The position numbers and the translations under genes were made by a program. Under the pieces are notes generated by a model, which had not been told where the DNA came from, searched no databases, and worked only from the letters and a program-made list of their open reading frames with translations. From Sphingobacteriales bacterium 50-39 (GTDB lineage Bacteria > Bacteroidota > Bacteroidia > Chitinophagales > Chitinophagaceae), in contig MKTZ01000027.1 of NCBI GenBank assembly GCA_001898505.1, forward strand, positions 248,001 through 312,000: a stretch of DNA of 64,000 nt, in the 5' to 3' direction. Positions 1-64,000 of the stretch are shown piece by piece (position 1 is the first letter of the stretch; each line of letters begins with the position of its first letter).

Positions 1-2830
1 TCAGGGTCTTATCCAGGCTGACGTGGACGTTGGTGCGCTTTTTCCCATCGGTGAAAGGCACGACTACATTCTTTATCTGGCTGCCCTGGGTAGCGCGTAT
101 GTTCTGGAAGGCCGGTATTGCCTGTTTGGTGATCTCGTTGACCTTATGCTCATAGTTCTCCGTGGCTTCCTGGTATAATTTTTCCGCCAGTGCGGCTGCG
201 TCCCCTTTCAGGAATTCGTCCTGGCTGATCTGTGTATCGATGCCGAAATTGACGATGGTGGACAGCTTGAATCCTTCGTAATCGTCTCCCTCCTTGAACG
301 AGCTGATCAGTCCTTCTGCTACGATGTAGAAGGCATTGTCCAGGTCCAGGGCCAGCCTGTCGCCGAAGAGGGCGTGGTTACGTTTCTTATATACCACATT
401 ACGTTGCTTGTTCATGACGTCGTCATATTCCAGCAGGCGTTTGCGGATGCCAAAGTTGTTCTCTTCCACTTTTTTCTGGGCCCGTTCGATGCTCTTGGTC
501 ACCATGCTGTGCTGGATGACTTCTCCTTCCTTATAGCCCATCTTATCCATCAGGGAGGCGATACGATCGCTGCCGAACATACGCATCAGGTCGTCTTCCA
601 GGGAAACATAGAACTGTGAAGTACCGGGGTCGCCCTGACGTGCCGAACGGCCACGTAACTGACGGTCTACCCGCCGGCTCTCATGCCGTTCCGTACCGAT
701 GATGGCCAGGCCGCCGGCTTCTTTTACGCCGGGTCCTAATTTTATATCCGTACCACGACCGGCCATATTCGTAGCGATGGTCACGGCGCCTGCCAAACCT
801 GCTTCGGCAACGACCTGCGCTTCACGGGCGTGCTGTTTTGCGTTGAGCACATTGTGCGGGATCTTTTTTACCTGCAGCATCCTGCTCAGCAGCTCGCTCA
901 CTTCCACCGAGGTAGTACCTACCAGAGAGGGGCGTCCCGCTGTCCGCAGTCTTTCGATCTCTTCGATGACCGCCTTGTATTTTTCCCGCTTGGTCTTGAA
1001 TACCAGGTCCTGGTGGTCCTTGCGGATGGCCTGGACGTTGGTGGGAATGGTTACGACATCCAGCTTGTAGATATCCCAGAACTCGGCGGCTTCCGTTTCG
1101 GCAGTACCCGTCATACCGGCCAGCTTGTGATACATACGGAAGTAGTTCTGCAAGGTAACGGTGGCGTATGTCTGGGTTGCCGCCTCGATCTTTACATTTT
1201 CTTTTGCTTCGATGGCCTGGTGGAGACCATCGCTGTAACGTCTGCCGTCCAGGATACGACCCGTCTGCTCATCTACGATCTTGACCTGTCCGTCCATTAC
1301 GACGTATTCAACATCTTTGTCGAATAAGGTATATGCTTTTAGCAATTGCTGAACGGTGTGGATACGATCCGCCTTGACAGAATAGTCGGTCAGCAAAGCT
1401 TCTTTAAGCTGGAGCTTTTCTTCGCTGGGGACCTCGCTTTTTTCGATGTCTGCCAACTTGACGGCAATATCGGGCAGGATGAAGAATTCCGGATCTTCCC
1501 CTTCGCGGGTGATCATCTGGATGCCTTTGTCGGTGAGGTCCACCGAATTATTTTTTTCATCGATGCTAAAGAAGAGCTCGGCGTCTACTTTTGGCATTTC
1601 CTTTTGCTGATCGGCCAGATAATAGTTCTCTGTCTTCTGCAGCTTGACCTTTATGCCCGGCTCGCTGAGGAATTTAACCAGCGCTCCCGTCTTGGGCAGA
1701 CCTCGGTGCGCGCGCATCAGGGCCAGACCGCCGTCCTTGGCGTCGTCGTTGCCTTCGCTGATTTTCTTTTTTGCTTCGATGAGGAATTGATTGGTGACCC
1801 TTTTCTGCGCGTCGTACAATTTCTCTACCCGGCCTTTTAAAATATGATATTGCTGGTCGTCGCCTTTCGGTACGGGGCCGGAGATGATCAGGGGGGTACG
1901 CGCATCGTCGATCAATACGCTGTCCACCTCATCCACCATGGCGAAGTGGTGTTTGCGTTGTACCATTTCTTCCGGTGAGTGCACCATGTTGTCACGGAGA
2001 TAGTCGAAGCCAAATTCGTTGTTGGTGCCGTAGGTGATGTCGGCTAAATAAGCTTTCCGGCGGGATTCGCTATTGGGTTCGTGCTTGTCGATACAATCCA
2101 CAGTGAGACCCAGCCATTCGAAGATGGGGCCGTTCCATTCGGAGTCACGACGCGCCAGGTAATCATTCACCGTAACGATATGTACGCCTTCGCCTGCCAG
2201 GGCATTCAGATAGGCGGGGAGGGTAGATACGAGGGTTTTACCTTCACCCGTGGCCATTTCGGAGATCTTACCCTGATGCAGCACCGTACCGCCGATGAGC
2301 TGTACGTCATAATGCACCATGTTCCAGGTGATGGGGCTGCCGGCCGCCATCCAGGTGTTCTTATATATGGATTGATCGCCCTCGATGCGGACATTTTCTT
2401 TTTTGACGCTCAGGGTACGATCCAGCTCGGTGGCTGTGGATGTCAGCTCGCTGTTCTGGGAGAAGCGGCGGGCTGTCTCTTTTACTACTGCAAAAGCTTC
2501 CGGGAGGAGGGTTTCCAGCACTTCTTCGATCTGCTCGTCCCTGTCCTTTTTCAGCTGGTCTACCTGCTGGTAGAAAGCGTCCTTGCCGCTGATATCGTTA
2601 AAAGGCAGCTCTTCGGCCCTGGTGTTCAAATCTGCTATTTGCCCGTCAATATTGCTTAAATGTTCACGGATACGTTCCCTGAACTCTGCCGTCTTGGCTC
2701 GCAGCTGGTCGTTGGTGAGGGACTGGTAGGCCGCAAAATGCTGATTGATCTGGGTTACCAGCGGCTGGATATTACGGATGTCCTTTTCCGACTTGTTCCC
2801 ACCGAATATTTTTGATATGATACCTAACAT
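1..2830 (-). CDS. secA: Preprotein translocase ATPase SecA, C-terminal part outside the window
   Basis: SecA is the ATP-driven motor that pushes unfolded preproteins through SecYEG. The reading frame starts at the ATG at 2830 ([11 protein letters not shown]) and stays open for about 943 codons to the left edge, so the C-terminus, including any SecB/zinc-binding tail, lies outside. Visible family signatures are the Walker A segment [11 protein letters not shown] near residue 190, the VNDYLARRD and [15 protein letters not shown] segments, and the DEAD-type Walker B stretch [17 protein letters not shown] near residue 300. Walker A lies much further from the N-terminus than the roughly residue 100 seen in Escherichia coli; long N-terminal regions are usual in Bacteroidota SecA. 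A TAAATTTG -7 element about 115 bases upstream gives it its own promoter. Identification is firm; only the 3' end is unseen. Confidence 0.97.
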
Positions 2831-2944
2831 AATCTGTTCGTATATATTTATTTATGAATGGCTAGCCCCGACACTCCGGCAAATTTGATGCTATCCTCGC
2901 CGGAGAGTCAAATTGACAGGGTGGTAAAGAGATGACCAGGGAGG

Positions 2945-2952
2945 CAAATTTA
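2945..2952 (-). promoter_or_regulatory. Putative secA -7 promoter element
   Basis: On the minus strand this reads TAAATTTG, a full match to the Bacteroidota -7 consensus TAnnTTTG, about 115 bases before the secA ATG. The implied 5' leader is about 100 bases. I do not see a clear -33 TTTG at the right spacing. The rest of the 281-base gap between secA and the divergent XRE gene holds no ORF that I can support. Confidence 0.5.
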
Positions 2953-3111
2953 CGGAAAAAGGTCCGGCTGACAGTCAATGGCCAAATTCTCCCGAAATCA
3001 TAACGGGTGATAGATCAACGGATCGTAATTCCCTGGCCGGAAGGGGGTTAAAAATAAAAATTTTGGTATTGATAAAGAAGTTAGTATTTTTATTCCTAAA
3101 TATCTTAGTCT

Positions 3112-3861
3112 ATGTCAGTCGCAGGCCAAAATCTGAAATACCTCCGTAAGCTACGGGGTTGGACCCAAGAAGAGTTCGCTGCCAAATTAGGTATCAAAAG
3201 ATCCCTTTTAGGGGCTTATGAGGAAGAAAGGGCAGAGCCCCGTATCGATGTCCTGGAGATAGTGGGGGATATGTTCAAGCTGACCCTGGATGAGCTGTTG
3301 CGTAAGGAGCTCAGCGATGCCAAGGGTAATTATCTCTCCAAACGAAGGGCTCAGAAGATGGCTGCCGCCACCAATGACATACAGCTGGTGCCCGTAAAGG
3401 CTGCTGCCGGCTATCTTGCCGGGTATGCAGATCCTGAGTTCCTGGATGAGCTGAATACTTTCACGCTGCCCATGCTGGCGCCGGGCAACTACCGTGCTTT
3501 TGAGATCGTGGGTGACTCCATGCTGCCTACTGCCAGCGGCTCCGTCATCGTTGGGGAAAAGGTGGACGACCTGGAAGAGGTCAAGAGCAACCACACCTAT
3601 ATCGTCGTCTCCCGGAATGAGGGCATCGTATATAAGAGGATAATGAAGAACAACAAGGCCAGGACCAAGCTCACCCTGGTGAGCGATAATACGGCCTATC
3701 AGCCATACAATGTGAATACCGACGATGTGCTGGAGGTCTGGAGGGCGCAGATGATCATCAGCAAGGCCAACACCCAGCAGAGATGGGATGTCAACCAGCT
3801 GGCCAGTCTCGTCAGCAACCTGCAGGACCAGGTGAGCTCGCTGAAGAAAAAAATAAATTAA
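3112..3861 (+). CDS. XRE-family regulator with S24 (LexA/CI-like) peptidase domain
   Basis: This 249-residue protein has an N-terminal Cro/CI helix-turn-helix (about residues 6-62, core LRGWTQEEFAAKLGIKRSLL), a middle linker, and a LexA-like S24 domain (about 105-220). The S24 part shows the GDSM serine motif within FEIVGDSMLPTASG, a downstream lysine in EGIVYKRIMK, and an Ala-Gly stretch KAAAGYLAGY that resembles the self-cleavage site of the family. A short C-terminal coiled coil follows (SNLQDQVSSLKKKIN). By family knowledge such proteins are repressors, sometimes inactivated by RecA-stimulated self-cleavage. No phage genes lie nearby, so a chromosomal stress or envelope regulator is more likely than a prophage repressor, but the target is unknown. 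Its 3' end faces the coiled-coil gene on the other strand. Confidence 0.88.
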   Translation: MSVAGQNLKYLRKLRGWTQEEFAAKLGIKRSLLGAYEEERAEPRIDVLEIVGDMFKLTLDELLRKELSDAKGNYLSKRRAQKMAAATNDIQLVPVKAAAGYLAGYADPEFLDELNTFTLPMLAPGNYRAFEIVGDSMLPTASGSVIVGEKVDDLEEVKSNHTYIVVSRNEGIVYKRIMKNNKARTKLTLVSDNTAYQPYNVNTDDVLEVWRAQMIISKANTQQRWDVNQLASLVSNLQDQVSSLKKKIN

Positions 3862-3873
3862 AGTCCGACGCTG

Positions 3874-4674
3874 TTATCGGATCTGTTTGGCCCTGATAGC
3901 TTCCAGGATTTGCTGTTGCTTGTCGATCTCGGCTTGCTGCTGGAGCTGGTCTGTCTTGTTCTGGTCCAGGTCGCTTTGCGTTCTTCGCAATTTTTTTCCC
4001 AGGCTGCCTTCTTCATCCAGCAGTTTGCGTATTCTTTTTTGATTTTTATTCTTAGCGTCATCGTCGGCAGTGATATTCGATTGCAGGTTGGCTGCCTCTT
4101 TTGCCTGTTGCTGTTTATTTTCATCCAGGTCCGACTGCAGGCGGCGGAGCTTTTTATCCAGGTCGGCCTGGTCGTTTATCAATCCGTCCAATTTTTTTCT
4201 TGCCTTTTTTACCAGGGCGTCCTGTTCTTTGAATTGCAGGTTCACCATATATGCATCCACGTAAGGGGCCATGCTGTCGAGGAAGTATCTTGCCTGTGGG
4301 ATGAACATATTGTCCCCGGAGGGGCGGGACAGGAGATCCTGGTTCTTTTTTATAGGTAGCAGGGTCAGGATCGTCATATCCTTCTCCGCCCTGTTCTTTG
4401 TTTCTGTCCTAAAATACAGATCGGCAACCGAGGTGTCCGTGGGGCCGAGCCGGACGGAGCGCAATACAGTGAACCCTTTTACATTGGCGCTTTTGGCGCC
4501 CTGTTTGGCCATGTATTCGGTCAATGCGTCCTCTACTTTCTGTCGCTGATAGGGGAGCTGGATCATGGCCACGCTTTGGCGGGTCTTTTGGTAGTCGATG
4601 GAGCCTTCGTACGATTGGGCGTATATTACTTGTGAAAGGAGTAAGGTCAGGCAGGTGTAAAATAATCTATGCAT
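3874..4674 (-). CDS. Exported coiled-coil protein of unknown function
   Basis: I do not recognise a named family. The ATG at 4674 gives a clean signal peptide (MHRLFYTCLTLLLSQVIYAQ); an upstream in-frame TTG at 4689 would only add five residues. The mature N-terminal half (about residues 20-140) looks globular, and the rest (about 140-266) is a highly charged coiled coil. Within the coil a segment is present twice, KKLRRLQSDLDENK and KKLRRTQSDLDQNK, roughly 65 residues apart, pointing to internal duplication. It lies 28 bases downstream of a stand-alone sigma region 2 gene on the same strand and is probably co-transcribed with it. It is likely periplasmic or surface-exposed. Confidence 0.75.
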   Translation of the reverse strand: MHRLFYTCLTLLLSQVIYAQSYEGSIDYQKTRQSVAMIQLPYQRQKVEDALTEYMAKQGAKSANVKGFTVLRSVRLGPTDTSVADLYFRTETKNRAEKDMTILTLLPIKKNQDLLSRPSGDNMFIPQARYFLDSMAPYVDAYMVNLQFKEQDALVKKARKKLDGLINDQADLDKKLRRLQSDLDENKQQQAKEAANLQSNITADDDAKNKNQKRIRKLLDEEGSLGKKLRRTQSDLDQNKTDQLQQQAEIDKQQQILEAIRAKQIR

Positions 4675-4702
4675 ACCGAGGGGTTTCAAAATTTAAAAAA
4701 GG

Positions 4703-4960
4703 TCATTCGCCGCAAGCCTTGCGCATTTCGGCTGCCAGGTATCTATAGAGAGGCGGCTCTATGCTTTCAAAGTCTGCTTCTTCCCAGAGCCGTTCAAAAA
4801 GATTTTCCACCGTCTCCTCAGCTTCCCTGGCGTCTCCCAGAAGACTGTAGCCAAGGATCAGGAGATCTTCCCCGTAGTCTTTGTACAATTGGACGAATGC
4901 TTTGATATCTCTTTTTGCCAGGGCTTTCAATAAGGCTTGCTCTTCGTGTAGGGGCGTCAT
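4703..4960 (-). CDS. Small protein resembling an isolated sigma-70 region 2
   Basis: This 85-residue protein reads like the N-terminal half of an ECF sigma factor: AFVQLYKDYGEDLLILGYSLLGDAREAEETVENLFERLWE matches the pattern of sigma region 2.1-2.2 (shown here by LLGDAREAEETV). It ends after YLAAEMRKACGE where a normal ECF factor would continue to region 4. Between its TGA and the next gene only a few bases remain, so no region 4 is hidden downstream. It is followed by the coiled-coil exported gene on the same strand. It could be an anti-sigma-like competitor for RNA polymerase, a degenerate sigma factor, or an unrelated helical protein; function is unproven. Confidence 0.65.
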   Translation of the reverse strand: MTPLHEEQALLKALAKRDIKAFVQLYKDYGEDLLILGYSLLGDAREAEETVENLFERLWEEADFESIEPPLYRYLAAEMRKACGE

Positions 4961-5059
4961 TACTATGGATTTAAAATTAGGGTACGGATGTATGAAGGCA
5001 GTTGCCCACCCACCTTCTGAAGGATAAGGCGACCCGATCGAAAGAAATTCCGTATGTGT

Positions 5060-6334
5060 TTAGTATCCCAGCTTTAGCTCAACCCTTCTGTTGGCGGCAC
5101 GGCCTTTGGCAGTCTTATTATCACCGACAGGATCCGATTGGCCATGTCCGGCAGCGGCGATCCTGTTTTCAGCTACGCCTTTGGATACAAGATATTTTTT
5201 TACAGCTGCCGCCCTATGTTCGCTGAGCAGCTGATTCTTTTCGGGCCGCCCCGTATTGTCCGTATAGCCATCGATGGACAGCCGGAGGTTGGGGTCTGCC
5301 TTCAAAAGACCTACTACGTCATCCAGTCCTTTGTTGGACTTTTTGAGGAGGATATAGCTCGCTGTTGCGAAATAGATATGGCTGGCGGCATACTCGGCTC
5401 TTTTTTTCACTTCTTCCTTTACGATGGGACAGCCGTTGTTGGCCGGGTCTCCGGCGAGATCGGGGCATTTGTCCAGCTCATCGTTGACGCCATCACCGTC
5501 ACGATCCGGTATGGGGCAGCCCTGGTATTTGGCCACACCGGCGACAGTGGGGCATTTATCCTCTTCGTCATTGATGCCATCCCCATCCGTATCGGGTATG
5601 GGACATCCCTGGTATTTGGCGGTGCCTGCGACATTCGGACATTTGTCATCCTTGTCCGGGATGCCATCTCCATCCGTGTCGGGGCACCCTTTGAATTGGG
5701 GAAGACCAGCTACATCGGGGCAGTCATCCAGGCTGTCCACCACGCCGTCCTTATCCCTGTCCCTGACTTCGACGATGGGAGGCGGCGGCGGAGGCATAAT
5801 GGCTGCCTTTTTCTCGCGGGGAGAGCCGATGGTCTGTGTGAATCCCAGGGAGTAGAACATGTTGTTATCGAGCTTGGATGTGCTGAAGGAGGCACGATAG
5901 TTGGCCTGGAGGAATATATATCCTTCACCCATCATATTGAGTTGGAGGCCGCCTCCCAATGGGGCATAAGCGGACCACCCTCCGCTGTAATTTCCAACAC
6001 CGATGCCGGCGGAAAGGAAGGGTGAGAGCAAATGATCGTCGTCGATGGGCCGGGCATGCAATGAACCTTCGAATTCATTGATATATGCATTGCTGTTGCT
6101 GTTCTCTTTTTTGGTAAAGTCGGAGAACAAGCCGTTGTACCGGAGAGAAAAATCGATCTTCCGGGTGATACCCTTCCAGTACATAATGGAAAATCCCGGA
6201 TCTACATTGGAAGACTTTGGAACATCCGTGTAAAAATGCACGAGGTTAGCGCTGAAACCAATGATAGATGGCTTGGTTTGGCCGTAACAAAAAACTGATA
6301 AAAATAACAGGAGGGCAAAACATATCCCTTTCAT
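5060..6334 (-). CDS. OmpA-family outer membrane protein with thrombospondin type 3 repeats
   Basis: A 424-residue envelope protein. After a signal peptide (MKGICFALLLFLSVFCYGQ) come an outer-membrane beta-barrel-like region (about 20-165) and a proline hinge with seven consecutive prolines. Next are calcium-binding TSP3 repeats rich in DxDxDG (about 185-305, e.g. DTDGDGIPDKDDKCP). The protein ends in an OmpA peptidoglycan-binding domain (about 312-424) with the expected TDNTGRPEKNQLLSEHRA and GRAANRRVEL segments. By family knowledge such proteins tie the outer membrane to peptidoglycan. A dense antisense ORF lies opposite because of the repeats and is not real. The gene is monocistronic and divergent from the ECF sigma gene. 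Confidence 0.93.
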   Translation of the reverse strand: MKGICFALLLFLSVFCYGQTKPSIIGFSANLVHFYTDVPKSSNVDPGFSIMYWKGITRKIDFSLRYNGLFSDFTKKENSNSNAYINEFEGSLHARPIDDDHLLSPFLSAGIGVGNYSGGWSAYAPLGGGLQLNMMGEGYIFLQANYRASFSTSKLDNNMFYSLGFTQTIGSPREKKAAIMPPPPPPIVEVRDRDKDGVVDSLDDCPDVAGLPQFKGCPDTDGDGIPDKDDKCPNVAGTAKYQGCPIPDTDGDGINDEEDKCPTVAGVAKYQGCPIPDRDGDGVNDELDKCPDLAGDPANNGCPIVKEEVKKRAEYAASHIYFATASYILLKKSNKGLDDVVGLLKADPNLRLSIDGYTDNTGRPEKNQLLSEHRAAAVKKYLVSKGVAENRIAAAGHGQSDPVGDNKTAKGRAANRRVELKLGY

Positions 6335-6668
6335 AAGCGGAGCTTAATTTTTAATGTGTTTGTGTCAAAAAATAATATGGCAGGGTATTACGGAGACGGG
6401 TATATACTGTCTGAAGGTCAAATCATGTCTGACCTACACAAAGACTGATAAAATGCACCGTGCGTTTCGCGGAGGGGGGAAAATATTTTTATTTGCGCTG
6501 CTATCTGCGTAAATAAATTTTAGCAGGCTGATTCTCAAAAAATTGGCGAAGGAACCAAGGTTGACCGGGATCATTATCGACGTCCAAGGTATTTAACGGA
6601 CCCGCATGTAAGTGTAAATATTTATATAAAATGTAGATATTTGTCCTCATGAACCTTTTATTAGTCCC
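6335..6668. other. Divergent intergenic region without a gene, containing an inverted repeat
   Basis: These 334 bases separate the OmpA gene from the divergent ECF sigma gene, and no supported ORF is present. The half nearest the sigma gene is AT-rich and includes GATATTTG (6636-6643 area), a one-off match to the -7 consensus. An inverted repeat AGGTCA-N9-TGACCT lies at 6415-6435. Confidence 0.5.
6415..6435. promoter_or_regulatory. Inverted repeat AGGTCA-N9-TGACCT, possible operator
   Basis: Perfect six-base arms with a nine-base spacer sit about 80 bases upstream of the OmpA gene start and 230 bases upstream of the sigma gene. The spacing fits one helical turn and a bit, as for a dimeric regulator. 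There is no T-run, so it is not a terminator. A chance occurrence cannot be excluded. Confidence 0.3.
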
Positions 6669-7211
6669 ATGAACCCTAAACGCAACGTTTCCCCTACTTT
6701 TCAAGTCTTAGCAGAGAAGGCCTCGCAAGGCGATGGTTTGTCTTTTCAGGAGATCTATGATGCCATTGCGGGCAAGATGTACAGCCTCTGTTTGCGTTAT
6801 GCAGGGAATGCCGAGGATGCCAATGACTGGTTCCAGGAGGGATTTGTAAAGCTTTATAAGAATCTGGCTTCTTTCCGTGGGGAAGGCTCTTTTGAAGGGT
6901 GGGCCAGAAGGATATTTGTGAGCACTTGTATCGACGGCATCAAGAGCAGGAGCCTTTTATTCCCTGTACTGCGGAGCGAGGCGGATCCTGTGGCACCTGA
7001 CCTGACGGGTTATGACAAGCTCACCAATGACGACCTGATCCGGCTGATCCGTCAGTTGCCGGATGGGTATCGTACGGTCGTGAATTTATATATGGTGGAA
7101 GGCTATAGCCATAAAGAGATAGGAAGCATCCTTAGTATTTCCGAGGAAGGCAGCCGGTCGCAGCTATTCAGGGCCCGTGTCCTATTACAAAAAATGCTTG
7201 CAGAAAATTAA
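6669..7211 (+). CDS. ECF-type RNA polymerase sigma-70 factor
   Basis: A 180-residue ECF sigma factor. Region 2 covers about residues 25-90, with LCLRYAGNAEDANDWFQEG followed by a -10 recognition segment FEGWARRIFVSTCIDGI. Region 4 covers about 120-175, with LPDGYRTVVNLYMVEGYSHK and a helix-turn-helix that runs into SRSQLFRARVLLQKML. By family knowledge it directs RNA polymerase to a small regulon, often for envelope functions. Its TAA overlaps the ATG of the next gene (TAATG), so the two are translationally coupled, which suggests the next protein is its membrane-bound partner. Confidence 0.92.
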   Translation: MNPKRNVSPTFQVLAEKASQGDGLSFQEIYDAIAGKMYSLCLRYAGNAEDANDWFQEGFVKLYKNLASFRGEGSFEGWARRIFVSTCIDGIKSRSLLFPVLRSEADPVAPDLTGYDKLTNDDLIRLIRQLPDGYRTVVNLYMVEGYSHKEIGSILSISEEGSRSQLFRARVLLQKMLAEN

Positions 7212-8017
7212 TGACGAACCGACCCGACATATGGCATCCGTTAAAGGATCATGAGATCTCTCCGCCTGCGGAGGTATGCCACCGGCTTCGCACCATACTG
7301 GAGATAGATGATGTGGCGCCTGATCCTGTGATGGGGGCTTTTATGGAAAGGATGCAGGAGCACGAGGTAGCGCCGCCCGCGGAACTGGAAGCTATTGTCG
7401 GTGAGCGTTGCGGGGTCCGGACCCCGGAGAAGCGGAAGCGTCGGGGAGTGAGGTGGTATGTAGCAGCGGCCGCCTGTGTGGTGTTGGTGGTGACCGGAGG
7501 GATCGTTATGGTGAAGAAGGAAAAGCCAATTGCAATGTCGCCGGCGGCGCCGTCGGTGGCCTCGAAGCCTTTACAGACTGATACGACCAACCAAAAAAGG
7601 GCGGTGATAAAAGATGTGGCTATTACGGCGAAGCCACATAGTGAAGCTCCTATTAAAGTCGGCCGGAATCCATCCTTCAGTATTGGAGGAAAGACAGTCC
7701 AGGTGTCTGATAATGATCTGCTGATGACCTTTGCAAACTATACTTACCCGGAGGTACCCGATTACCTTTTACGTGAAGGTGATCAGCCTCTTAAAATATA
7801 TGTCGACCAGTATACGAATATTTATGTTTCAAAAAATATGCGTGCCCTGCTGAAAGAACTTTATGAGGTCAGGAACAATGGCAAGCCGGCCCGTAAGGCA
7901 AGAAAAGCGCGACGCAGGCTGGATGACTGGAAAGAAAAAGACGAGAAGCGATGGGATAAAAGCGGGAAGGCTAATCCGCTGGACCCTGTAGATCTTGGGG
8001 AGTTTATTTTCAAATAA
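7211..8017 (+). CDS. Single-pass membrane protein, likely anti-sigma partner of the ECF factor
   Basis: A 268-residue protein with a cytoplasmic N-terminal part (1-80), a basic stretch EKRKRRGVRWY, one membrane helix (about 84-100, VAAAACVVLVVTGGIVMV), and a long periplasmic C-terminus without a recognised domain. The cytoplasmic part carries one motif twice, DHEISPPAEV (about 13-22) and EHEVAPPAEL (about 50-59). The start codon overlaps the sigma stop codon. The topology, position and coupling resemble anti-sigma factors of Bacteroidota, but no canonical zinc anti-sigma or FecR signature is visible, so the role is inferred from context. Confidence 0.75.
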   Translation: MTNRPDIWHPLKDHEISPPAEVCHRLRTILEIDDVAPDPVMGAFMERMQEHEVAPPAELEAIVGERCGVRTPEKRKRRGVRWYVAAAACVVLVVTGGIVMVKKEKPIAMSPAAPSVASKPLQTDTTNQKRAVIKDVAITAKPHSEAPIKVGRNPSFSIGGKTVQVSDNDLLMTFANYTYPEVPDYLLREGDQPLKIYVDQYTNIYVSKNMRALLKELYEVRNNGKPARKARKARRRLDDWKEKDEKRWDKSGKANPLDPVDLGEFIFK

Positions 8018-8029
8018 GGATCGAAAAAA

Positions 8030-8653
8030 ATGGGGCGGATATTTTATATAATAAGCATTGCAGTTTTGTTGAGCAGTCCGGTGCGATCCTTTGTAGGGGG
8101 CGACACCCCGGATCTGACTGTCTCTTATTCTGTCGAGGTGATGTCGAAGAAGGGAGGTAATATGGGGATAGGAGAAACATATAACGGCGGTGTCGAGACC
8201 TTTTTCACAAATGCCCGGCATGCGAGACTGCGACTTGTTTCCCTCATGCGTATACAAAGCATCTATGTTTCGTCGGACAATACAGAACGTACCATTGTAA
8301 AGGAGTCGGGTAAGAACAAATATGTGTCACGCATGAACGGGCAGGAGTGGAAGGCTTATAATAATAAATACGATGGCGCCGCCTGTCAACTGGCGGAGGA
8401 TACGATGCGGGTGTTACAGTATGTATGTAAAAAGGCCGTTGTAACTTTAAAGGATGGAAAAGTGATGACGGCCTGGTATACGACAGCTATTCAGGCGCCG
8501 TTGTTCTCTTCATTGGAGCCGGCTTTTTCCCAGGTGCCGGGTCTGGTGCTGCAATTCGAATACACCTATAAGAAAAAGACCCTTAGATATACCGCTACTT
8601 CCATCAGCCGTCGCCCCATTTCGAGCGAGGTGTTTACTTTTCCTGAGAAATAG
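8030..8653 (+). CDS. GLPGLI-like exported protein
   Basis: This 207-residue protein begins with a hydrophobic signal (MGRIFYIISIAVLLSSPVRS). Its C-terminal half contains AFSQVPGLVLQFEYTYKK, which resembles the GLPGLI motif region of a widespread Bacteroidota family of unknown function (compare GLPGLI[LV]). It starts 12 bases after the putative anti-sigma gene and is probably the third gene of the sigma operon. The protein probably acts in the periplasm or outer membrane. The family assignment is moderately sure and the molecular function unknown. Confidence 0.65.
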   Translation: MGRIFYIISIAVLLSSPVRSFVGGDTPDLTVSYSVEVMSKKGGNMGIGETYNGGVETFFTNARHARLRLVSLMRIQSIYVSSDNTERTIVKESGKNKYVSRMNGQEWKAYNNKYDGAACQLAEDTMRVLQYVCKKAVVTLKDGKVMTAWYTTAIQAPLFSSLEPAFSQVPGLVLQFEYTYKKKTLRYTATSISRRPISSEVFTFPEK

Positions 8654-8707
8654 TGCTTACGGGAAGTATCAGGATGAGGGCAGGAAACTTATTCATATGC
8701 AGGGGTT

Positions 8708-9625
8708 TTATAATTCATAAATCTCTTTGGCGAGCCGGAAAGTCTGGCAATGCGCCTCCACGATGATACGTAAATCTGCCGAATAGCCGCCACCCATGGC
8801 TACTACGCAGGGGATATTCTTTTCTTTGAGGGTGGTGAACACCGTCCTGTCCCTTTCGCCGCATCCCTTCATCGAAACTTTTAGTTTCCCGAACTGGTCG
8901 GAAGCCAGGATGTCCACGCCGGAAAGGTAGAATACGATCTGAGGGTTTGTTTGCTGGAGTATGGCGGGTAGGGCGCGCCTCAGAGTGGACAGATAGGTGT
9001 TATCATCCGTGCCGTCTTCCAGGGGAAGGTCCGAGTCTGATGTCTCCTTATGAAAAGGGTAGTTGTGACGTCCGTGTATGCTAAAGGTAAATACGCGTGG
9101 CTCTTTTGCGAAGATGCTGGCCGTGCCATTGCCCTGGTGTACGTCCAGGTCGATTATAAGCAAGCGTTCCGCGATGCCCTGATGGAGGAGGTAATTGGCT
9201 GCCACGGCAAAATCATTCAACAGGCAGAAGCCTTCGCCTCTGTCGGCAAAGGCATGGTGTGTCCCGCCTGCGACGTTGAGCGCTACACCATTGTTGAAGG
9301 CATGGTGGCAACAATCGATGGTGCCTTGCGTGATGACCAGTTCCCGGCGTGTGAGGGCGGGGGATTGGGGGAATCCGATGTGACGCTGCTCTTTTGGTGA
9401 CAGACCCTGGTGCAGCAGTTTGTCCAGGTATTCGCGTGTATGGGTGAGAAGGACATTCTCTTCCGAACAGGGCGCTGGCGCAAAGAGGTTGTCCGGGCCG
9501 ATGACGCCTTCGTACAAGAGCTGTTCCGGGATCAATTCATATTTCAGCATGGGGAACCGGTGACCTTCCGGCAGGGGGTGTGCATAGATGGGGTCAAAGG
9601 CGATATACAGCTGTTTGTCGGGCAT
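8708..9625 (-). CDS. Histone deacetylase superfamily protein (zinc-dependent deacetylase)
   Basis: A 305-residue arginase/deacetylase-fold protein, probably hydrolysing an N-acetyl group from an acetylated amine or protein lysine. Class hallmarks are present: GGTHHAFADRGEGFCLLND (the paired catalytic histidines), the zinc-binding DLDVHQGNGT, the FSIHGRHNYPF loop, the third zinc ligand in LSGVDILASDQFG, and the glycine-rich MGGGYS near the C-terminus. The length matches bacterial class I/II-like members such as AcuC/HDAH relatives. Its ATG overlaps the PdeM stop (TAATG on the minus strand), so it is the last gene of the helicase/haem/PdeM operon. The substrate is unknown. Confidence 0.9.
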   Translation of the reverse strand: MPDKQLYIAFDPIYAHPLPEGHRFPMLKYELIPEQLLYEGVIGPDNLFAPAPCSEENVLLTHTREYLDKLLHQGLSPKEQRHIGFPQSPALTRRELVITQGTIDCCHHAFNNGVALNVAGGTHHAFADRGEGFCLLNDFAVAANYLLHQGIAERLLIIDLDVHQGNGTASIFAKEPRVFTFSIHGRHNYPFHKETSDSDLPLEDGTDDNTYLSTLRRALPAILQQTNPQIVFYLSGVDILASDQFGKLKVSMKGCGERDRTVFTTLKEKNIPCVVAMGGGYSADLRIIVEAHCQTFRLAKEIYEL

Positions 9626-10371
9626 TATTGGATCTGAAGGATGGTGCTGCCCGCACGCCGACGGGGTGTGATGGGGGGCGGAGCGGGGATTGTTCCACGA
9701 CCTCGTCCCCGGGGAATATGTACTTTCTCTTCGGGCTCGGGAGGGAGGATGGCGAATACGTTGGAGCCGGGTGGGGGGTCGATGGCTGCCGTACCTGTGA
9801 ACCGGCTAAATGCGGGGAGGACGGCATAGGTCTCTCCAAAGTAGAAGCAGGGGAATCGCAACGACTGCTTGCCCATGCCGCTGATCCATACGCCGGGATG
9901 GATATGGCCCGAGAAACAATAAGCATTACAATGCCGATGTTCCGTAATGTCATGGATAAAAGTGAATGCCCCCAGCTCCAGGTGCTCTTTATGCACTTCG
10001 ATGCCTGCGTCTTTATACCAATCCTCTTCGAGAATGTCATGATTACCTTTGATCAACCGTACGTCGACGCCTGGGAGGTCGTCTCTCCATCGCCGGAAAA
10101 GGCTTAGCTCGTTGTTCTCCCGGCTGTGAAAAAGATCTCCTACGATGAGCAGCTGTCGTGGTTGAAAATATTGTATCTGCGCCAGCAGCCGATGAAGATC
10201 CTCCTTATATACGGAAGGAGGCACCGCGATGCCCGATTTGCGGAAATGGCCCGTCTTACCAAAATGAAGGTCAGATAAGATAAGCGCTTTTTCTTCTTCC
10301 CAGAAGATGCAACGTTCGGGTGACAACCACAGCTGCTGTTCTCTGATACGGTATGAAAATGGAGCTTGCAT
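9625..10371 (-). CDS. pdeM: Ligase-associated DNA damage response endonuclease PdeM
   Basis: A 248-residue calcineurin-like metallophosphoesterase. The metal-binding motifs occur in order: LSDLHFGKTGHFRK (about 32-45), VGDLFHSRENNE (about 77-88), KGNHD (about 111-115), HDITEH (about 139-144) and FSGHIHPG (about 153-160). The arrangement and surrounding residues match PdeM, a nuclease that by family knowledge is usually linked to an ATP-dependent ligase, an exonuclease and an Lhr-type helicase in a DNA repair set. Here the Lhr-type helicase is in the same operon but no ligase or exonuclease is within the window. A TAGATTTG -7 element just upstream suggests an internal promoter. The proline-rich tail is less conserved. 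Confidence 0.88.
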   Translation of the reverse strand: MQAPFSYRIREQQLWLSPERCIFWEEEKALILSDLHFGKTGHFRKSGIAVPPSVYKEDLHRLLAQIQYFQPRQLLIVGDLFHSRENNELSLFRRWRDDLPGVDVRLIKGNHDILEEDWYKDAGIEVHKEHLELGAFTFIHDITEHRHCNAYCFSGHIHPGVWISGMGKQSLRFPCFYFGETYAVLPAFSRFTGTAAIDPPPGSNVFAILPPEPEEKVHIPRGRGRGTIPAPPPITPRRRAGSTILQIQ

Positions 10372-10381
10372 ATGCAGTCTG

Positions 10382-10389
10382 CAAATCTA
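10382..10389 (-). promoter_or_regulatory. Putative pdeM -7 promoter element
   Basis: TAGATTTG on the minus strand matches TAnnTTTG, 10 bases before the pdeM ATG at 10371 and in the 22-base gap after the haem-binding gene. It would give a near-leaderless transcript covering pdeM and the deacetylase gene. Confidence 0.4.
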
Positions 10390-10393
10390 AGTA

Positions 10394-10873
10394 CTATTTC
10401 CTTTCGGTGAGGCTGGGACCTGCCTTCAGGATCGTCTGCTGGAGGCTGTTCGCCCATTGAATAAGCGTATCCTTTTGGCCCTGCTCCAGTTTGGCGTCCT
10501 TATGGATCCACAGATAGCTATCCAGGGGCATTCCTTCACCCTTCACTTCCTTGACCGTGTTCTTGAGTTTTTTTGCCTGTTTGGCGGGTGGATAGGACGC
10601 GAATTCGGAGAAGTTCAATTCTCTTTTGCCATCCTTGATATGGCTGCTGAGCCACCAGGCTACGGGCTGGATCTTATTGTACCAGGGGTAAACCGTGTTG
10701 TTGCTATGACAATCATAGCAGCTGCGCTGGAGGATAGCGCGGACGGTGTCGGGAACAGTGTAATGAAGCGTGATGTCATTCGCGGATTGTTTGTCCGAAT
10801 GATTTTCGGCGGGACGAATGAACTGAATGACGACAAGCGCGAAGACCAGGAAGAGGAAGATCTTTTTTATCAT
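10394..10873 (-). CDS. Haem-binding domain protein (single CxxCH)
   Basis: A 159-residue exported protein with an N-terminal membrane or signal segment (MIKKIFLFLVFALVVIQFI) and one c-type haem site, SCYDCHSNNTVYPWYN, at about residues 51-66. The following PVAWWLSSHIKDGKRELNF segment is typical of the haem_bd (cytochrome-like) domain family found next to oxidoreductases in Bacteroidota. It starts 12 bases after the Lhr-type helicase and reads in the same direction. The presence of a periplasmic haem protein between two DNA-repair genes is odd; a functional link is not evident. Confidence 0.85.
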   Translation of the reverse strand: MIKKIFLFLVFALVVIQFIRPAENHSDKQSANDITLHYTVPDTVRAILQRSCYDCHSNNTVYPWYNKIQPVAWWLSSHIKDGKRELNFSEFASYPPAKQAKKLKNTVKEVKGEGMPLDSYLWIHKDAKLEQGQKDTLIQWANSLQQTILKAGPSLTERK

Positions 10874-10885
10874 ATGGGCATAAAG

Positions 10886-13360
10886 TTAACGTAATTGGGC
10901 TTGCATTTTACGCACTCTGTCCTCCAATTTTTCGGAGGAGAGGTCTTCCCGCATGCTGTCTACCTTTAAGGGGAAGCAGAAGGGGGTCAGCTTTTGGGGC
11001 CAGCGAAGTACGATCTGTCCCTTTTGTATCCTTTCCAGCATATTCCTTAGCCGTACTTCCTCCATCTGCTGGTCCATCACTTCATTGTAAGCCTGGCGGA
11101 TCAGTAAATTGTCCGGATCGTATTCTGTAAAGACGTTGAACAGCAGCGAGGCGGAAGATTGCAGATGCCTTGTCTTCTTATGCTCTCCGGGGTAGCCCTG
11201 GAAGATCAGGCCCCCGATGACCGCGATATCACGGAACTTGCGTCGGGCCATCTCCGCGCTGTTGACGCTGCGTTGAATATCTGCTGTCAGGTCATTCGGG
11301 CTGAACAGATCGTATACATTCGAGTCATCCACGGGTATGGGCCGATCGCTCAGCAGCTCGAATCCATAGTCATTCATGGCAAAAGAGAAGCTGATGGGGG
11401 TCTCGCGGCTGATCCGGTAGGCCAGCAATGCGGCCATTGCTTCGTGCACCAGTCTGCCTTCAAAGGGGTAGGCAAAAAGGTGAAAGCCATCCTTGGTCTC
11501 GATCTGCTCGATCAGCAACTCATTTTCACGGGGCATATAGGACAGCTGTTCCTGTAATTCGAACAGCGGACGAAGGACTTGTAATTCGATGTCGCGGGAG
11601 ATGGCGCCATGTACCATTGCTGCTGCCTCGTCCAGCTTTTTGCGCAGCATCATCCCCAGACGGGCCGACAAAGGCATGCGACCTCCGTTCCAGCTGGGGA
11701 CGATCGCCTTTTTGGCGGTGGATTTGCGTACCAGCGCCGTCATGTCCTTGATCATGACAAATTCGAGGTTCCTGCCCGCCAGCGTGAACACATCTCCTGG
11801 TGAGAGGCGCGAAATAAAATATTCTTCGATGACCCCGATATAGCCTCCTGTGACGAAGCGTACTTTCAGCATGGCATCGCTGACGATGGTGCCGATGTGC
11901 AGCCGGTGGCGCATGGCGATCTTGCGGCTATTTATCTTGAATAACCCATCCGGCATGATCTCCACCTTTTTGAACTCATCGTATTGATGCAAGGCCGCGC
12001 CGCCTGCGGTGATGAAATGCAAGATCTCGTTCCATTCGTCCTCCGTCATGTCTGCGTAGCAATAAGTAGACTTCAGCTCGGCGAAGAGCGTGCCGGGATA
12101 GAATCCCTCCGAAATAGCCAGGGTGCCGAGATATTGTATCAATACGTCGAAGCATAATAGCATGGGCTCCCTGCTTTCGATGAGTCCCATTTCCATGGCG
12201 GACTTAAGGGCGGCTGCTTCCATCAGCTCGAGGGAATGGGTGGGCAGAAAAAATATTTTACTCACTTCGCCCGGCTGGTGACCGCTGCGCCCGGCCCGTT
12301 GAAGGAATCGTGCAACGCCTTTTGGGCTGCCTACCTGTACGACAGTCTCCACCGGCCTGAAATCCACTCCCAGGTCCAGGCTGGCGGTGGTGACCACCGC
12401 CTTGAGCCGCCCTTCATGCAGGGCTTCTTCTACCCAGTTGCGTAGGGCCATATCGACCGAGCCATGGTGCAGGGCAATGACCCCTGCCAGGTCGGGGTTG
12501 ACGTCCAGCAGCGACTGATACCATCTTTCGCTCATGCCGCGGGTGTTGATAAAGATCAGCGTTGTCCTGCTATGTTCCAATATGGGGGTCACTTTGTGTA
12601 TCAATTTGAGACCGAGGTGACCGGCCCAGGGATATTTTTCGATCTCCTCCGGGAGGATAGATTCTACGTCGATGGGTTTGTGGATATTCGCACGGACCGT
12701 GAAGAATTCGGTTTTGAAGGGTTTTAGGGTAGCCAGCAGCACATCTTTTGCCTGTTCCAAATTCCCGATGGTGGCGCTGATGCCGATGATGGAACAATTG
12801 CCTTCTTTTAGCCCGATGATCCGGGAGATGGCCAGTTCTACCTGTACGCCCCGCTTGCTGCCCAGGAGTTCATGCCACTCATCCACGGCAATGGTCCGCA
12901 GCGGCTTGAATGTCTCCGGATACGCTTTTTGGGCCAGCAGCAGATGCAGGCTCTCCGGAGTAATGATCAACACTTCCGGCATCCTGCGTTTTTGTTTTTG
13001 CCGCTCGCTTGTGTCGGTATCGCCATTGCGTATCCCGATGTGCCAGGACATGCCCAATTGGCCGATAACCTCTTCCATGGCGCGGCCGATGTCCTTTGCC
13101 AGCGCCCGGAGCGGGGAGACCCATAGTAATTGCAATCCATTCCCGCTCCTGGTTTTGTAGTCTTTCGGATGCCGGTTGATAAAGTCGATCAACGCTCCCA
13201 GGAATACAGAGAAAGTCTTACCACAACCTGTAGGTGCATTTACCAGCCCTGAACGTCCCATTATGATATGCCCCCATGTCTCTTCCTGGAAGGGAAAGGG
13301 CCGGCGGCCGTCTGCCGACAACCAGCCGGTGATGATCTTATATCCTAATGTGTCTTCCAA
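10886..13360 (-). CDS. Ligase-associated DNA damage response DEXH-box helicase (Lhr type)
   Basis: An 824-residue superfamily 2 helicase. Motifs visible in order are Walker A NAPTGCGKTFSVFLG (about 37-51), VSPLRALAKDIGRAME, ITPESLHLLL, the DEXH box AVDEWHELLGSKRG, GISATIGNLEQA, then in the second RecA domain FINTRGMSERWYQSLL, HHGSVD, TASLDLGVDF and the arginine-finger motif FLQRAGRSGHQPGE. The C-terminal part (about 430-800) matches the Lhr core winged-helix/beta-barrel region. By family knowledge it translocates 3' to 5' and unwinds DNA or RNA:DNA hybrids during repair. It heads the operon with pdeM two genes downstream. The length is normal for the ligase-associated subgroup. Confidence 0.92.
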   Translation of the reverse strand: MEDTLGYKIITGWLSADGRRPFPFQEETWGHIIMGRSGLVNAPTGCGKTFSVFLGALIDFINRHPKDYKTRSGNGLQLLWVSPLRALAKDIGRAMEEVIGQLGMSWHIGIRNGDTDTSERQKQKRRMPEVLIITPESLHLLLAQKAYPETFKPLRTIAVDEWHELLGSKRGVQVELAISRIIGLKEGNCSIIGISATIGNLEQAKDVLLATLKPFKTEFFTVRANIHKPIDVESILPEEIEKYPWAGHLGLKLIHKVTPILEHSRTTLIFINTRGMSERWYQSLLDVNPDLAGVIALHHGSVDMALRNWVEEALHEGRLKAVVTTASLDLGVDFRPVETVVQVGSPKGVARFLQRAGRSGHQPGEVSKIFFLPTHSLELMEAAALKSAMEMGLIESREPMLLCFDVLIQYLGTLAISEGFYPGTLFAELKSTYCYADMTEDEWNEILHFITAGGAALHQYDEFKKVEIMPDGLFKINSRKIAMRHRLHIGTIVSDAMLKVRFVTGGYIGVIEEYFISRLSPGDVFTLAGRNLEFVMIKDMTALVRKSTAKKAIVPSWNGGRMPLSARLGMMLRKKLDEAAAMVHGAISRDIELQVLRPLFELQEQLSYMPRENELLIEQIETKDGFHLFAYPFEGRLVHEAMAALLAYRISRETPISFSFAMNDYGFELLSDRPIPVDDSNVYDLFSPNDLTADIQRSVNSAEMARRKFRDIAVIGGLIFQGYPGEHKKTRHLQSSASLLFNVFTEYDPDNLLIRQAYNEVMDQQMEEVRLRNMLERIQKGQIVLRWPQKLTPFCFPLKVDSMREDLSSEKLEDRVRKMQAQLR

Positions 13361-13470
13361 TGACGGTAATTTAATCTGTTTTTAAGTGAATTGTTAATTC
13401 TTTGTCAGGATGCCGCGTTTTTGTTGACGGATGCCTCAGTCGTTATTAATTTAACACAAAATTTGATCCT

Positions 13471-14196
13471 ATGCGCCTCCTATATTTAGCCCTGATCCTG
13501 CTGGCTGTGAGTTCCTGTTCCACTACCTATCAGTATGTTACGCTGAATTCCCCCGAAGTTCCGAAAAATGATAAAAAAGAATTCTCCTTTGAGAATGACA
13601 GCATGCGATTGACCTATAATTTCCATGGCGAGGGCGGACCTGTTGCCATGACTGTTTTTAACAAGATGGACAAGCCCTTGTTCGTCAATTGGAAAAGATC
13701 CTTCCTTATTCAGGATGGACAGGCAGTTTGTCTCTTTTCCAACCGCGTGGAGGTCAATGGTGTAATAGAGGCATACTCCTTCAGGGGGGTATTCCCGGGT
13801 ACGCGGGCCACAGCCGGCAACCTGTATGCCAGTTTCGACTTGCCCGAAGGTATGGATATGATCCCTCCCGGCAGCTATATAACAAAGAGCCTGCGGGCGC
13901 TGGTAAGGCCAGCACCTGTCTACAATACCAAATTCATGGAAAAGACGCAGCCTGAAAGGGCCACGGATTACGGCGGGGTATCGTATAGCTATAAACGTTA
14001 TTCTTTCGAGCCATCGGCCTCACCCTTGCAATTCAAAAGCTATCTGACCTTTGTAGCGGGCGCTGATCCGCAGGAGTTTGCTGTCTCGCATTCTTTTTAT
14101 GCGCAGGAGGTGTATTTGTCCGGCGCGGGGCCTGAATTCTTCGGGTTTTATAAACCACAAGGAGATCAGCTTTTTATCCGGAAGACGGGGGAATAG
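13471..14196 (+). CDS. Lipoprotein of unknown function
   Basis: A 241-residue protein with a lipoprotein signal, MRLLYLALILLAVSSCSTTYQY, with the lipobox cysteine at residue 16. The rest is predicted mainly beta and contains phrases such as FNKMDKPLFVNWKRSFLI, common in Bacteroidota envelope proteins with an immunoglobulin-like fold. I do not recognise a named domain. It stands alone between the divergent helicase operon and the convergent dihaem cytochrome gene. Confidence 0.75.
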   Translation: MRLLYLALILLAVSSCSTTYQYVTLNSPEVPKNDKKEFSFENDSMRLTYNFHGEGGPVAMTVFNKMDKPLFVNWKRSFLIQDGQAVCLFSNRVEVNGVIEAYSFRGVFPGTRATAGNLYASFDLPEGMDMIPPGSYITKSLRALVRPAPVYNTKFMEKTQPERATDYGGVSYSYKRYSFEPSASPLQFKSYLTFVAGADPQEFAVSHSFYAQEVYLSGAGPEFFGFYKPQGDQLFIRKTGE

Positions 14197-14268
14197 ATTT
14201 TTGGCGGCCCACCGAGGGCCACGGTAGTGGCCGAGGGGCTGTTGGCGGCTTTTGAGGGCCGGCGGACG
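14197..14268. other. Short GC-rich convergent intergenic region with a hairpin
   Basis: Between the two convergent genes lies a GC-rich stretch with the hairpin GGCCAC-ggta-GTGGCC at 14217-14232 and no T-run. It may act as a weak transcription end or be a degenerate repeat. Confidence 0.3.
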
Positions 14269-15651
14269 CTATAAGGTTTTCAGATATTCGATCACTGCCT
14301 TTCTTTCCTTGTCGGTGAGCCTGTCGCCGAAGGTGTGACCGTAGTTGCCGTAACCGGGCAGGGTGGTATTATAGACTTCGGTGCCCCGGGGGCCAGCTTC
14401 CCTGGAATATTTCCAGCCCATCTGTTCATAATCGTATTGGGGGTTATTAAAATCCCGTGACCAGTAGGCGGGCCTAAGTTTGCTATTTAGAAGGGCTTCG
14501 AGGGTCGGTACAGATCCATTGTGCAGATAGGGCGCTGTGATCCATATCCCGTCCAGGGGAGGGGCGATGTATCCGTTAAAGGGTTCCAGCCGGGCAGGAT
14601 GATCGCCCATGGCAAACCAGCTTTTGTTGAACCAGTCGATGAACTGCGGGCTTTGGTAATTGCTCTTATAGAGAAAGGAGTCTGTTGCTACGATGGATTC
14701 CGGTATGAGCAGGTTGGGGTAGTCGCCGCCCTGACCATAATGTCCATGGCATTTCGAGCAATGTTCGACAAAGACGATGCCACCCTGTTTGGCCAGCGAT
14801 TGATTGATGGGATGGGGGTATTTAGGCGGCTCGAGCGAATAGATATAGGCCAGCACGTCGTTGATATGGCTATCCACCTCCCGGGCTTCCGAGCTATCGC
14901 TGACCGTCAGCAGGTTAGAAGCCATGAGGAATCTCCCAAAATCTCCCCGGCCAAAGCCATTGTAGAACATGGCGTGTTTTTTCTTTAAGAGCCACCAGGG
15001 AGGCGTGTCGGTGGGAATGACATCGCCTGCTACATCGATGACGGCGGAATCGCTCCATCGCAGCGTCGCCGGATCGCGATGCGCCACCAGGAGATCGGCA
15101 ATCCTGTCGGCGGAGTTGACCCCGCGGACCTGGGTATATAGCTGGTTGCCCAGCACCTTCATGGAATTGAGAAAGGGCGCTGCTGCGGCATATTTTTGGG
15201 GATCGCCGTGTTTTAAGAGCGCTTCGGCCATCTCGGCATTTCTTGCATTCAGCTTTTGATGATCCGTAAAGTCGATCATTGTATTGCCCAGCCCGATATA
15301 AAGTTTGTCATCGAACACCTGCGCGTGACATTGGAGGCAGTTGGGGGCTACCACTGTCTGACCATTGGGCGCATTTACGGCTGTGTATTCATGACTGATG
15401 AGGTTATTGGGGCTGTCCCTTTTTAAAAGGTTGTTAACGCTCTTACCAAATCCAAGGAGAAAATAGTTATAGGGAATGCCGCTTTTGATGTAGTCACCTG
15501 TCGTGAGGTATTTATATCCTTTATCGGCTTCTCCCGTGCGTTGGGGGCTTGCGGGGATAGATACGGGCTGATCTCTACCGGGACCTCCGAGGGTAGATGT
15601 GAATGCCAGGCCAATAACACACAAAAGGGCTAAGGTCACGAGTTTGGTCAT
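14269..15651 (-). CDS. Dihaem c-type cytochrome, RoxA/peroxidase-like
   Basis: A 460-residue exported protein with two haem c sites, NCLQCHAQ (about residue 100) and HCSKCHGHYGQGGDYP (about residue 298). The segment GIWITAPYLHNGSVPTLEALL before the C-terminus is typical of the cytochrome c peroxidase/MauG superfamily and, with YDYEQMGW after it, most like the rubber-oxygenase (RoxA-like) cytochrome group. It is shorter than RoxA itself. By analogy it would be a periplasmic oxidase, oxygenase or peroxidase, but the substrate cannot be read from sequence. It sits 22 bases downstream of the periplasmic-binding-like gene on the same strand. Confidence 0.85.
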   Translation of the reverse strand: MTKLVTLALLCVIGLAFTSTLGGPGRDQPVSIPASPQRTGEADKGYKYLTTGDYIKSGIPYNYFLLGFGKSVNNLLKRDSPNNLISHEYTAVNAPNGQTVVAPNCLQCHAQVFDDKLYIGLGNTMIDFTDHQKLNARNAEMAEALLKHGDPQKYAAAAPFLNSMKVLGNQLYTQVRGVNSADRIADLLVAHRDPATLRWSDSAVIDVAGDVIPTDTPPWWLLKKKHAMFYNGFGRGDFGRFLMASNLLTVSDSSEAREVDSHINDVLAYIYSLEPPKYPHPINQSLAKQGGIVFVEHCSKCHGHYGQGGDYPNLLIPESIVATDSFLYKSNYQSPQFIDWFNKSWFAMGDHPARLEPFNGYIAPPLDGIWITAPYLHNGSVPTLEALLNSKLRPAYWSRDFNNPQYDYEQMGWKYSREAGPRGTEVYNTTLPGYGNYGHTFGDRLTDKERKAVIEYLKTL

Positions 15652-15673
15652 ACCGTAAATTTACTCAATTACC

Positions 15674-16918
15674 TCAATATACCCCTGTCACATTCCCATC
15701 CAGCTTCTTGATAAAGTACAACTTCTTGTTCTCGAAATAATCCAGCGTCATATTCTGCCTGTTGAGGAACACAGGTTGGATATCGAAGTCCGTAAACACC
15801 TTGAACTTCTTATCCCCCAGGCTGCCGCCAAGGCCTTTACCGCCTATGTGCAGCAATTGTTTTGAAAACCTGTAGGTCGTCTCATAGCCGCGGAAGACCA
15901 TATCACTGGGCCGGGAATAGAATTTGATCTTGAAATATTGTTGTATGGACCGGACGAGGTTGTCGGTAGGATTGATATAGAACGGTGTGGAATAGATGAT
16001 CTCTTCGCCTTTGAGCTCGGGTTTGGAGAAGTCGATATTATCCCATGTGGGCATTCCTATTATCAATGTCGTATAGGTCTGATTGACGGAAGCCAGCGAC
16101 TGGCAAAGCATCCGGGCGAAATTCTCGTCCAGGCTGCCTGCGATGCATATCGTCTGGGTGGAGCTGTCCAGGTGGGGTGTCAATTCGTTGGCGTCGAAAG
16201 CATCGTCCAAAGTAACATATTTTATCTTCAGCGGAACTGAATTCGTTGTCCGGGTGATGTCGTCGAAATAAGTGTTCAGCCTATTTTCCTGTGCCCCTTT
16301 TTTACGGAAGAGGACGACGGGCTTGGTAGGATAGTTCCGTTGGATGAATCGATAGATGCCTTCACAATGTGTCCGCAGGGTACTGTTGAGAATGACAAAT
16401 TCCGGATTGTTGGTAATACCTCCGTCGTTGGGAAAGTTCACATTGATAAAAGGTATGTTCATTTGGGCGGCGGCTGATGCGAGATGTTGCATTTCGCCGG
16501 ACGAGCTTATCTGTCCGATGATCAGCTCCGTCCCCTGGAATTCCGGGTTTTGTAATACCTGGGCGATGGCTCCGGATCTTGTGTCATAGACATGTACGTC
16601 CAGACGGGCATTTTCTTTTTCCAGCGAATCAAGCGCTAATTGCGCCCCTTCATAGAATTCGAGCCCCGGATTGATGAATTTGGGAAAGCTTTTGTCGTAG
16701 CGATAATTATTCGATGCATCAAAGGCGGAGTCCAGATAGAGGGGAAGGAACATCGCCACCTTATGACGGCCCGTAGAATCCTTTTGATGGCGGGACGTAT
16801 CTGAGACGCGGGGAGCAGTGTCGGGCTGCGTCCGATAGGTCGTGTCGACCTGTGCACGAAGGGTAGTGCCGGCTGCCAGCAATATGCATAAGAGGAGATA
16901 TCTGGAGGTAGCTTTCAT
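15674..16918 (-). CDS. Periplasmic-binding-protein-like (LivK type 1 fold) exported protein
   Basis: A 414-residue protein with a signal peptide (MKATSRYLLLCILLAAGTTLRAQ), a threonine/proline-rich linker (about 24-50), and a type 1 periplasmic-binding fold: KVAMFLPLYLDSAFDAS, FYEGAQLALDSLEKE, LIIGQISSSGEMQHLASAA and PFINVNFPND follow the LivJ/LivK pattern. No ABC transporter permease or ATPase lies nearby. It begins four bases after guaA, so both are likely co-transcribed. In Bacteroidota such solitary family members may sense or scaffold cell-wall components rather than feed a transporter; that is inference. Confidence 0.82.
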   Translation of the reverse strand: MKATSRYLLLCILLAAGTTLRAQVDTTYRTQPDTAPRVSDTSRHQKDSTGRHKVAMFLPLYLDSAFDASNNYRYDKSFPKFINPGLEFYEGAQLALDSLEKENARLDVHVYDTRSGAIAQVLQNPEFQGTELIIGQISSSGEMQHLASAAAQMNIPFINVNFPNDGGITNNPEFVILNSTLRTHCEGIYRFIQRNYPTKPVVLFRKKGAQENRLNTYFDDITRTTNSVPLKIKYVTLDDAFDANELTPHLDSSTQTICIAGSLDENFARMLCQSLASVNQTYTTLIIGMPTWDNIDFSKPELKGEEIIYSTPFYINPTDNLVRSIQQYFKIKFYSRPSDMVFRGYETTYRFSKQLLHIGGKGLGGSLGDKKFKVFTDFDIQPVFLNRQNMTLDYFENKKLYFIKKLDGNVTGVY

Positions 16919-16922
16919 AATA

Positions 16923-18470
16923 TTATTCCCACTCGATGGTTGCCGGCGGCTTGCTGCTGATGTCGTATACTACCCTGTTGATCCCCTTCACGCTGTTGAT
17001 GATGCCATTGGAAACATCCGCCAGGAAGGTATAGGGTAAATGCGCCCAATCTGCCGTCATACCATCCACCGACGTTACAGCCCTCAGCGCTACTGTATAT
17101 TCATAGGTCCTTTCGTCGCCCATGACGCCTACGCTTTTCACCGGCAGCAGGATTGCGCCTGCCTGCCATACTGTGCTATAGAGATTATGATCTCTCAATG
17201 CCTGAATATATACATGGTCAGCTTCCTGCAATAACCGGACCTTATCTTCCGTGATCTCACCCAGGATACGGATCGCCAGGCCGGGTCCGGGGAAAGGATG
17301 GCGTTGCAGCATCTCATCCGGGATACCCAGCTCTGCTCCAACTCTTCGTACCTCGTCCTTGAAAAGGAAGCGTAATGGTTCTACCAGTCCCAGGTGCATC
17401 TTTTCAGGAAGACCACCGACATTATGATGGGATTTGATGGTGACCGATGGACCGTGTACGGAGACGCTCTCGATGACGTCCGGGTAGATGGTGCCCTGGC
17501 CCAACAGCCCAACACCTTCCACCTTGGCGGCCTCTTCCTGGAACACATCGATAAAGAGCCTGCCAATGGTTTTGCGTTTAGCTTCCGGGTCCGTCTGCCC
17601 TTTCAGCTCATTATAGAAACGTTGTTTGGCGTCGATGCCTTTGACATTGAGGCCAATTTTTTTATACGTAGCCAGCACTTGTTCAAACTCGTTCTTGCGA
17701 AGAACGCCGTTGTCTACAAAAATGCCTATCAGGTGGTCGCCGATGGCTTTGTGTATAAGCGTGGCGGCAACCGTAGAATCCACCCCACCGCTCAGCGCCA
17801 TGATCACTTTTTGCTGACCTATTTTTTCCTTCAGTCCGTTGACCGTGTCGGTGACAAAATGTGCGGGTGTCCAGTCCTGCTTGCAGCCGCAAATCTCTAC
17901 GAGAAAGTTCTTCAGTATCTTTTTTCCTTCGATGGAATGATATACTTCCGGGTGGAACTGCAGACAGTATAAAGGCTGTTCTTCACCGGTGTGACCATTG
18001 CTGTCTTTCCGGAAGGCAGCATAAGGAATATCCTCGGTGTTGGCCAGTACTTCGAATCCCTTTGGAAGATCCAGCACCGTGTCCGCATGACTCATCCAAA
18101 CCTGCGACCTTTCCGACACATCTTTCAGGAGAACATCTTCCTTCTGTCTGTGGAGCAGGGCCCTGCCGTATTCCCGCTTGCTGCTGTTGGCGACTCTTCC
18201 TCCGAACTGCTTGGCGGTCAGCTGGGCGCCATAGCAAACTCCCAGCACCGGCAATTGCTTATGCAGCGCAGCGATGTCTACCAGCGGCGCATTGGCGTCA
18301 TTTACGGAAAAAGGAGAGCCGGAGAGGATAATGCCCTTCAGGGAGGGTTCAAAAACGACGGGTTTGTGGTAGGGAATAATCTCACAGTATACATTCGCTT
18401 CACGTACAGCCCTGGCAATCAATTGTGTATATTGGGAGCCAAAGTCGAGAATTAGGATTTTTTCCGTCAT
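16923..18470 (-). CDS. guaA: GMP synthase (glutamine-hydrolysing)
   Basis: A 515-residue enzyme that converts XMP, ATP and glutamine to GMP in de novo purine synthesis. The class I glutamine amidotransferase domain (1-195) has the nucleophile elbow LGVCYGAQL and the catalytic His/Glu in [10 protein letters not shown]. The ATP pyrophosphatase domain has [14 protein letters not shown] (about 227-240). The C-terminal dimerisation domain ends [10 protein letters not shown], as expected for the family. The length is normal. A TACCTTCG element (18479-18486) just before the ATG suggests a nearly leaderless transcript. Confidence 0.98.
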
Positions 18471-18478
18471 GGTGACGC

Positions 18479-18486
18479 GAAGGTAA
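18479..18486 (-). promoter_or_regulatory. Putative guaA -7 promoter element (TACCTTCG)
   Basis: One base from TAnnTTTG, ending 8 bases before the guaA ATG, so transcription would start about at the start codon. No purine riboswitch-like structure can fit in such a leader. Confidence 0.35.
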
Positions 18487-18576
18487 AAAAAATCCCAGGG
18501 GTTTTAAAATACCGTTAAAAAGTCTAATTTTTGTAAACCTTAAAACGCTTTTTTGAAAATTATCAAAACACTTAAT

Positions 18577-19320
18577 ATGAGAAATACTGCATCTTTTCGT
18601 CCTTTCTGGCTACTTATTGCTGCACCCCTGTTGTTGGGGCTTGGCTCCTGCCGGCATTTCTTTGGGAAAAGGGTTCATGGGAATGGGAATATAAAAACAG
18701 AAGACAGGTCTGTCAGCAGCTTCAAACAGGTGGATGTCAGTGGCGCCGCTAAGGTGATGGTAACGCAAGGTGATAAATCTTCTGTCAAGATAGAGTGCGA
18801 TGAGAACCTGCTGCCGTATATCGAGGTTTTTCAGGAGGGGGATAAAGTATATGTCAAGGACAGGCCCGGATTCAATCTCGATCCTTCCGGCGACCTCCTG
18901 GTGTATGTGACCTCCCCTACTTTCAGCAATATCAGCGCTTCGGGAGCCTGTGATATCCTCGGACAGAACAAGATCAGCAACTCCGAGAACCTTTCCCTGC
19001 ATGTCAGCGGAGCGGGCGATATTAAAATGGAGGTGGATGCGCCCCGATTGTCCGCGGAAGTGTCCGGCAGCGGCTCCATCTATCTCAAAGGTCAGACCAA
19101 GGACGTGGAATTGGATCTCACCGGCGCCGGGCATGCGCATTGCTATGAGCTGCTGGCTGAGAACACGAAGGTGGATATCACCGGGGCGGGGTCTGCCGAA
19201 GTATATGCCAGTGTCAAGCTAAAGGCGGATGTCAGCGGAGCGGGCAGCGTCAACTATAAAGGGAATGCGGAAGTGAGCCAGAGCGTCAGCGGGGCAGGAA
19301 GCGTGAACAAGGTGAATTAA
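18577..19320 (+). CDS. Head GIN domain (DUF2807) lipoprotein
   Basis: I take the ATG at 18577 because the upstream in-frame start is only a TTG. The 247-residue product has a signal peptide with lipobox LLLGLGSC (cysteine about residue 25). The remainder is a DUF2807 putative auto-transporter adhesin head-GIN domain: SSFKQVDVSGAAKVMVTQG near its start, then repeated beta-helix turns marked by SGAGDI, SGSGSI, TGAGHA, TGAGSAE and two SGAGSVN copies. The family is very common in Bacteroidota envelopes and its function is not established. It is followed by a small exported protein gene. Confidence 0.9.
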   Translation: MRNTASFRPFWLLIAAPLLLGLGSCRHFFGKRVHGNGNIKTEDRSVSSFKQVDVSGAAKVMVTQGDKSSVKIECDENLLPYIEVFQEGDKVYVKDRPGFNLDPSGDLLVYVTSPTFSNISASGACDILGQNKISNSENLSLHVSGAGDIKMEVDAPRLSAEVSGSGSIYLKGQTKDVELDLTGAGHAHCYELLAENTKVDITGAGSAEVYASVKLKADVSGAGSVNYKGNAEVSQSVSGAGSVNKVN

Positions 19321-19369
19321 TTTAACGTTTCTTCTATACCAGGCGAGACCTGGGGTACGTTGGAGGCAG

Positions 19370-19912
19370 ATGCGAATCATCTGCCTTCTTTTTTTGTTGT
19401 GCGCCGGCCGGGTGGGGGCGCAGACCGCCGCGCCGGACAGTGCCAGGGCTGGGATGCCTTCGAATGAGGCGTTTTTGAATGAGGTGTTGACGCAGACGCC
19501 GGATAGTGTGTTCTATCTGGTAGCGGGGAGTGATACCTGCCGGTTTGAAAAATTCGACTACGACGAATGGATCAAATACCATCTGCAGGAGATGGTGCCT
19601 TTGCCTACCTTGAATGAGCTGTCGTATAAAGTGCATGTTACAAAGGAACCTTATTACTGGCAGCAGGACAGGCTGAAGAAGGCGACTTGCATCACGGGGA
19701 AAACTGCCGACTCGCTTCTTGCTCTTCCCTCCGGCTCGAAAGTATACAGCATCTCGCGGCCCTATTTTACGGATGATGGCCAATATGCGGTGATGGATGT
19801 CAATTTACTTTACCGGCCTGTCACGATGCATGGATTTACATTGTTATTTCATCGTACACCCAAAGGCTGGAAGACTATTGGCAGTAAGCAAAACGGGAAG
19901 ACTATAAATTGA
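19370..19912 (+). CDS. Small exported protein of unknown function
   Basis: A 180-residue protein with a short signal peptide (MRIICLLFLLCAGRVGAQ). A GGAGG site 5 bases before the ATG (GGAGGcagATG) is one of the few strong ribosome binding sites in the window. No domain is recognised. Its last 11 bases overlap the 3' end of pbpC on the opposite strand, so the two convergent messages are antisense at their ends. Confidence 0.7.
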   Translation: MRIICLLFLLCAGRVGAQTAAPDSARAGMPSNEAFLNEVLTQTPDSVFYLVAGSDTCRFEKFDYDEWIKYHLQEMVPLPTLNELSYKVHVTKEPYYWQQDRLKKATCITGKTADSLLALPSGSKVYSISRPYFTDDGQYAVMDVNLLYRPVTMHGFTLLFHRTPKGWKTIGSKQNGKTIN

Positions 19913-22259
19913 CATACCGCACCCTGATCCATATATCCCGGTTGCGCCCTTTGTCGTCTGTGCAGGAGATCTTTACCGGTCCTTCGTCGGGGATAAAGAA
20001 CTGCTTATTCTTTGCCTCGCTGGCCTTGTAGAACTTATTATTGATGTACCAGTAGACCTTCCCCACGTCATTGCTGACCCGGCAGCGCAGCTGTAAAGGC
20101 TCGGGATCTTTCCGATTGATCAGGTATTCGCTGCCGTTGTTAGGGCTGATGACGATAGGCGCTCCTTCCCTGAATACTTTCTCGCAGTTAGGGTTGTGCG
20201 GAGGGATGGCCTGGTAGGCGATCCTGTGCTCGTCGAAATATTCTTTCATCTCCGGGGAGAGCAGCTTGTAGAACTTTTTCTTATAGCCATTGTCCGGCAG
20301 GCAGTTCCGGCAATAGGATATCTTTTCATCCGCCGATACGAATACCTCCTGCATATTGTCGCATTTACGGGAAGGAGATATCAGGGGAATAAAATAATCC
20401 GTCACCAGGTTGGTGCAATGATCTGTCGGCGGCAATCCCGTCTCGGAACAAACCATGCGAACATCGCAGTCCCCGGGTTGCGAGAACCAGGGCTGATCGT
20501 CGTCATAGTCGATGGTATTGAATACCTGGAACAGGAGGGGTGTAGCCGTATTGGCGCCGCTCAATTCCGGGACGCCGAGGCCCGAGAAATTGCCTGCCCA
20601 GATGCCTACCGTGAATTTTTTGTTGTAGCCAATGCTCCAGGCATCGCGTCTTCCATAGGAGGTGCCCGTCTTCCAGGCAATTTTTGGCAGGTGTACGGTA
20701 TTGGTCCAGTTCAGGGGGAAGTCCGGACGATTGACCTTCGAGAGGGTTTCGTTGATCATGAAAGAGGCGGCCTGGCTAAGAATTGATTTAGGAAGCGGGG
20801 AGGAAGCCTTTTCTATTGTGTAGATGGGTGGAACATACTTCCCTCCATTGGAAAAAATGGAATACAATCCCGTCATCTCTTCCAGGGTGGCGCCACAGCC
20901 ACCCAGTATCATGGAAAGACCCAGCTTGTTCTGGTCCTTTTTTATCTGACGAAAATCGCAGGCTCCCAGTTTTTGTATCAATTTGTCCTTGCCCAGTGCT
21001 TTTAAGCTTTTGACGGCAGGGATGTTCAGCGAATGTTCCAGCGCGTACTCCATCGAGACATAGCCATTGAACTTTCGGTCATAGTTCTCCGGTGCATATC
21101 CCTCATAGTTCACTGCTACGTCCGTGATCATCATCCTGGGGGTAAGCAGGCCTTCGTCGATGCAGAGACCGTACAGCAAAGGTTTTAGCGTGCTGCCCGG
21201 CTGACGGATGGCTGCCGCCCCATTCACCTGTCCGCCATCTAATGTGTCGCTAAAGTCCGCCGATCCTACATAGCTGATCACCCGGTGAGTGCTATTGTCC
21301 AGCACAATGACAGCGGCATTACGGATATTATTCAGGCTCAGGCTGCGGGAATAGTCTTTTACCAGCTTCTCGATCTTTAGCTGTGTATTCATCTCGATGG
21401 TGGTGTGGTAGACTTCCGCCGTCCCCTGCTTTTTCAATTTCCAGGACAGGTGAGGGATGAGATGAGGTACGGAACCCCGGGTGGCTGTCAGGGGCTCTGC
21501 CAGTGCATCGGCTATCTCTTTTTCCGTAAAGACCTTCTCCCTTGCCCACCGGCGCAGCCACTTGTTCCGTTCCTCCACGATGAGATTATTGTTTTTTCCC
21601 ATCACCAGCGAGGAAGGACGATTGGGAATGATGGATAGCGCCGTTATCTCGGCCAGCGACAGGTGGTCGGGGTTCTTTGAAAAGTATAGGATGGAGGCGG
21701 ATTTTACTCCTTCGATGTTGCCGCCATAAGGTACTTTATTCAGGTATAGCTGCAGGATCTCGTCCTTGCTGTATTTCCATTCCAGCTGCAGGGCCCGGAA
21801 CATTTCCCGGAACTTATTCCAATAGGTACGCCGCTTGGGTTCCAGCGAACGGGCTACCTGCATGGTAATGGTAGAGGCGCCCGAGGTACGCCTCATATGC
21901 AGGATATTCATGAACAGGGCTCTGCTCATGGCAAGCAGGTTGACACCCGGATGATAATAGAAGTATTTGTCCTCCTTTTCAACGATGGTTTTTTTGAGGA
22001 GGGGGGAGATATCCTGCAACTCCGTCTTCATCCGCCATTGCTGGTCGTGTGTGAGAAAGGCGTTGACCACTTCACCCCGGCTGTCTTCGATGGTGGTGGA
22101 ATATTCGATCTTGTCCGGCAGGGGAAAGATCCAGTTGAGGAGAAGGAAGAGCAGGAAGCAGGCGGCGGCTGTTATGAGAGATCTTATGAGTATGCGTCGT
22201 ATGGACCATTTTTTGATATGTCGAAACATGTTATTCAATCTTGTCCCAATAAAGGTCAT
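19902..22259 (-). CDS. pbpC: Penicillin-binding protein 1C (peptidoglycan glycosyltransferase/transpeptidase)
   Basis: An inner-membrane bifunctional peptidoglycan synthase of about 785 residues. The ATG at 22259 is chosen over an in-frame TTG at 22292; a third candidate is the ATG at 22229. After the transmembrane helix come a GT51 glycosyltransferase domain (EKEDKYFYYHPGVN, RRTSGASTITMQVARS) and a transpeptidase domain with the serine motif RQPGSTLKPLLYG, the SxN motif SLNIP and KTGTSYGRRDAW. A C-terminal BiPBP_C domain distinguishes class 1C. It is divergent from the alpha-2-macroglobulin gene, a pairing known from many bacteria (compare pbpC-yfhM), which suggests a shared role in wall repair and defence. 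Confidence 0.95.
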   Translation of the reverse strand: MTFIGTRLNNMFRHIKKWSIRRILIRSLITAAACFLLFLLLNWIFPLPDKIEYSTTIEDSRGEVVNAFLTHDQQWRMKTELQDISPLLKKTIVEKEDKYFYYHPGVNLLAMSRALFMNILHMRRTSGASTITMQVARSLEPKRRTYWNKFREMFRALQLEWKYSKDEILQLYLNKVPYGGNIEGVKSASILYFSKNPDHLSLAEITALSIIPNRPSSLVMGKNNNLIVEERNKWLRRWAREKVFTEKEIADALAEPLTATRGSVPHLIPHLSWKLKKQGTAEVYHTTIEMNTQLKIEKLVKDYSRSLSLNNIRNAAVIVLDNSTHRVISYVGSADFSDTLDGGQVNGAAAIRQPGSTLKPLLYGLCIDEGLLTPRMMITDVAVNYEGYAPENYDRKFNGYVSMEYALEHSLNIPAVKSLKALGKDKLIQKLGACDFRQIKKDQNKLGLSMILGGCGATLEEMTGLYSIFSNGGKYVPPIYTIEKASSPLPKSILSQAASFMINETLSKVNRPDFPLNWTNTVHLPKIAWKTGTSYGRRDAWSIGYNKKFTVGIWAGNFSGLGVPELSGANTATPLLFQVFNTIDYDDDQPWFSQPGDCDVRMVCSETGLPPTDHCTNLVTDYFIPLISPSRKCDNMQEVFVSADEKISYCRNCLPDNGYKKKFYKLLSPEMKEYFDEHRIAYQAIPPHNPNCEKVFREGAPIVISPNNGSEYLINRKDPEPLQLRCRVSNDVGKVYWYINNKFYKASEAKNKQFFIPDEGPVKISCTDDKGRNRDIWIRVRYVNL

Positions 22260-22425
22260 AAGCTTTCGCGCTTGGTTATACGGGTTTAACAAATTCTTAC
22301 ATCATCGTCTCTTGCAAATGCCTATTCCGATAGTATATCTTCATGATGGAATTTTTTTCCAACGATTATGAACCCCCCAACAATTCCCCCTTAGCTTTCC
22401 CGTTACAATATATTTTTATTATTTA

Positions 22426-22447
22426 GTTTTCCCCTGACGGGGAAAAC
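22426..22447. promoter_or_regulatory. Perfect 9-bp inverted repeat between pbpC and the macroglobulin gene
   Basis: GTTTTCCCC-tgac-GGGGAAAAC sits 41 bases before the macroglobulin ATG, in the 195-base divergent promoter region. It has no following T-run. Its symmetry and place suit an operator or a transcript-leader hairpin for the divergent pair. Confidence 0.4.
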
Positions 22448-22487
22448 ATGAACGCCTTTTGTATCTTGATATTATATAACCTCTTCT

Positions 22488-25400
22488 ATGCGTATCAAAT
22501 CTGGCTTGTCAGCCATAATCCTTTTTACAACCGTAATTTCCACATCCATTCTTTTGACGGCCTGTAACCGCAGCACCGTCAGCCTTCAGTTCACCAATGC
22601 ACGTGATGAAGTGCCGCCATTGGGTAACCTCACCTTTAGATTTGACCAGGACCTGGTTAAGGATTCCCTGCTCGACCGGTGGGATTCTACCCAGTATATC
22701 AGCTTCGAGCCCAAGATCCCCGGCAGATTCCGCTGGGAGCATCCCGACGAGCTGGTCTTTTCGCCCTCCCAGCCCCTGACACCGGCCACCACCTTTAAAG
22801 CTACCCTTAAAAACGATATCCTCCAATACAGCAAATATGGGCGCATCAGCAAGGGCGAGGGGCTTGTCTTTCACACTCCTGACCTTAAGCTGGACAATAC
22901 CAATACTTCCTGGGTTTTGCAGGACGAGAACAGCACTACGGCCATTCCGCAGGTAGACCTGCAGTTCAACTACCCTGTCAACCCCAATTCCCTGAAGGAG
23001 AAATTGCAGATCTCCATAGGTGGTCAACCTATAACGTATAACCTGCAGACCCTTTCCTCCGCCGACAGGATCACCCTTCGTCTGTTGAACCTGAAGATGG
23101 AGGATAAAGACCAGGAAGCCACCCTATCTATCGATAAGGGGCTCATACCCGAGGGGGGTACTACCGGGTTGAAGGAGAAATTGGAGACAAAGTCCGTCAT
23201 CCCTTCCCCCTATGTATTGGGGATCAATGATGTCAAAACTGAGCATGACGGGGAGACCGGTACCATAAAGGTGTTGACCAGCCAGCAGGTAGTTGCCGCC
23301 AACCTGACGAGCTTTGTCAAGCTGGACCCGGCCGTGAAATTTACCGTCGAGACGGCCGATGACGGCTTCCTTATCCGGAGCGACAATTTTGATCAGACAA
23401 AGAGCTATGCCCTCATTCTGACAAAGGGGCTCAAGGGGCGTATCGGAGGTGTGCTGCATGAAGAGTACAACACCAATATCACGTTTGGGGAGCTGGCTCC
23501 TTCCATCAGCTTTGCCAGCGGTAAGGGTCTTTACCTCTCGGGCAAGGGCGCTCAGAATATAGAGGTAAAGATCATCAACGTACCCAAAGTAAAGATCATC
23601 GTCTCCAAGATATACGAGAATAACCTGCTCATGACACAACGTTTCGACTACCAGCCAAAGGAGAAAAGACCTTTCCGCGGTGGTGACGGCGACGAGGGCG
23701 ACTATAACAGCGACTATGACAATAGTTCGGATGTGACGTTGGGAGACGTATTTTACGAGCAGGAGGTTGATACCCGGAGCCTGCCCAAGAGTGGGAATAA
23801 CAGGATCTTTAATTTCAATATTGCCGATAAGCTGCCCGAGTTCAAAGGCATTTATCATATCATGATCCGGAGTCTGAAAGATTATTGGGTGAGGGATTAT
23901 CGGTATGTCTCCATGTCCGATATTGGTCTTATTGCCCGCGAGGGTAGGGAAAAGATGCTGGTCTTTGCCAATTCCATCAAGACCGCGGCCGCCTTGCCTG
24001 GTGTGAATGTGCTGGCATATGGGTCCAATAACCAGCTACTTGGCATGGGGGCTACCAATACGGACGGGGTGGCTGAGATCGCCTATACCCGTAAGGACAT
24101 GGCCGGCTTCCGGCCCGCGATGATCATCGCCAAGACGGCGGATGACTTCAATTATCTTCCTTTCAATACGACGAGGGTCAATACTTCCCGCTTTGAGGTG
24201 GGAGGCCGGAGAAGTAATACTACCGGATTGGACGCCTATGTCTACCCCGAGCGGGATATCTACCGGCCCGGTGAAAAGCTGAACTTCTCCGTGATCGTGC
24301 GTGACAGACAATGGAAATCTCCCGGTGAACTACCCGTGAAGCTGAAGTTCCTGCTGCCCAACGGTAAAGAGCTGAAGAACTTCCGTAAATCTTTGAATGA
24401 GCAGGGGTCGCTGGAGGGGAGCGTGGATATTGCGCAGACAGCCATCACCGGCAGCTATTCCCTCGAAGTATATACTTCCAATGATGTATTGCTGGCTACC
24501 AAGCCTTTCCGGATAGAGGAATTTGTACCGGACCGGATCAAGGTGACTGCCAAGCTGGACAAGCCCTTTTTGGAGGCAGGCGATATATCTCACCTGAATA
24601 TCCATGCCGTCAATTTCTTTGGCCCTCCTGCCGCCAATCGTAAATATGAGACCGAGATACAGGTGCGGCAGCGTACGTTCAATCCCAAGGGTTATGAACG
24701 ATATGAGTTCGGGTTGGCGAACCAGAATACGTTGTTCGACAAGGTGACACGTGAGGGTAAGACCGACGAGCAGGGCAATGCCGTGGAAAAATATGAAGTG
24801 CCCGATATGTACAAGAATTTAGGGCTTTTACAGGCGGTCTTTTTTAGTACCGTCTTTGACGAGACCGGTCGCCCTGTCAGCCGTCGGACAAATGCGGATA
24901 TTTTCACACAGCCTGTATTTTTCGGTGTAGCGGATGACGGGTATTATTTCTATGCTTTGAACCAGCCCGTGCAGTTTCCCATTGTGGCGTTGAACCGGGA
25001 TGGGAAAACCATGAACGCCGTACAGGCACGTGTGCAGGTGATCAAACATGAATACAGAACCGTGCTCACCAAGAGTGGAAGTTATTTCCGATATGAGTCC
25101 CAAAAGGAGGATAAGCTGGTGAGTTCCAGTTTGGTCACTGTCAGCGGAGAGAATACCCGCTATTCCTTTACGCCACGAAGTCCCGGCGACTATGAGCTGC
25201 AGGTATCGATCCCCGGCGCCAACGCGTATGTCAGCAAGGACTTTTACAGCTATGGCATCTGGGGTGGTGACAACAACTCTTTTGAAGTGAACAACGAAGG
25301 ACATATCGACATCGATCTTAACAAGTCCTCATTTTATACCGGCGAGACCGTAACGGCTCACTTCAAGACACCTTTTAGCGGACGAATGCTGGTGACGATG

Positions 25401-27941
25401 GAGACAGATAAAGTAGTTTCTTATCAGTATGTCACCGTAGATAAGCGGGATGCCTCTCTCGACCTGCCGCTGACCGTTGACGATATACCCAATGTATATA
25501 TCACTGCCACGCTGATCAAGCCGCATGAGCTGTCGGAGATCCCCCTGACCGTGGCGCATGGCTATCAGTCTGTAAAGGTAGAAGGTAAGGAGCGCAAGAT
25601 GTCTGTTGACATTGTAGCTGCCAAGTCCGTGCGGAGCCATACGCATCAGAAAGTAACGGTCAAGGCCGAGCCTGGCAGCATGGTGACCCTGGCTGCGGTA
25701 GACAATGGCGTCCTGCAGATCACCGATTTCTCCACGCCCGATCCTTACGAACATTTTTATACCAAGCGGGCCCTGGAAGTCAACGGCTATGATCTTTATC
25801 CCCTGCTCTTCCCGGAAGTAAAGCCCAGTCTCAGCAGCACCGGCGGGGACGCCGAGGGGGATATGAAGAAGCGAACCAACCCCATGCCTGCCAAGCGGAT
25901 CAAGATCGTCAGCTATTGGAGCGGTATTGCCAGGACTGACGGTAGCGGTCAAGCGCTTTTTGAATTTGATATACCTCAATTCTCCGGTGAAGTAAGGCTT
26001 ATGGCCGTAGCGTATAAGAATGAGCAGTTCGGATCAAAAGATGTGTCGATGACCGTGGCCGATCCCATCGTGCTCAGCTCCGCCCTGCCAAGGTTTTTGA
26101 GTCCCGGAGATACCGTAACCATGCCCGTGACCATTACCAATACCACGTCCAGCTCTACTACTGCCAATGCGCATGTGAAGGTCAGCGGCGCCGTGCGGGT
26201 AGCGGGTGATGATCGGCAATCTGTTTCTGTTCCGGCCAACAGCGAAGGCCGGGCCACTTTCCAGATCGTGGCGCCGCCTGCTATCGGTGTTGGAAAGGTT
26301 TCTGTAGAGGTGGCCAGTATGGGTGAGAATTTTACGGACGAGACCGAGATTGGCGTACGTCCATCCGCCCCCCTGCAAAAGATCACCGATGCGGGCACCG
26401 TATCGGGAGGAGCTACGCAGGCCCTGAGCTGGGACGCCGGCGACTTCATTCCGTCCAGTGTGGATTATCGGCTGATGGTGAGCAGGAACCCTGTCATCGG
26501 ACTGTCGAAATATCTCGACTGGCTGGTGGAATATCCATATGGCTGTACGGAACAGACCGTATCGGCCGCCTTCCCGCAGCTGTATTATGGCGATCTGGCC
26601 GATCTGGTGCGGGGCAAGGGGGATAACAGATTGAAGGCCGGGGCCAATTCCAACATACAGGAAGCCATCCGGAAGATCAAGATGCGTCAATTGTACAATG
26701 GCGCCGTCACGCTTTGGGACAATCAGGATACCGAGAACTGGTGGGCTACTATTTATGCCGCTCATTTCTTGCTGGAGGCGCAGAAAGCAGGCTTCGATGT
26801 GGATAAGAGCCTGATCGAGACCATGCTGGGTTATATCAACAGCCGGCTGAAGAACCGGGAGACCATTACCTATTATTATAACAGGGATCAGAACAGGAAG
26901 ATAGCGCCGAAAGAGGTTGTCTATGGATTGTATGTATTGGCGCTGGCCGGCAAGCCCAATGTCAGCGTGATGAACTATTACAAGGCCAATCCGTCTTTGT
27001 TGAGCCTGGATTGTAAATACCTGCTCTCCGCTGCGTATGCCTTGTCGGGAGATAAGAAGAGCTTTAAGGAGTTCTTGCCTACGCAGTTTGCGGGAGAAGA
27101 GTCCGTGGCTCAGACCGGCGGCAGTTTTTATTCAGATATTCGGGATGAGTCGCTGGCTTTGGATGTGCTGGCGGATGTGGATCCCGACAATGCGCAGATA
27201 CCAACGATGGTGAGGCATATCTCCGATAAATTGAAACAGCGTACGTGGTTCAGCACACAGGAGGTGGCATTCAGCTTCCTGGGTATGGGTAAGGTAGCGA
27301 GACGGGAGGCCGGGTCTACGGCTACCGCAGACATCAAGGTAGATGGCCGGACCGTGGGTTCGATGAACGGGGCGCCGATAAAGCTCGGGTCCGCGGTGTT
27401 GAAGGGCGGCGGGTCTGGAGTCCCTAAGGTCGAGATTGCGACTAAGGGCAGCGGCAGGGTCTATTATTACTGGGAGGTGGAAGGGATCAGTGCGACCGGT
27501 GCTTATAAGGAAGAGGATAATTATCTGAAAGTGCGGAAGCGTTTCTTCGACAGGAATGGGAGGCCGCTGTCGGGTAATGTGTTCCATCAGAATGATCTTA
27601 TCATTGTACAGGTGGTATTGGAGAAGAGCTATTCCTCATGGATCGACAATGTGGTGATCACCGACATGCTGCCTGCGGGTTTTGAGATCGAGAATCCCCG
27701 GACCAAGGATATACCTGGTATGGATTGGATCAAGGAGCAGGATGCTCCTACGGCGTTGGATGTGCGGGACGACCGGATCAATTTCTTTGTCAATATGCGG
27801 GATAACAGACAGGTGTATTATTATGCCGTGCGGGCCGTGTCACCGGGTGTGTATCGGATGGGGCCGATAGGGGCGGATGCGATGTATAATGGAGAGTACC
27901 ATTCGTATAATGGGGCGGGGACGGTGAAGGTGGTGCAGTGA
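22488..27941 (+). CDS. Bacterial alpha-2-macroglobulin family lipoprotein with thioester motif
   Basis: An 1817-residue periplasmic protease trap. The signal peptide ends in a lipobox (ILLTACNRS, cysteine about residue 26). A chain of beta-sandwich macroglobulin domains follows, including an acidic loop GGDGDEGDYNSDYDNSSD near residue 400. A bait-like region leads to the A2M core (YWSGIARTDGSGQALFEFDI) and the alpha-alpha toroid. The thioester motif CTEQ is intact at Cys1353-Gln1356 within EYPYGCTEQTVS. By family knowledge, cleavage by a foreign protease exposes the thioester and traps the attacker. It is divergent from pbpC and ends with a strong terminator. Confidence 0.95.
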   Translation: MRIKSGLSAIILFTTVISTSILLTACNRSTVSLQFTNARDEVPPLGNLTFRFDQDLVKDSLLDRWDSTQYISFEPKIPGRFRWEHPDELVFSPSQPLTPATTFKATLKNDILQYSKYGRISKGEGLVFHTPDLKLDNTNTSWVLQDENSTTAIPQVDLQFNYPVNPNSLKEKLQISIGGQPITYNLQTLSSADRITLRLLNLKMEDKDQEATLSIDKGLIPEGGTTGLKEKLETKSVIPSPYVLGINDVKTEHDGETGTIKVLTSQQVVAANLTSFVKLDPAVKFTVETADDGFLIRSDNFDQTKSYALILTKGLKGRIGGVLHEEYNTNITFGELAPSISFASGKGLYLSGKGAQNIEVKIINVPKVKIIVSKIYENNLLMTQRFDYQPKEKRPFRGGDGDEGDYNSDYDNSSDVTLGDVFYEQEVDTRSLPKSGNNRIFNFNIADKLPEFKGIYHIMIRSLKDYWVRDYRYVSMSDIGLIAREGREKMLVFANSIKTAAALPGVNVLAYGSNNQLLGMGATNTDGVAEIAYTRKDMAGFRPAMIIAKTADDFNYLPFNTTRVNTSRFEVGGRRSNTTGLDAYVYPERDIYRPGEKLNFSVIVRDRQWKSPGELPVKLKFLLPNGKELKNFRKSLNEQGSLEGSVDIAQTAITGSYSLEVYTSNDVLLATKPFRIEEFVPDRIKVTAKLDKPFLEAGDISHLNIHAVNFFGPPAANRKYETEIQVRQRTFNPKGYERYEFGLANQNTLFDKVTREGKTDEQGNAVEKYEVPDMYKNLGLLQAVFFSTVFDETGRPVSRRTNADIFTQPVFFGVADDGYYFYALNQPVQFPIVALNRDGKTMNAVQARVQVIKHEYRTVLTKSGSYFRYESQKEDKLVSSSLVTVSGENTRYSFTPRSPGDYELQVSIPGANAYVSKDFYSYGIWGGDNNSFEVNNEGHIDIDLNKSSFYTGETVTAHFKTPFSGRMLVTMETDKVVSYQYVTVDKRDASLDLPLTVDDIPNVYITATLIKPHELSEIPLTVAHGYQSVKVEGKERKMSVDIVAAKSVRSHTHQKVTVKAEPGSMVTLAAVDNGVLQITDFSTPDPYEHFYTKRALEVNGYDLYPLLFPEVKPSLSSTGGDAEGDMKKRTNPMPAKRIKIVSYWSGIARTDGSGQALFEFDIPQFSGEVRLMAVAYKNEQFGSKDVSMTVADPIVLSSALPRFLSPGDTVTMPVTITNTTSSSTTANAHVKVSGAVRVAGDDRQSVSVPANSEGRATFQIVAPPAIGVGKVSVEVASMGENFTDETEIGVRPSAPLQKITDAGTVSGGATQALSWDAGDFIPSSVDYRLMVSRNPVIGLSKYLDWLVEYPYGCTEQTVSAAFPQLYYGDLADLVRGKGDNRLKAGANSNIQEAIRKIKMRQLYNGAVTLWDNQDTENWWATIYAAHFLLEAQKAGFDVDKSLIETMLGYINSRLKNRETITYYYNRDQNRKIAPKEVVYGLYVLALAGKPNVSVMNYYKANPSLLSLDCKYLLSAAYALSGDKKSFKEFLPTQFAGEESVAQTGGSFYSDIRDESLALDVLADVDPDNAQIPTMVRHISDKLKQRTWFSTQEVAFSFLGMGKVARREAGSTATADIKVDGRTVGSMNGAPIKLGSAVLKGGGSGVPKVEIATKGSGRVYYYWEVEGISATGAYKEEDNYLKVRKRFFDRNGRPLSGNVFHQNDLIIVQVVLEKSYSSWIDNVVITDMLPAGFEIENPRTKDIPGMDWIKEQDAPTALDVRDDRINFFVNMRDNRQVYYYAVRAVSPGVYRMGPIGADAMYNGEYHSYNGAGTVKVVQ

Positions 27942-27968
27942 TCTGAGCCTCTATGTTAAAGTTTTTGG

Positions 27969-27995
27969 TGCCCGGCCGGTAGGCCGGGCATTTTT
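27969..27995 (+). terminator. Intrinsic terminator after the macroglobulin gene
   Basis: TGCCCGGCC-ggta-GGCCGGGCA, a nine-base GC-rich stem, is followed by TTTTT. It starts 28 bases after the stop codon. Confidence 0.85.
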
Positions 27996-28148
27996 ATGGG
28001 AGATAATTTATTGATTGTCATTTTGTTGGGTTCTGTTTTGCAAAATTGTTCTTTGGAAAGTGCAGTTTTATATGATTTTGGTGTTTTAGCCAATGCAATT
28101 CTTATAGTGTATTATATATCAATTAATTATAGTTTATAAATTTAATAA

Positions 28149-28185
28149 CCTAGTAAATCAAAAATTAAACTTTGGATTTACTAGG
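28149..28185. repeat. Perfect 11-bp inverted repeat with 15-base spacer
   Basis: CCTAGTAAATC and GATTTACTAGG flank a 15-base AT-rich spacer. There is no T-run, and it lies 120 bases upstream of hicB. It could be the operator bound by a HicB-type regulator or the relic of a mobile element end. Confidence 0.45.
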
Positions 28186-28271
28186 ATGGTCTGAGAATCT
28201 GCGTGGGGTAGTTTGCCAATTTATTCCGGTGTGGTTTGATTGGAGAAAGTAAATGACGATATTTGTATGAG

Positions 28272-28288
28272 GGCTTTTAAGCCTTTTT
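28272..28288 (+). terminator. Terminator-like hairpin in the hicB leader
   Basis: GGCTT-TT-AAGCC followed by TTTTT lies 16 bases before the hicB start codon. The short stem makes it a weak terminator or an attenuator. A GATATTTG element (about 28258-28265) immediately before it could be the promoter. Confidence 0.35.
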
Positions 28289-28304
28289 CAAATATTTAAA
28301 TCCG

Positions 28305-28508
28305 ATGGAAGAATTAATATTTTTAGTCGAAGAAAGCCCGGAAGGTGGCTTCCTTGCAAAAGGATTGGGTGTATCTATTTTCACCGAAGCCGACTCTATG
28401 GAAGAATTAAGGGAGATGGTTAAAGACGCCGTTCGCTGTCACTTTGGTGATCAAAAGCAGCGTCTTATTCGTCTCCATATTGTAAAGGAAGAATTGTTTG
28501 CCGCGTGA
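28305..28508 (+). CDS. hicB: HicB-like antitoxin
   Basis: A 67-residue protein with the small HicB fold: MEELIFLVEESPEGGFLAKG is the usual beta strand start and ADSMEELREMVKDAVRCHF the helix. It matches the short HicB-type partners that precede hicA in Bacteroidota and Cyanobacteria and that databases sometimes mislabel as a dehydrogenase subunit. Its TGA overlaps the GTG start of hicA (GTGA), typical of the operon. By family knowledge it neutralises the HicA mRNA interferase and autoregulates. No DNA-binding domain is evident. Because hicA is frameshifted, the antitoxin may be an orphan. Confidence 0.8.
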   Translation: MEELIFLVEESPEGGFLAKGLGVSIFTEADSMEELREMVKDAVRCHFGDQKQRLIRLHIVKEELFAA

Positions 28509-28743
28509 AGATTCCCAGGGACATCTCAGGCGCAGAATTGATCCGGTGTTTAAAGAAACTGGATATGTTGTGACCAGGCAAAGCGGGAGCCATATCAGAC
28601 TTACTACGGAATTGAAAGGAGAACATCATATCACCATTCCCAATCATAACCCTATAAAAATTGGAACTTTGTCGGCCATCCTTTCAGATATCGCTGCCCA
28701 TTTTTCCAAGACCAAGGACGAAATAATAAAAGAGATATTTTAA
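28505..28743 (+). pseudogene. hicA: HicA-type mRNA interferase toxin, apparently frameshifted
   Basis: From the GTG at 28505, overlapping the hicB stop, the frame reads MKIPRDISGAELIRCLKKLD and stops at TGA 28571. This is the canonical HicA N-terminus. The expected continuation GYVVTRQSGSHIRLTT, with the catalytic histidine, is present but in the next frame, running to 28743. One base seems missing near 28560 (CT|GGA where CTnGGA is expected). An uninterrupted frame from a TTG at 28498 covers the C-terminal part but gives a non-homologous N-terminus. Possible explanations are an inactivating deletion, a sequencing error, or rescue from the TTG; the first is favoured. Confidence 0.75.
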
Positions 28744-28772
28744 GGCTATACGCCGCAGGATGAAAATCCTTT

Positions 28773-28796
28773 AGCCCCGCTTCGGTGGGGCTTTTT
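28773..28796 (+). terminator. Intrinsic terminator after hicA
   Basis: AGCCCCGC-ttcg-GTGGGGCT with a UUCG-type loop is followed by a TTTTT run. It closes the hicBA unit and isolates it from the TetR gene. Confidence 0.8.
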
Positions 28797-28822
28797 CATT
28801 TCGCCCCTTCCTTCCCCCTCTT

Positions 28823-28863
28823 TCAATTTTTCAAATAAATTAATAAAATGTTTGAAAAATTGA
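28823..28863. promoter_or_regulatory. Perfect 13-bp inverted repeat, probable TetR operator
   Basis: TCAATTTTTCAAA (28823-28835) and TTTGAAAAATTGA (28851-28863) are exact inverse complements around a 15-base AT spacer. The repeat lies 48 bases before the preferred TetR start codon at 28911 and covers an alternative ATG at 28848. No T-run or GC stem is present, so it is not a terminator. Such a site suits autoregulation by the downstream TetR protein. Confidence 0.6.
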
Positions 28864-28910
28864 TTTTTAGCTCTATATTCGGAAAACGGACCGGGGCGCC
28901 CCCAAGGAAT

Positions 28911-29513
28911 ATGAACAAAAAAGAACAGGTAAGGATCAAGATCGGGCTGATTGCCATGCAGTGCTTTTCTAAATATGGATTGGATAAGACCACCCTGGAT
29001 GACATCGCCAAAGCCGTTGGACTCAATAAGGCTTCCCTGTATTATTATTATAAGAACAAAGAGGATATTTTTTTGGAAGTAGCCATCCGGGAAGGGGAGG
29101 ACTTCCTCGCTACCCTGCAGAAGAAGGTGATGGAGCAGAAAAGCACGGAGGCCCGGATCACCTATTATCTCAGGGAGCGGGTGAATTACTACAAAAATGT
29201 GTTGAACATGAACCGGGTGTCGACGGATACCCTCAATAAGATGCTCCCGAAGTTTTTTGAGCTATTCGATGCTGTGATGAAAAAAGAGGCCCAGTTCCTG
29301 GCATTGCTGATAAAGGAAGGCGTGAAGAAAGGAGAATTGCATACCGTCAATGCAGCGAAACTGGCTTCCTCCCTGATCAGTATGAACGATGCTTTAAAAC
29401 ACCATGTGGAGCAAAAGGCTATCCTGAAGATGCAGCAGGATATAGATTATTCCCAGATCATGGAGGAAATGGGGCTCCTGATAACGTTGATCTTCAAAGG
29501 GCTGAAAAAATAG
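28911..29513 (+). CDS. TetR/AcrR-family transcriptional regulator
   Basis: I choose the ATG at 28911 (AAGGAATATG, a plausible ribosome site) rather than the ATG at 28848, which lies inside the inverted repeat and would add a 21-residue tail unlike TetR proteins. The 200-residue product has the N-terminal helix-turn-helix (about 8-52: [20 protein letters not shown], then [19 protein letters not shown]) and a helical ligand-binding domain. By family knowledge it represses its neighbours until a small hydrophobic ligand binds. Four bases separate it from the aldehyde dehydrogenase ATG, so the two form an operon and the ligand may be the aldehyde or its precursor. Confidence 0.92.
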
Positions 29514-29517
29514 ATCC

Positions 29518-30897
29518 ATGAACCACCTCGTATCCACCATACCCGAACTGCCCGCCATGCGCAGGTATTTTGAAAGTGGCGTTACGAGGTCTTATGCTTT
29601 CAGAAGACAGCAATTGATCTCGCTGAGACGGGCGCTCATGAATAACGAAGATGCGATCTACAAGGCCTTGTATGCCGATCTGAGGAAGGGCCCTGAAGAG
29701 GCCTATGCTACCGAGACAGGCATTGTGCTGACGGAGATAAGGGTTGCCTTGAAAAACCTACGGCGATGGATGCGCCCATCCGCCGCTCGAACCAATCTGC
29801 TCAATTTCCCTTCCTCTGGAAGGATCTATCATGATCCGCTGGGTCTTGTGCTGATCATTGCACCCTGGAACTATCCCATACAGTTGCTGCTGACGCCGCT
29901 CGTCGGGGCTATTGCAGGAGGCAATGGGGTCGTGTTGAAACCGTCGGAAATGGCTCCTGCTACTGCCTCCATTTTGGGCAGGATCATACAGGAGGCCTTC
30001 CCTCCGGAATATATAACCCTTGTGCAGGGAGATGGAGCAGAAGTAGTACCGGCTTTACTGAATGGCTTTCACTTCGACCATGTCTTCTACACAGGCAGTA
30101 CGGAAGTGGGAAAGCAGATCTATCAACTGGCGGCCAAGGACCTTGTTCCCGTTACGTTGGAGCTTGGCGGCAAAAGCCCTGCTGTTATTCATTTGGATGC
30201 AAACCTGGAAGTGGCGGCCCGACGCATCGTGATGGGAAAATTCATAAACGCCGGCCAGACCTGTGTAGCTCCGGACTACCTCCTGGTACATCACGCGATC
30301 AGAGACCGCTTCCTGGAATTGCTGCAGAAGACGATCAACCAGTTTTTCGGTGACAAGCCAGCCGGGAACGACGGTTACGGCAGGATCGTACATGCCAAAA
30401 GATTTGACCGGCTGTTGAGCTATCTATCGGAAGGTGAGATCATAATAGGAGGTGACTACGACCGGGCAGACCTGTTCATGGCTCCGACGGTCATGGATAA
30501 TGTGCCTCTCGATTCAGGGCTCATGACAGAGGAGATCTTCGGTCCCATATTACCGGTATATGGATTCGATACGGTGGAGGAGGCTGTGGAATTGATAAAA
30601 AGGAATCCGAACCCTCTTGCCTTTTATGTATTTACCGAGGGCGATCCAAAAGCCTGGGTGGAGCAGCTGGCTTTCGGCGGCGGCTGTGTGAACAACACAC
30701 TGTGGCATTTAGCCAATCATTACCTGCCTTTTGGCGGCATAGGCGGCAGCGGTATAGGAGCCTATCACGGCAGGTATTCCTTTGAGACGTTCACCCATGC
30801 CAAGCCGGTGATGAGATCGCCGGTGTGGTTCGATCCGGGGATCAAGTACCCTCCCTTCGCCGGTAAATTAAAATGGTTCAAACGGATGATCCGGTGA
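29518..30897 (+). CDS. NAD(P)-dependent aldehyde dehydrogenase, ALDH3-like
   Basis: A 459-residue enzyme oxidising an aldehyde to the acid. Family hallmarks are IIAPWNYPIQLLLTPLVGAI, KPSEMAPATA, the coenzyme loop FTGSTEVGKQI (here YTGSTEVGKQIY), the catalytic glutamate in TLELGGKSPA and the nucleophilic cysteine in NAGQTCVAPDY. The compact length and the C-terminal hydrophobic tail segment resemble the class 3 fatty or coniferyl aldehyde group. It is coupled to the TetR gene and followed by a terminator before the TonB gene. The likely substrate is a medium or long-chain or aromatic aldehyde, inferred only from subfamily. Confidence 0.92.
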   Translation: MNHLVSTIPELPAMRRYFESGVTRSYAFRRQQLISLRRALMNNEDAIYKALYADLRKGPEEAYATETGIVLTEIRVALKNLRRWMRPSAARTNLLNFPSSGRIYHDPLGLVLIIAPWNYPIQLLLTPLVGAIAGGNGVVLKPSEMAPATASILGRIIQEAFPPEYITLVQGDGAEVVPALLNGFHFDHVFYTGSTEVGKQIYQLAAKDLVPVTLELGGKSPAVIHLDANLEVAARRIVMGKFINAGQTCVAPDYLLVHHAIRDRFLELLQKTINQFFGDKPAGNDGYGRIVHAKRFDRLLSYLSEGEIIIGGDYDRADLFMAPTVMDNVPLDSGLMTEEIFGPILPVYGFDTVEEAVELIKRNPNPLAFYVFTEGDPKAWVEQLAFGGGCVNNTLWHLANHYLPFGGIGGSGIGAYHGRYSFETFTHAKPVMRSPVWFDPGIKYPPFAGKLKWFKRMIR

Positions 30898-30903
30898 CGT
30901 AGG

Positions 30904-30929
30904 CCAGGTCTGCTCTGGGACCTGGTTTT
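30904..30929 (+). terminator. Intrinsic terminator after the aldehyde dehydrogenase gene
   Basis: CCAGGTC, an eight-base loop, GACCTGG and TTTT. It would end the TetR-ALDH message and make the TonB receptor the first gene of a separate unit, or allow partial read-through. Confidence 0.55.
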
Positions 30930-30977
30930 CCGGAAACCCCCTTCTGACATACTATCGATAATTTTAAACAGCTTGCT

Positions 30978-33737
30978 ATGCGAAAAATTGCATTCCTGGC
31001 ATTCTATGCCCTAAACTTTCTCCCGCTAATGACCCATGCGCAGCATATTCTCAGCGGAATGGTGCGCAACAGCCTGACCAAAGAACCCATCCCGGCAGTT
31101 TCCATATCCGTCCGTAATACGCCGGAAGGAGATTATACGAATGACAGGGGCAAGTTCAGCTTTACTGTCAGCAAAGTCCTTCCTGTGACGATCGTGGTCT
31201 CTTCCGTTGGATATGGGACCAGGGAGGTCCTTGTCACCGACCTGCAAACTCCGTTGATCGTGGAGCTGGAGCCTACCTCTTCTTTGGGAGATGCAGTCGT
31301 CGTATCGGCCAGCCGGACTATACAGAAGAAACTTTCTTCACCGGTGACGATCGAGCAGATCAGCAATAAGGATATTATCAATTCCCCCCAACTGAATTAC
31401 CTGGATATGGTCCAGGGATTGAAAGGTGTCGACGTCACGGTATCCAGCCTCGGCTTTACCTCCGTGACCACCCGTGGTTTCAATACCAGCGGCAATACAA
31501 ATTTCACGCAGATCGTGGACGGAATGGATAACCAGGCTCCCGGCCTCAACTTCCCGCTGGGTTCAGCCATCGGTCTCACCCAACTGGACGTAGACAATAT
31601 CGAGATGCTTTCAGGCGCTTCGTCCGCGCTCTACGGATCGAGAGGTTTGAATGGGACCATGGTAATGACGGGTAAGAACCCATTCAAATACCAGGGGTTG
31701 AGCATACAGATCACACAGGGATTGAATCATGTAAAGAACTCGGGCACGAATGATCCCGTAGGGCCTTCCCCCTATTATGACTGGTCCCTGCGCTGGGGCA
31801 AAAAGATCAGCGACAAGCTGGCCTTTAAGATCAATGTCCAGTATACCCGGGCAAAAGACTGGGTGGCCACCGATACGACCAATAAAAACGGTCCCGGTTC
31901 GAAATATACGGATCCCAACTACAACGGCGTCAATTTTTATGGGGGCGCCACTTCCGTAGACATAACGCCCTTTCTACAGGGGGCGCTGGCCGCGGACGCC
32001 TCGCTGGCGCCTATTGTCAATCCAATGCTTGGCAATCCCAGCAATTATGTGGCCCGTACGGGATATGCCGAATATGGGTACCTGGATAATAATGCCACGC
32101 TTTTCAAGACGAATGCAGAATTGAGGTATAAGATCAATCCCCGCCTGGAGGCCATCTTCTCCGGCACTTTTGGCACAGGTAGCGTAGTATATACCAATGA
32201 CACCCGGTACCAGATCAAGGATTTTAAAGTGGGCCAGTACAGGGCGGAGCTGAAAGCGGCTGACTGGTTCGTCCGGGCCTATACCACACAGGAGAATTCC
32301 GGCAATACCCTTATCGCAGGTCCTACGGCGCAGCTGATCAATGAGGCATGGAAACCCAGCTACGATCCCAATACCGGAGATGGATGGTATCCCCAATATA
32401 CGGCAGCCCTGCTTGGGGCCCTGGCCGGAGGCGCCAGCCAGACGGATGCTAATTTATTTGCCAGACAGCAGGCGGACCAGGGTATGCCGCCCGCCGGCAG
32501 CAGTCGGTTTATGCATTTGAAGGACAGCATATCCTCCACGCCCATTACCAAGGGCGGGACCTTGTTCCTGGACAGGAGCAAATTATATAACGTGGAGGCG
32601 CAATACAATTTTTCCCGCCTGATCCCTTATGTGGAAGTCATTGCCGGACTGAACTGGCGCCTGTACAGGCTCAATTCGAAGGGGACCCTGTTCCCGGATG
32701 ATGACAAGCCTATCAATGTCAAAGAATACAGCGCCTATGTGCAATTGTCGAAAAAACTATTGCAAAACAAATTAAGCCTGAGCACATCTTTCCGATTTGA
32801 CAAAAACACCTTGTTCAGCTCACCGAAGATCACCTCGCGGGCCTCTGCGGTATATGAAGTGGTAAAGGAAAATTACATCCGCCTGTCCTACCAGAATGCC
32901 TATAGCTTCCCGTCCAATATTCAATCCCTTCAAAATACCCTGAATGGTTATAACAGTTACGCGTCCGGAGGATCGAACCTGCTCCTGGTCGACCATTATC
33001 ATTTTGACCAGTACGCACCCTACACCCTGGAGAGTGTGACGGCATACCAAAATACGGGCGACGCATCGAAATTGCAGCGATTCTATTACAGCGATATAAA
33101 ACCTCAATCTACCAATGCTTTTGAGCTGGGCTACTCATCCCTGATAGCCGGGCGGATCCTGGTCGATGTGCTGGGCTATTTCTCCATCTGGAAGAATTTT
33201 ATCGGGTACGCCAATGTCGCCAACACACCGGGAACGCATGATGTGAATGCCTTCAAAGATCACAGTACCTACACTCAATACAATATTGCCTTCAACGGCG
33301 GGGAGAAAGTGAATACCTATGGATATGCCGCCAGTGTCAGTGTAGACCTGACCCATAACTTTCTCGCCAAGGTCAATTATTATTCCGACTACCTGGTGAA
33401 TAAGAATAATAGCCAGATCAACAATTTCAATACCCCTCATTATCATATCAACATGGAACTGGGCAATAGCGGGTTCGGAAAAAAGCAGCTTTGGGCGTTC
33501 GGAGCCTCCCTCCGGTATAAACCAGGATATTATTATGTTGTGTCCGGCGGTCTGGCCAGCGGTACCGTCCCGGCTTCTGTGGTCCTGGACGCACAGGTGA
33601 GCTATAAGCTGCCCGCGGCGCACTCGGTGATCAAACTGGGCTCTACCAATATCACAAATAAATATTACTCTACCGGTACCGCGAACCCATCTATAGGCGG
33701 AGTATATTACGTCACCTATGCTTATAACTTATTCTAG
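30978..33737 (+). CDS. TonB-dependent outer membrane receptor
   Basis: A 919-residue receptor with signal peptide (MRKIAFLAFYALNFLPLMTHAQ), a carboxypeptidase-regulatory-like domain (about 24-100), a plug domain (about 105-240, with FTQIVDGMDNQAPGLNFPLG and MLSGASSALYGSRGLNGTMV) and a 22-strand-type barrel ending in GGVYYVTYAYNLF, an aromatic-terminated strand typical for BAM targeting. There is no partner SusD gene, so it is not a classic glycan SusCD system. It is 27 bases from the beta-helix lipoprotein gene, suggesting one operon for a surface uptake function. Ligand unknown. Confidence 0.93.
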   Translation: MRKIAFLAFYALNFLPLMTHAQHILSGMVRNSLTKEPIPAVSISVRNTPEGDYTNDRGKFSFTVSKVLPVTIVVSSVGYGTREVLVTDLQTPLIVELEPTSSLGDAVVVSASRTIQKKLSSPVTIEQISNKDIINSPQLNYLDMVQGLKGVDVTVSSLGFTSVTTRGFNTSGNTNFTQIVDGMDNQAPGLNFPLGSAIGLTQLDVDNIEMLSGASSALYGSRGLNGTMVMTGKNPFKYQGLSIQITQGLNHVKNSGTNDPVGPSPYYDWSLRWGKKISDKLAFKINVQYTRAKDWVATDTTNKNGPGSKYTDPNYNGVNFYGGATSVDITPFLQGALAADASLAPIVNPMLGNPSNYVARTGYAEYGYLDNNATLFKTNAELRYKINPRLEAIFSGTFGTGSVVYTNDTRYQIKDFKVGQYRAELKAADWFVRAYTTQENSGNTLIAGPTAQLINEAWKPSYDPNTGDGWYPQYTAALLGALAGGASQTDANLFARQQADQGMPPAGSSRFMHLKDSISSTPITKGGTLFLDRSKLYNVEAQYNFSRLIPYVEVIAGLNWRLYRLNSKGTLFPDDDKPINVKEYSAYVQLSKKLLQNKLSLSTSFRFDKNTLFSSPKITSRASAVYEVVKENYIRLSYQNAYSFPSNIQSLQNTLNGYNSYASGGSNLLLVDHYHFDQYAPYTLESVTAYQNTGDASKLQRFYYSDIKPQSTNAFELGYSSLIAGRILVDVLGYFSIWKNFIGYANVANTPGTHDVNAFKDHSTYTQYNIAFNGGEKVNTYGYAASVSVDLTHNFLAKVNYYSDYLVNKNNSQINNFNTPHYHINMELGNSGFGKKQLWAFGASLRYKPGYYYVVSGGLASGTVPASVVLDAQVSYKLPAAHSVIKLGSTNITNKYYSTGTANPSIGGVYYVTYAYNLF

Positions 33738-33764
33738 GACTTTGTTCACCTCAAATCAACATAT

Positions 33765-35066
33765 ATGCAAATTTTTATGAGATCAAACGGTAGTCTTCTA
33801 CTCATAGCCGCATTCTGCTGTATGCTTTTCGCCTCCTGCAACGGCCATGAGGAAAAGGCCGGGGACGAAGGATATAAGACTACCCTGACCTTTGGACCGG
33901 GCCAGGAGGCTAAGATTGCCGAAGCCTTTTTGTCCCTGAAGGACAGCTCCGTCATCCGGCTAGCGGCAGGTCTGTATAAATTCGATAACCTAAGCCTTGC
34001 ACAGCTCCGGCATATCCTCATCAGTGGAGAAGGGGCTGGTAAGACCATCCTGGATTTTTCCAGTCAAAGTCAGGGTGGAGAGGGGATCCGGGTCACCGAC
34101 CTGAAAGGTTTCACCATCCAGAATATGACCATGCAGAATTCCAAGGGGGACCTGCTAAAGATCAACAAGAGCGAAAACGTGGTCATCACCAACGTACACG
34201 CCATCTGGGAAAAGGCTGATTCTTCCAGCGGAGGCTATGCCATCTACCCTGTCCTTTGCAAGCATGTCCTTATCGACAGTTGCGTTGCCAGGGGTTCATC
34301 GGATGCCGGTATTTATGTAGGTCAGTCGGATAGCGCGATCGTCCGGCATTGCAATGCCTTCAGCAATGTGGCAGGCTGCGAGATCGAAAATACGACCCAT
34401 GCCGAGGTGTATGATAACGAGTTTCATGACAATACTGCGGGTTTCCTCGTCTTTGACCTGCCGGGCCTATCGAAACGCGGAGGTTTCGTAAAAGCCTACC
34501 GCAACAATATTCACAACAACAATATCCGGAACTTTGCGAAAGCCGGCAGCTTCGGTACCGCCTGGGGGGTTGGAAATGCTTCTCCCGGCAGCGGTGTGAT
34601 CATCCTTGCTACTTCAAATGTGGAGATCTATGAGAACCAGATCAAGGATAATAACTCCTGCTCCATCACCATCGCATCCGGTCTTGCGGTGGATGACAAA
34701 GCCCTTGAAAAGGTGGGTGACAGCTATTTCCCTATCTCCAAAAATATCAGCATACACGATAATACCGTATCGATGGGCAATGCTTTTCCCCAACCTGCTT
34801 ATGAACATCACATTGGCAAGATACTGGTAGGGATAGAGCAGCAGTTAATTGCACAGGATGCATCCCGGAAAGGCAAGCGGCTGCCCTTCATCATGTATGA
34901 CGGTATTTCGACAAACCTGCTGACCCATGGCGCTGCAGCCAACCCGGACTCCCTGTGCATCGGACAAAGCGGGGAGAATATGTTTGTCAATGCAGATTTT
35001 CTGAATATCCGCACTCCGGCAAAATGGCATCCGTCGACTGACATGACGCCCTATCGTTGTAAATAA
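33765..35066 (+). CDS. Parallel beta-helix repeat lipoprotein (TIGR03805-like)
   Basis: A 433-residue lipoprotein: the signal peptide ends in LFASCNGHEEK. The mature protein is a right-handed beta-helix with repeated turns such as VVITNVHAIWEKADSSSGG, VLIDSCVARGSSDAGIYVGQ, AIVRHCNAFSNVAGCEIEN and VYDNEFHDNTAGFLVFD. An ATG at 33777 is an alternative start that trims four residues. The combination with the next gene matches a known two-gene partnership of a beta-helix protein and a dihaem cytochrome, both exported, whose function remains unknown. The beta-helix could be a carbohydrate lyase or epimerase fold, but no catalytic signature is evident. It is probably attached to the outer membrane. 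Confidence 0.88.
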   Translation: MQIFMRSNGSLLLIAAFCCMLFASCNGHEEKAGDEGYKTTLTFGPGQEAKIAEAFLSLKDSSVIRLAAGLYKFDNLSLAQLRHILISGEGAGKTILDFSSQSQGGEGIRVTDLKGFTIQNMTMQNSKGDLLKINKSENVVITNVHAIWEKADSSSGGYAIYPVLCKHVLIDSCVARGSSDAGIYVGQSDSAIVRHCNAFSNVAGCEIENTTHAEVYDNEFHDNTAGFLVFDLPGLSKRGGFVKAYRNNIHNNNIRNFAKAGSFGTAWGVGNASPGSGVIILATSNVEIYENQIKDNNSCSITIASGLAVDDKALEKVGDSYFPISKNISIHDNTVSMGNAFPQPAYEHHIGKILVGIEQQLIAQDASRKGKRLPFIMYDGISTNLLTHGAAANPDSLCIGQSGENMFVNADFLNIRTPAKWHPSTDMTPYRCK

Positions 35067-35080
35067 TCCAAAATTCTCTC

Positions 35081-36208
35081 ATGACAAAGGCATATTTTTT
35101 GACGCTTGTACTCTTCGCATCGGTCGTGACCGGCCTCTGGGTCTTACCAGGCTGCCGAAACGGGTCTTCAGGCGGGGTACACGACACTGCGACAGGCGGG
35201 GGTGTGACGACAGGCGGCGGCGCAACAACAGGAAAGAGCGCGGGTTTTGTTTTTAAAGAAAAACTTTCTGAATATGGATTTTTCAAAGGCAGACTGGCCG
35301 ATCTTGTCCCATCGGAAGGATTGACGTCTTATGAATTGGTTACACCCCTGTTTACGGACTATGCCCTCAAAGATCGTTTCATCGCATTGCCCACAGGTAA
35401 GAAAGGCCGCTACCTCTCCCAGGGAGTAATGGCCTTTCCCGACTCCACGATCATCATTAAGAACTTCGCTTACCGGAACCCGGCAAAGCAAAAGATCATG
35501 ATCGAGACCAGGCTGCTGGTGAAAGATCCTGGGGACGGGGCCTGGAAGGTGATGGATTATCTCTGGGACAGCACACAGACCGATGCTGTCAGGCATATTA
35601 CGGGAGCCAAGGTTCCCATCATCCTGCTGGATGACAAGGACAATCGGATCTCTACCGTCTACCAGGTGCCCAATACCAATGATTGCAAGCGGTGTCATTC
35701 GAACAACAGTATACTGTCCCCCATCGGTCCGAAGGCGAGGAACCTGAATTTCGTGCGGGAAGGCCATACCCCCAATCAGCTGGCTGAATGGGACCAAAAG
35801 GGCATTATAGAGGGGCTTCCCGCACTGACCCAGGTGGCACAGCTACCCGATTGGAAGGACAGTAAGCATTATACGCTTGAGCAAAGGGCCAGGGCCTACC
35901 TGGATGTGAATTGCGCGCATTGTCATACCCAGGGCGGCGATGCTTTGAATACGGGGCTGTTCCTTGAATATGAGCAAAAAGACCCGCAGCATCTGGGTAT
36001 CCTGAAATCTCCCGTCTCCGCGGGAGGAGGGGCAGGGGGGCTGAACTACGATATCATGCCGGGGGATGCGGGTCATTCCATCCTGGCATACAGGATGAAC
36101 AGCATAGAGCCGGGTACAGCCATGCCAGAACTGGCCCGGACCGTCATACACCGGGAAGCCGTCAAATTGATCGTGGATTGGATCAATTCCATGCATGAGA
36201 AGAAGTAA
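35081..36208 (+). CDS. SO2930-type dihaem c-type cytochrome lipoprotein (TIGR03806-like)
   Basis: A 375-residue lipoprotein: the signal ends LWVLPGCRNGSSGG, followed by a Gly/Thr-rich spacer to about residue 50. Two haem c sites occur, NDCKRCHSNN (about 205) and VNCAHCHTQGGD (about 285). The opening FKEKLSEYGFFKGRLADLVP and the motif YELVTPLFTDYALKDRFIALP are characteristic of this family. It starts 14 bases after the beta-helix gene. By context it would pass electrons from an oxidised substrate at the cell surface or periplasm. Partner and acceptor are unknown. Confidence 0.9.
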   Translation: MTKAYFLTLVLFASVVTGLWVLPGCRNGSSGGVHDTATGGGVTTGGGATTGKSAGFVFKEKLSEYGFFKGRLADLVPSEGLTSYELVTPLFTDYALKDRFIALPTGKKGRYLSQGVMAFPDSTIIIKNFAYRNPAKQKIMIETRLLVKDPGDGAWKVMDYLWDSTQTDAVRHITGAKVPIILLDDKDNRISTVYQVPNTNDCKRCHSNNSILSPIGPKARNLNFVREGHTPNQLAEWDQKGIIEGLPALTQVAQLPDWKDSKHYTLEQRARAYLDVNCAHCHTQGGDALNTGLFLEYEQKDPQHLGILKSPVSAGGGAGGLNYDIMPGDAGHSILAYRMNSIEPGTAMPELARTVIHREAVKLIVDWINSMHEKK

Positions 36209-36219
36209 GGCTTCAGGTT

Positions 36220-36561
36220 TTATTCCGGTAAACTATCTCCGGGGAAGCTTCTGGTGGCATGTACTTCGAAATTTAAAACACCTGCTTTTACGGCGGGATC
36301 GGCTTCCATGAGTTTTGTGGTTTGTTCGACGTCTGCATTGAAGACACCGACGCCTGCTTTGTCACCCTCGCTTCGGATGGGGCAGACGACGGATAAAAGA
36401 CCTTCGGCACGCAGCTGGAAATTCTTTCTGCCATGTTCCCAGATGATGCTCATGGCGTCGGGGCGGTTGAAGTTGGGACCTTTGGTGAGGATGACGACCG
36501 TGTAGGGTTTGGTGGTCGTCATCATTTGCCGCATGTAGTCGTCGGTAATGGTAGTGCTCAT
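36220..36561 (-). CDS. YciI-like small protein
   Basis: A 113-residue protein with a ferredoxin-like YCII-type pattern: YTVVILTKGPNFN, then IIWEHGRKNFQLRAEGLLSV with the conserved histidine, then DVEQTTKLMEADPAVKAGVL. The family includes muconolactone-isomerase-like and unknown enzymes and binding proteins. It is convergent with the dihaem cytochrome gene and divergent from the NYN gene. Function unknown. Confidence 0.72.
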   Translation of the reverse strand: MSTTITDDYMRQMMTTTKPYTVVILTKGPNFNRPDAMSIIWEHGRKNFQLRAEGLLSVVCPIRSEGDKAGVGVFNADVEQTTKLMEADPAVKAGVLNFEVHATRSFPGDSLPE

Positions 36562-36704
36562 GGATGGGGGATTTTTTCCTAAAATACTCTATCTTTTTGA
36601 AAGATCAACCCCGTGGGTAAAAGCCAGGGTAAAATGCCTCTTTTGTATCCTGCGGTAATACTGCGGGGGAGGGAAAATTATTTTTTTTGAATTTTTGAGG
36701 GGTG
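36562..36704. other. Intergenic spacer upstream of the NYN gene, no gene
   Basis: AT-rich spacer without a supported ORF, lying between the YciI-like gene and the NYN promoter element; the whole gap, with the promoter and the leader hairpin, is 219 bases. A second TATC-TTTTTG-like stretch (about 36588-36598) near the YciI start may be its promoter region but the orientation is unclear. Confidence 0.35.
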
Positions 36705-36712
36705 TATCTTTG
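36705..36712 (+). promoter_or_regulatory. Promoter -7 element TATCTTTG of the NYN gene
   Basis: Exact match to TAnnTTTG, with a TTTG at 36686-36689 in the -33 area (15-base spacing, a little short). Transcription would begin near 36719, just before the leader hairpin. Confidence 0.55.
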
Positions 36713-36724
36713 AAGCGTAATAGC

Positions 36725-36780
36725 GCCTTTGGCCTTTCCCTCTCAACCGATAGCGAGAAGCGAACCCAAAGGCTTTTTTT
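36725..36780 (+). promoter_or_regulatory. Terminator-like leader hairpin immediately before the NYN start codon
   Basis: GCCTTTGG (36725-36732) pairs with CCAAAGGC (36766-36773), and seven T residues (36774-36780) run directly into the ATG at 36781. The 33-base loop has a minor inner pairing (TCTC with GAGA). The only purine-rich ribosome-site-like sequence, AAAGG, is inside the stem. This looks like an attenuator or a short RNA of about 60 bases ending at the start codon. Confidence 0.55.
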
Positions 36781-37452
36781 ATGCGACCTACTGTAGCTAT
36801 CCTCATTGATGGGGGATTTTTCCTGAAACGGTATTACGATCTATATAACGGGGCTGAAACACATAACGCTCAAACAATTGCTAGGAACATTTGCAGGGCT
36901 GCTATGAAGCATGTTCCTGCCAACTATGACTTGTACAGGATATTCTACTATGATTGCTCTCCACTAGGTAAAAGAGTGCATAATCCTGTCACCGGGAAAT
37001 GTATTGATCTGGCCCGGTCAGACTTGTATAAATTACGTCTTGAGTTATTTGAGAAGCTAAAGAAGAAGAGAAAAGTAGCCCTTCGCCTGGGACGTATAAA
37101 GGATACTGGTAGCTGGCAAATTTATCCTTCAAAAGTCAAAGCCTTATTAAAAGGAGAGATTACAGTCAACGATATAAAGGAGGGCGATGTGTTCTATGAA
37201 ATGAGGCAAAAAGGCATCGATATGAAAATTGGTGTGGACATCGCCTCTCTGTCCTTGAAAAAGCAGGTCAATCAGATCGTTCTGATCTCTGGCGACGAGG
37301 ACTTTGTCCCTGCCTCCAAACTGGCCAGGCGGGAAGGCATCGATTTTATCCTCGACCCTCTCTGGAACCATATCGATGCCAATCTCTTTGAACATATAGA
37401 CGGCCTAAATTCTACTTCTCCGAGGCCTGCTGGAAAACAAGCACGTAATTAA
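36781..37452 (+). CDS. NYN-domain protein, probable ribonuclease (LabA/DUF88 type)
   Basis: A 223-residue protein of the PIN-like NYN fold. Conserved acidic sites are visible in VAILIDGGFFLKRYYD (Asp about residue 9), in KIGVDIASLSLKKQV (Asp about 155) and in LISGDEDFVPASKLARREG (Asp about 172-174), which fit a metal-dependent nuclease centre. The family acts on RNA, but the substrate is unknown. Its codons are AT-richer than its neighbours in the first half, and the leader contains a terminator-like hairpin, so horizontal acquisition is possible. Its TAA shares the palindrome TTAA with the stop codon of the convergent gene. Confidence 0.85.
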   Translation: MRPTVAILIDGGFFLKRYYDLYNGAETHNAQTIARNICRAAMKHVPANYDLYRIFYYDCSPLGKRVHNPVTGKCIDLARSDLYKLRLELFEKLKKKRKVALRLGRIKDTGSWQIYPSKVKALLKGEITVNDIKEGDVFYEMRQKGIDMKIGVDIASLSLKKQVNQIVLISGDEDFVPASKLARREGIDFILDPLWNHIDANLFEHIDGLNSTSPRPAGKQARN

Positions 37453-37706
37453 AAAAGAGTAGGAAAACCCATGAGAAATTCTTCGATCTGCTCGATGGTC
37501 GTCTCGGGGTTGATGGATTCCATCTTCACCACGTTCTCTTCTGCATCATAATAGGCGGAATAAAGATCGTTGGACACAAGGAATTGATGACGATGTGCAT
37601 CCTGATGCATGTTATAGTGCTGGCTTAGACGGGTGATCAGCTGAAAAGCTTCTTCCTCTCCCGAGACCGGAATCCTTTTTAGCTCTCTTATATGTTTGGT
37701 ATCCAC
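37449..37706 (-). CDS. Small acidic protein of unknown function
   Basis: An 85-residue product starting with GTG at 37706. It is rich in Glu and His and ends ETTIEQIEEFLMGFPTLF. No family is recognised, but the sequence has normal globular composition and codon bias and it is divergent from the M28 peptidase gene with a normal 61-base promoter gap. A shorter start at an internal Met is possible. Its stop overlaps the NYN stop. Confidence 0.55.
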   Translation of the reverse strand: MDTKHIRELKRIPVSGEEEAFQLITRLSQHYNMHQDAHRHQFLVSNDLYSAYYDAEENVVKMESINPETTIEQIEEFLMGFPTLF

Positions 37707-37767
37707 ACAACTGTATATGCAAAACCCGGGCCCACCCCATACAAAAGAAAATGGTTACATTAGACCT

Positions 37768-39330
37768 ATGAAGCTTCTGATCAAACACTACAGTTTTTTT
37801 ATAGTTCTTTGTCTTTCCGCCGCCCCACTCTTTGCGCAGATAAAAGACCCTGTCGTTGCTGCTATTGTAACAGAGGAGACGGACAATTCCCAATTGCAAA
37901 AGCTGGCCCATGAGCTGTTCGATGTCATCGGTCCCCGGCTGGTGGGTACTCCCCAGATGGAGCGGGCCCATGATTGGGCCATTTCCAAGTACAATGGCTG
38001 GGGCATCCCGGTTCATAATGAAAAATGGGGTGAATGGAGAGGATGGGAGCGGGGCATCTCGCATATCGATATGATCTACCCCCGTGTGAAATCGCTGGAA
38101 GGAACTCAATTGGCATGGAGTCCTGGCATGGGGAAGAATACCGTGACGGCTGAGCTGATCATTCTCCCGGACCTGGCCGACTCGCTTGCATACCAGCAAT
38201 GGCTGCCCAATGTAAAGGGGAAGTTTGTCATGATCTCGATGTGTCAGCCGACAGGTCGCCCGGATTATAACTGGCAAGAGTTTGCCACAAAGGAGTCTTT
38301 TGAGAAAATGAGGAAAGAACGAACGGCCCAGACAGAGGCTTGGGCACAACGTATAAAAAAGACCGGCTATACCAACCGCACTCTTCCGCTGGTTTTGGAG
38401 ATTGCCGGTGCTGCCGGTATCATCACCTCCAACTGGTCGGCGGGTTTTGGCGTCGATAAGATATTCGGCGCGTACACAAAAAAAGTACCTACTGTAGACA
38501 TAGCGTTGGAAGACTACGGTCTTCTCTACCGGCTGACCGAGTCGGGCGATAAGCCAAAGATAAGTTTGCATACCGAGTCGAAAGAGAGGGGGCCAGTACC
38601 TACTTTCAATACCATTGCGGAGATCAAGGGCAGTGAAAAGCCTGAGGAATATGTCATTCTCTCTGCCCATTTCGACTCATGGGATGGAGGCACCGGAGCT
38701 ACGGACAATGGTACCGGCACCATCACGATGATGGAGGCAATGCGGATCCTGAAAAAGGTATATCCTCATCCCAAACGCACCATCCTGGTCGGACACTGGG
38801 GCAGCGAAGAAGAAGGGTTGAACGGCTCCAGGGCTTTTGTGGAAGATCATCCCGAGATCATACAGAATATCCAGGCTGTCTTCAACCAGGACAATGGCAC
38901 GGGCAGGGTCACCAACCTGGCGGGACAGGGGTTTCTCCATTCCTACGAATATCTCACCCGGTGGCTGTCTGCGACGCCCTCCTATATACGGGACACCATA
39001 AAGACCTCTTTTCCAGGCGCCCCAGGCGGGGGAGGTTCGGACTTTGCATCCTTTGTCGCCGCGGGCGCGCCGGCATTTTCCCTGAGCTCGTTGAGCTGGT
39101 CTTATGGGACTTATACCTGGCATACCAACCGGGACACATATGACAAGATCGTATTCGACGACCTCCGTAATAATGCTATCCTGGTAGCCGCGCTAGCCTA
39201 TATGGCCAGTGAAGACCCGGTGCATACGTCCCGGGAAAAAAGCGTGCTTCCCATCAACCCAAATACGGGTCAACAGACTCAATGGCCAACACCCGTAAAG
39301 CCAATCCGTAGGGGTGGATTGGACAACTAA
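37768..39330 (+). CDS. Exported M28-family zinc aminopeptidase
   Basis: The preferred ATG at 37768 gives a signal peptide (MKLLIKHYSFFIVLCLSAAPLFAQ); a longer frame reaching back to 37696 adds an implausible tail and overlaps the divergent small gene. The 520-residue product has a protease-associated insert (about 100-280) and the M28 metal sites: SAHFDSWDGGTGATDNGTG (His and Asp ligands), GHWGSEEEGLNGS (catalytic Glu and Glu ligand), FNQDNGTGR and the final histidine in YTWHTNRDTYDKI. By family knowledge it removes N-terminal residues from peptides in the periplasm. Confidence 0.93.
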   Translation: MKLLIKHYSFFIVLCLSAAPLFAQIKDPVVAAIVTEETDNSQLQKLAHELFDVIGPRLVGTPQMERAHDWAISKYNGWGIPVHNEKWGEWRGWERGISHIDMIYPRVKSLEGTQLAWSPGMGKNTVTAELIILPDLADSLAYQQWLPNVKGKFVMISMCQPTGRPDYNWQEFATKESFEKMRKERTAQTEAWAQRIKKTGYTNRTLPLVLEIAGAAGIITSNWSAGFGVDKIFGAYTKKVPTVDIALEDYGLLYRLTESGDKPKISLHTESKERGPVPTFNTIAEIKGSEKPEEYVILSAHFDSWDGGTGATDNGTGTITMMEAMRILKKVYPHPKRTILVGHWGSEEEGLNGSRAFVEDHPEIIQNIQAVFNQDNGTGRVTNLAGQGFLHSYEYLTRWLSATPSYIRDTIKTSFPGAPGGGGSDFASFVAAGAPAFSLSSLSWSYGTYTWHTNRDTYDKIVFDDLRNNAILVAALAYMASEDPVHTSREKSVLPINPNTGQQTQWPTPVKPIRRGGLDN

Positions 39331-39388
39331 AGTGCGGGAATCGGCCTTGCTCGAAAAATAGCCCAATTCCCGCATATCGTTCATGATT

Positions 39389-39418
39389 GTCCTTCGGACG
39401 AACCGCCGAAGGCGGTTC
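39389..39418 (+). repeat. Twin-hairpin element GTCC-ttc-GGAC / GAACCGCC-gaa-GGCGGTTC
   Basis: Two adjacent perfect hairpins with three-base loops in the spacer between the M28 and RRM genes; no T-run follows. Read on the other strand, the sucA leader (42912-42942) has the same order: GTCC hairpin then GAACC hairpin. This suggests a dispersed REP-like palindromic element. Confidence 0.45.
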
Positions 39419-39575
39419 ATGTAAGCATATCCTAATGGCATTCCCTTAGCAGGCTAAAAGCCTTCAAAAGCCAGTAATGGCGCGAAAATCACTGTATAAA
39501 AAATTAAGCAACAAATTTTAATATTATTACCAGATATACCCTCCAACTTTGTATTTTTACCCCAAATTGTCTGGC

Positions 39576-40076
39576 ATGAAGCTTTTTGTAGCAGGTTTAC
39601 CTTCTGATTTTGATGATGTTGATCTGAAAGAAATGTTTGAGCTGTATGGCGTAGTGAATACCGCAAAAGTTGTCCTCGACAGAGAGACGGGAAAAAGTAA
39701 AGGCTTTGGTTTCGTAGATATGCCCGATGACCTGGAGGCAAAGGGGGCGATCGAAACCCTGGATGGTGCTGCCATCAGGGGTAAGAAGCTGGCCGTGAAA
39801 GAAGCGGAAGAGCAGTCCAGAGGTGGCGGCGGTGGCGGCTTCAATCGTGGAGGCGGCGGCGGTGGTTTCAACCGTGGTGGCGGCGGTGGCGGGTACAACC
39901 GCGGCGGCGGCGGTGGAGGTTTCAATCGTGGCGGCGGCGATGACCGCGGACGCGGACGTGACGACCGTGGAGATCGCGGGGATAGGGGAGACAGGGGAGA
40001 CCGTGGCGGAGATAGAGGTGGAGACCGTGGCGGCTGGCGTCCTCCTGGTGGCGACGATCGTGGCAGAAGATATTGA
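39576..40076 (+). CDS. RRM RNA-binding protein with glycine-rich RGG tail
   Basis: The ATG at 39576 begins MKLFVAGLPSDFDDVDLKEM, a textbook RRM opening, so the upstream in-frame TTG is rejected. The 166-residue protein has one RRM (1-79) with RNP2 LFVAGL and RNP1 KGFGFVDM, then a tail of four near-identical nine-residue units GGGGGG[FY]NR (39822-39929) and a long DRG/RGG run. By family knowledge single-RRM proteins of Bacteroidota are cold- or stress-induced RNA chaperones; the tail could drive condensation like eukaryotic RGG proteins. The gene is monocistronic. Confidence 0.95.
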   Translation: MKLFVAGLPSDFDDVDLKEMFELYGVVNTAKVVLDRETGKSKGFGFVDMPDDLEAKGAIETLDGAAIRGKKLAVKEAEEQSRGGGGGGFNRGGGGGGFNRGGGGGGYNRGGGGGGFNRGGGDDRGRGRDDRGDRGDRGDRGDRGGDRGGDRGGWRPPGGDDRGRRY

Positions 40077-40085
40077 TCAAGCTTT

Positions 40086-41816
40086 TTACATCACTCTATA
40101 TACCGGATACCGCAGGTGTGCGGGCTCATAATAAGGCGACCGCCTATAGACAAATTCCAGCTGAGCATCGGCATTTTGTGCAAAAGAAGGATCGGCTTTC
40201 CGCCTGCTTTCAAGGCTGTCTCTTATTTCGGGATGCTGTCTTAGCCAGCCGGCTGCTACGTCTTCCCAGCGATAGTTACTATAATATTCTTTCTGCTCCA
40301 GGATGGCATCGAAAAAATTCCATGCAAAATAAGAGTCGGCGCCTGTAGGCTCCAGCATTTCCACGATGAATCGCTGGCTGGGCTGTAAGGCAGATATCCA
40401 ATAATCCCCTTTCAGAAAGGAGAGCCGGGCTGTTGTGGCCGATACCTTCACCTCTGTATTCTTATGGTGCTTCTCATATGCCTGCGGGTATGACTGGTAG
40501 CTGTCGATGTGATAGGCTTCCACCGTGATAGTTGTATCCTGCGTCAATCTCCGCATCTTTACTCTATTCAAGGTCAGAAGGTCGATGACCTCATGCCAGC
40601 CCTGGGGGATGATATAGGCCCTTGGCGACTTTATGCAGTCACCGGGCGTGAAATGGTCATAAAGACGAACCTGTTTCTCAAAAGGACGATCGTGATCATA
40701 GTACATCCTGGACAAACCCGTCACTTCGCTGGTCTTATTTCCTGTCTCATATCCCTTGAATGGGATCATGTCCCATCGGGAAGAGTCTACGCTCCAGCTC
40801 AGGGGCCATGTGGATTTTGCTATGTCTGCCTTTATATTTTGACTACGCGCCTGTAATAACTCATTTGCATGAGTCGAGGCCTCCGTGATCATTACTTCCA
40901 TCAGGGTATAGGTGGAGAGAACGCGATCTTTGAATTTTTTAAGCATATGGGTCTCGGGCATAAACGCAATGGTATTGAACAGGGTGGCATAACCGCTGGA
41001 ATAGCGGGGAGGGTCATAGAAAGCTTCCCAACCCTTGTCTGGACTCCCTTCTTCAAAGTTTACATAGGGCGTCATCGGCCATCCTTTTTTCTCCATGCCG
41101 GTGAAGAGGGCCGGCCGGAATGTGTCGTGCAGAAAGGCACCCAGCGGACCGCCCAGCTTGTTCCACTGGCTGGACAGCAATGTCATGGTATATTGATAAT
41201 CCGCCCCGTCGCTGACATGATTGTCGATCAGGATGTCGGGGCCCACCCAATGGAATATCTGTGCAAAGGACCTCGCGTTGCGGGTATCGCATTTGGTAAA
41301 GTCCCGATTGAGGTCCAGATCCTGTGCGTTGCCCCGGAAACCATAGCTGACGGGGCCGTTCTGGTTGACCCTGGAAAAAGACCCCCGGTTCAGTGCTCCC
41401 CCGATGTTGTATAGGGGGATTACCGCCAGGCCGACGTTATCCGGGAGGCTGATCTTTTTTGCAACCAGATCGCGGAGCAACAGCATGCTGGCGTCCACGC
41501 CATCCGGCTCGCCGGGATGAATGCCGTTGTTGATGAGGAGAATAACCTTATGTTGTTTCCGCCATAGCGCCGGGTCGGCAGACCCGTCATTGGAGTATAG
41601 CAGCAGGTGATAGGGGTAGCCTGCATCGCTCATTCCCATGGTTCGGATGGACAGGCGGGGAGATAGCTGGTCCAATTTCTTATAAAAGCCGATACATTCA
41701 AAGTAGGTAGTTGTCTGCTGACCACCGGACCTTTCAAAGGGAGTAGCAGGCGCGGGTGGCTGTGCATATCCCGACAGGGCGCATAATGAAAGAAATATAT
41801 ATATTAGTCTGTTCAT
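40086..41816 (-). CDS. Exported M14-family zinc carboxypeptidase
   Basis: A 576-residue exported peptidase (signal MNRLIYIFLSLCALSGYAQ). Zinc ligands of M14 are visible: NNGIHPGEPDGVDAS (HxxE) and DNHVSDGADYQYT (third His). The catalytic glutamate is likely in the MPETHMLKKF segment. The C-terminal half (about 350-576) is an additional beta domain of unknown role. By family knowledge it trims C-terminal residues, or in related bacterial forms cleaves wall peptides. It is convergent with the RRM gene, leaving only nine bases. Confidence 0.9.
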   Translation of the reverse strand: MNRLIYIFLSLCALSGYAQPPAPATPFERSGGQQTTTYFECIGFYKKLDQLSPRLSIRTMGMSDAGYPYHLLLYSNDGSADPALWRKQHKVILLINNGIHPGEPDGVDASMLLLRDLVAKKISLPDNVGLAVIPLYNIGGALNRGSFSRVNQNGPVSYGFRGNAQDLDLNRDFTKCDTRNARSFAQIFHWVGPDILIDNHVSDGADYQYTMTLLSSQWNKLGGPLGAFLHDTFRPALFTGMEKKGWPMTPYVNFEEGSPDKGWEAFYDPPRYSSGYATLFNTIAFMPETHMLKKFKDRVLSTYTLMEVMITEASTHANELLQARSQNIKADIAKSTWPLSWSVDSSRWDMIPFKGYETGNKTSEVTGLSRMYYDHDRPFEKQVRLYDHFTPGDCIKSPRAYIIPQGWHEVIDLLTLNRVKMRRLTQDTTITVEAYHIDSYQSYPQAYEKHHKNTEVKVSATTARLSFLKGDYWISALQPSQRFIVEMLEPTGADSYFAWNFFDAILEQKEYYSNYRWEDVAAGWLRQHPEIRDSLESRRKADPSFAQNADAQLEFVYRRSPYYEPAHLRYPVYRVM

Positions 41817-41927
41817 ATTTATAATTACAATTTAGGCCAATATTATTTATCTTTAAAAAAACCTGAAGCCACGGGATCCATGCTCTAAAGATTGCAATGA
41901 TATTTCTTAATCTTTAAACAATAAACC

Positions 41928-42290
41928 ATGGAACAAACTAACGTTGCACCGGCTTCACAGCCAAGCTCTGGCTTCAACCTGAGAGATTTCTTATCCTTCC
42001 GTACCATGATCACTTTACAGATAATTCAGATAGTGTATGTAGTTGTTGCTATCCTGATCACCCTCGCCAGTCTCGCCACGATGTTCGGCGGGCGCAGCCA
42101 TGAAGGGATTGGGGAATATGGAGGCGGGGGGCTCAGCCCATTTAGTCTGCTGGGCGGAGGCGGATTTTTCGGGGGACTGATCATGCTCATCGTTGGCAAT
42201 GTTGCCTGGAGGATCTGGTGTGAGCTTATCATTATCTTTTTCAGGATCAATAAGACCCTGAACAATATAGAAATAAATACCAAGGTATAG
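41928..42290 (+). CDS. DUF4282 membrane protein
   Basis: A 120-residue protein with an N-terminal soluble stretch, SGFNLRDFLSFRTMITLQII leading into the first membrane helix (about 25-48), a Gly-rich loop GGRSHEGIGEYGGGG (about 50-70), a second helix and a tail with FRINKTLNNIE. This is the layout of DUF4282, a two-helix family of unknown function. It is followed by a strong two-way terminator. Confidence 0.85.
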   Translation: MEQTNVAPASQPSSGFNLRDFLSFRTMITLQIIQIVYVVVAILITLASLATMFGGRSHEGIGEYGGGGLSPFSLLGGGGFFGGLIMLIVGNVAWRIWCELIIIFFRINKTLNNIEINTKV

Positions 42291-42322
42291 GTTTGCCGAC
42301 TGGGGAGACCTGACCCGGAACT

Positions 42323-42350
42323 AAAAAAGCATCCCTTTGGGATGCTTTTT
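42323..42350. terminator. Bidirectional intrinsic terminator between DUF4282 and rpsT
   Basis: AAAAAA, GCATCCC-ttt-GGGATGC, TTTTT. A-tract and T-tract flank the stem, so it serves both convergent genes. Confidence 0.9.
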
Positions 42351-42372
42351 CTATAAAGACTTGACGGATAGC

Positions 42373-42636
42373 TTATTTGGCAGCTCCGAGGGAGTTGATC
42401 TTACGGGCCAGTTTGCTTTTCAGGTTGGCAGCCTTATTCTTATGAATAATGCCTTTTTTTGCCAGCTTGTCGATCATAGAGGCTACTTCAGGCAGCTTTT
42501 CGCCAGCTTCCTTCTGCACCTTGATCTCCTTCAGGTCACGGATCGCATTACGGGTGGTCTTGCCATAGTAGCGATTACGATCCCTGCGCTTGGTGGCTTG
42601 CCTTACATCTTTTTTGGTTGCCTTATGATTTGCCAT
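42373..42636 (-). CDS. rpsT: 30S ribosomal protein S20
   Basis: An 87-residue, highly basic protein that binds 16S rRNA and helps assemble the small subunit. MANHKATKKDVRQATKRRDR and the C-terminal NLKSKLARKINSLGAAK are clear S20 sequences, with normal length. The start ATG at 42636 is followed upstream by a TACCTTTG -7 element, so the leader is about 20 bases, leaving little room for translational feedback structure. Confidence 0.98.
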   Translation of the reverse strand: MANHKATKKDVRQATKRRDRNRYYGKTTRNAIRDLKEIKVQKEAGEKLPEVASMIDKLAKKGIIHKNKAANLKSKLARKINSLGAAK

Positions 42637-42657
42637 TACTCGACATTTTTAGGACGG

Positions 42658-42665
42658 CAAAGGTA
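42658..42665 (-). promoter_or_regulatory. rpsT -7 promoter element TACCTTTG
   Basis: Exact match to TAnnTTTG on the minus strand, 22 bases before the S20 ATG. This is one of the best promoter matches in the window. Confidence 0.65.
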
Positions 42666-42911
42666 CGTCCGGGCAACGAAAATACCAAAATAAAAGGGGT
42701 TTTTTCGGAAAAAGGCGCCAAAAGGTACTTGAGGGGCAGTGGGGCCGTTGTAGAGGGGCGTCGGCCCTGTTGGAAGCGGTGCAGCGTTGGAGGGGACCAG
42801 GCGGGCAGGATTAGCGACGGAGTGAGGGGGAAAGCCCGATGGTTAAAAACAAGAGAAAAGGGGGGATGAGATAGGGAAATGACAGATTTTGAACGATATT
42901 TGTAGGCCAAA

Positions 42912-42971
42912 AACGAACCACAGGTTCGTTGTCCGACAGGACTTCTCGGCTTAGGGGCCGCAGGATGCGGC
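42912..42971 (+). ncRNA. Putative structured sucA leader with three hairpins
   Basis: Three successive perfect hairpins: AACGAACC-aca-GGTTCGTT (42912-42930), GTCC-gaca-GGAC (42931-42942), and GCCGCA-gga-TGCGGC (42957-42971). A GATATTTG -7-like element at 42895-42902 lies just before. The structure ends about 45 bases before the sucA ATG. It could be an mRNA leader, a cis-regulatory RNA or a dispersed palindromic repeat. The first two hairpins, on the opposite strand, resemble the element at 39389-39418. Confidence 0.4.
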
Positions 42972-43016
42972 TCAAGGGCAGACATTAGCGAACATAATGC
43001 TTTAACCAGCACTTCT

Positions 43017-45815
43017 ATGAAGGACTTTTCGTTTATAACAAATTCTCATCCCTCTTATATCGAGGGGTTATACCAGGACTATGTAAAGAATCCAGATACA
43101 GTAGATCCTGAATTCAGGAAATTTTTTGAGGGTTTTGACTTTGCTGTAACCCAGGGAAAAGCGAATACTGGTGTCAACGGGTCTACCAATGGCACTTATA
43201 CTGCAGCAGGCGCGGGGGCTAAGAGTCTCGAGGGCGCATATACGACCACGGATGGTGTGGATTGGAAAAAGGAATTAGGCGCCTACCGTCTGATCCTGGG
43301 CTATCGTAATAAAGGGCATCTGCTGGCCAAGACGAATCCTATCCGTCCCCGGAAGGATCGTGGCGCCAATCTCGACCTGGCTTTTTATGGATTCACTGAA
43401 GGGGACCTGGACAAGAACTTCTTTGCGGGCAATCTCATCGGGCTGGGTACCACCACACTCCGGAAGATACTGGAGCACTTGCAGAACTGTTATGCTTCCC
43501 ATGTAGGCATCGAATTCAAATACATCAGCGATCAAAAGAAGGTCGACTGGCTCACCAACGAGATGGAGAAGAAATTCCTGAACCCCATTCCCCTGGAAAA
43601 AAAGAAACGTATCCTGGAGAAGGTCAATGAGGGGGTCATGTTTGAAAAATTCCTCCACACCAAATACATCGGGCAAAAGAGATTCTCGTTGGAAGGCGGT
43701 GAAAATACCATCCCCGCGCTGGATACGATCATCAATACTGCTGCCGATCATGGTGTGCAGGAAGTGGTCATCGGCATGGCCCATCGCGGGCGTCTCAATG
43801 TCCTGGCCAATATCATGGGCAAGACATACGAGCAGATATTCAGTGAATTTGAAGGAACGGCCAAGATGGACCAGACCATGGGTAGCGGCGACGTGAAATA
43901 TCACATGGGTTATGGCAGCGAAGTGCAGTCGGACACAAACAAGACCGTTCACCTCAAGCTGATGCCCAACCCTTCACATCTGGAGGCGGTCGATCCCGTT
44001 GTCGTGGGTTTTGCCAGGGCCAAGGCGGATGTCATGTACGCCAGCGATTATGACAAGATACTTCCCATCCTCATACATGGCGACGCATCCGTAGCCGGTC
44101 AGGGCATCGTATACGAGGTCCTGCAGATGAGCGAGCTGAAGGGATACAATACGGGTGGCACCATACATTTCGTTATCAATAACCAGATCGGCTTTACCAC
44201 CGACTTTGACGACGCGCGTAGCTCCGACTATTGTACATCACTGGCAGCGGCCATCCATGCGCCCGTACTCCATGTGAATGGCGACGATGCGGAGGCTGTT
44301 GTAAAATGCGCCGATATCGCCACCCGCTATCGCCAGGACTTCAATACGGATATCTTTATCGATATGGTGTGCTATCGTCGTCACGGACATAACGAAGGCG
44401 ACGATCCGAAATTCACCCAGCCGCATCTTTATGCGCTGATCGACCAGCATCCCAACCCACGGGAAGTATATACCCAGTTCCTTATCGAGAATGGGGAGTC
44501 CGATGCCAAGGACCTGGCCAAGGAGATGGAAAAGAAATTCTGGGCCGATCTGCAGGAAAGGCTCGACGAGGTGAAACAACATCCTCTTCCTTATCACTAC
44601 CAGCAGCCCGAGGTTTGGTGGCGCAGTCTGCGGAAGGCCACTGCAGCGGATTTCGAGCAGTCACCCGTTACCGCTGTCAGCGAGGCGGATTTCCGGAAGG
44701 TATTCGATGCCATCATGAAGTGGCCGGAGGATTTCAAGCCCCTTCGCAAAGTGGAAAAATTATTACAGGATAAAGTCAAGCTCTTCTCAGAGGAAGGTAA
44801 GGTCGATTGGGCCACCGGCGAGCTGCTGGCTTATGGCAGCCTTCTCCTGGATGGAAAGGATGTACGTATGAGCGGACAGGACGTTCAGAGAGGGACTTTC
44901 TCTCATCGTCATGCAGTCCTGAGGGATGAGAATAACGACCAGTCCTACAATCGTCTGAGCAGGCTGCCCGATGCCAAAGGGCAGTTCCGCATCTATAATT
45001 CCCTCCTCAGCGAATACGGAGTACTGGGTTTTGAATATGGGTATGCGCTGGCCAACCCCAATGCCCTCGTATTGTGGGAGGCTCAGTTCGGGGATTTCAG
45101 CAATGGGGCTCAGACCATGATCGATCAGTTCATTGCTGCCGCCGAACAAAAATGGCAGCGTATGAATGGCGTCACCCTGCTGTTGCCGCATGGATATGAA
45201 GGGCAGGGGCCTGAGCACAGCAGCGCCCGTATGGAAAGATTCCTCCAGATGTGCGCCGAGCTGAACATCGTGGTCACCAATATCACTACGTCCGCCAATC
45301 TTTTCCATGCCTTCAGAAGGCAATTGGCCTGGCCTTTCCGTAAACCCCTGATCAATTTCTCACCAAAAGCCAATCTCCGTCATCCGGGTACGTACTCGAA
45401 GATGGAGGAATTTACATCCGGCGGGTTCAAGGAAGTGGTAGACGATGGTTTTGTGGATACTGCCAACCAGGTGAAGAAAGTGCTTTTCTGTAGTGGCAAG
45501 GTTTATTTCGACCTGGCCGAACGTCAGCAGAAAGAGAATCGCAAGGATGTGGCTATTGTCCGGCTGGAGCAGCTGTATCCCCTGCCCCTGACGCAGCTGG
45601 AAGCGCTGTATAAAAAATACAGTCAGGCAGCCACCTGGTTCTGGGTACAGGAAGAGCCCCTTAATATGGGCGCCGCCAGCTTCCTGCAAATGAACCTGAA
45701 GACCATCAACTATGGGGTCATCAGCCGTCAGCCCAGCGCGGCTACGGCTACCGGTTATTCCAAAGTGCATGCGCAGGAGCAGGCAGAGATCATCGAGACG
45801 GCATTTAGCATTTAA
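43017..45815 (+). CDS. sucA: 2-oxoglutarate dehydrogenase E1 component
   Basis: A 932-residue thiamine-diphosphate enzyme that decarboxylates 2-oxoglutarate in the citric acid cycle. Signatures include the N-terminal helix SHPSYIEGLYQDYVKNPDT, GMAHRGRLNVLANIMGK, the substrate/cofactor segment HGDASVAGQGIVYEV, and HFVINNQIGFTT with the paired asparagines, then RRHGHNEGDDPKFTQP and the C-terminal LLPHGYEGQGPEHSSAR. It is followed 83 bases later by sucB, the E2 subunit, as is usual. Length is normal for bacterial E1o. A structured leader precedes it. Confidence 0.98.
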   Translation: MKDFSFITNSHPSYIEGLYQDYVKNPDTVDPEFRKFFEGFDFAVTQGKANTGVNGSTNGTYTAAGAGAKSLEGAYTTTDGVDWKKELGAYRLILGYRNKGHLLAKTNPIRPRKDRGANLDLAFYGFTEGDLDKNFFAGNLIGLGTTTLRKILEHLQNCYASHVGIEFKYISDQKKVDWLTNEMEKKFLNPIPLEKKKRILEKVNEGVMFEKFLHTKYIGQKRFSLEGGENTIPALDTIINTAADHGVQEVVIGMAHRGRLNVLANIMGKTYEQIFSEFEGTAKMDQTMGSGDVKYHMGYGSEVQSDTNKTVHLKLMPNPSHLEAVDPVVVGFARAKADVMYASDYDKILPILIHGDASVAGQGIVYEVLQMSELKGYNTGGTIHFVINNQIGFTTDFDDARSSDYCTSLAAAIHAPVLHVNGDDAEAVVKCADIATRYRQDFNTDIFIDMVCYRRHGHNEGDDPKFTQPHLYALIDQHPNPREVYTQFLIENGESDAKDLAKEMEKKFWADLQERLDEVKQHPLPYHYQQPEVWWRSLRKATAADFEQSPVTAVSEADFRKVFDAIMKWPEDFKPLRKVEKLLQDKVKLFSEEGKVDWATGELLAYGSLLLDGKDVRMSGQDVQRGTFSHRHAVLRDENNDQSYNRLSRLPDAKGQFRIYNSLLSEYGVLGFEYGYALANPNALVLWEAQFGDFSNGAQTMIDQFIAAAEQKWQRMNGVTLLLPHGYEGQGPEHSSARMERFLQMCAELNIVVTNITTSANLFHAFRRQLAWPFRKPLINFSPKANLRHPGTYSKMEEFTSGGFKEVVDDGFVDTANQVKKVLFCSGKVYFDLAERQQKENRKDVAIVRLEQLYPLPLTQLEALYKKYSQAATWFWVQEEPLNMGAASFLQMNLKTINYGVISRQPSAATATGYSKVHAQEQAEIIETAFSI

Positions 45816-45898
45816 TTAGATACCTTGAGACCCTGGAAGGGGCTCAAGGATAATATTTATAAACAATACACTCCCCTGGCGGGGAGAAGGAGGATTAA

Positions 45899-47119
45899 AT
45901 GATCGATATAAAAGTTCCGGCAGTAGGTGAATCTATCAGCGAGGTGACCCTCGTAAAATGGCTCAAACAGGCAGGCGCATACGTAGAAAGGGATGAAGTG
46001 ATCGCGGAATTGGAAAGTGAGAAGGCTACGTTCGAGGTCAATGCTGAACAGGCAGGCGTTCTCAATCCCATCGGCAAAGAAGGTGAAACGTTGAAGATCG
46101 GAGACGTGGTGGCGCAGATAGATGAAACCGCGGCGAAACCTCCTTCCTCCAATGGAGCCGCTACCGCGGCGCCTCAAAAGGCAGTTGCGGAAGCTAAGCC
46201 TGTGCCTGCGGCACAGGCAACTATTACGGCGAATGATATTAAGGCTACGCCTTTGGCTGCCGCGATCATCTCCGATAAGAAGATCGACGCCGGGTCCATC
46301 ACTCCTTCCGGCGTAGGGGGCAAGATACTCAAGCACGATGTGCTGGAGGCATTGGCTCATCCCGGCAGAACGCCAGGTAGAGAACTCTTTACCCGCACGG
46401 AGAAGCGCGAGAAGATGAGCAATCTCCGCAAGACCGTTTCCCGCCGCCTGGTAGAAGCCAAGAATACCACGGCCATGCTCACCACCTTCAATGAAGTGGA
46501 TATGAGCGCGGTCATGGCCCTTCGTACAAAATATAAGGACAAGTTCAAGGAAAAGCATGGGGTCAACCTGGGCTTTATGAGCTTTTTCACCAAGGCTACC
46601 TGTTATGCCCTCCAGGAATGGCCGGCTGTCAATGCCTATATCGATGGGGAGGAATTGGTTTATCATGACTATTGCGATATATCCATCGCGGTCAGCGCAC
46701 CCAAGGGGCTTGTGGTACCCGTGATACGGAATGCCGAAAGCCTCAGCATGGCGGACATCGAGAAGAAAGTAGTGGAACTGGCTACCAAGGCGCGTGACAA
46801 CAAGCTCAGCATGGAAGAGATGCAGGGCGGTACATTTACCATCACCAATGGCGGTGTATTCGGCAGCCTGATGTCGACGCCTATTATCAATATCCCGCAG
46901 TCTGCCATTTTGGGAATGCATAAGATCGAAGAACGTGCCGTAGTCGTGAACGGCCAGATCGTGGTGCGTCCCATGATGTACCTTGCGGTGAGCTATGATC
47001 ACCGTATCATCGACGGCAGGGAATCTGTCAGCTTCCTCGTAAGAATAAAGGAATTGCTTGAAAATCCCGATCAGCTGCTGTTCGGGAAAGATCCGGTGAA
47101 AGCTTTGTTGGAGCTATAA
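45899..47119 (+). CDS. sucB: Dihydrolipoyllysine-residue succinyltransferase (2-oxoglutarate dehydrogenase E2)
   Basis: A 406-residue E2 subunit. Lipoyl domain 1-75 ([19 protein letters not shown]) with the lipoylated lysine in [13 protein letters not shown], then an Ala/Pro linker, a peripheral subunit-binding domain (about 118-155, [18 protein letters not shown]), and the acyltransferase core ending with the active-site [14 protein letters not shown]. It transfers the succinyl group to CoA. The E3 subunit gene is not in the window. An antisense frame of 381 codons lies opposite and is a shadow. Confidence 0.98.
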
Positions 47120-47128
47120 GCCGACGCA

Positions 47129-48283
47129 GTGAAATTCGATAACCAACTTCGTTACGCCAGCACTATCATAACCGCCTATCAGGGGGAGGAGCCTCTGCAT
47201 ATCTGGTTAAAGGATTTTTTTCGCCAACATAAACAAATGGGCTCCCGTGACCGGAAGACCGTGGCGGGACTTGTGTATGGATATTATCGCCTGGGTCATT
47301 CTGCGAGAGAGATGGCCATGCAGGATCGCATTCTGTTAGGGCTGTTCCTGACCAATGACAGTCCGGGAGAGTTCCTGGAGTATTTTCGACCGGAGTGGAA
47401 TCAACAGGCGGCGCGGCCCCTGGAGGAAAAGATAGACCTGGTCGAAGGGTTTGATCCTGTCGAGATATTTCCGTGGAGGAATGAGCTTTCGGAAGGGGTC
47501 GATCATTATGAATTTTGTCTTTCCTTCCTTCGTCAGCCGGATCTCTTCCTTCGTATACGTCCGGGATATGAGCAGCAGGTGGTGCAGCGAGTGGGGCAGG
47601 GGTTTATCCCGCCGTCGACGATCCGGCTGCCCAACGGTACCAAAGTGGAAGAGCTGTTCACGCCGGACAGGGAAGTAGTGATACAGGATTATAATAGCCA
47701 GCGAGTGGCAGCGTTCTTAACCGGGCTGCCTTCGCCCGGGGTGGGACGGGCCCGGAAATTTTGGGATACCTGTGCCGCCAGCGGCGGCAAGGCCATACTT
47801 GTCCATGATCTATACCCCGGCGTGGATATAACGGTGTCGGACATACGCGAATCCATTCTCCGTAATTTGCAGCAGCGTTTTCATCAGGCGGGGATAAAAG
47901 AATATCATTCTTTTGTGGCGGACCTTTCCAAGCCAGACCCCTGGATGCCTGCTGAGCGGATGGACCTTGTACTTACCGATGTGCCCTGCACCGGCAGCGG
48001 CACCTGGAGCCGAACGCCTGAAGAGCTTTATTTTTTCAACCCCCAAAAGATACCCGACTACCAGTCCACACAAAAAAGTATTCTCTCCAATGTCATTTCC
48101 AGTCTGACCCCGGGGGCCTGTCTGGTATACGTCACGTGTTCGGTATTTAAGAAAGAAAATGAGGATATGGTTGCCTTTATCCGAAGCAAGGTTGGTTTAC
48201 GGCAGGAGAGGGGGGAAGTGCTGAAGGGATATGATAAAAAGGCCGATACGATGTTCGCGGCCAGGTTAATTGTGATCCAATAA
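47129..48283 (+). CDS. RsmB/NOP-family rRNA (cytosine-C5) methyltransferase
   Basis: A 384-residue SAM-dependent methyltransferase, beginning at a GTG nine bases after sucB. The Rossmann core begins with DTCAASGGKAILVHD, and the two cysteines of m5C enzymes are present: VPCTGSGTWSRTPEE and the nucleophile in VTCSVFKKENEDM. By family knowledge it modifies cytosine in 16S rRNA (RsmB-like), though the N-terminal region is short, so the exact position is uncertain. The last 18 bases overlap the convergent lipoprotein gene. Confidence 0.88.
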   Translation: MKFDNQLRYASTIITAYQGEEPLHIWLKDFFRQHKQMGSRDRKTVAGLVYGYYRLGHSAREMAMQDRILLGLFLTNDSPGEFLEYFRPEWNQQAARPLEEKIDLVEGFDPVEIFPWRNELSEGVDHYEFCLSFLRQPDLFLRIRPGYEQQVVQRVGQGFIPPSTIRLPNGTKVEELFTPDREVVIQDYNSQRVAAFLTGLPSPGVGRARKFWDTCAASGGKAILVHDLYPGVDITVSDIRESILRNLQQRFHQAGIKEYHSFVADLSKPDPWMPAERMDLVLTDVPCTGSGTWSRTPEELYFFNPQKIPDYQSTQKSILSNVISSLTPGACLVYVTCSVFKKENEDMVAFIRSKVGLRQERGEVLKGYDKKADTMFAARLIVIQ

Positions 48284-49045
48284 TGTCATGGTGATCTCGA
48301 ACCCGATCTTGTAGGCGCTCTGTCCATTGAGGGTACGGGGCTGCAATTCCCAAAGAGCTGTATGTCTGTAGACCAACCCTATGTTTTTGGCATAGGTCTC
48401 CGACCAATAGGTCTTGGCGGCGAACAGTGTGTCGGTGATGATGGGAAGGTGGACCGAATCGTTGGCCTGTAGCACCGTCAGGGTGCTGTCGTAGGTTTTT
48501 CCTCCTGCTGTATATCGCTGATTTGTATTAAGATAGGTATAGCTCCATGCATTGAGATAAACATTCGTGGATGCACTGAAATCAAAGTAACCCTGGTAGG
48601 GGTTGTCGGGGAGATAGCTATTGCCATTCCAGGTAAAGGAGTCCTGCATGGGAAAGACCAGCTTGATAAAGCGCAGGTTGTTCTCCACCTCTTCTATGGA
48701 TTGGGCAAAGGGGGTGACCGTCTTGGTCTCCGAGGCCGTCCAGACGGTGGGGCCCGTGGCTGGGCTGAGGTACCTGACAACTACCCAGGAGGTATGTCCC
48801 GCATTGTCGACAAAGGAATGTTCTACTGAATCTTTGGCCAGATAGTGGGTCAGCGTGTCCAATTGGCCATAGTAGTAGAAATTCAGGGAATCCAATTGGT
48901 AGATGGCGTATTTACCTACCTCCAGAGGGATATAATAGTTGGTCAATGGGTTGCTGGGATAATTGTATAGCGTTCTTTTACAGCCAATTGCGGTTAGCAG
49001 GATTATAAGGGCGGCAGCACCGGCGAGGCGAACATGTTTTATCAT
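48266..49045 (-). CDS. Lipoprotein of unknown function
   Basis: A 259-residue protein with a lipoprotein signal, AGAAALIILLTAIGCKRTLYN (cysteine about residue 22). The mature protein is beta-rich and aromatic (YYIPLEVGKYAIYQLDSLNF) without a recognised domain. It is transcribed towards the methyltransferase gene and overlaps its end by 18 bases. It lies next to mnmA on the same strand but 38 bases downstream, so may share its message. Confidence 0.72.
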   Translation of the reverse strand: MIKHVRLAGAAALIILLTAIGCKRTLYNYPSNPLTNYYIPLEVGKYAIYQLDSLNFYYYGQLDTLTHYLAKDSVEHSFVDNAGHTSWVVVRYLSPATGPTVWTASETKTVTPFAQSIEEVENNLRFIKLVFPMQDSFTWNGNSYLPDNPYQGYFDFSASTNVYLNAWSYTYLNTNQRYTAGGKTYDSTLTVLQANDSVHLPIITDTLFAAKTYWSETYAKNIGLVYRHTALWELQPRTLNGQSAYKIGFEITMTLLDHN

Positions 49046-49083
49046 ACGCTATTAGTCTCGTACTTAACGTTTTGGCGTCTGTT

Positions 49084-50187
49084 TTATTGCTGCGCGCTTC
49101 TTTGAATGATACCCCCGCCGATGACCTCATCCCCTTCATAAAATACTGCACTCTGGCCGGGGGCGATACCCTTGGCCTTGTCATAAAACCGGATATTCAA
49201 TTTATTCCCGTCGGGGTAAAGATTGCTCAGCGTGCCTTTGTCCTTATAACGGATCTTGGTGACTGCTTCCATACCCGGAGTGATGGACTCATACTTCATC
49301 AGGTTCAGCTTCCCCACTACCATGTCCTGCTCATCGAGATCGGACTCATCGCCCAGCACCACGGTATTGGTCTCGGGGCGGATAGCCGTCACATATACGG
49401 GCTTACCAAAGGTTATGTCCAGCCCTTTACGCTGTCCCACCGTATAAAAGGGGTATCCTTTATGCTGTCCCAGAATATTTCCGTGCTTGTCAACGAAGTT
49501 GCCGCCTGCCACCTTTTCTTCCAGGCCTTCCACCCTGCGCTTGAGAAAGCCGCGGTAATCATTGTCCGGCACGAAGCAGATCTCATAGCTTTCGCTCTTG
49601 GCCGCCAGCTCCGGATAGCCATAGCTGAGAGCCATCTGGCGTATCTCTGTCTTGCGATATGGCCCCAAAGGTAGAAGCGTTCTGCTCAGGAGGTCCTGCT
49701 GAAGGCCCCATAGCACGTAGCTCTGATCCTTTGTTTCATCCAGTCCCTTTGCAATGGTATAGCGTCCATTGTCATGATGACGGATATTACCATAATGCCC
49801 TGTGGCAATAAACTCGCAATCCATCGCATCCGCACGTTTGAGCAAGGCCCGCCATTTGATGTGTGTATTGCAAAGCACACAGGGATTTGGCGTTCTGCCC
49901 GCCATATATTCCTCTACAAAATTGTCGATGACAAAATCCCCAAACTCTTCCCGGATGTCCAGCACAAAGTGCGGAAACCCATGCTGCACGGCCGCCATTC
50001 TCGCATCATTGAAGCTATCCAGGTTGCAACAGCCCGTCTCTTTTTTCGAAGCGCCCGCGCTGGCATAATCCCATGTCTTCATCGTGATGCCCACCACTTC
50101 GTACCCCTGATCGTGCAGCATGAGAGCCGTAACGGTACTGTCAATACCGCCACTCATCGCTACCAGGACTTTTCCTTTACGGCTCAT
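49084..50187 (-). CDS. mnmA: tRNA-specific 2-thiouridylase MnmA
   Basis: A 367-residue enzyme that puts sulfur on U34 of tRNA Lys/Glu/Gln using ATP. I take the ATG at 50187 (MSRKGKVLVAMSGGIDSTV); the open frame extends 65 codons further back to 50382 but that part is unlike MnmA and covers the promoter at 50208-50215. Catalytic cysteines are in NPCVLCNTHIKW (about 100) and YEICFVPDND (about 195), the PP-loop is AMSGGIDST, and the C-terminal beta-barrel (ENTNTVVLGDESDL-like) is intact. Confidence 0.97.
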   Translation of the reverse strand: MSRKGKVLVAMSGGIDSTVTALMLHDQGYEVVGITMKTWDYASAGASKKETGCCNLDSFNDARMAAVQHGFPHFVLDIREEFGDFVIDNFVEEYMAGRTPNPCVLCNTHIKWRALLKRADAMDCEFIATGHYGNIRHHDNGRYTIAKGLDETKDQSYVLWGLQQDLLSRTLLPLGPYRKTEIRQMALSYGYPELAAKSESYEICFVPDNDYRGFLKRRVEGLEEKVAGGNFVDKHGNILGQHKGYPFYTVGQRKGLDITFGKPVYVTAIRPETNTVVLGDESDLDEQDMVVGKLNLMKYESITPGMEAVTKIRYKDKGTLSNLYPDGNKLNIRFYDKAKGIAPGQSAVFYEGDEVIGGGIIQRSAQQ

Positions 50188-50207
50188 AAAAAATGAAATT
50201 AGGACCG

Positions 50208-50215
50208 CAAATTTA
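50208..50215 (-). promoter_or_regulatory. mnmA -7 promoter element TAAATTTG
   Basis: Exact match to TAnnTTTG on the minus strand, 21 bases before the mnmA ATG. It supports that start over a longer upstream one. Confidence 0.6.
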
Positions 50216-50255
50216 CGAAAAAGCCTTGAGCTGCGCATCATGAACTTTGCGCCCC

Positions 50256-50726
50256 TTACAGCTCGTTGCTGTACTGCACCTCCATCTCTCCGTCCTGTAC
50301 CAGCAAATCCTTCCAATTCTGTCCGTCGGCTATGTGCACAACATACACTACTGTTTGATTCTGAGACACTTCCTTCACCCATCCAATGGAATAGTCGTAA
50401 TAGGTGCTCTTTACCAGGGCCCGCACTTCCTTTGGCAGCTCTTTTTCGCTGTATTCTTTCATGCTATATAGCAAATTGCCTTTGCGATCGAATACCGACT
50501 TGTATTTGATACCGCCTTCCGAGAATTCTGCGAAGTAGCCCGCCTCCAGTTTGTACCAGCTTTCGTCTTTGCCCGCTCCGTATTTTTTCCAGAACTCGCG
50601 TGCAGCCTTTATCGCAGCGCGATCTGATCCCAGACCACGGGCGCTGACCAATACATCATTACTCATCTGCGCATAAGAAGCAAAATAAAAGCAAGTGATC
50701 ACCAGGATTGAAATAATCTTTTTCAT
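50256..50726 (-). CDS. PepSY-like exported protein
   Basis: A 156-residue exported protein (signal MKKIISILVITCFYFASYAQ). The rest fits the PepSY-like/BLIP-type fold of Bacteroidota, e.g. FSEGGIKYKSVFDRKGNLLY and LPKEVRALVKSTYYDYSIGW. Such proteins may inhibit proteases or bind wall enzymes. It lies between mnmA and the two-component regulator gene, in its own transcript by spacing (125 bases). An AGAATGT/ACATTCT inverted repeat (50740-50766) is just upstream. Confidence 0.75.
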   Translation of the reverse strand: MKKIISILVITCFYFASYAQMSNDVLVSARGLGSDRAAIKAAREFWKKYGAGKDESWYKLEAGYFAEFSEGGIKYKSVFDRKGNLLYSMKEYSEKELPKEVRALVKSTYYDYSIGWVKEVSQNQTVVYVVHIADGQNWKDLLVQDGEMEVQYSNEL

Positions 50727-50851
50727 AACTAGACATTTAAGAATGTAAAACTAAATCACACATTCTGGTAATTACAGCCAAAACGAGCCATCGGTAGCGT
50801 AGAGCTGCCATCTGGTATAGTTGGGTGAGCAATCGGAAATGCTAACACCTG

Positions 50852-51598
50852 TCAAGACCTGTAAGGCTGCAGTTTTTTCAGCAAACTGTCTTTGCGGCTG
50901 CGTGAGACATTGATGGAAGCGTTGTCCGACATGACAAGATAGCCTCCTTCCCCTTTTACATATTTGCTGATCTCATTGAGATTGACAAGACTGGAGTGAT
51001 GTACGCGAAGGAATGAATAGTCTTCCAACAATTCTTCGATCTCCTTCAATGTGCGAGAGGCTACGACCTTCTGGTGGCCTTTTAATGCGAGGACAGTATA
51101 GTTGCTGTCGGAAGTGCAATAGAGTATGCTGTCTACCGTCACCATTTGCAGGCCTTCCATTGTCGGGATGGCAATCTTATAAAATTGATGTGTAGGATTT
51201 TGTAATCTGAAAAGGAGCATGTCTATCTGCTGGGGGAAGAGAAAGCGTTGCTCTGCCTTTTGCACGGACCGCTGGAGCTCTTCCCTGTCGATGGGTTTTA
51301 AAAGATAGTCCAGGGCGCTGAAGCGGATGGCCTTTATAGCATATTGATCGTAACTGGTAGTAAATATCAGCTGCAGCGGCAGCTCCTTTATGTTATCCAA
51401 CAGCTCAAAACCATTCATACGAGGCATCTCGATATCGAGGAAAAGCAGCTGCGGGCGTTCCTGCCGGATGGCTATCAGCGCATCCGCCCCCGAATGATAG
51501 CTGCCGGTAACCGTAACCTGCGGACAATACCGCTGCAACAAGATGGACAGCGCTTCGCAGGCATAAGGTTCGTCGTCGACAATCATAGCCTTGATCAT
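50852..51598 (-). CDS. LytTR-family response regulator
   Basis: A 248-residue regulator: receiver domain 1-118 with phospho-acceptor Asp in LFLDIEMPRMNGFELL and DDEPYACEAL at the start, then a LytTR DNA-binding domain (about 143-245; VHHSSLVNLNEISKYVKGEG). It is 38 bases downstream of the histidine kinase gene on the same strand, forming a pair of the LytS/LytR type common in Bacteroidota. Targets unknown, often cell-wall or surface genes. Confidence 0.95.
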   Translation of the reverse strand: MIKAMIVDDEPYACEALSILLQRYCPQVTVTGSYHSGADALIAIRQERPQLLFLDIEMPRMNGFELLDNIKELPLQLIFTTSYDQYAIKAIRFSALDYLLKPIDREELQRSVQKAEQRFLFPQQIDMLLFRLQNPTHQFYKIAIPTMEGLQMVTVDSILYCTSDSNYTVLALKGHQKVVASRTLKEIEELLEDYSFLRVHHSSLVNLNEISKYVKGEGGYLVMSDNASINVSRSRKDSLLKKLQPYRS

Positions 51599-51636
51599 AT
51601 GTGTGCTTTTCTTGTGTATGCTTTTCTTAGCTGTTG

Positions 51637-53706
51637 TTAAACCGGGGCGCCTGCCGCGATCCTTATTTTCAGGATCACTTTGGTACCTGCGGGGTGCCCG
51701 TCCTCATCATAGAGATCCTCAATATCGAAATAATGACCGGGTGAACCATTGCCCGTCAATAAGTTCAGCCTTTCGGCCGTGATCTGCAATCCCATCGACT
51801 TGTGTTTCTGCGCCGACTTGCTTTTTAAAATTCCCGCCCGCTGGCGCCCCACGCCGTTGTCCCGGATGATACAGGTCAATATATCGTTGTCCGCACGCAG
51901 CTCGATGGTCAGGAGCCCTCTCTCTTTCTTGTGCATCAAACCATGCCAGACGGCGTTCTCCACAAAGGGTTGCAGAAGGAGCGGGGGGATGTGGATATCA
52001 CCTGTGTCCAGATCGTCATCCTGTACGAGGATGTAGTCGAATGCATCCTTGAATCGCAGCTTTTCCATGTCCAGGTACAGCTGCAATACTTCCAGCTCAT
52101 CGGCCAGCGTGATGACGGAATGCCGGGAATGATTCATGATCATTCGCATGAGCCGGGAGAATTTTGTCAGGTAGTCGGAGGCGGCTTCTGTCTCATGCCC
52201 CAGTATGAACCGATTGATCGCATTGAGGCAGTTGAATATAAAATGGGGGTTCATCTGGCTGCGCAACGCCTGTATCTCCAGCTCCTTGGCTCTTTGCTGA
52301 AGAGCGGCCTTTGCTTTTTCGCCTTCGAGCCGGTGTATCTCCAGCTCGTTCTCGGCACGCTGGCGAAGGTGTGCTTCATTCTTTCTTTTCAAAAGGATAT
52401 ATCGCGAAAAGATAAAGCCGATGAGGAGCAGCGCTATGATACCTCCGATCAACATCTTTTTCGTGACCAGGGTTTCCCGAAGACAGACTTCCTGCAATTG
52501 TTTCTCCTTGCTTAGCAAGGCGATCTGCTGCTCGAAGGCATAAGAGGCGAACTTGCCTTTTAGCTGTTCGTTATTCACACTGTCCTTCATGGTGTTGTAA
52601 CGCCGGTAGTACGCATAAGCGCTGTCCGTCCTTCCTGCCTTGTCATAGATGGAATGTAATATCTCGCAGTTGTCGCGGATAAACTGTCTGGCTTTGAACT
52701 GTTCTGCGATGGCGAGGCTCTCTTTGGCATAGCGGAATGCGTCTTTGTCTTTTCCCAGTTTTTGGCTGGCCAGGGAGAGGTCTTTCAAAACGCGCATGAT
52801 CTGGTTGCGATCGTTGAGCCGGCACTGGTAGACAAGACTTTTTTGAAGATAGTCCAGGGCCATCTGGTTATTTCCCTGGAGGAGGAAATATTCTCCCTTA
52901 CTGACGAGCCAGGTCCTTAGGAGAGCAGGGGGCAGGGAGGTGGAATCGAAGGTGTTGTAGTAATACAGGGCCGAGTCGAATTGATGCTGATGGCTCAGCA
53001 GCTCGGCATAGGTCATGATCCGCCAGGCATAAAAGGACTGTGGCTGGTCCAGATGGAACCCGGCATAGAAGTATTTTTTTGCCGTGGGGTAATCATCTAT
53101 CTGCATGAAGAGCTCCGCCAGCTCGAAATATTCGCTGGCTATATGTTCAGGGAGACGGGCGTCCTCGGCCATTTGAATACAGCGGCGGTATATTTCGAAG
53201 GCCTTTTCGTAATCGCCGCTCTCCCGGTAGGCACAGCCGATGAGGGAAAGGCTCTTGATGACGCCGGTAGTGTCACCTGCCTTTTGTGCATAATCCTGGG
53301 CCTGTTGCAGGAGATGGATGGCTTCTTCAAACCGGCTCTGGGCGAAGATGGCGAATCCCAGGGCATAGTAAGCCAGAGAGATGTGACCTTTGTCGGAGGT
53401 ACGGCTAAACCAGTCCAGGGCTTCCCCCGCCTGGCTTTCGCTGAGGATGAAATCGTTGGTAAAGTTGAGGGTGTACAGGGATTTGCAGGCTGTGGCCAAG
53501 GCAATGCTGTGGATATCATTTACCCGACGGGCTTCTTCCATGGCCTGGTCCGCATACCAGCCGGAGGAATCCATCCAGTGGCTGGCGCAGTATTCATAAT
53601 GCTGGATCAGGCTGTCAATCCTGAGCCTGGCTTTGGACGTCTCCTGCTGTGCCTGGGTGGCAAGGCGGCAAGCGACAAAAAATATGATAAGCAATGACTT
53701 TTGCAC
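51637..53706 (-). CDS. TPR-containing LytS-type sensor histidine kinase
   Basis: The chosen GTG at 53706 gives VQKSLLIIFFVACRLATQA, a normal signal peptide; the reading frame stays open 64 codons further back to a GTG at 53898, but that part is a proline/serine-rich run encoded by a G-rich repeat and is probably leader. About 689 residues: periplasmic TPR repeats (about 20-410), one membrane helix (IGGIIALLLIGFIFSRYI), a coiled coil, and a His_kinase domain with MNPHFIFNCLNAINRF, followed by the ATP-binding domain (FVENAVWHG, DNGVGRQRAG). It phosphorylates the downstream LytTR regulator. Confidence 0.9.
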   Translation of the reverse strand: MQKSLLIIFFVACRLATQAQQETSKARLRIDSLIQHYEYCASHWMDSSGWYADQAMEEARRVNDIHSIALATACKSLYTLNFTNDFILSESQAGEALDWFSRTSDKGHISLAYYALGFAIFAQSRFEEAIHLLQQAQDYAQKAGDTTGVIKSLSLIGCAYRESGDYEKAFEIYRRCIQMAEDARLPEHIASEYFELAELFMQIDDYPTAKKYFYAGFHLDQPQSFYAWRIMTYAELLSHQHQFDSALYYYNTFDSTSLPPALLRTWLVSKGEYFLLQGNNQMALDYLQKSLVYQCRLNDRNQIMRVLKDLSLASQKLGKDKDAFRYAKESLAIAEQFKARQFIRDNCEILHSIYDKAGRTDSAYAYYRRYNTMKDSVNNEQLKGKFASYAFEQQIALLSKEKQLQEVCLRETLVTKKMLIGGIIALLLIGFIFSRYILLKRKNEAHLRQRAENELEIHRLEGEKAKAALQQRAKELEIQALRSQMNPHFIFNCLNAINRFILGHETEAASDYLTKFSRLMRMIMNHSRHSVITLADELEVLQLYLDMEKLRFKDAFDYILVQDDDLDTGDIHIPPLLLQPFVENAVWHGLMHKKERGLLTIELRADNDILTCIIRDNGVGRQRAGILKSKSAQKHKSMGLQITAERLNLLTGNGSPGHYFDIEDLYDEDGHPAGTKVILKIRIAAGAPV

Positions 53707-53756
53707 CTTTAAAATTAGGTAAAGGTTGGCGGAAAAGAGAACCGCCTGTCCCTGGA

Positions 53757-53850
53757 ATTGAGCGGTTGGCGGGCTGGGGGTGCGGTTGGAGGGGGAGATT
53801 GAGCGGTTGGGGGGCGGGGGTGAGCCTTTGGCGGGTGGGTAACTTTGGGA
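53757..53850 (+). repeat. G-rich imperfect repeat, G-quadruplex-capable
   Basis: Two copies of a unit starting GAGCGGTTGG and continuing in G-runs occur 41 bases apart (53760 and 53801), with runs such as GGGGGGCGGGGG. The region lies between the ssb and histidine kinase starts, so it may affect both promoters. Confidence 0.45.
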
Positions 53851-53949
53851 AAACTTCTCCACCCGGCGAGTTTTAAATAATGTAAATTGCCGTTTCACTA
53901 TGAATCTACCATTAGTTGTGATTTGCTTTCAATTTTAAAATTTACAATT

Positions 53950-54387
53950 ATGATTAAACTACAAGTAATAGGGAATCTCGGTAAGGATTGTGTCACCAAT
54001 ACCGTGAATGGGAAAAATGTGATCAATTTCAATGTGGCGCATACCGAGAAGTTCCGTGATGCACAGGGCAATCAGAAGGATAAGACCATTTGGGTAGAAT
54101 GCGCCTATTGGACAGACCGTACGGGTATCGCCCCCTATCTCAAAAAAGGAACACAAGTATATGCTGAAGGAACGCCTGAAGTAAGGACCTATCCTAAGAA
54201 CGACGGGACCACGGGGGTATCGTTGACTTTAAGGGTGCAGACCGTCCAGCTTCTGGGCAGCCGGGGATCCGAAGGTGGTGGATATGGCGGTGGCTCCGAA
54301 GGAGGCTATAGTTCTCAGAGCGCACCTGCTTCCCGGGTGCCTTCGCCGGGGGATATTACCGAGCCTATCGATGATCTGCCGTTCTAA
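53950..54387 (+). CDS. ssb: Single-stranded DNA-binding protein
   Basis: The ATG at 53950 gives MIKLQVIGNLGKDCVTNTVN, the normal SSB start; the frame is open further upstream but with a non-SSB peptide. The 145-residue protein has an OB fold (1-105; WVECAYWTDRTGIAPYLKKG) then a Gly/Ser linker and the acidic tip ending IDDLPF, which recruits repair and replication proteins. A strong terminator follows directly. Bacteroidota often carry several ssb genes, so this need not be the only one. Confidence 0.96.
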   Translation: MIKLQVIGNLGKDCVTNTVNGKNVINFNVAHTEKFRDAQGNQKDKTIWVECAYWTDRTGIAPYLKKGTQVYAEGTPEVRTYPKNDGTTGVSLTLRVQTVQLLGSRGSEGGGYGGGSEGGYSSQSAPASRVPSPGDITEPIDDLPF

Positions 54388-54410
54388 AGAAATTAACAGA
54401 CTTGTTGGTG

Positions 54411-54437
54411 ACCCCAGTCTAACGACTGGGGTTTTTT
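54411..54437. terminator. Terminator shared by ssb and the FAD oxidoreductase gene
   Basis: ACCCCAGTC-taac-GACTGGGGT then a T-run follows ssb. The stop codon of the convergent oxidoreductase (TAG, 54419-54421) lies in the stem-loop, so the element also ends that gene's coding region. Confidence 0.85.
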
Positions 54438-57400
54438 GTCAATAATACCGCATCCGCAACGATCACACCGTCTGCCCCTTTATTATTGATGGTCACATAG
54501 TTACCCTTTCCTGCCTTCAACGGGTATCTTCCGCATTCCATCCATTCTCCCGAGGTCTGTCCTTCTACCCGGAGTTTCCCGGTAGGGATGGCTGCTTCTG
54601 TGACCTTTCCACCGGCGGATACGGTGACAGTGGTGATCTTGCTAGGGTTTTGGGTCCTGGAGACGTAGATATATAGGGTGTAGGTTCCGGAAACAGTCAC
54701 TGTTATATTAAAGCGTACCTGCCGGAAGGGCTGATCCTTGTGAGAATCTGTTAGTCCGGAGGACAGCCTGGAAAAGCCGTAGCTGTCCTGTGTGTCACGG
54801 GTCCATTCTCCTTCCACCGTCACTCCGGCGCCATCATCATTGTCGACAAGTATTTCCGGTGTGCTGCCGTCCGCCAGGGGGTCATTCCGGAGGGTATCCC
54901 GTATAGCGGCTGCATCGACCTGTTGAACGGGGATATGCCGATCGATGGCCATTGCGGCTGCAATGGCGGAGGACTGTCCCAGCTCCATAAAGACCGGCTC
55001 CATGCGGATGGAGCCATAGGCGATGTGGCTGGCCGAGAGGCAGACCGGCACCAGCAGGTTACTGCACTCCTCTGTTTTGGGCACCAGTGCGCGGTAGGAA
55101 ATGGGATAAGGAGGGAATCCACCGATCTGCACATCTCCTTCGTTCTTTACCATTCCATTCACGACGATGCGCTGACAGTTATGCGAGTCCATCGTGTAGG
55201 CTGCCAGGCCCACGCCATCCGTCACCGTGGTCCGGTCCTCGCAGTTGGCCTGTGTCATGATATAGGCTCCTTTCATCCTTCTTGATTCCCTCACATACAT
55301 CTGCGGGGACCAATGACCGTTGTCGGCGTATTCATCCTTTGGGTAGCCCCATTCCTGCATCTGGGTCCGCAAATGAGGTGGCATACGCTTGTCGTTTCCG
55401 ATGAAGTACAGCAGTCCTTTTGTATAGACCGTATGGGCCTGTGCGATCTTTTTTCGTGTATCATAATCTGCGTCAGGGTAATCGTAGTTCATGCCGATGT
55501 TGTCCGTGGAAAAAGGACCGTTGTTATTGATATCCGTCTTGTGGCCCGGCAGCCGATCGAATTTGAGGAATCCCCGGAGGTCTCCTGCGGGCCGCTTCTC
55601 CAGCAGACGCAGCAGCAGCTCGTAACGGGTGGAATCATATCCCGCGGGCCGGGTGATGGGAATGCGGTTGACCGGGTCGTTGGTAAGACAGATCCGGTAA
55701 TTGTAACTCTGCACCTTTTTGTCGCCTTGCCCCTGCTGTCCTATGGGTTCGGGACTGATGCCCCATAAGAGACCGCCGGACCGATCTCCCGGTGTCTTGT
55801 AGGGATCGATGCCATCGGGGAACTGGTGTTTGTCCCTTAGCTGGATGCCGTTGTAGGTTTCGTTATACAGTGTGTTGGCTTCACGGCCCACCGTGTAGGA
55901 AACGCCTGCCCGGGCCATCAGGTCGCCTTCGTAGCTGCAGTCGATGAACATTTTGGCTTTGATGGTGCGGGGCGAGAGGGCTTTGGCGAGGCCCGATGAC
56001 TCCAGGGAAATGGAAGTGATGGCAGCTGCCTGTTTTGTGGCCCCGACGATGTGATAATCGTAGAGGGTCTTTATGTTGGCATCCTGTATATATTGTTTAA
56101 AGATATCCTCTGCTACGTGGGGTTCGAAGACCCATTGTTCGAACTTGCCGTAGTGCCGTCCCACGCGGCGGTAGAAATCAAGTGAAAGACCTTTTATAGC
56201 ATATTTATTACCGATGTCGGTGTAGCCCAGTCCGCCGGAGCTCAGCCCGCCCAGGTGATGGCCGGGCTCCACCAGCAAGACGCTTTTGTGCATCCGGGCA
56301 GCGGTATAGGCTGCGATGACGCCTGCGGAGGTGCCGCCGTATATGCAAATGTCGTAATCTGTCTGGGCGAACCTGGGACTGGGATCGGGATTTTTTGTGG
56401 CAGAGGCCGGTGAGAGCAGATGTTCCACTTCCGCGCGGCTCACGGGCTTGTGCTGGTCGTCTATATTGATGACATACAGGTATCCTTTTTTTGCCGGAGT
56501 GGAGAGCCAGGCGTTGAGCAGGTTCAGCTGTTCGCTGACCAGGGGGTGTCCGCTGGTCGGGTTCCACAACTCCTTCGCGCACAGGCATCCCATCGTTGGT
56601 GTCAGGGGATAAAAGGGTCTGTCCTTAAAATATTCGGGGTCGATGGTCGTGCCGTGGGCGATGATCTCTGCCCGGCCGATGCGACCTGCCGACCAGGCTT
56701 CCATCATGGGGGTGTAGTTTTGCCAGTCGGGAGGGAAGAGGAGCTGCAGGTACATCTGAAGAGAATCGAGTGGAGGATGAACTGTACCGAAGTCGGCGAC
56801 CAGGGGTTGGACCGTTGCCGTGTCCGTGTGGAAATATTTATCCCAGGCGCCTTCGAAGGGCATTAGCAGCTGAATGTTCGGCGTGGGGCCGATAAAGCTG
56901 GTCCTCGAGACATCCGTACCCTGTATGCTGTATACCCCCTGGGGAGTGCTTCCATTTGTGAGAAAATAGGGCAGGTCAGAGCCCGAGCGGGCCAGCTGTT
57001 CGAATACCTGTATCCTACCCTGAGCGTCTTTGATAAATTGTCCATCCTCACCCTGCACGATGGCCATACCGGGATAATTCCTATCCCAACGCTGGAAGGA
57101 ATAAATGATTTTTTGCCCTTTGGCACGCTGATAGGCAAAAAGGGAGGACAGGTCCGGTGTCCTGGATCGCTGCTGAGCCGTGTGATAGCTGAGAAAATTT
57201 GCCAACTCCTGTAAGACCGGTATCGTGTCGTAGCCTGGAAATTTTTCCACCATCCGGATCTTTAATGCATTGCTGTTACCCGTGCCCGTGTCGACGCGAT
57301 ACAGATAGGCTGCACAAAGGGAGAACAGTTTGGGATCCGAACTGTTGTCGAGAATGGACCGTATCTGTTTGGCGTAATGTTGTGGGGAGACGGCATATAC

Positions 57401-57727
57401 TGCTTCGAGAAAGGCTCTTTTCGTATCATAGGACAGCGTGCCATAACCATGGAACAAGGTGTCAAAACCTGCCGCCACCTGGGGGGAATAGATAAGGAAT
57501 TGGGAGATGGCCCAGCATGCGGACATATATTTGTCCTCGGAATTGCTGTCCAACGGCAGGCTCATATTGTATCCGGTGATACGTTCCCGCAGGTCCTTTT
57601 CCAATGTCACCCGTTTCTGGTACAGCACTGCCTGCGAAAAAATGTCTTCCCTACGTGACTGAGCGGCGGTGTGTGTTAGTGCTATCAGCAGCAGTACTGC
57701 TGTCAGCATATGCGTCATGCTATTCAT
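54419..57727 (-). CDS. Large exported FAD-dependent oxidoreductase with extra N- and C-terminal domains
   Basis: A 1102-residue protein with a signal peptide (MNSMTHMLTAVLLLIALTHTAAQ). Residues about 25-450 are a domain I cannot name. From about 457 there is an FAD-dependent oxidoreductase domain (ICIYGGTSAGVIAAYTAARM, the dinucleotide-binding fold, then VEPGHHLGGLSSGGLGYTDI) of the FAD_oxidored type found next to polysaccharide loci. The last 150 residues look like a golvesin/carbohydrate-binding beta-sandwich (DSYGFSRLSSGL, YTLYIYVSRTQNP). It is likely periplasmic or secreted and may oxidise a sugar or a polymer end. No partner gene is obvious. Confidence 0.88.
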   Translation of the reverse strand: MNSMTHMLTAVLLLIALTHTAAQSRREDIFSQAVLYQKRVTLEKDLRERITGYNMSLPLDSNSEDKYMSACWAISQFLIYSPQVAAGFDTLFHGYGTLSYDTKRAFLEAVYAVSPQHYAKQIRSILDNSSDPKLFSLCAAYLYRVDTGTGNSNALKIRMVEKFPGYDTIPVLQELANFLSYHTAQQRSRTPDLSSLFAYQRAKGQKIIYSFQRWDRNYPGMAIVQGEDGQFIKDAQGRIQVFEQLARSGSDLPYFLTNGSTPQGVYSIQGTDVSRTSFIGPTPNIQLLMPFEGAWDKYFHTDTATVQPLVADFGTVHPPLDSLQMYLQLLFPPDWQNYTPMMEAWSAGRIGRAEIIAHGTTIDPEYFKDRPFYPLTPTMGCLCAKELWNPTSGHPLVSEQLNLLNAWLSTPAKKGYLYVINIDDQHKPVSRAEVEHLLSPASATKNPDPSPRFAQTDYDICIYGGTSAGVIAAYTAARMHKSVLLVEPGHHLGGLSSGGLGYTDIGNKYAIKGLSLDFYRRVGRHYGKFEQWVFEPHVAEDIFKQYIQDANIKTLYDYHIVGATKQAAAITSISLESSGLAKALSPRTIKAKMFIDCSYEGDLMARAGVSYTVGREANTLYNETYNGIQLRDKHQFPDGIDPYKTPGDRSGGLLWGISPEPIGQQGQGDKKVQSYNYRICLTNDPVNRIPITRPAGYDSTRYELLLRLLEKRPAGDLRGFLKFDRLPGHKTDINNNGPFSTDNIGMNYDYPDADYDTRKKIAQAHTVYTKGLLYFIGNDKRMPPHLRTQMQEWGYPKDEYADNGHWSPQMYVRESRRMKGAYIMTQANCEDRTTVTDGVGLAAYTMDSHNCQRIVVNGMVKNEGDVQIGGFPPYPISYRALVPKTEECSNLLVPVCLSASHIAYGSIRMEPVFMELGQSSAIAAAMAIDRHIPVQQVDAAAIRDTLRNDPLADGSTPEILVDNDDGAGVTVEGEWTRDTQDSYGFSRLSSGLTDSHKDQPFRQVRFNITVTVSGTYTLYIYVSRTQNPSKITTVTVSAGGKVTEAAIPTGKLRVEGQTSGEWMECGRYPLKAGKGNYVTINNKGADGVIVADAVLLTKNPSR

Positions 57728-57810
57728 AGTGTAAATCTAAAAAATCCCTTAATTTCAATTTTTCATTTTTTGAAGAAACACTCATTATCGGAACACACAA
57801 AACATTCATC

Positions 57811-58692
57811 ATGAAGAAACTGACAGTACCATTGCTTTGCCTCTCCGGCCTTATGATGCTCGCCTCCTGTGGCAACCAGGGGTCCGGCAATACACAGGAT
57901 TCTACCGCAAAGAAGAATGATTCGACCCCTTCTGTCGCCAGGGATTGGAAGATAGGCGCTCAATTATGGACATTCCATTATGTCTCTTTCGATACGGCGC
58001 TCGCCAAGGCCGACAGTGCGGGCGTCAAATATCTGGAGGCGTATCCGGGCCAGCCTTTGGGCGCCGGCATGAAAGGGAAATTTGGACCTGACATGACGCC
58101 TGAAGAAAAGGCAAAGGTCAAACAGATGCTGCAGTCTCATGGACTTAGCATCGTAGCTATGGGCGTTATCACTCCCAAGACCATCGATGAATGGAAGAAA
58201 TTTTTCGATCTGGCCAAGGAGTTTGGCCTCAGCTATATCACCTCGGAGCCGTTGAAGGATCAATGGGGCGCGATCGACAGCCTGGCCGGCGCTTATGGCA
58301 TCAAGGTAGCCATCCACGAGCATGCCAGGCCCAATGTATACTGGCATCCTGACTCCGTGCTGGCTGCCATACAGGGTCATCCCAATATCGGCGCCTGTGC
58401 CGACGTAGGTCACTGGGCACGTAGCGGTCTCGATCCTGTAGAATGTCTCAGGAAGCTGGAAGGGCATGTCTACGGCGTACACCTGAAGGACATCGATTCC
58501 GTAGGTAATACGAAAGCCGGCGATATGGTAGTGGGTACCGGCAAGATCAACTTCCCTGCCATCTTCAGCGAGCTGAACCGTCAGAAATTCACGGGCATGT
58601 TCTCCATTGAAAGAGAGAATAACTGGTACAACAATGTGCCGGATGTGATCACTACGGTGAAGTACTTTAAGGAGCAAACGAGTAAACTTTAA
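57811..58692 (+). CDS. Exported sugar phosphate isomerase/epimerase-like TIM-barrel lipoprotein
   Basis: A 293-residue TIM-barrel of the xylose-isomerase-like superfamily. The signal peptide ends LMMLASCGNQGSG, a lipobox, so it is probably anchored in the envelope. Metal-site candidates are in VAIHEHARPNVYWHPD, CADVGHWARSGLDP, GVHLKDIDSVG and MFSIERENNWYNN. A Ser/Thr-rich linker (about 27-43) joins anchor to barrel. It is the first gene of the rightward set after the oxidoreductase. It ends in a strong terminator. Confidence 0.9.
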   Translation: MKKLTVPLLCLSGLMMLASCGNQGSGNTQDSTAKKNDSTPSVARDWKIGAQLWTFHYVSFDTALAKADSAGVKYLEAYPGQPLGAGMKGKFGPDMTPEEKAKVKQMLQSHGLSIVAMGVITPKTIDEWKKFFDLAKEFGLSYITSEPLKDQWGAIDSLAGAYGIKVAIHEHARPNVYWHPDSVLAAIQGHPNIGACADVGHWARSGLDPVECLRKLEGHVYGVHLKDIDSVGNTKAGDMVVGTGKINFPAIFSELNRQKFTGMFSIERENNWYNNVPDVITTVKYFKEQTSKL

Positions 58693-58698
58693 AATTAT

Positions 58699-58724
58699 AG
58701 CCCCGGTTCAAACCGGGGCTTTCT
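58699..58724 (+). terminator. Intrinsic terminator after the TIM-barrel lipoprotein gene
   Basis: AGCCCCGGTT-ca-AACCGGGGCT with the next bases TTCT. It lies only eight bases before the start codon of the truncated methyltransferase gene. Confidence 0.8.
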
Positions 58725-58728
58725 ATTT

Positions 58729-59202
58729 ATGGAAAAGCAAAATTTAACAACGGGTTTTCAAAATGTCGACAACTCTCAACATCAGTTCCTGATGAAATTT
58801 TTGGAGGATGTGCTTAAGCCAGGGGGAAGGGTTGTTATATTTGACTTCGATTGGGATGCGATGGTGATCGCACACGGGGATAAAGCGCTTACAAGAAAGA
58901 TCGTCCGTTATGCATCGGACAGTTTTCCGAATGGGCGCGTAGGACCCGAATTATTTCATCTAATGAGGGAGGCGGGATTTACAAATGTCCGGGTTCAGCC
59001 CTCGAGCTATTCCGGAAACGATCGGGTAATGCAGGATATTACAAAAAGAGTTCATGAGGGAATTCTGCAAACGGGCGTTTCAACCGGTGTGCTCACACAG
59101 ACGGAGATCGCGGATTGGTGGGCAGCGTTTGATAAAGACGTGAGTGAAGGCAATTTATTCGTGTCGTACCAGGGGTTTATCGTTAGTGGAACAAATGATT
59201 AG
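58729..59202 (+). pseudogene. SAM-dependent methyltransferase with its nucleotide-binding core deleted
   Basis: The 157-residue frame starts like an intact methyltransferase of this group (TTGFQNVDNSQHQFLMKFLE) and jumps at about residue 28 to the C-terminal half, LKPGGRVVIFDFDWDAMVIA, then SFPNGRVGPELFHLMREAGF. The SAM-binding core with the GxGxG motif, normally about 100 residues, is absent and the reading frame is kept, so an in-frame deletion is inferred. The start lies directly behind a terminator with no good ribosome site, so it is probably silent. A possible alternative is a genuinely short non-enzymatic relative. Confidence 0.7.
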
Positions 59203-59207
59203 ATCTG

Positions 59208-59215
59208 TATCTTTG
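59208..59215 (+). promoter_or_regulatory. Promoter -7 element TATCTTTG before the Ldh-family gene
   Basis: Exact TAnnTTTG, 18 bases before the start codon at 59234, with transcription expected about 12 bases before it. Confidence 0.6.
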
Positions 59216-59233
59216 CGGTCCTAAAGTCATGCC

Positions 59234-60373
59234 ATGCCACAGCATCAACAAAGACCGGACCCGTCCTCTACTTCAGGCGCCAACACTGCCTATCTCTTCC
59301 CCTATGACGAGCTGTTAGCTTTTACTGTCTCCATTTTTGAAAAAATAGGCTGTCCTGCAAAGGATGCCCATACCGCCGCCGTCGCCTTGCTGAGCGCCGA
59401 CCTTCGTGGTATCGATTCGCATGGGGTGGCCCGGCTCATCGGATATGTACGGCTATGGGAAGCCGGCAGGGCCAATACAACTCCCAACATAAAGATCATT
59501 CATGAGACCCCCAGTACGGCTGTTGTAGATGGTGACAGCGGGCTTGGATTGGTGGTAGCTCCCTATGCCATGCAGGTGGCCATTGAAAAAGCCAGGAATG
59601 TGGGCACCGGATGGGTCAGCGTACAGCACTCCAATCATTTTGGGATTGCCGGCTATCATGCGCTCAAGGCTGTCGAACAGGATATGATCGGCGTAGCCAT
59701 GACCAATGCCAGCGCCCTGGTAGCGCCTACTTTTTCCATCGAGCGGATGCTCGGCACCAATCCTATATGTGTAGCCGTTCCCGCAGGAGAGGAGCCTCCC
59801 TTTGTGGCCGACCTTGCCACGACCACGGCTGCCAATGGCAAACTGGAGATCCTGCAACGGAAGAATGAAGAAGCGCCGCTGGGCTGGATACAGGACAAGG
59901 ATGGTCATCCGACGACGGATGCGCATGCGTTGAAGACCGGAGGGGCGCTGCTGCCGCTGGGAGGCGACCGGGATCATGGCAGCCATAAAGGATATGCGCT
60001 TGGCGCGATAGTAGATATATTTTCCGCTGTCCTCAGTGGCGCCAACTATGGCCCCTGGGTGCCGCCTTTCCCTGCCTATGTACCCATGCCTACCGGCATG
60101 CCTGGAAAGGGTATCGGACATTTTTTTGGGGCCATGCGTATCGATGCCTTCCGTCCTGCCGACGAGTTCAAGCAGCATATGGACAAGTGGATACAGCGAT
60201 TTCGTTCCGCTACGCCTGCCCCGGGGCAGGAGAAGGTACTGATCCCCGGCGATCCTGAGCGGGAGATGGAAACCGCGCGGCTTGGCAATGGCATACCCCT
60301 GCTGGCGCCCGTGGTAAATGACCTGAAAGGACTGGCTGAGAAGCTGGGTGTGGAGTTTTTCGAAAATTTCTAA
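59234..60373 (+). CDS. Ldh-family NAD(P)-dependent oxidoreductase (malate/ureidoglycolate/lactate type)
   Basis: A 379-residue enzyme of the malate/L-lactate dehydrogenase (Ldh_2) family, using a fold unlike classical LDH. The motifs are RGIDSHGVARLIGYVRLWE, the SNHFGIAGYHALKAVEQD segment with the catalytic histidine, and MTNASALVAPTFSIERMLGT with cofactor-binding residues, then DHGSHKGYALGAIVDIFS. By family knowledge it reduces or oxidises a 2-oxo/2-hydroxy acid; the exact substrate is not predictable. The start at 59234 is one of two near ATGs. It has its own promoter and is followed by the lysC promoter. Confidence 0.92.
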   Translation: MPQHQQRPDPSSTSGANTAYLFPYDELLAFTVSIFEKIGCPAKDAHTAAVALLSADLRGIDSHGVARLIGYVRLWEAGRANTTPNIKIIHETPSTAVVDGDSGLGLVVAPYAMQVAIEKARNVGTGWVSVQHSNHFGIAGYHALKAVEQDMIGVAMTNASALVAPTFSIERMLGTNPICVAVPAGEEPPFVADLATTTAANGKLEILQRKNEEAPLGWIQDKDGHPTTDAHALKTGGALLPLGGDRDHGSHKGYALGAIVDIFSAVLSGANYGPWVPPFPAYVPMPTGMPGKGIGHFFGAMRIDAFRPADEFKQHMDKWIQRFRSATPAPGQEKVLIPGDPEREMETARLGNGIPLLAPVVNDLKGLAEKLGVEFFENF

Positions 60374-60385
60374 TCCCGTAGGATG

Positions 60386-60393
60386 TATCTTTG
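60386..60393 (+). promoter_or_regulatory. lysC -7 promoter element TATCTTTG
   Basis: Exact match to TAnnTTTG, 27 bases before the lysC ATG at 60421. Confidence 0.6.
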
Positions 60394-60420
60394 CCATCCC
60401 AAAAAAAGGAATATTTAGGA

Positions 60421-61743
60421 ATGAAAGTCATGAAATTCGGAGGCACATCCGTCGGTAAACCCGAGCGCATGCGCCAGGTAAGCCAACTGATCACCAAGGA
60501 TGATGAGGCAACGATCGTCGTGTTGAGCGCGCTCAGTGGTACCACCAATGCACTCGTTGAGATAGGCAATTCCATCGCATCTGGCGACCGCGAGGCGGCC
60601 CGCCAGCAGATAGAAAAGCTGGAAGCGCATTACCAATCCTTTATAAAGGAGCTTGTCAAGGGTGAAAAGGGACTGGCCAAGGCCAACGCCATCGTGGCAG
60701 AACATTTCGAATTTCTCACCATCATTCTCCGCATATCGTTCAGCGAGGCGTTGAGCAAGGACATACTGGCGCAGGGCGAGCTACTGTCCACCAAGCTTTT
60801 CTCCGTATTCCTGGAAGAGAATGGCATCGACCATGTGCTGCTTCCTGCCTTGGAGTTCATGAGCATCGACAATCATGACGAGCCCCAGGTCAACAGCATC
60901 AAGATCAAGCTAGGGCATCTGTTGCAGCAGCACAGGAATACCACGCTGTTTGTCACCCAGGGCTATATCTGCCGCAATGCGCGCGGAGAGGTGGACAACC
61001 TGAAAAGAGGCGGCAGCGACTATAGCGCCTCTCTTATTGCAGCCGCCATCAATGCGACTGTCTGTGAGATCTGGACCGACATCGACGGGATGCACAATAA
61101 CGACCCCCGTGTCGTCAAAAAGACCTTCCCCATCGAGCAGCTGAGCTTTGAGGAGGCCGCGGAGCTGGCCTATTTTGGAGCCAAGATCCTTCACCCTGCC
61201 AGTATCTGGCCCGCACAGTTCTATAAAGTGCCCGTGAAGCTGCTCAATACCATGCAGCCCGAGGCAAAAGGCACGCTTATAACGGAAGAAGCGGGATCTG
61301 TCGGTGTAAAGGCCATTGCCGCCAAGGATGGTATCATCGCCATCAATATCCGCAGCAGCCGTATGCTGCTGGCTTATGGGTTCCTGCGTAAGATCTTCGA
61401 AGTATTTGAGAAATACCGTACACCCATCGACATGATCACGACGTCCGAAGTCGCCGTGTCTGTGACCATCGACAGCGTCTCGGATCTGAAAGCCATCGTA
61501 AAAGAGCTGGAACCCTTCGGCACCATCGAGGTGGAAGAAAATCACAGCATCGTCAGTATCGTGGGCAACGAAATATCCCAGACCCCGGGTGTGCTTGCGA
61601 AGCTTTTCGAGGCAATGACGCCTGTGCCCATTCGTATGGTCAGTTATGGTGGAAGCAAGCATAACGTCTCCCTGCTGATACCTTCATCGTATAAGACGCA
61701 GACCCTGCAGTTGCTGAATAAGGGATTGTTCGGGCTGGAATAA
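60421..61743 (+). CDS. lysC: Aspartate kinase
   Basis: A 440-residue monofunctional aspartokinase: it phosphorylates aspartate in the first step to lysine, threonine and methionine. I take the ATG at 60421 (MKVMKFGGTSVGKPERM), with GGAAT just upstream; the frame is open ten codons further back. Kinase core includes KFGGTS and GGSDYSASLIAAAI. The last 130 residues are two ACT domains (MLLAYGFLRKIFEVFEKYRT and SIVGNEISQTPGVLAKLFEA) for feedback by end-product amino acids. No homoserine dehydrogenase domain is fused. Confidence 0.97.
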   Translation: MKVMKFGGTSVGKPERMRQVSQLITKDDEATIVVLSALSGTTNALVEIGNSIASGDREAARQQIEKLEAHYQSFIKELVKGEKGLAKANAIVAEHFEFLTIILRISFSEALSKDILAQGELLSTKLFSVFLEENGIDHVLLPALEFMSIDNHDEPQVNSIKIKLGHLLQQHRNTTLFVTQGYICRNARGEVDNLKRGGSDYSASLIAAAINATVCEIWTDIDGMHNNDPRVVKKTFPIEQLSFEEAAELAYFGAKILHPASIWPAQFYKVPVKLLNTMQPEAKGTLITEEAGSVGVKAIAAKDGIIAINIRSSRMLLAYGFLRKIFEVFEKYRTPIDMITTSEVAVSVTIDSVSDLKAIVKELEPFGTIEVEENHSIVSIVGNEISQTPGVLAKLFEAMTPVPIRMVSYGGSKHNVSLLIPSSYKTQTLQLLNKGLFGLE

Positions 61744-61804
61744 ACTGTTTTGGCGGGCACGCCGGTGCGGAGAACCCCGACTTGGGGGAGCCGGGGCGGT
61801 GAGG

Positions 61805-62719
61805 CTATTTCTTCAGCCAGCCGTTGTCGTTCAGCCAGGTCTTCAGTCTGTCGAACCAGCTATCGGAGGTGGTTTTATTGTGCAGTCCAAAGCCGTGGCC
61901 GCCATGAGGGTAGATATGCATCTCCGATGGCACGTTGTTTTGCTGCAATGCTTCGTAAAAATGTATGCTGTTGGCAACCTTCACTGTCTGGTCGTCGCCC
62001 GCATGTACCAGGAAGGCAGGGGGTGTATTGGGGCGCACCTGCCTTTCGTTGGAGTATTCCATTATTTTGTCCGGGGAAGGGTTGGGGCCAATGAGATGGT
62101 CCCGTGAGCCATGATGGGTGATGCTGTCCGAAAAGCTGATCACAGGGTAGAGGAGGATCATAAAATCGGGCCGCAGGGAAATATTATCCGGATTGTCGAT
62201 CCTGGCTTTGGCAAAATGAGTGCCTGCTGTCGAGGCCAGATGTCCTCCGGCTGAGAAGCCCATGATACCTACGCGGTTCGGATCTACGCCCCATTCCTGT
62301 GCATTCTTTCTTACCAGTTGAATGGCCCGTTGCGCGTCCTGTAAGGGGCCTATTGTCTTATCGATCATGGTCTCGTCGCCGGGCAGGCGGTATTTCAGCA
62401 CGAATGCCGCGATACCTATTGCATTCAGGCTATCCGCTATTTCCACTCCTTCGTGTCCCATGGCGAGGTGGATATAGCTACCGCCGGGGCATACGACCAT
62501 GGCAGCACCGTTGGCCCTGTTCTTTTCCGGCAGGAATATCTTCAGCGTTGGGTGACTGACCAGGCTGAGGCTCCAGTGATTTTTGGGATCGGTTGTTTCC
62601 CTGTCCGGAGCGGGTTTCGAGTTAGGGATAGCCCCGTCATAAAGAGGGATCTCCTGCTGTTGCGCATGGGCCATGGTCACAAGTAATAAAGCTGTTAATA
62701 CAGATGTAATTCTTCTCAT
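61805..62719 (-). CDS. Exported alpha/beta hydrolase (esterase)
   Basis: A 304-residue exported enzyme (signal MRRITSVLTALLLVTMAHAQ). Catalytic triad candidates: Ser in GIMGFSAGGHLASTAG, Asp in VHAGDDQTVK, and His in YPHGGHGFGLH, with the oxyanion-hole segment VCPGGSYIHLAMGHEG. This matches acetyl-xylan esterase or BD-FAE-like alpha/beta hydrolases. It lies 18 bases downstream of queA on the same strand and probably shares its message. Confidence 0.9.
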   Translation of the reverse strand: MRRITSVLTALLLVTMAHAQQQEIPLYDGAIPNSKPAPDRETTDPKNHWSLSLVSHPTLKIFLPEKNRANGAAMVVCPGGSYIHLAMGHEGVEIADSLNAIGIAAFVLKYRLPGDETMIDKTIGPLQDAQRAIQLVRKNAQEWGVDPNRVGIMGFSAGGHLASTAGTHFAKARIDNPDNISLRPDFMILLYPVISFSDSITHHGSRDHLIGPNPSPDKIMEYSNERQVRPNTPPAFLVHAGDDQTVKVANSIHFYEALQQNNVPSEMHIYPHGGHGFGLHNKTTSDSWFDRLKTWLNDNGWLKK

Positions 62720-62737
62720 ATGGCTTTACCAACCGAG

Positions 62738-63787
62738 TTAGACGACCAGCATGGCGTCGCCATAGCTGAAAAACCGGTATTTATCCTTGATAGCCTTCTT
62801 ATAGGCCTCCATAGCCAGGTCATAACCTGCAAAGGCGCATACCATTATCAGGAGACTGGTTTTGGGCAGGTGGAAATTGGTCACCAGCGCGTCGGCGATA
62901 TTGAATTGATAGGGGGGGTGGATAAATGTGTTTGTCCAGCCTTCGGAGGGCTTTAATAGTTTTTCTGCAGTAAAGGAGGATTCCACTGCACGCATGGTGG
63001 TGGTGCCGATGGAGCAGATGCGATGACCGCCCATCCGCGCCTTGTTGACGATCTTGCAGGCATCGTCTTCGATACGGTAGTATTCGGCGTCCATTTTGTG
63101 CTTGCTCAGGTCTTCCACTTCGATGGGCCGGAAAGTGCCAAGGCCTGTGTGGAGAGTGACTTCGGCAAAACGTACTCCCTTTATCTCCAGGCGTTTGATC
63201 AGCTCTTTGCTAAAATGAAGACCGGCGGTGGGGGCTGCTACGGCGCCTTCATGCTTGGCGTAAACTGTCTGGTAGCGTTCTTTATCCTCTTCGTCCGGTT
63301 TGCGTTTGATGTATTTGGGAAGGGGGGTCTCACCCAGTACTTCCAATACCTGGCGGAACTCATCGTCCGTGCCATCCCATAAGAAGCGGATGGTCCTTCC
63401 ACGGCTGGTGGTATTGTCGATGACTTCTGCTACCAGCTCATCGTTGTCTCCGAAGTAGAGCTTATTACCTACCCGGATCTTACGGGCGGGGTCTACGATA
63501 ACGTCCCACAGACGGTTGGGCTTGTTGAGTTCGCGGAGGAGGAATACTTCTATCTTGGCGCCTGTCTTCTCCTTTCGGCCATACATGCGCGCGGGGAAGA
63601 CCTTGGTATTATTGACTACGAATACGTCCTTGTCGTCGAAATAGTCGAGAATGTCCCTGAAATGCTTGTTTTCTATCTGGCCGGTGGCACGGTGTACAAC
63701 CATCATACGGCTGTCTTCTCTTTTTTTCGCAGGGTGTTGAGCAATAAGGTTTAGAGGAAGGTCGAACTTGAACTGTGAAAGCTTCAT
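62738..63787 (-). CDS. queA: S-adenosylmethionine:tRNA ribosyltransferase-isomerase QueA
   Basis: A 349-residue enzyme that moves the ribosyl part of SAM onto 7-aminomethyl-deazaguanine in tRNA during queuosine synthesis. N-terminal [20 protein letters not shown] and [20 protein letters not shown], then [19 protein letters not shown] and [20 protein letters not shown] are QueA hallmarks, and the length is normal. Reads leftwards into the esterase gene. Confidence 0.97.
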
Positions 63788-64000
63788 GTGGATTCTATTG
63801 TTTTTATTTCTCGCACATGATACCAGGGTGGCTTGGTAATGATATTACGGAGGGCTGTCGGCTGTCCGGTACAAACCAGGTCTTACGGCACCCGATTTGA
63901 TATCATGTTACGGCATGATTTTAAGCGGGCGAAGGTACAACAAAAAGCAAGGGAATCCAAATAAACTTTAGGGGAGCACCCCGTAAGGGATGCTCCCGAG
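63788..64000. other. Upstream region of queA to the right edge, no gene seen
   Basis: No supported ORF. It contains a TACCTTCG-like element on the minus strand (about 63930-63937) that could be the queA promoter, and at the edge a strong hairpin (63972-63997). Confidence 0.4.
63972..63997 (-). terminator. Hairpin at the right edge, possible terminator of an unseen leftward gene
   Basis: GGGAGCAcCCC-gtaa-GGGaTGCTCCC. On the minus strand the sequence after it reads CTAAAGTTTA, a weak T-rich tail. The gene it would serve lies outside the window. Confidence 0.45.

Follow-up and report, generated by a model that had tools for sequence, protein, structure and literature searches.

What process would bring together a TetR-family regulator, an aldehyde dehydrogenase (ALDH), a TonB-dependent receptor and two exported proteins of families (TIGR03805 and TIGR03806) whose model descriptions assign no function? 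The question is raised by five genes within a 64,000-nucleotide stretch of DNA from Sphingobacteriales bacterium 50-39 (the window), for which a preliminary description had proposed a surface oxidation and uptake system.

Organisation of the locus

The five genes are co-directional on the + strand, as first described. In order, they encode a TetR-family regulator of 200 aa (28911–29513; PF00440, 54.8 bits), an ALDH of 459 aa (29518–30897; PF00171, 302 bits), a TonB-dependent receptor of 919 aa with Plug (PF07715) and CarbopepD_reg_2 (CarboxypepD_reg) domains (30978–33737), a parallel beta-helix lipoprotein (33765–35066; TIGR03805, 295.7 bits, cut-off 141.5) and an SO2930-family dihaem c-type cytochrome lipoprotein (35081–36208; TIGR03806, 347 bits, cut-off 313.3). 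The intergenic spacings calculated from these coordinates are 4, 80, 27 and 14 bases. No second TIGR03805 match over the cut-off was found in the genome.

A lipobox-like cysteine is present in both the beta-helix protein (FASC) and the cytochrome (LPGC), in agreement with the two lipoproteins originally proposed. The number of acidic residues at positions +2 to +8 after the lipid cysteine averaged 0.93 for the beta-helix proteins (56 of 71 with a lipobox) and 0.24 for the cytochromes (41 of 71 with a lipobox), versus 0.62 for 122 other putative lipoproteins; the export rule is not established for these genera, and the statistic as such lends no support to a surface location of the cytochrome. 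SO2930 itself is tabulated in PMC4837345 as a Shewanella outer-membrane or extracellular cytochrome without a function. Two CXXCH motifs are found in the window cytochrome and in all 68 relatives counted, and the residues C202, C205 and H206 as well as C278, C281 and H282 are invariant in 33 aligned sequences. Comparison of the cytochrome model with the PDB gave no match at E 0.001.

The receptor, beta-helix protein and dihaem protein across genomes

Eighty loci were selected by similarity to the receptor. The full trio of receptor, beta-helix protein and TIGR03806 cytochrome is present in 69 of these. Six further loci retain the receptor and the beta-helix protein and carry, in place of the TIGR03806 cytochrome, a MauG/MbnH-like dihaem protein together with a cytochrome c, the latter in all six. 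One contig stops early, and four distant receptors (L209, L212, L213 and L215; 40–43% identity) sit among other genes and were left out of the family. Leaving out the truncated contig and the distant receptors, a set of haem protein, beta-helix protein and receptor is found in 75 of 75 loci. The trio lies on one strand in each of the 67 loci with complete gene calls, with median gaps of 21 bases (range −115 to 84) and 11 bases (−26 to 251). The receptor and the pair had been regarded as a unit from the outset, and these counts bear that out.

The window receptor shares 64–80% identity with 12 family members, and a mean column identity of 76% (13 family members) indicates that it is strongly conserved; the values for the cytochrome (56%) and the beta-helix protein (51%) come from other, wider sets and are not directly comparable. 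As judged from gene order and spacing, the receptor, beta-helix protein and dihaem protein form a conserved operon, and this trio is the core of the locus. Many soil Bacteroidota have this common gene set, mostly with a local regulator and in some cases with ALDH. A flavin monooxygenase (FMO) is an optional neighbour in the loci of some species.

The two-gene pair itself extends beyond the receptor loci. The pairing of TIGR03805 with TIGR03806 has already been remarked on by the curators of the two models. The window genes resemble other such pairs in that both exceed the curated cut-offs and are adjacent, with the gene order that relatives show; they differ in that the operon around them also includes the receptor, TetR and ALDH, along with a palindromic site. 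Among 296 Bacteroidota genomes, TIGR03806 was over its cut-off in 19 and TIGR03805 in 21, and all 19 genomes with TIGR03806 also have TIGR03805 (Fisher p 5e-28, relatedness ignored). This co-occurrence is more than chance and agrees with the recurrence of the pair noted in the preliminary description. In four of the genomes (G013, G034, G131 and G190) the members are not neighbours, and one more (G033) has TIGR03805-type proteins with no recognised dihaem partner within the 19.5 kb examined. The pair-based and receptor-based locus sets share genomes (e.g. L106 and L137) and their counts are not additive.

No TetR/ALDH unit was found at pair loci that lack a window-type receptor. These loci also lack the class 3 ALDH, with L123 as the one exception: there, an enzyme of this class is encoded three genes away from the cytochrome. 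For Pseudomonadota, TIGR03805 neighbourhoods were covered by plasmid records. In Novosphingobium, an ALDH and AdhP adjoin the pair and a receptor split by an IS element; the receptor piece compared has no similarity to the window receptor, and the pair-linked ALDHs belong to classes other than class 3. A comparable set of cytochrome c, CCP, TPR and beta-helix proteins occurs in Ruegeria.

Alternative haem partners

One protein joins MauG and beta-helix parts in a single fusion. Together with the six MauG-type replacements and the Ruegeria cytochrome c/CCP set, it suggests that the beta-helix protein is tied to dihaem redox chemistry. On these comparisons the haem partner is interchangeable: a MauG-like protein together with a cytochrome c can stand in for the TIGR03806 cytochrome.

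The same replacements bear on the idea that the locus serves uptake of a metal (copper) or metallophore. Here the receptor would take up the chelate, a NosD-like beta-helix protein would handle the metal and the dihaem protein would reduce it or modify a metal site, as may be so for MbnT/MbnP/MbnH. The MbnH-like proteins of the six variant loci and the weak NosD similarity of TIGR03805 proteins point this way, as do methanobactin operons, in which, according to PMC3621798, a TonB transporter is found near the exported dihaem protein MbnH and its partner MbnP. In the window, however, the beta-helix protein stands in the place of MbnP, and neither an MbnP-type nor a copper-receptor family appears among the profile matches of the five proteins. 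MbnH-type proteins are limited to the variant loci and score far under the cut-off of the MbnH family TIGR04039 (362.85 bits), at 224.5 bits for the L170 protein and 219.6 bits for the fusion. Membership in the methanobactin system was rejected because these cut-offs were not reached. Moreover, the regulators are of the TetR or LytTR type, and the ALDH and FMO neighbours would have to be explained otherwise. We consider metal uptake quite improbable.

Fold of the beta-helix protein

The predicted model of the beta-helix protein has a mean pLDDT of 90. Alginate epimerases, PL6 lyases and polygalacturonases are among its Foldseek matches; the fold match to AlgE4/AlgE6 is moderate (TM 0.47–0.52 by query), and the nearest structural neighbours are polysaccharide epimerases and lyases. 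These matches would fit the use of a polysaccharide or oligosaccharide, in which a lyase- or epimerase-like beta-helix protein acts on a chain that haem chemistry oxidises, and the receptor imports the oligomers. The hosts presumably include polymer degraders, and at one related locus (L237) a class 3 ALDH lies beside a MauG/beta-helix set with LytTR, SusC and a SusD-like protein. The lack of SusD had originally been taken to argue against ordinary glycan import. SusD is indeed absent from the operon, and ordinary SusCD import was rejected on this ground, but the wider argument is weakened by the SusC and SusD-like proteins of L237 and by the structural neighbours of the beta-helix model. Against glycan use, the five operon proteins include no SusD, glycoside hydrolase or lyase family, the receptor reaches only 23.5 of the 46.2 bits of the SusC signature TIGR04057, and its alignment suggests that it is unusually conserved for a glycan importer. 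Glycan use is thus an unlikely explanation of the locus.

The aldehyde dehydrogenase

The assignment of the ALDH to class 3 was upheld by its PF00171 score and by high-ranking solved chains of that kind. The top chain, 6k0z, carries no more specific name than aldehyde dehydrogenase; 3sza, 8bb8 and 9ig2 (dimeric NADP-preferring) and 4qgk (fatty) come next, and 5ucd (benzaldehyde) and 1ad3 (class 3) rank lower. The predicted activity is of the class 3 kind. With the model of MdlD, an NAD(P)-dependent benzaldehyde dehydrogenase (NF045701), the protein scored 409.7 bits, under the cut-off of 550.

A class 3 ALDH is present in 17 of the 80 receptor loci; none was found within 7 kb of the other 63 receptors (some contigs are short). 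Among trio loci it occurs in three arrangements and two subclades. In nine Sphingobacteriaceae loci its gene comes after that of the cytochrome, and in four Pedobacter/Mucilaginibacter loci it lies upstream and is oriented divergently; the trio-linked enzymes fall in one (starred) clade of the tree. The proposed linkage of ALDH to the system therefore holds in so far as it recurs in other genera and positions, and again beside the MauG/beta-helix/SusCD locus of L237, but it is optional. From this distribution the ALDH is best described as an optional accessory of the trio.

Could ALDH and TetR be a separate detoxification pair that by chance lies ahead of the receptor operon? The 80 bases between ALDH and receptor would allow this, and at 16 of the 29 TetR-type loci no class 3 ALDH lies within 7 kb. 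In those 16, however, TetR still adjoins the trio (the L204 contig ends in the beta-helix gene). Chance placement also accords poorly with the downstream and divergent positions of the enzyme elsewhere, and with a genome in which ALDH matches at E 1e-20 number only 10, the window ALDH included. A separate pair is thus rather improbable.

A receptor and an aldehyde dehydrogenase are also combined in the polyethylene glycol operons of sphingomonads, as pegB and pegC. The likeness lies in this combination; the window's five genes differ in having no alcohol dehydrogenase, another regulator and the beta-helix/dihaem pair instead.

Regulators and a putative operator

The gene next to the trio encodes a TetR regulator in 29 of the 80 loci, a LytTR regulator in 44 and both in none; no regulator was found at L165. 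The neighbouring regulator thus appears interchangeable, TetR or LytTR and never both, and the TetR control originally assumed for the unit applies to the first group, while LytTR takes its place in the second.

A 33-bp palindrome (28827–28859) is conserved 5′ of TetR in TetR-type trio loci. Because it occupies these positions, the ATG at 28911, already chosen in the preliminary description, is a better TetR start than the longest-ORF start at 28848. A promoter-like element on the + strand (TTTG-N19-TATATT, 28851–28879) overlaps the downstream half of the palindrome. A matrix derived from these sites themselves (30 sites, including one misplaced in L167 by a wrong gene start) picked out 39 sites scoring 20 bits or more in 3.12 Mb (on the + strand only, and with some genomes represented twice) and none in the reversed sequence. 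The core pattern occurs once in the window's own genome. The pattern TTTG-N16-21-TAnnTT, which we take from the Bacteroidota promoter consensus, is found after 22 of the 29 operators, compared with a mean of 2.85 and a maximum of 8 on shuffling. Ahead of the receptor gene, no palindrome was common to more than 3 of 30 TetR-type loci. The conserved palindrome 5′ of TetR, overlapping a promoter-like element, is therefore a putative TetR operator.

Proposed function

Our tentative reading, held with somewhat less than even confidence, is that the locus is an operon under local control that serves redox processing in the envelope and import, and that in some species the product is acted on by ALDH or a flavin monooxygenase. 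The receptor would bind one well-defined ligand. The groove of the beta-helix lipoprotein may bind or chemically alter this ligand or its precursor, with the dihaem protein giving or taking electrons for that step, and the product would then be imported by the TonB receptor. In genomes like that of the window, the class 3 ALDH would oxidise the imported carbonyl product to an acid, and a TetR ligand would relieve repression of the operon. Several results weigh against this reading: the 63 receptors with no class 3 ALDH nearby, the pair loci that have no TetR/ALDH unit, the separated pair members in four genomes and the TIGR03805-type proteins of G033, the moderate fold match of the beta-helix model, the lack of a PDB match for the cytochrome model, the low acidic signal of the cytochromes, and the dissimilar receptor piece and ALDH classes in Novosphingobium. 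A more specific version would make the beta-helix protein a catalyst that depends on haem, or else an enzyme that its dihaem partner (TIGR03806 or MauG-like, in one case fused to it) matures; the carbonyl product would arise outside the cytoplasm and be imported by a dedicated TonB receptor. This version is conceivable but doubtful. The alcohol, alkane-derived or aromatic substrate suggested earlier was abandoned, since nothing in the data identifies one and there is no direct evidence for any of the three.

Literature searches on the families, genes and related systems yielded no paper on the receptor core, the partner swaps or the operator, and no description of what would be such an oxidise-then-import system was found in the literature searched. 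The present analysis turns two curated families that lack an assigned function into a testable system, in which the receptor is fixed, the dihaem partners and the two regulators are swappable and a TetR operator is predicted. With a single reporter under the control of this operator, one could look for the inducer, whose identity would be a first hint as to what the TIGR03805/TIGR03806 pair acts on.

The operon and its putative operator

In the window's own genome (7.9 Mb, 27 contigs), genes for TetR (28911-29513), class 3 aldehyde dehydrogenase (ALDH), a TonB receptor, a TIGR03805 beta-helix protein and a TIGR03806 dihaem cytochrome form an operon with intergenic gaps of 4, 80, 27 and 14 bases. 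A convergent ORF of 113 residues without a Pfam match (36561 down to 36220) ends 11 bases past the cytochrome gene, so the unit probably terminates there. Farther on, 39549-40076 encodes a protein that combines an RNA-recognition motif with a long tail rich in glycine.

A conserved 33-bp palindrome (28827-28859) lies upstream of TetR; before it, a GC-rich hairpin followed by T's was spotted by eye at about 28773-28796. A matrix derived from 30 sites before TetR picked out 39 sites in 3.12 Mb that score 20 bits or more, and none in the reversed sequence; the scan covered the plus strand, held some genomes twice and used a matrix trained on such sites. Annotated TetR genes adjoin 36 of these sites. 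Two more, in the identical region of loci L116 and L192, adjoin TetR outside the gene calls, and the lone site not beside TetR is L205:20443. At L152, L199 and L207 the palindrome is flanked by TetR on one side and, on the other, by an FMO gene that runs divergently. Within the window's genome, the palindrome core (up to 3 mismatches) matched the window site alone, with 0 mismatches; the reversed pattern gave 2 chance matches. The element TTTG-N16-21-TAnnTT follows 22 of 29 putative operators (shuffled mean 2.85, maximum 8).

Relatives of the receptor locus

Relatives were collected by scanning genome contigs with two conserved receptor peptides, and the best 80 of 92 were kept, a set chosen on receptor similarity. 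The hosts were mainly Chitinophaga, Pedobacter and Sphingobacterium, with Mucilaginibacter, Niabella, Flavihumibacter, Pinibacter, Pseudoflavitalea, Ferruginibacter, Chryseolinea and Segetibacter; the record of L192 is titled Beijerinckiaceae. The full trio of receptor, beta-helix and TIGR03806-type cytochrome was present at 69 of the 80 loci (67 from gene calls plus L163 and L172 on re-reading; tblastn also gave 69). Partners are swapped at six loci (L170, L179, L193-L196), where receptor and beta-helix are kept and a MauG-like dihaem protein and cytochrome c replace the cytochrome; protein families were verified in L170, L193 and L196. L143, L144 and L145 retain the cytochrome, with a weaker MauG-like match farther off. 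Four distant receptors (40-43% identity) had neither the trio's cytochrome and beta-helix nor the MauG-type set, and the contig of L204 ends inside the beta-helix gene.

TetR was found near 29 of these 80 receptors and LytTR near 44, never both. The seven loci with neither are the four distant receptors, L165, and L193 and L194, whose contigs begin close to the locus. Mapped onto the receptor tree, with L165 wrongly scored as LytTR, regulator type requires 5 changes, versus a shuffled mean of 24.7.

Co-occurrence of the pair

Of 296 Bacteroidota genomes, 19 contain TIGR03806 above cut-off; so do 27 of 244 genomes in the family and 4 of 33 in the genus. TIGR03805 passes its cut-off in 21 of the 296, including all 19 TIGR03806 carriers (Fisher p 5e-28, relatedness ignored); the other two are G033 and G134. 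The pair is not adjacent in G013, G034, G131 and G190. In the 66-locus cytochrome cluster, which takes in weaker cytochromes too, the beta-helix gene immediately precedes the cytochrome on the same strand at 38 loci. Of 32 loci fetched from the family sample, 12 had receptor, beta-helix and cytochrome together. Apart from L108 and L118, whose contigs break off next to the pair or the cytochrome, the remaining pair-bearing loci lacked a window-type receptor. In the phylum sample, L047 and L048 carry, near the pair, a distantly related receptor scoring 67 and 73 bits respectively.

Locus L237, reached via TIGR03805, reads LytTR, MauG-like, beta-helix, SusC, SusD-like, PKD protein, class 3 ALDH, nitroreductase. 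L238:7686-9980 encodes a single 764-residue protein, one half of it a MauG/MbnH-like dihaem protein and the other TIGR03805; it lies upstream of BatA/BatB/BatD-like genes. In Ruegeria pomeroyi a TIGR03805-type protein is accompanied by cytochrome c, CCP and TPR. A Novosphingobium plasmid carries ALDH, AdhP, an IS5-split receptor, beta-helix and an SO2930-family cytochrome, and close by it encodes another ALDH as well as a PQQ dehydrogenase; its ALDHs belong to classes other than class 3, and the receptor piece compared showed no recognisable relatedness to the window receptor. In the 19.5 kb fetched from G033 (L236), TIGR03805-type proteins, one adjoining a radical SAM protein, had no recognised dihaem partner, which counts against universal coupling.

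Divergent TIGR03806-like cytochromes occur in the window's genome (L069:8245-13956, contig C4) and at some of L131-L135. They are preceded by a regulator, which is AraC-type in L135 and has related genes at L069, L133 and L134; an anthrone-oxygenase-like (ChrI-like) protein follows in L069 and L132-L135, and in L069 the third gene past the cytochrome encodes a PQQ dehydrogenase-like protein. At nine phylum-sample loci (L053-L055, L057-L062) the gene after a TIGR03806-like cytochrome encodes a long protein; in the two inspected (L057, L061) this is an FG-GAP/ASPIC-UnbV protein with a secretion-tail domain, and so a partner of another kind.

Structure models, ALDH and proposed function

The beta-helix model (mean pLDDT 90.1) was closest to mannuronan epimerase A-modules (E ~1e-7). 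Y71, D97, K127, Y158, D180, Y184, R194, E206 and E208, common to trio-type and five MauG-type beta-helices in the alignment, possibly form a functional patch. For the cytochrome model (mean pLDDT 83.3) no PDB match reached E 0.001, so this search brought up no solved structure related to the N-terminal beta domain of the cytochrome. We give a glycan reading and a metal reading of the locus lower probability than a redox step in the envelope, which would be coupled to uptake through the receptor.

A class 3 ALDH (>150 bits, at most 7 kb from the receptor) was linked to 17 of the best 80 of 92 receptors, 13 TetR-type and 4 LytTR-type: 4 upstream within the operon, 4 divergent and 9 downstream of the cytochrome. 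Nearby ALDHs of another class (L151, L200) were left out. The window and family loci L107 and L109 are three more upstream cases. FMO-like proteins lie near 5 of the 80 receptors. In ALDH-type loci L106 (10306-11124) and L109 (2923-3741) the gene after the cytochrome belongs to the fatty-acid-hydroxylase family. A quick tree, in which branches are long, places the trio-linked class 3 ALDHs in a single starred clade made up of family-type and Sphingobacteriaceae-type subclades. The window's genome yields 10 ALDH matches at a threshold of E 1e-20. Its class 3 paralogue L226 groups with the family-type subclade, as does the ALDH of L123, near a pair without a window-type receptor; the trio ALDH may thus have been recruited from a resident paralogue. 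ALDH would be an optional finishing enzyme to the proposed envelope redox step.
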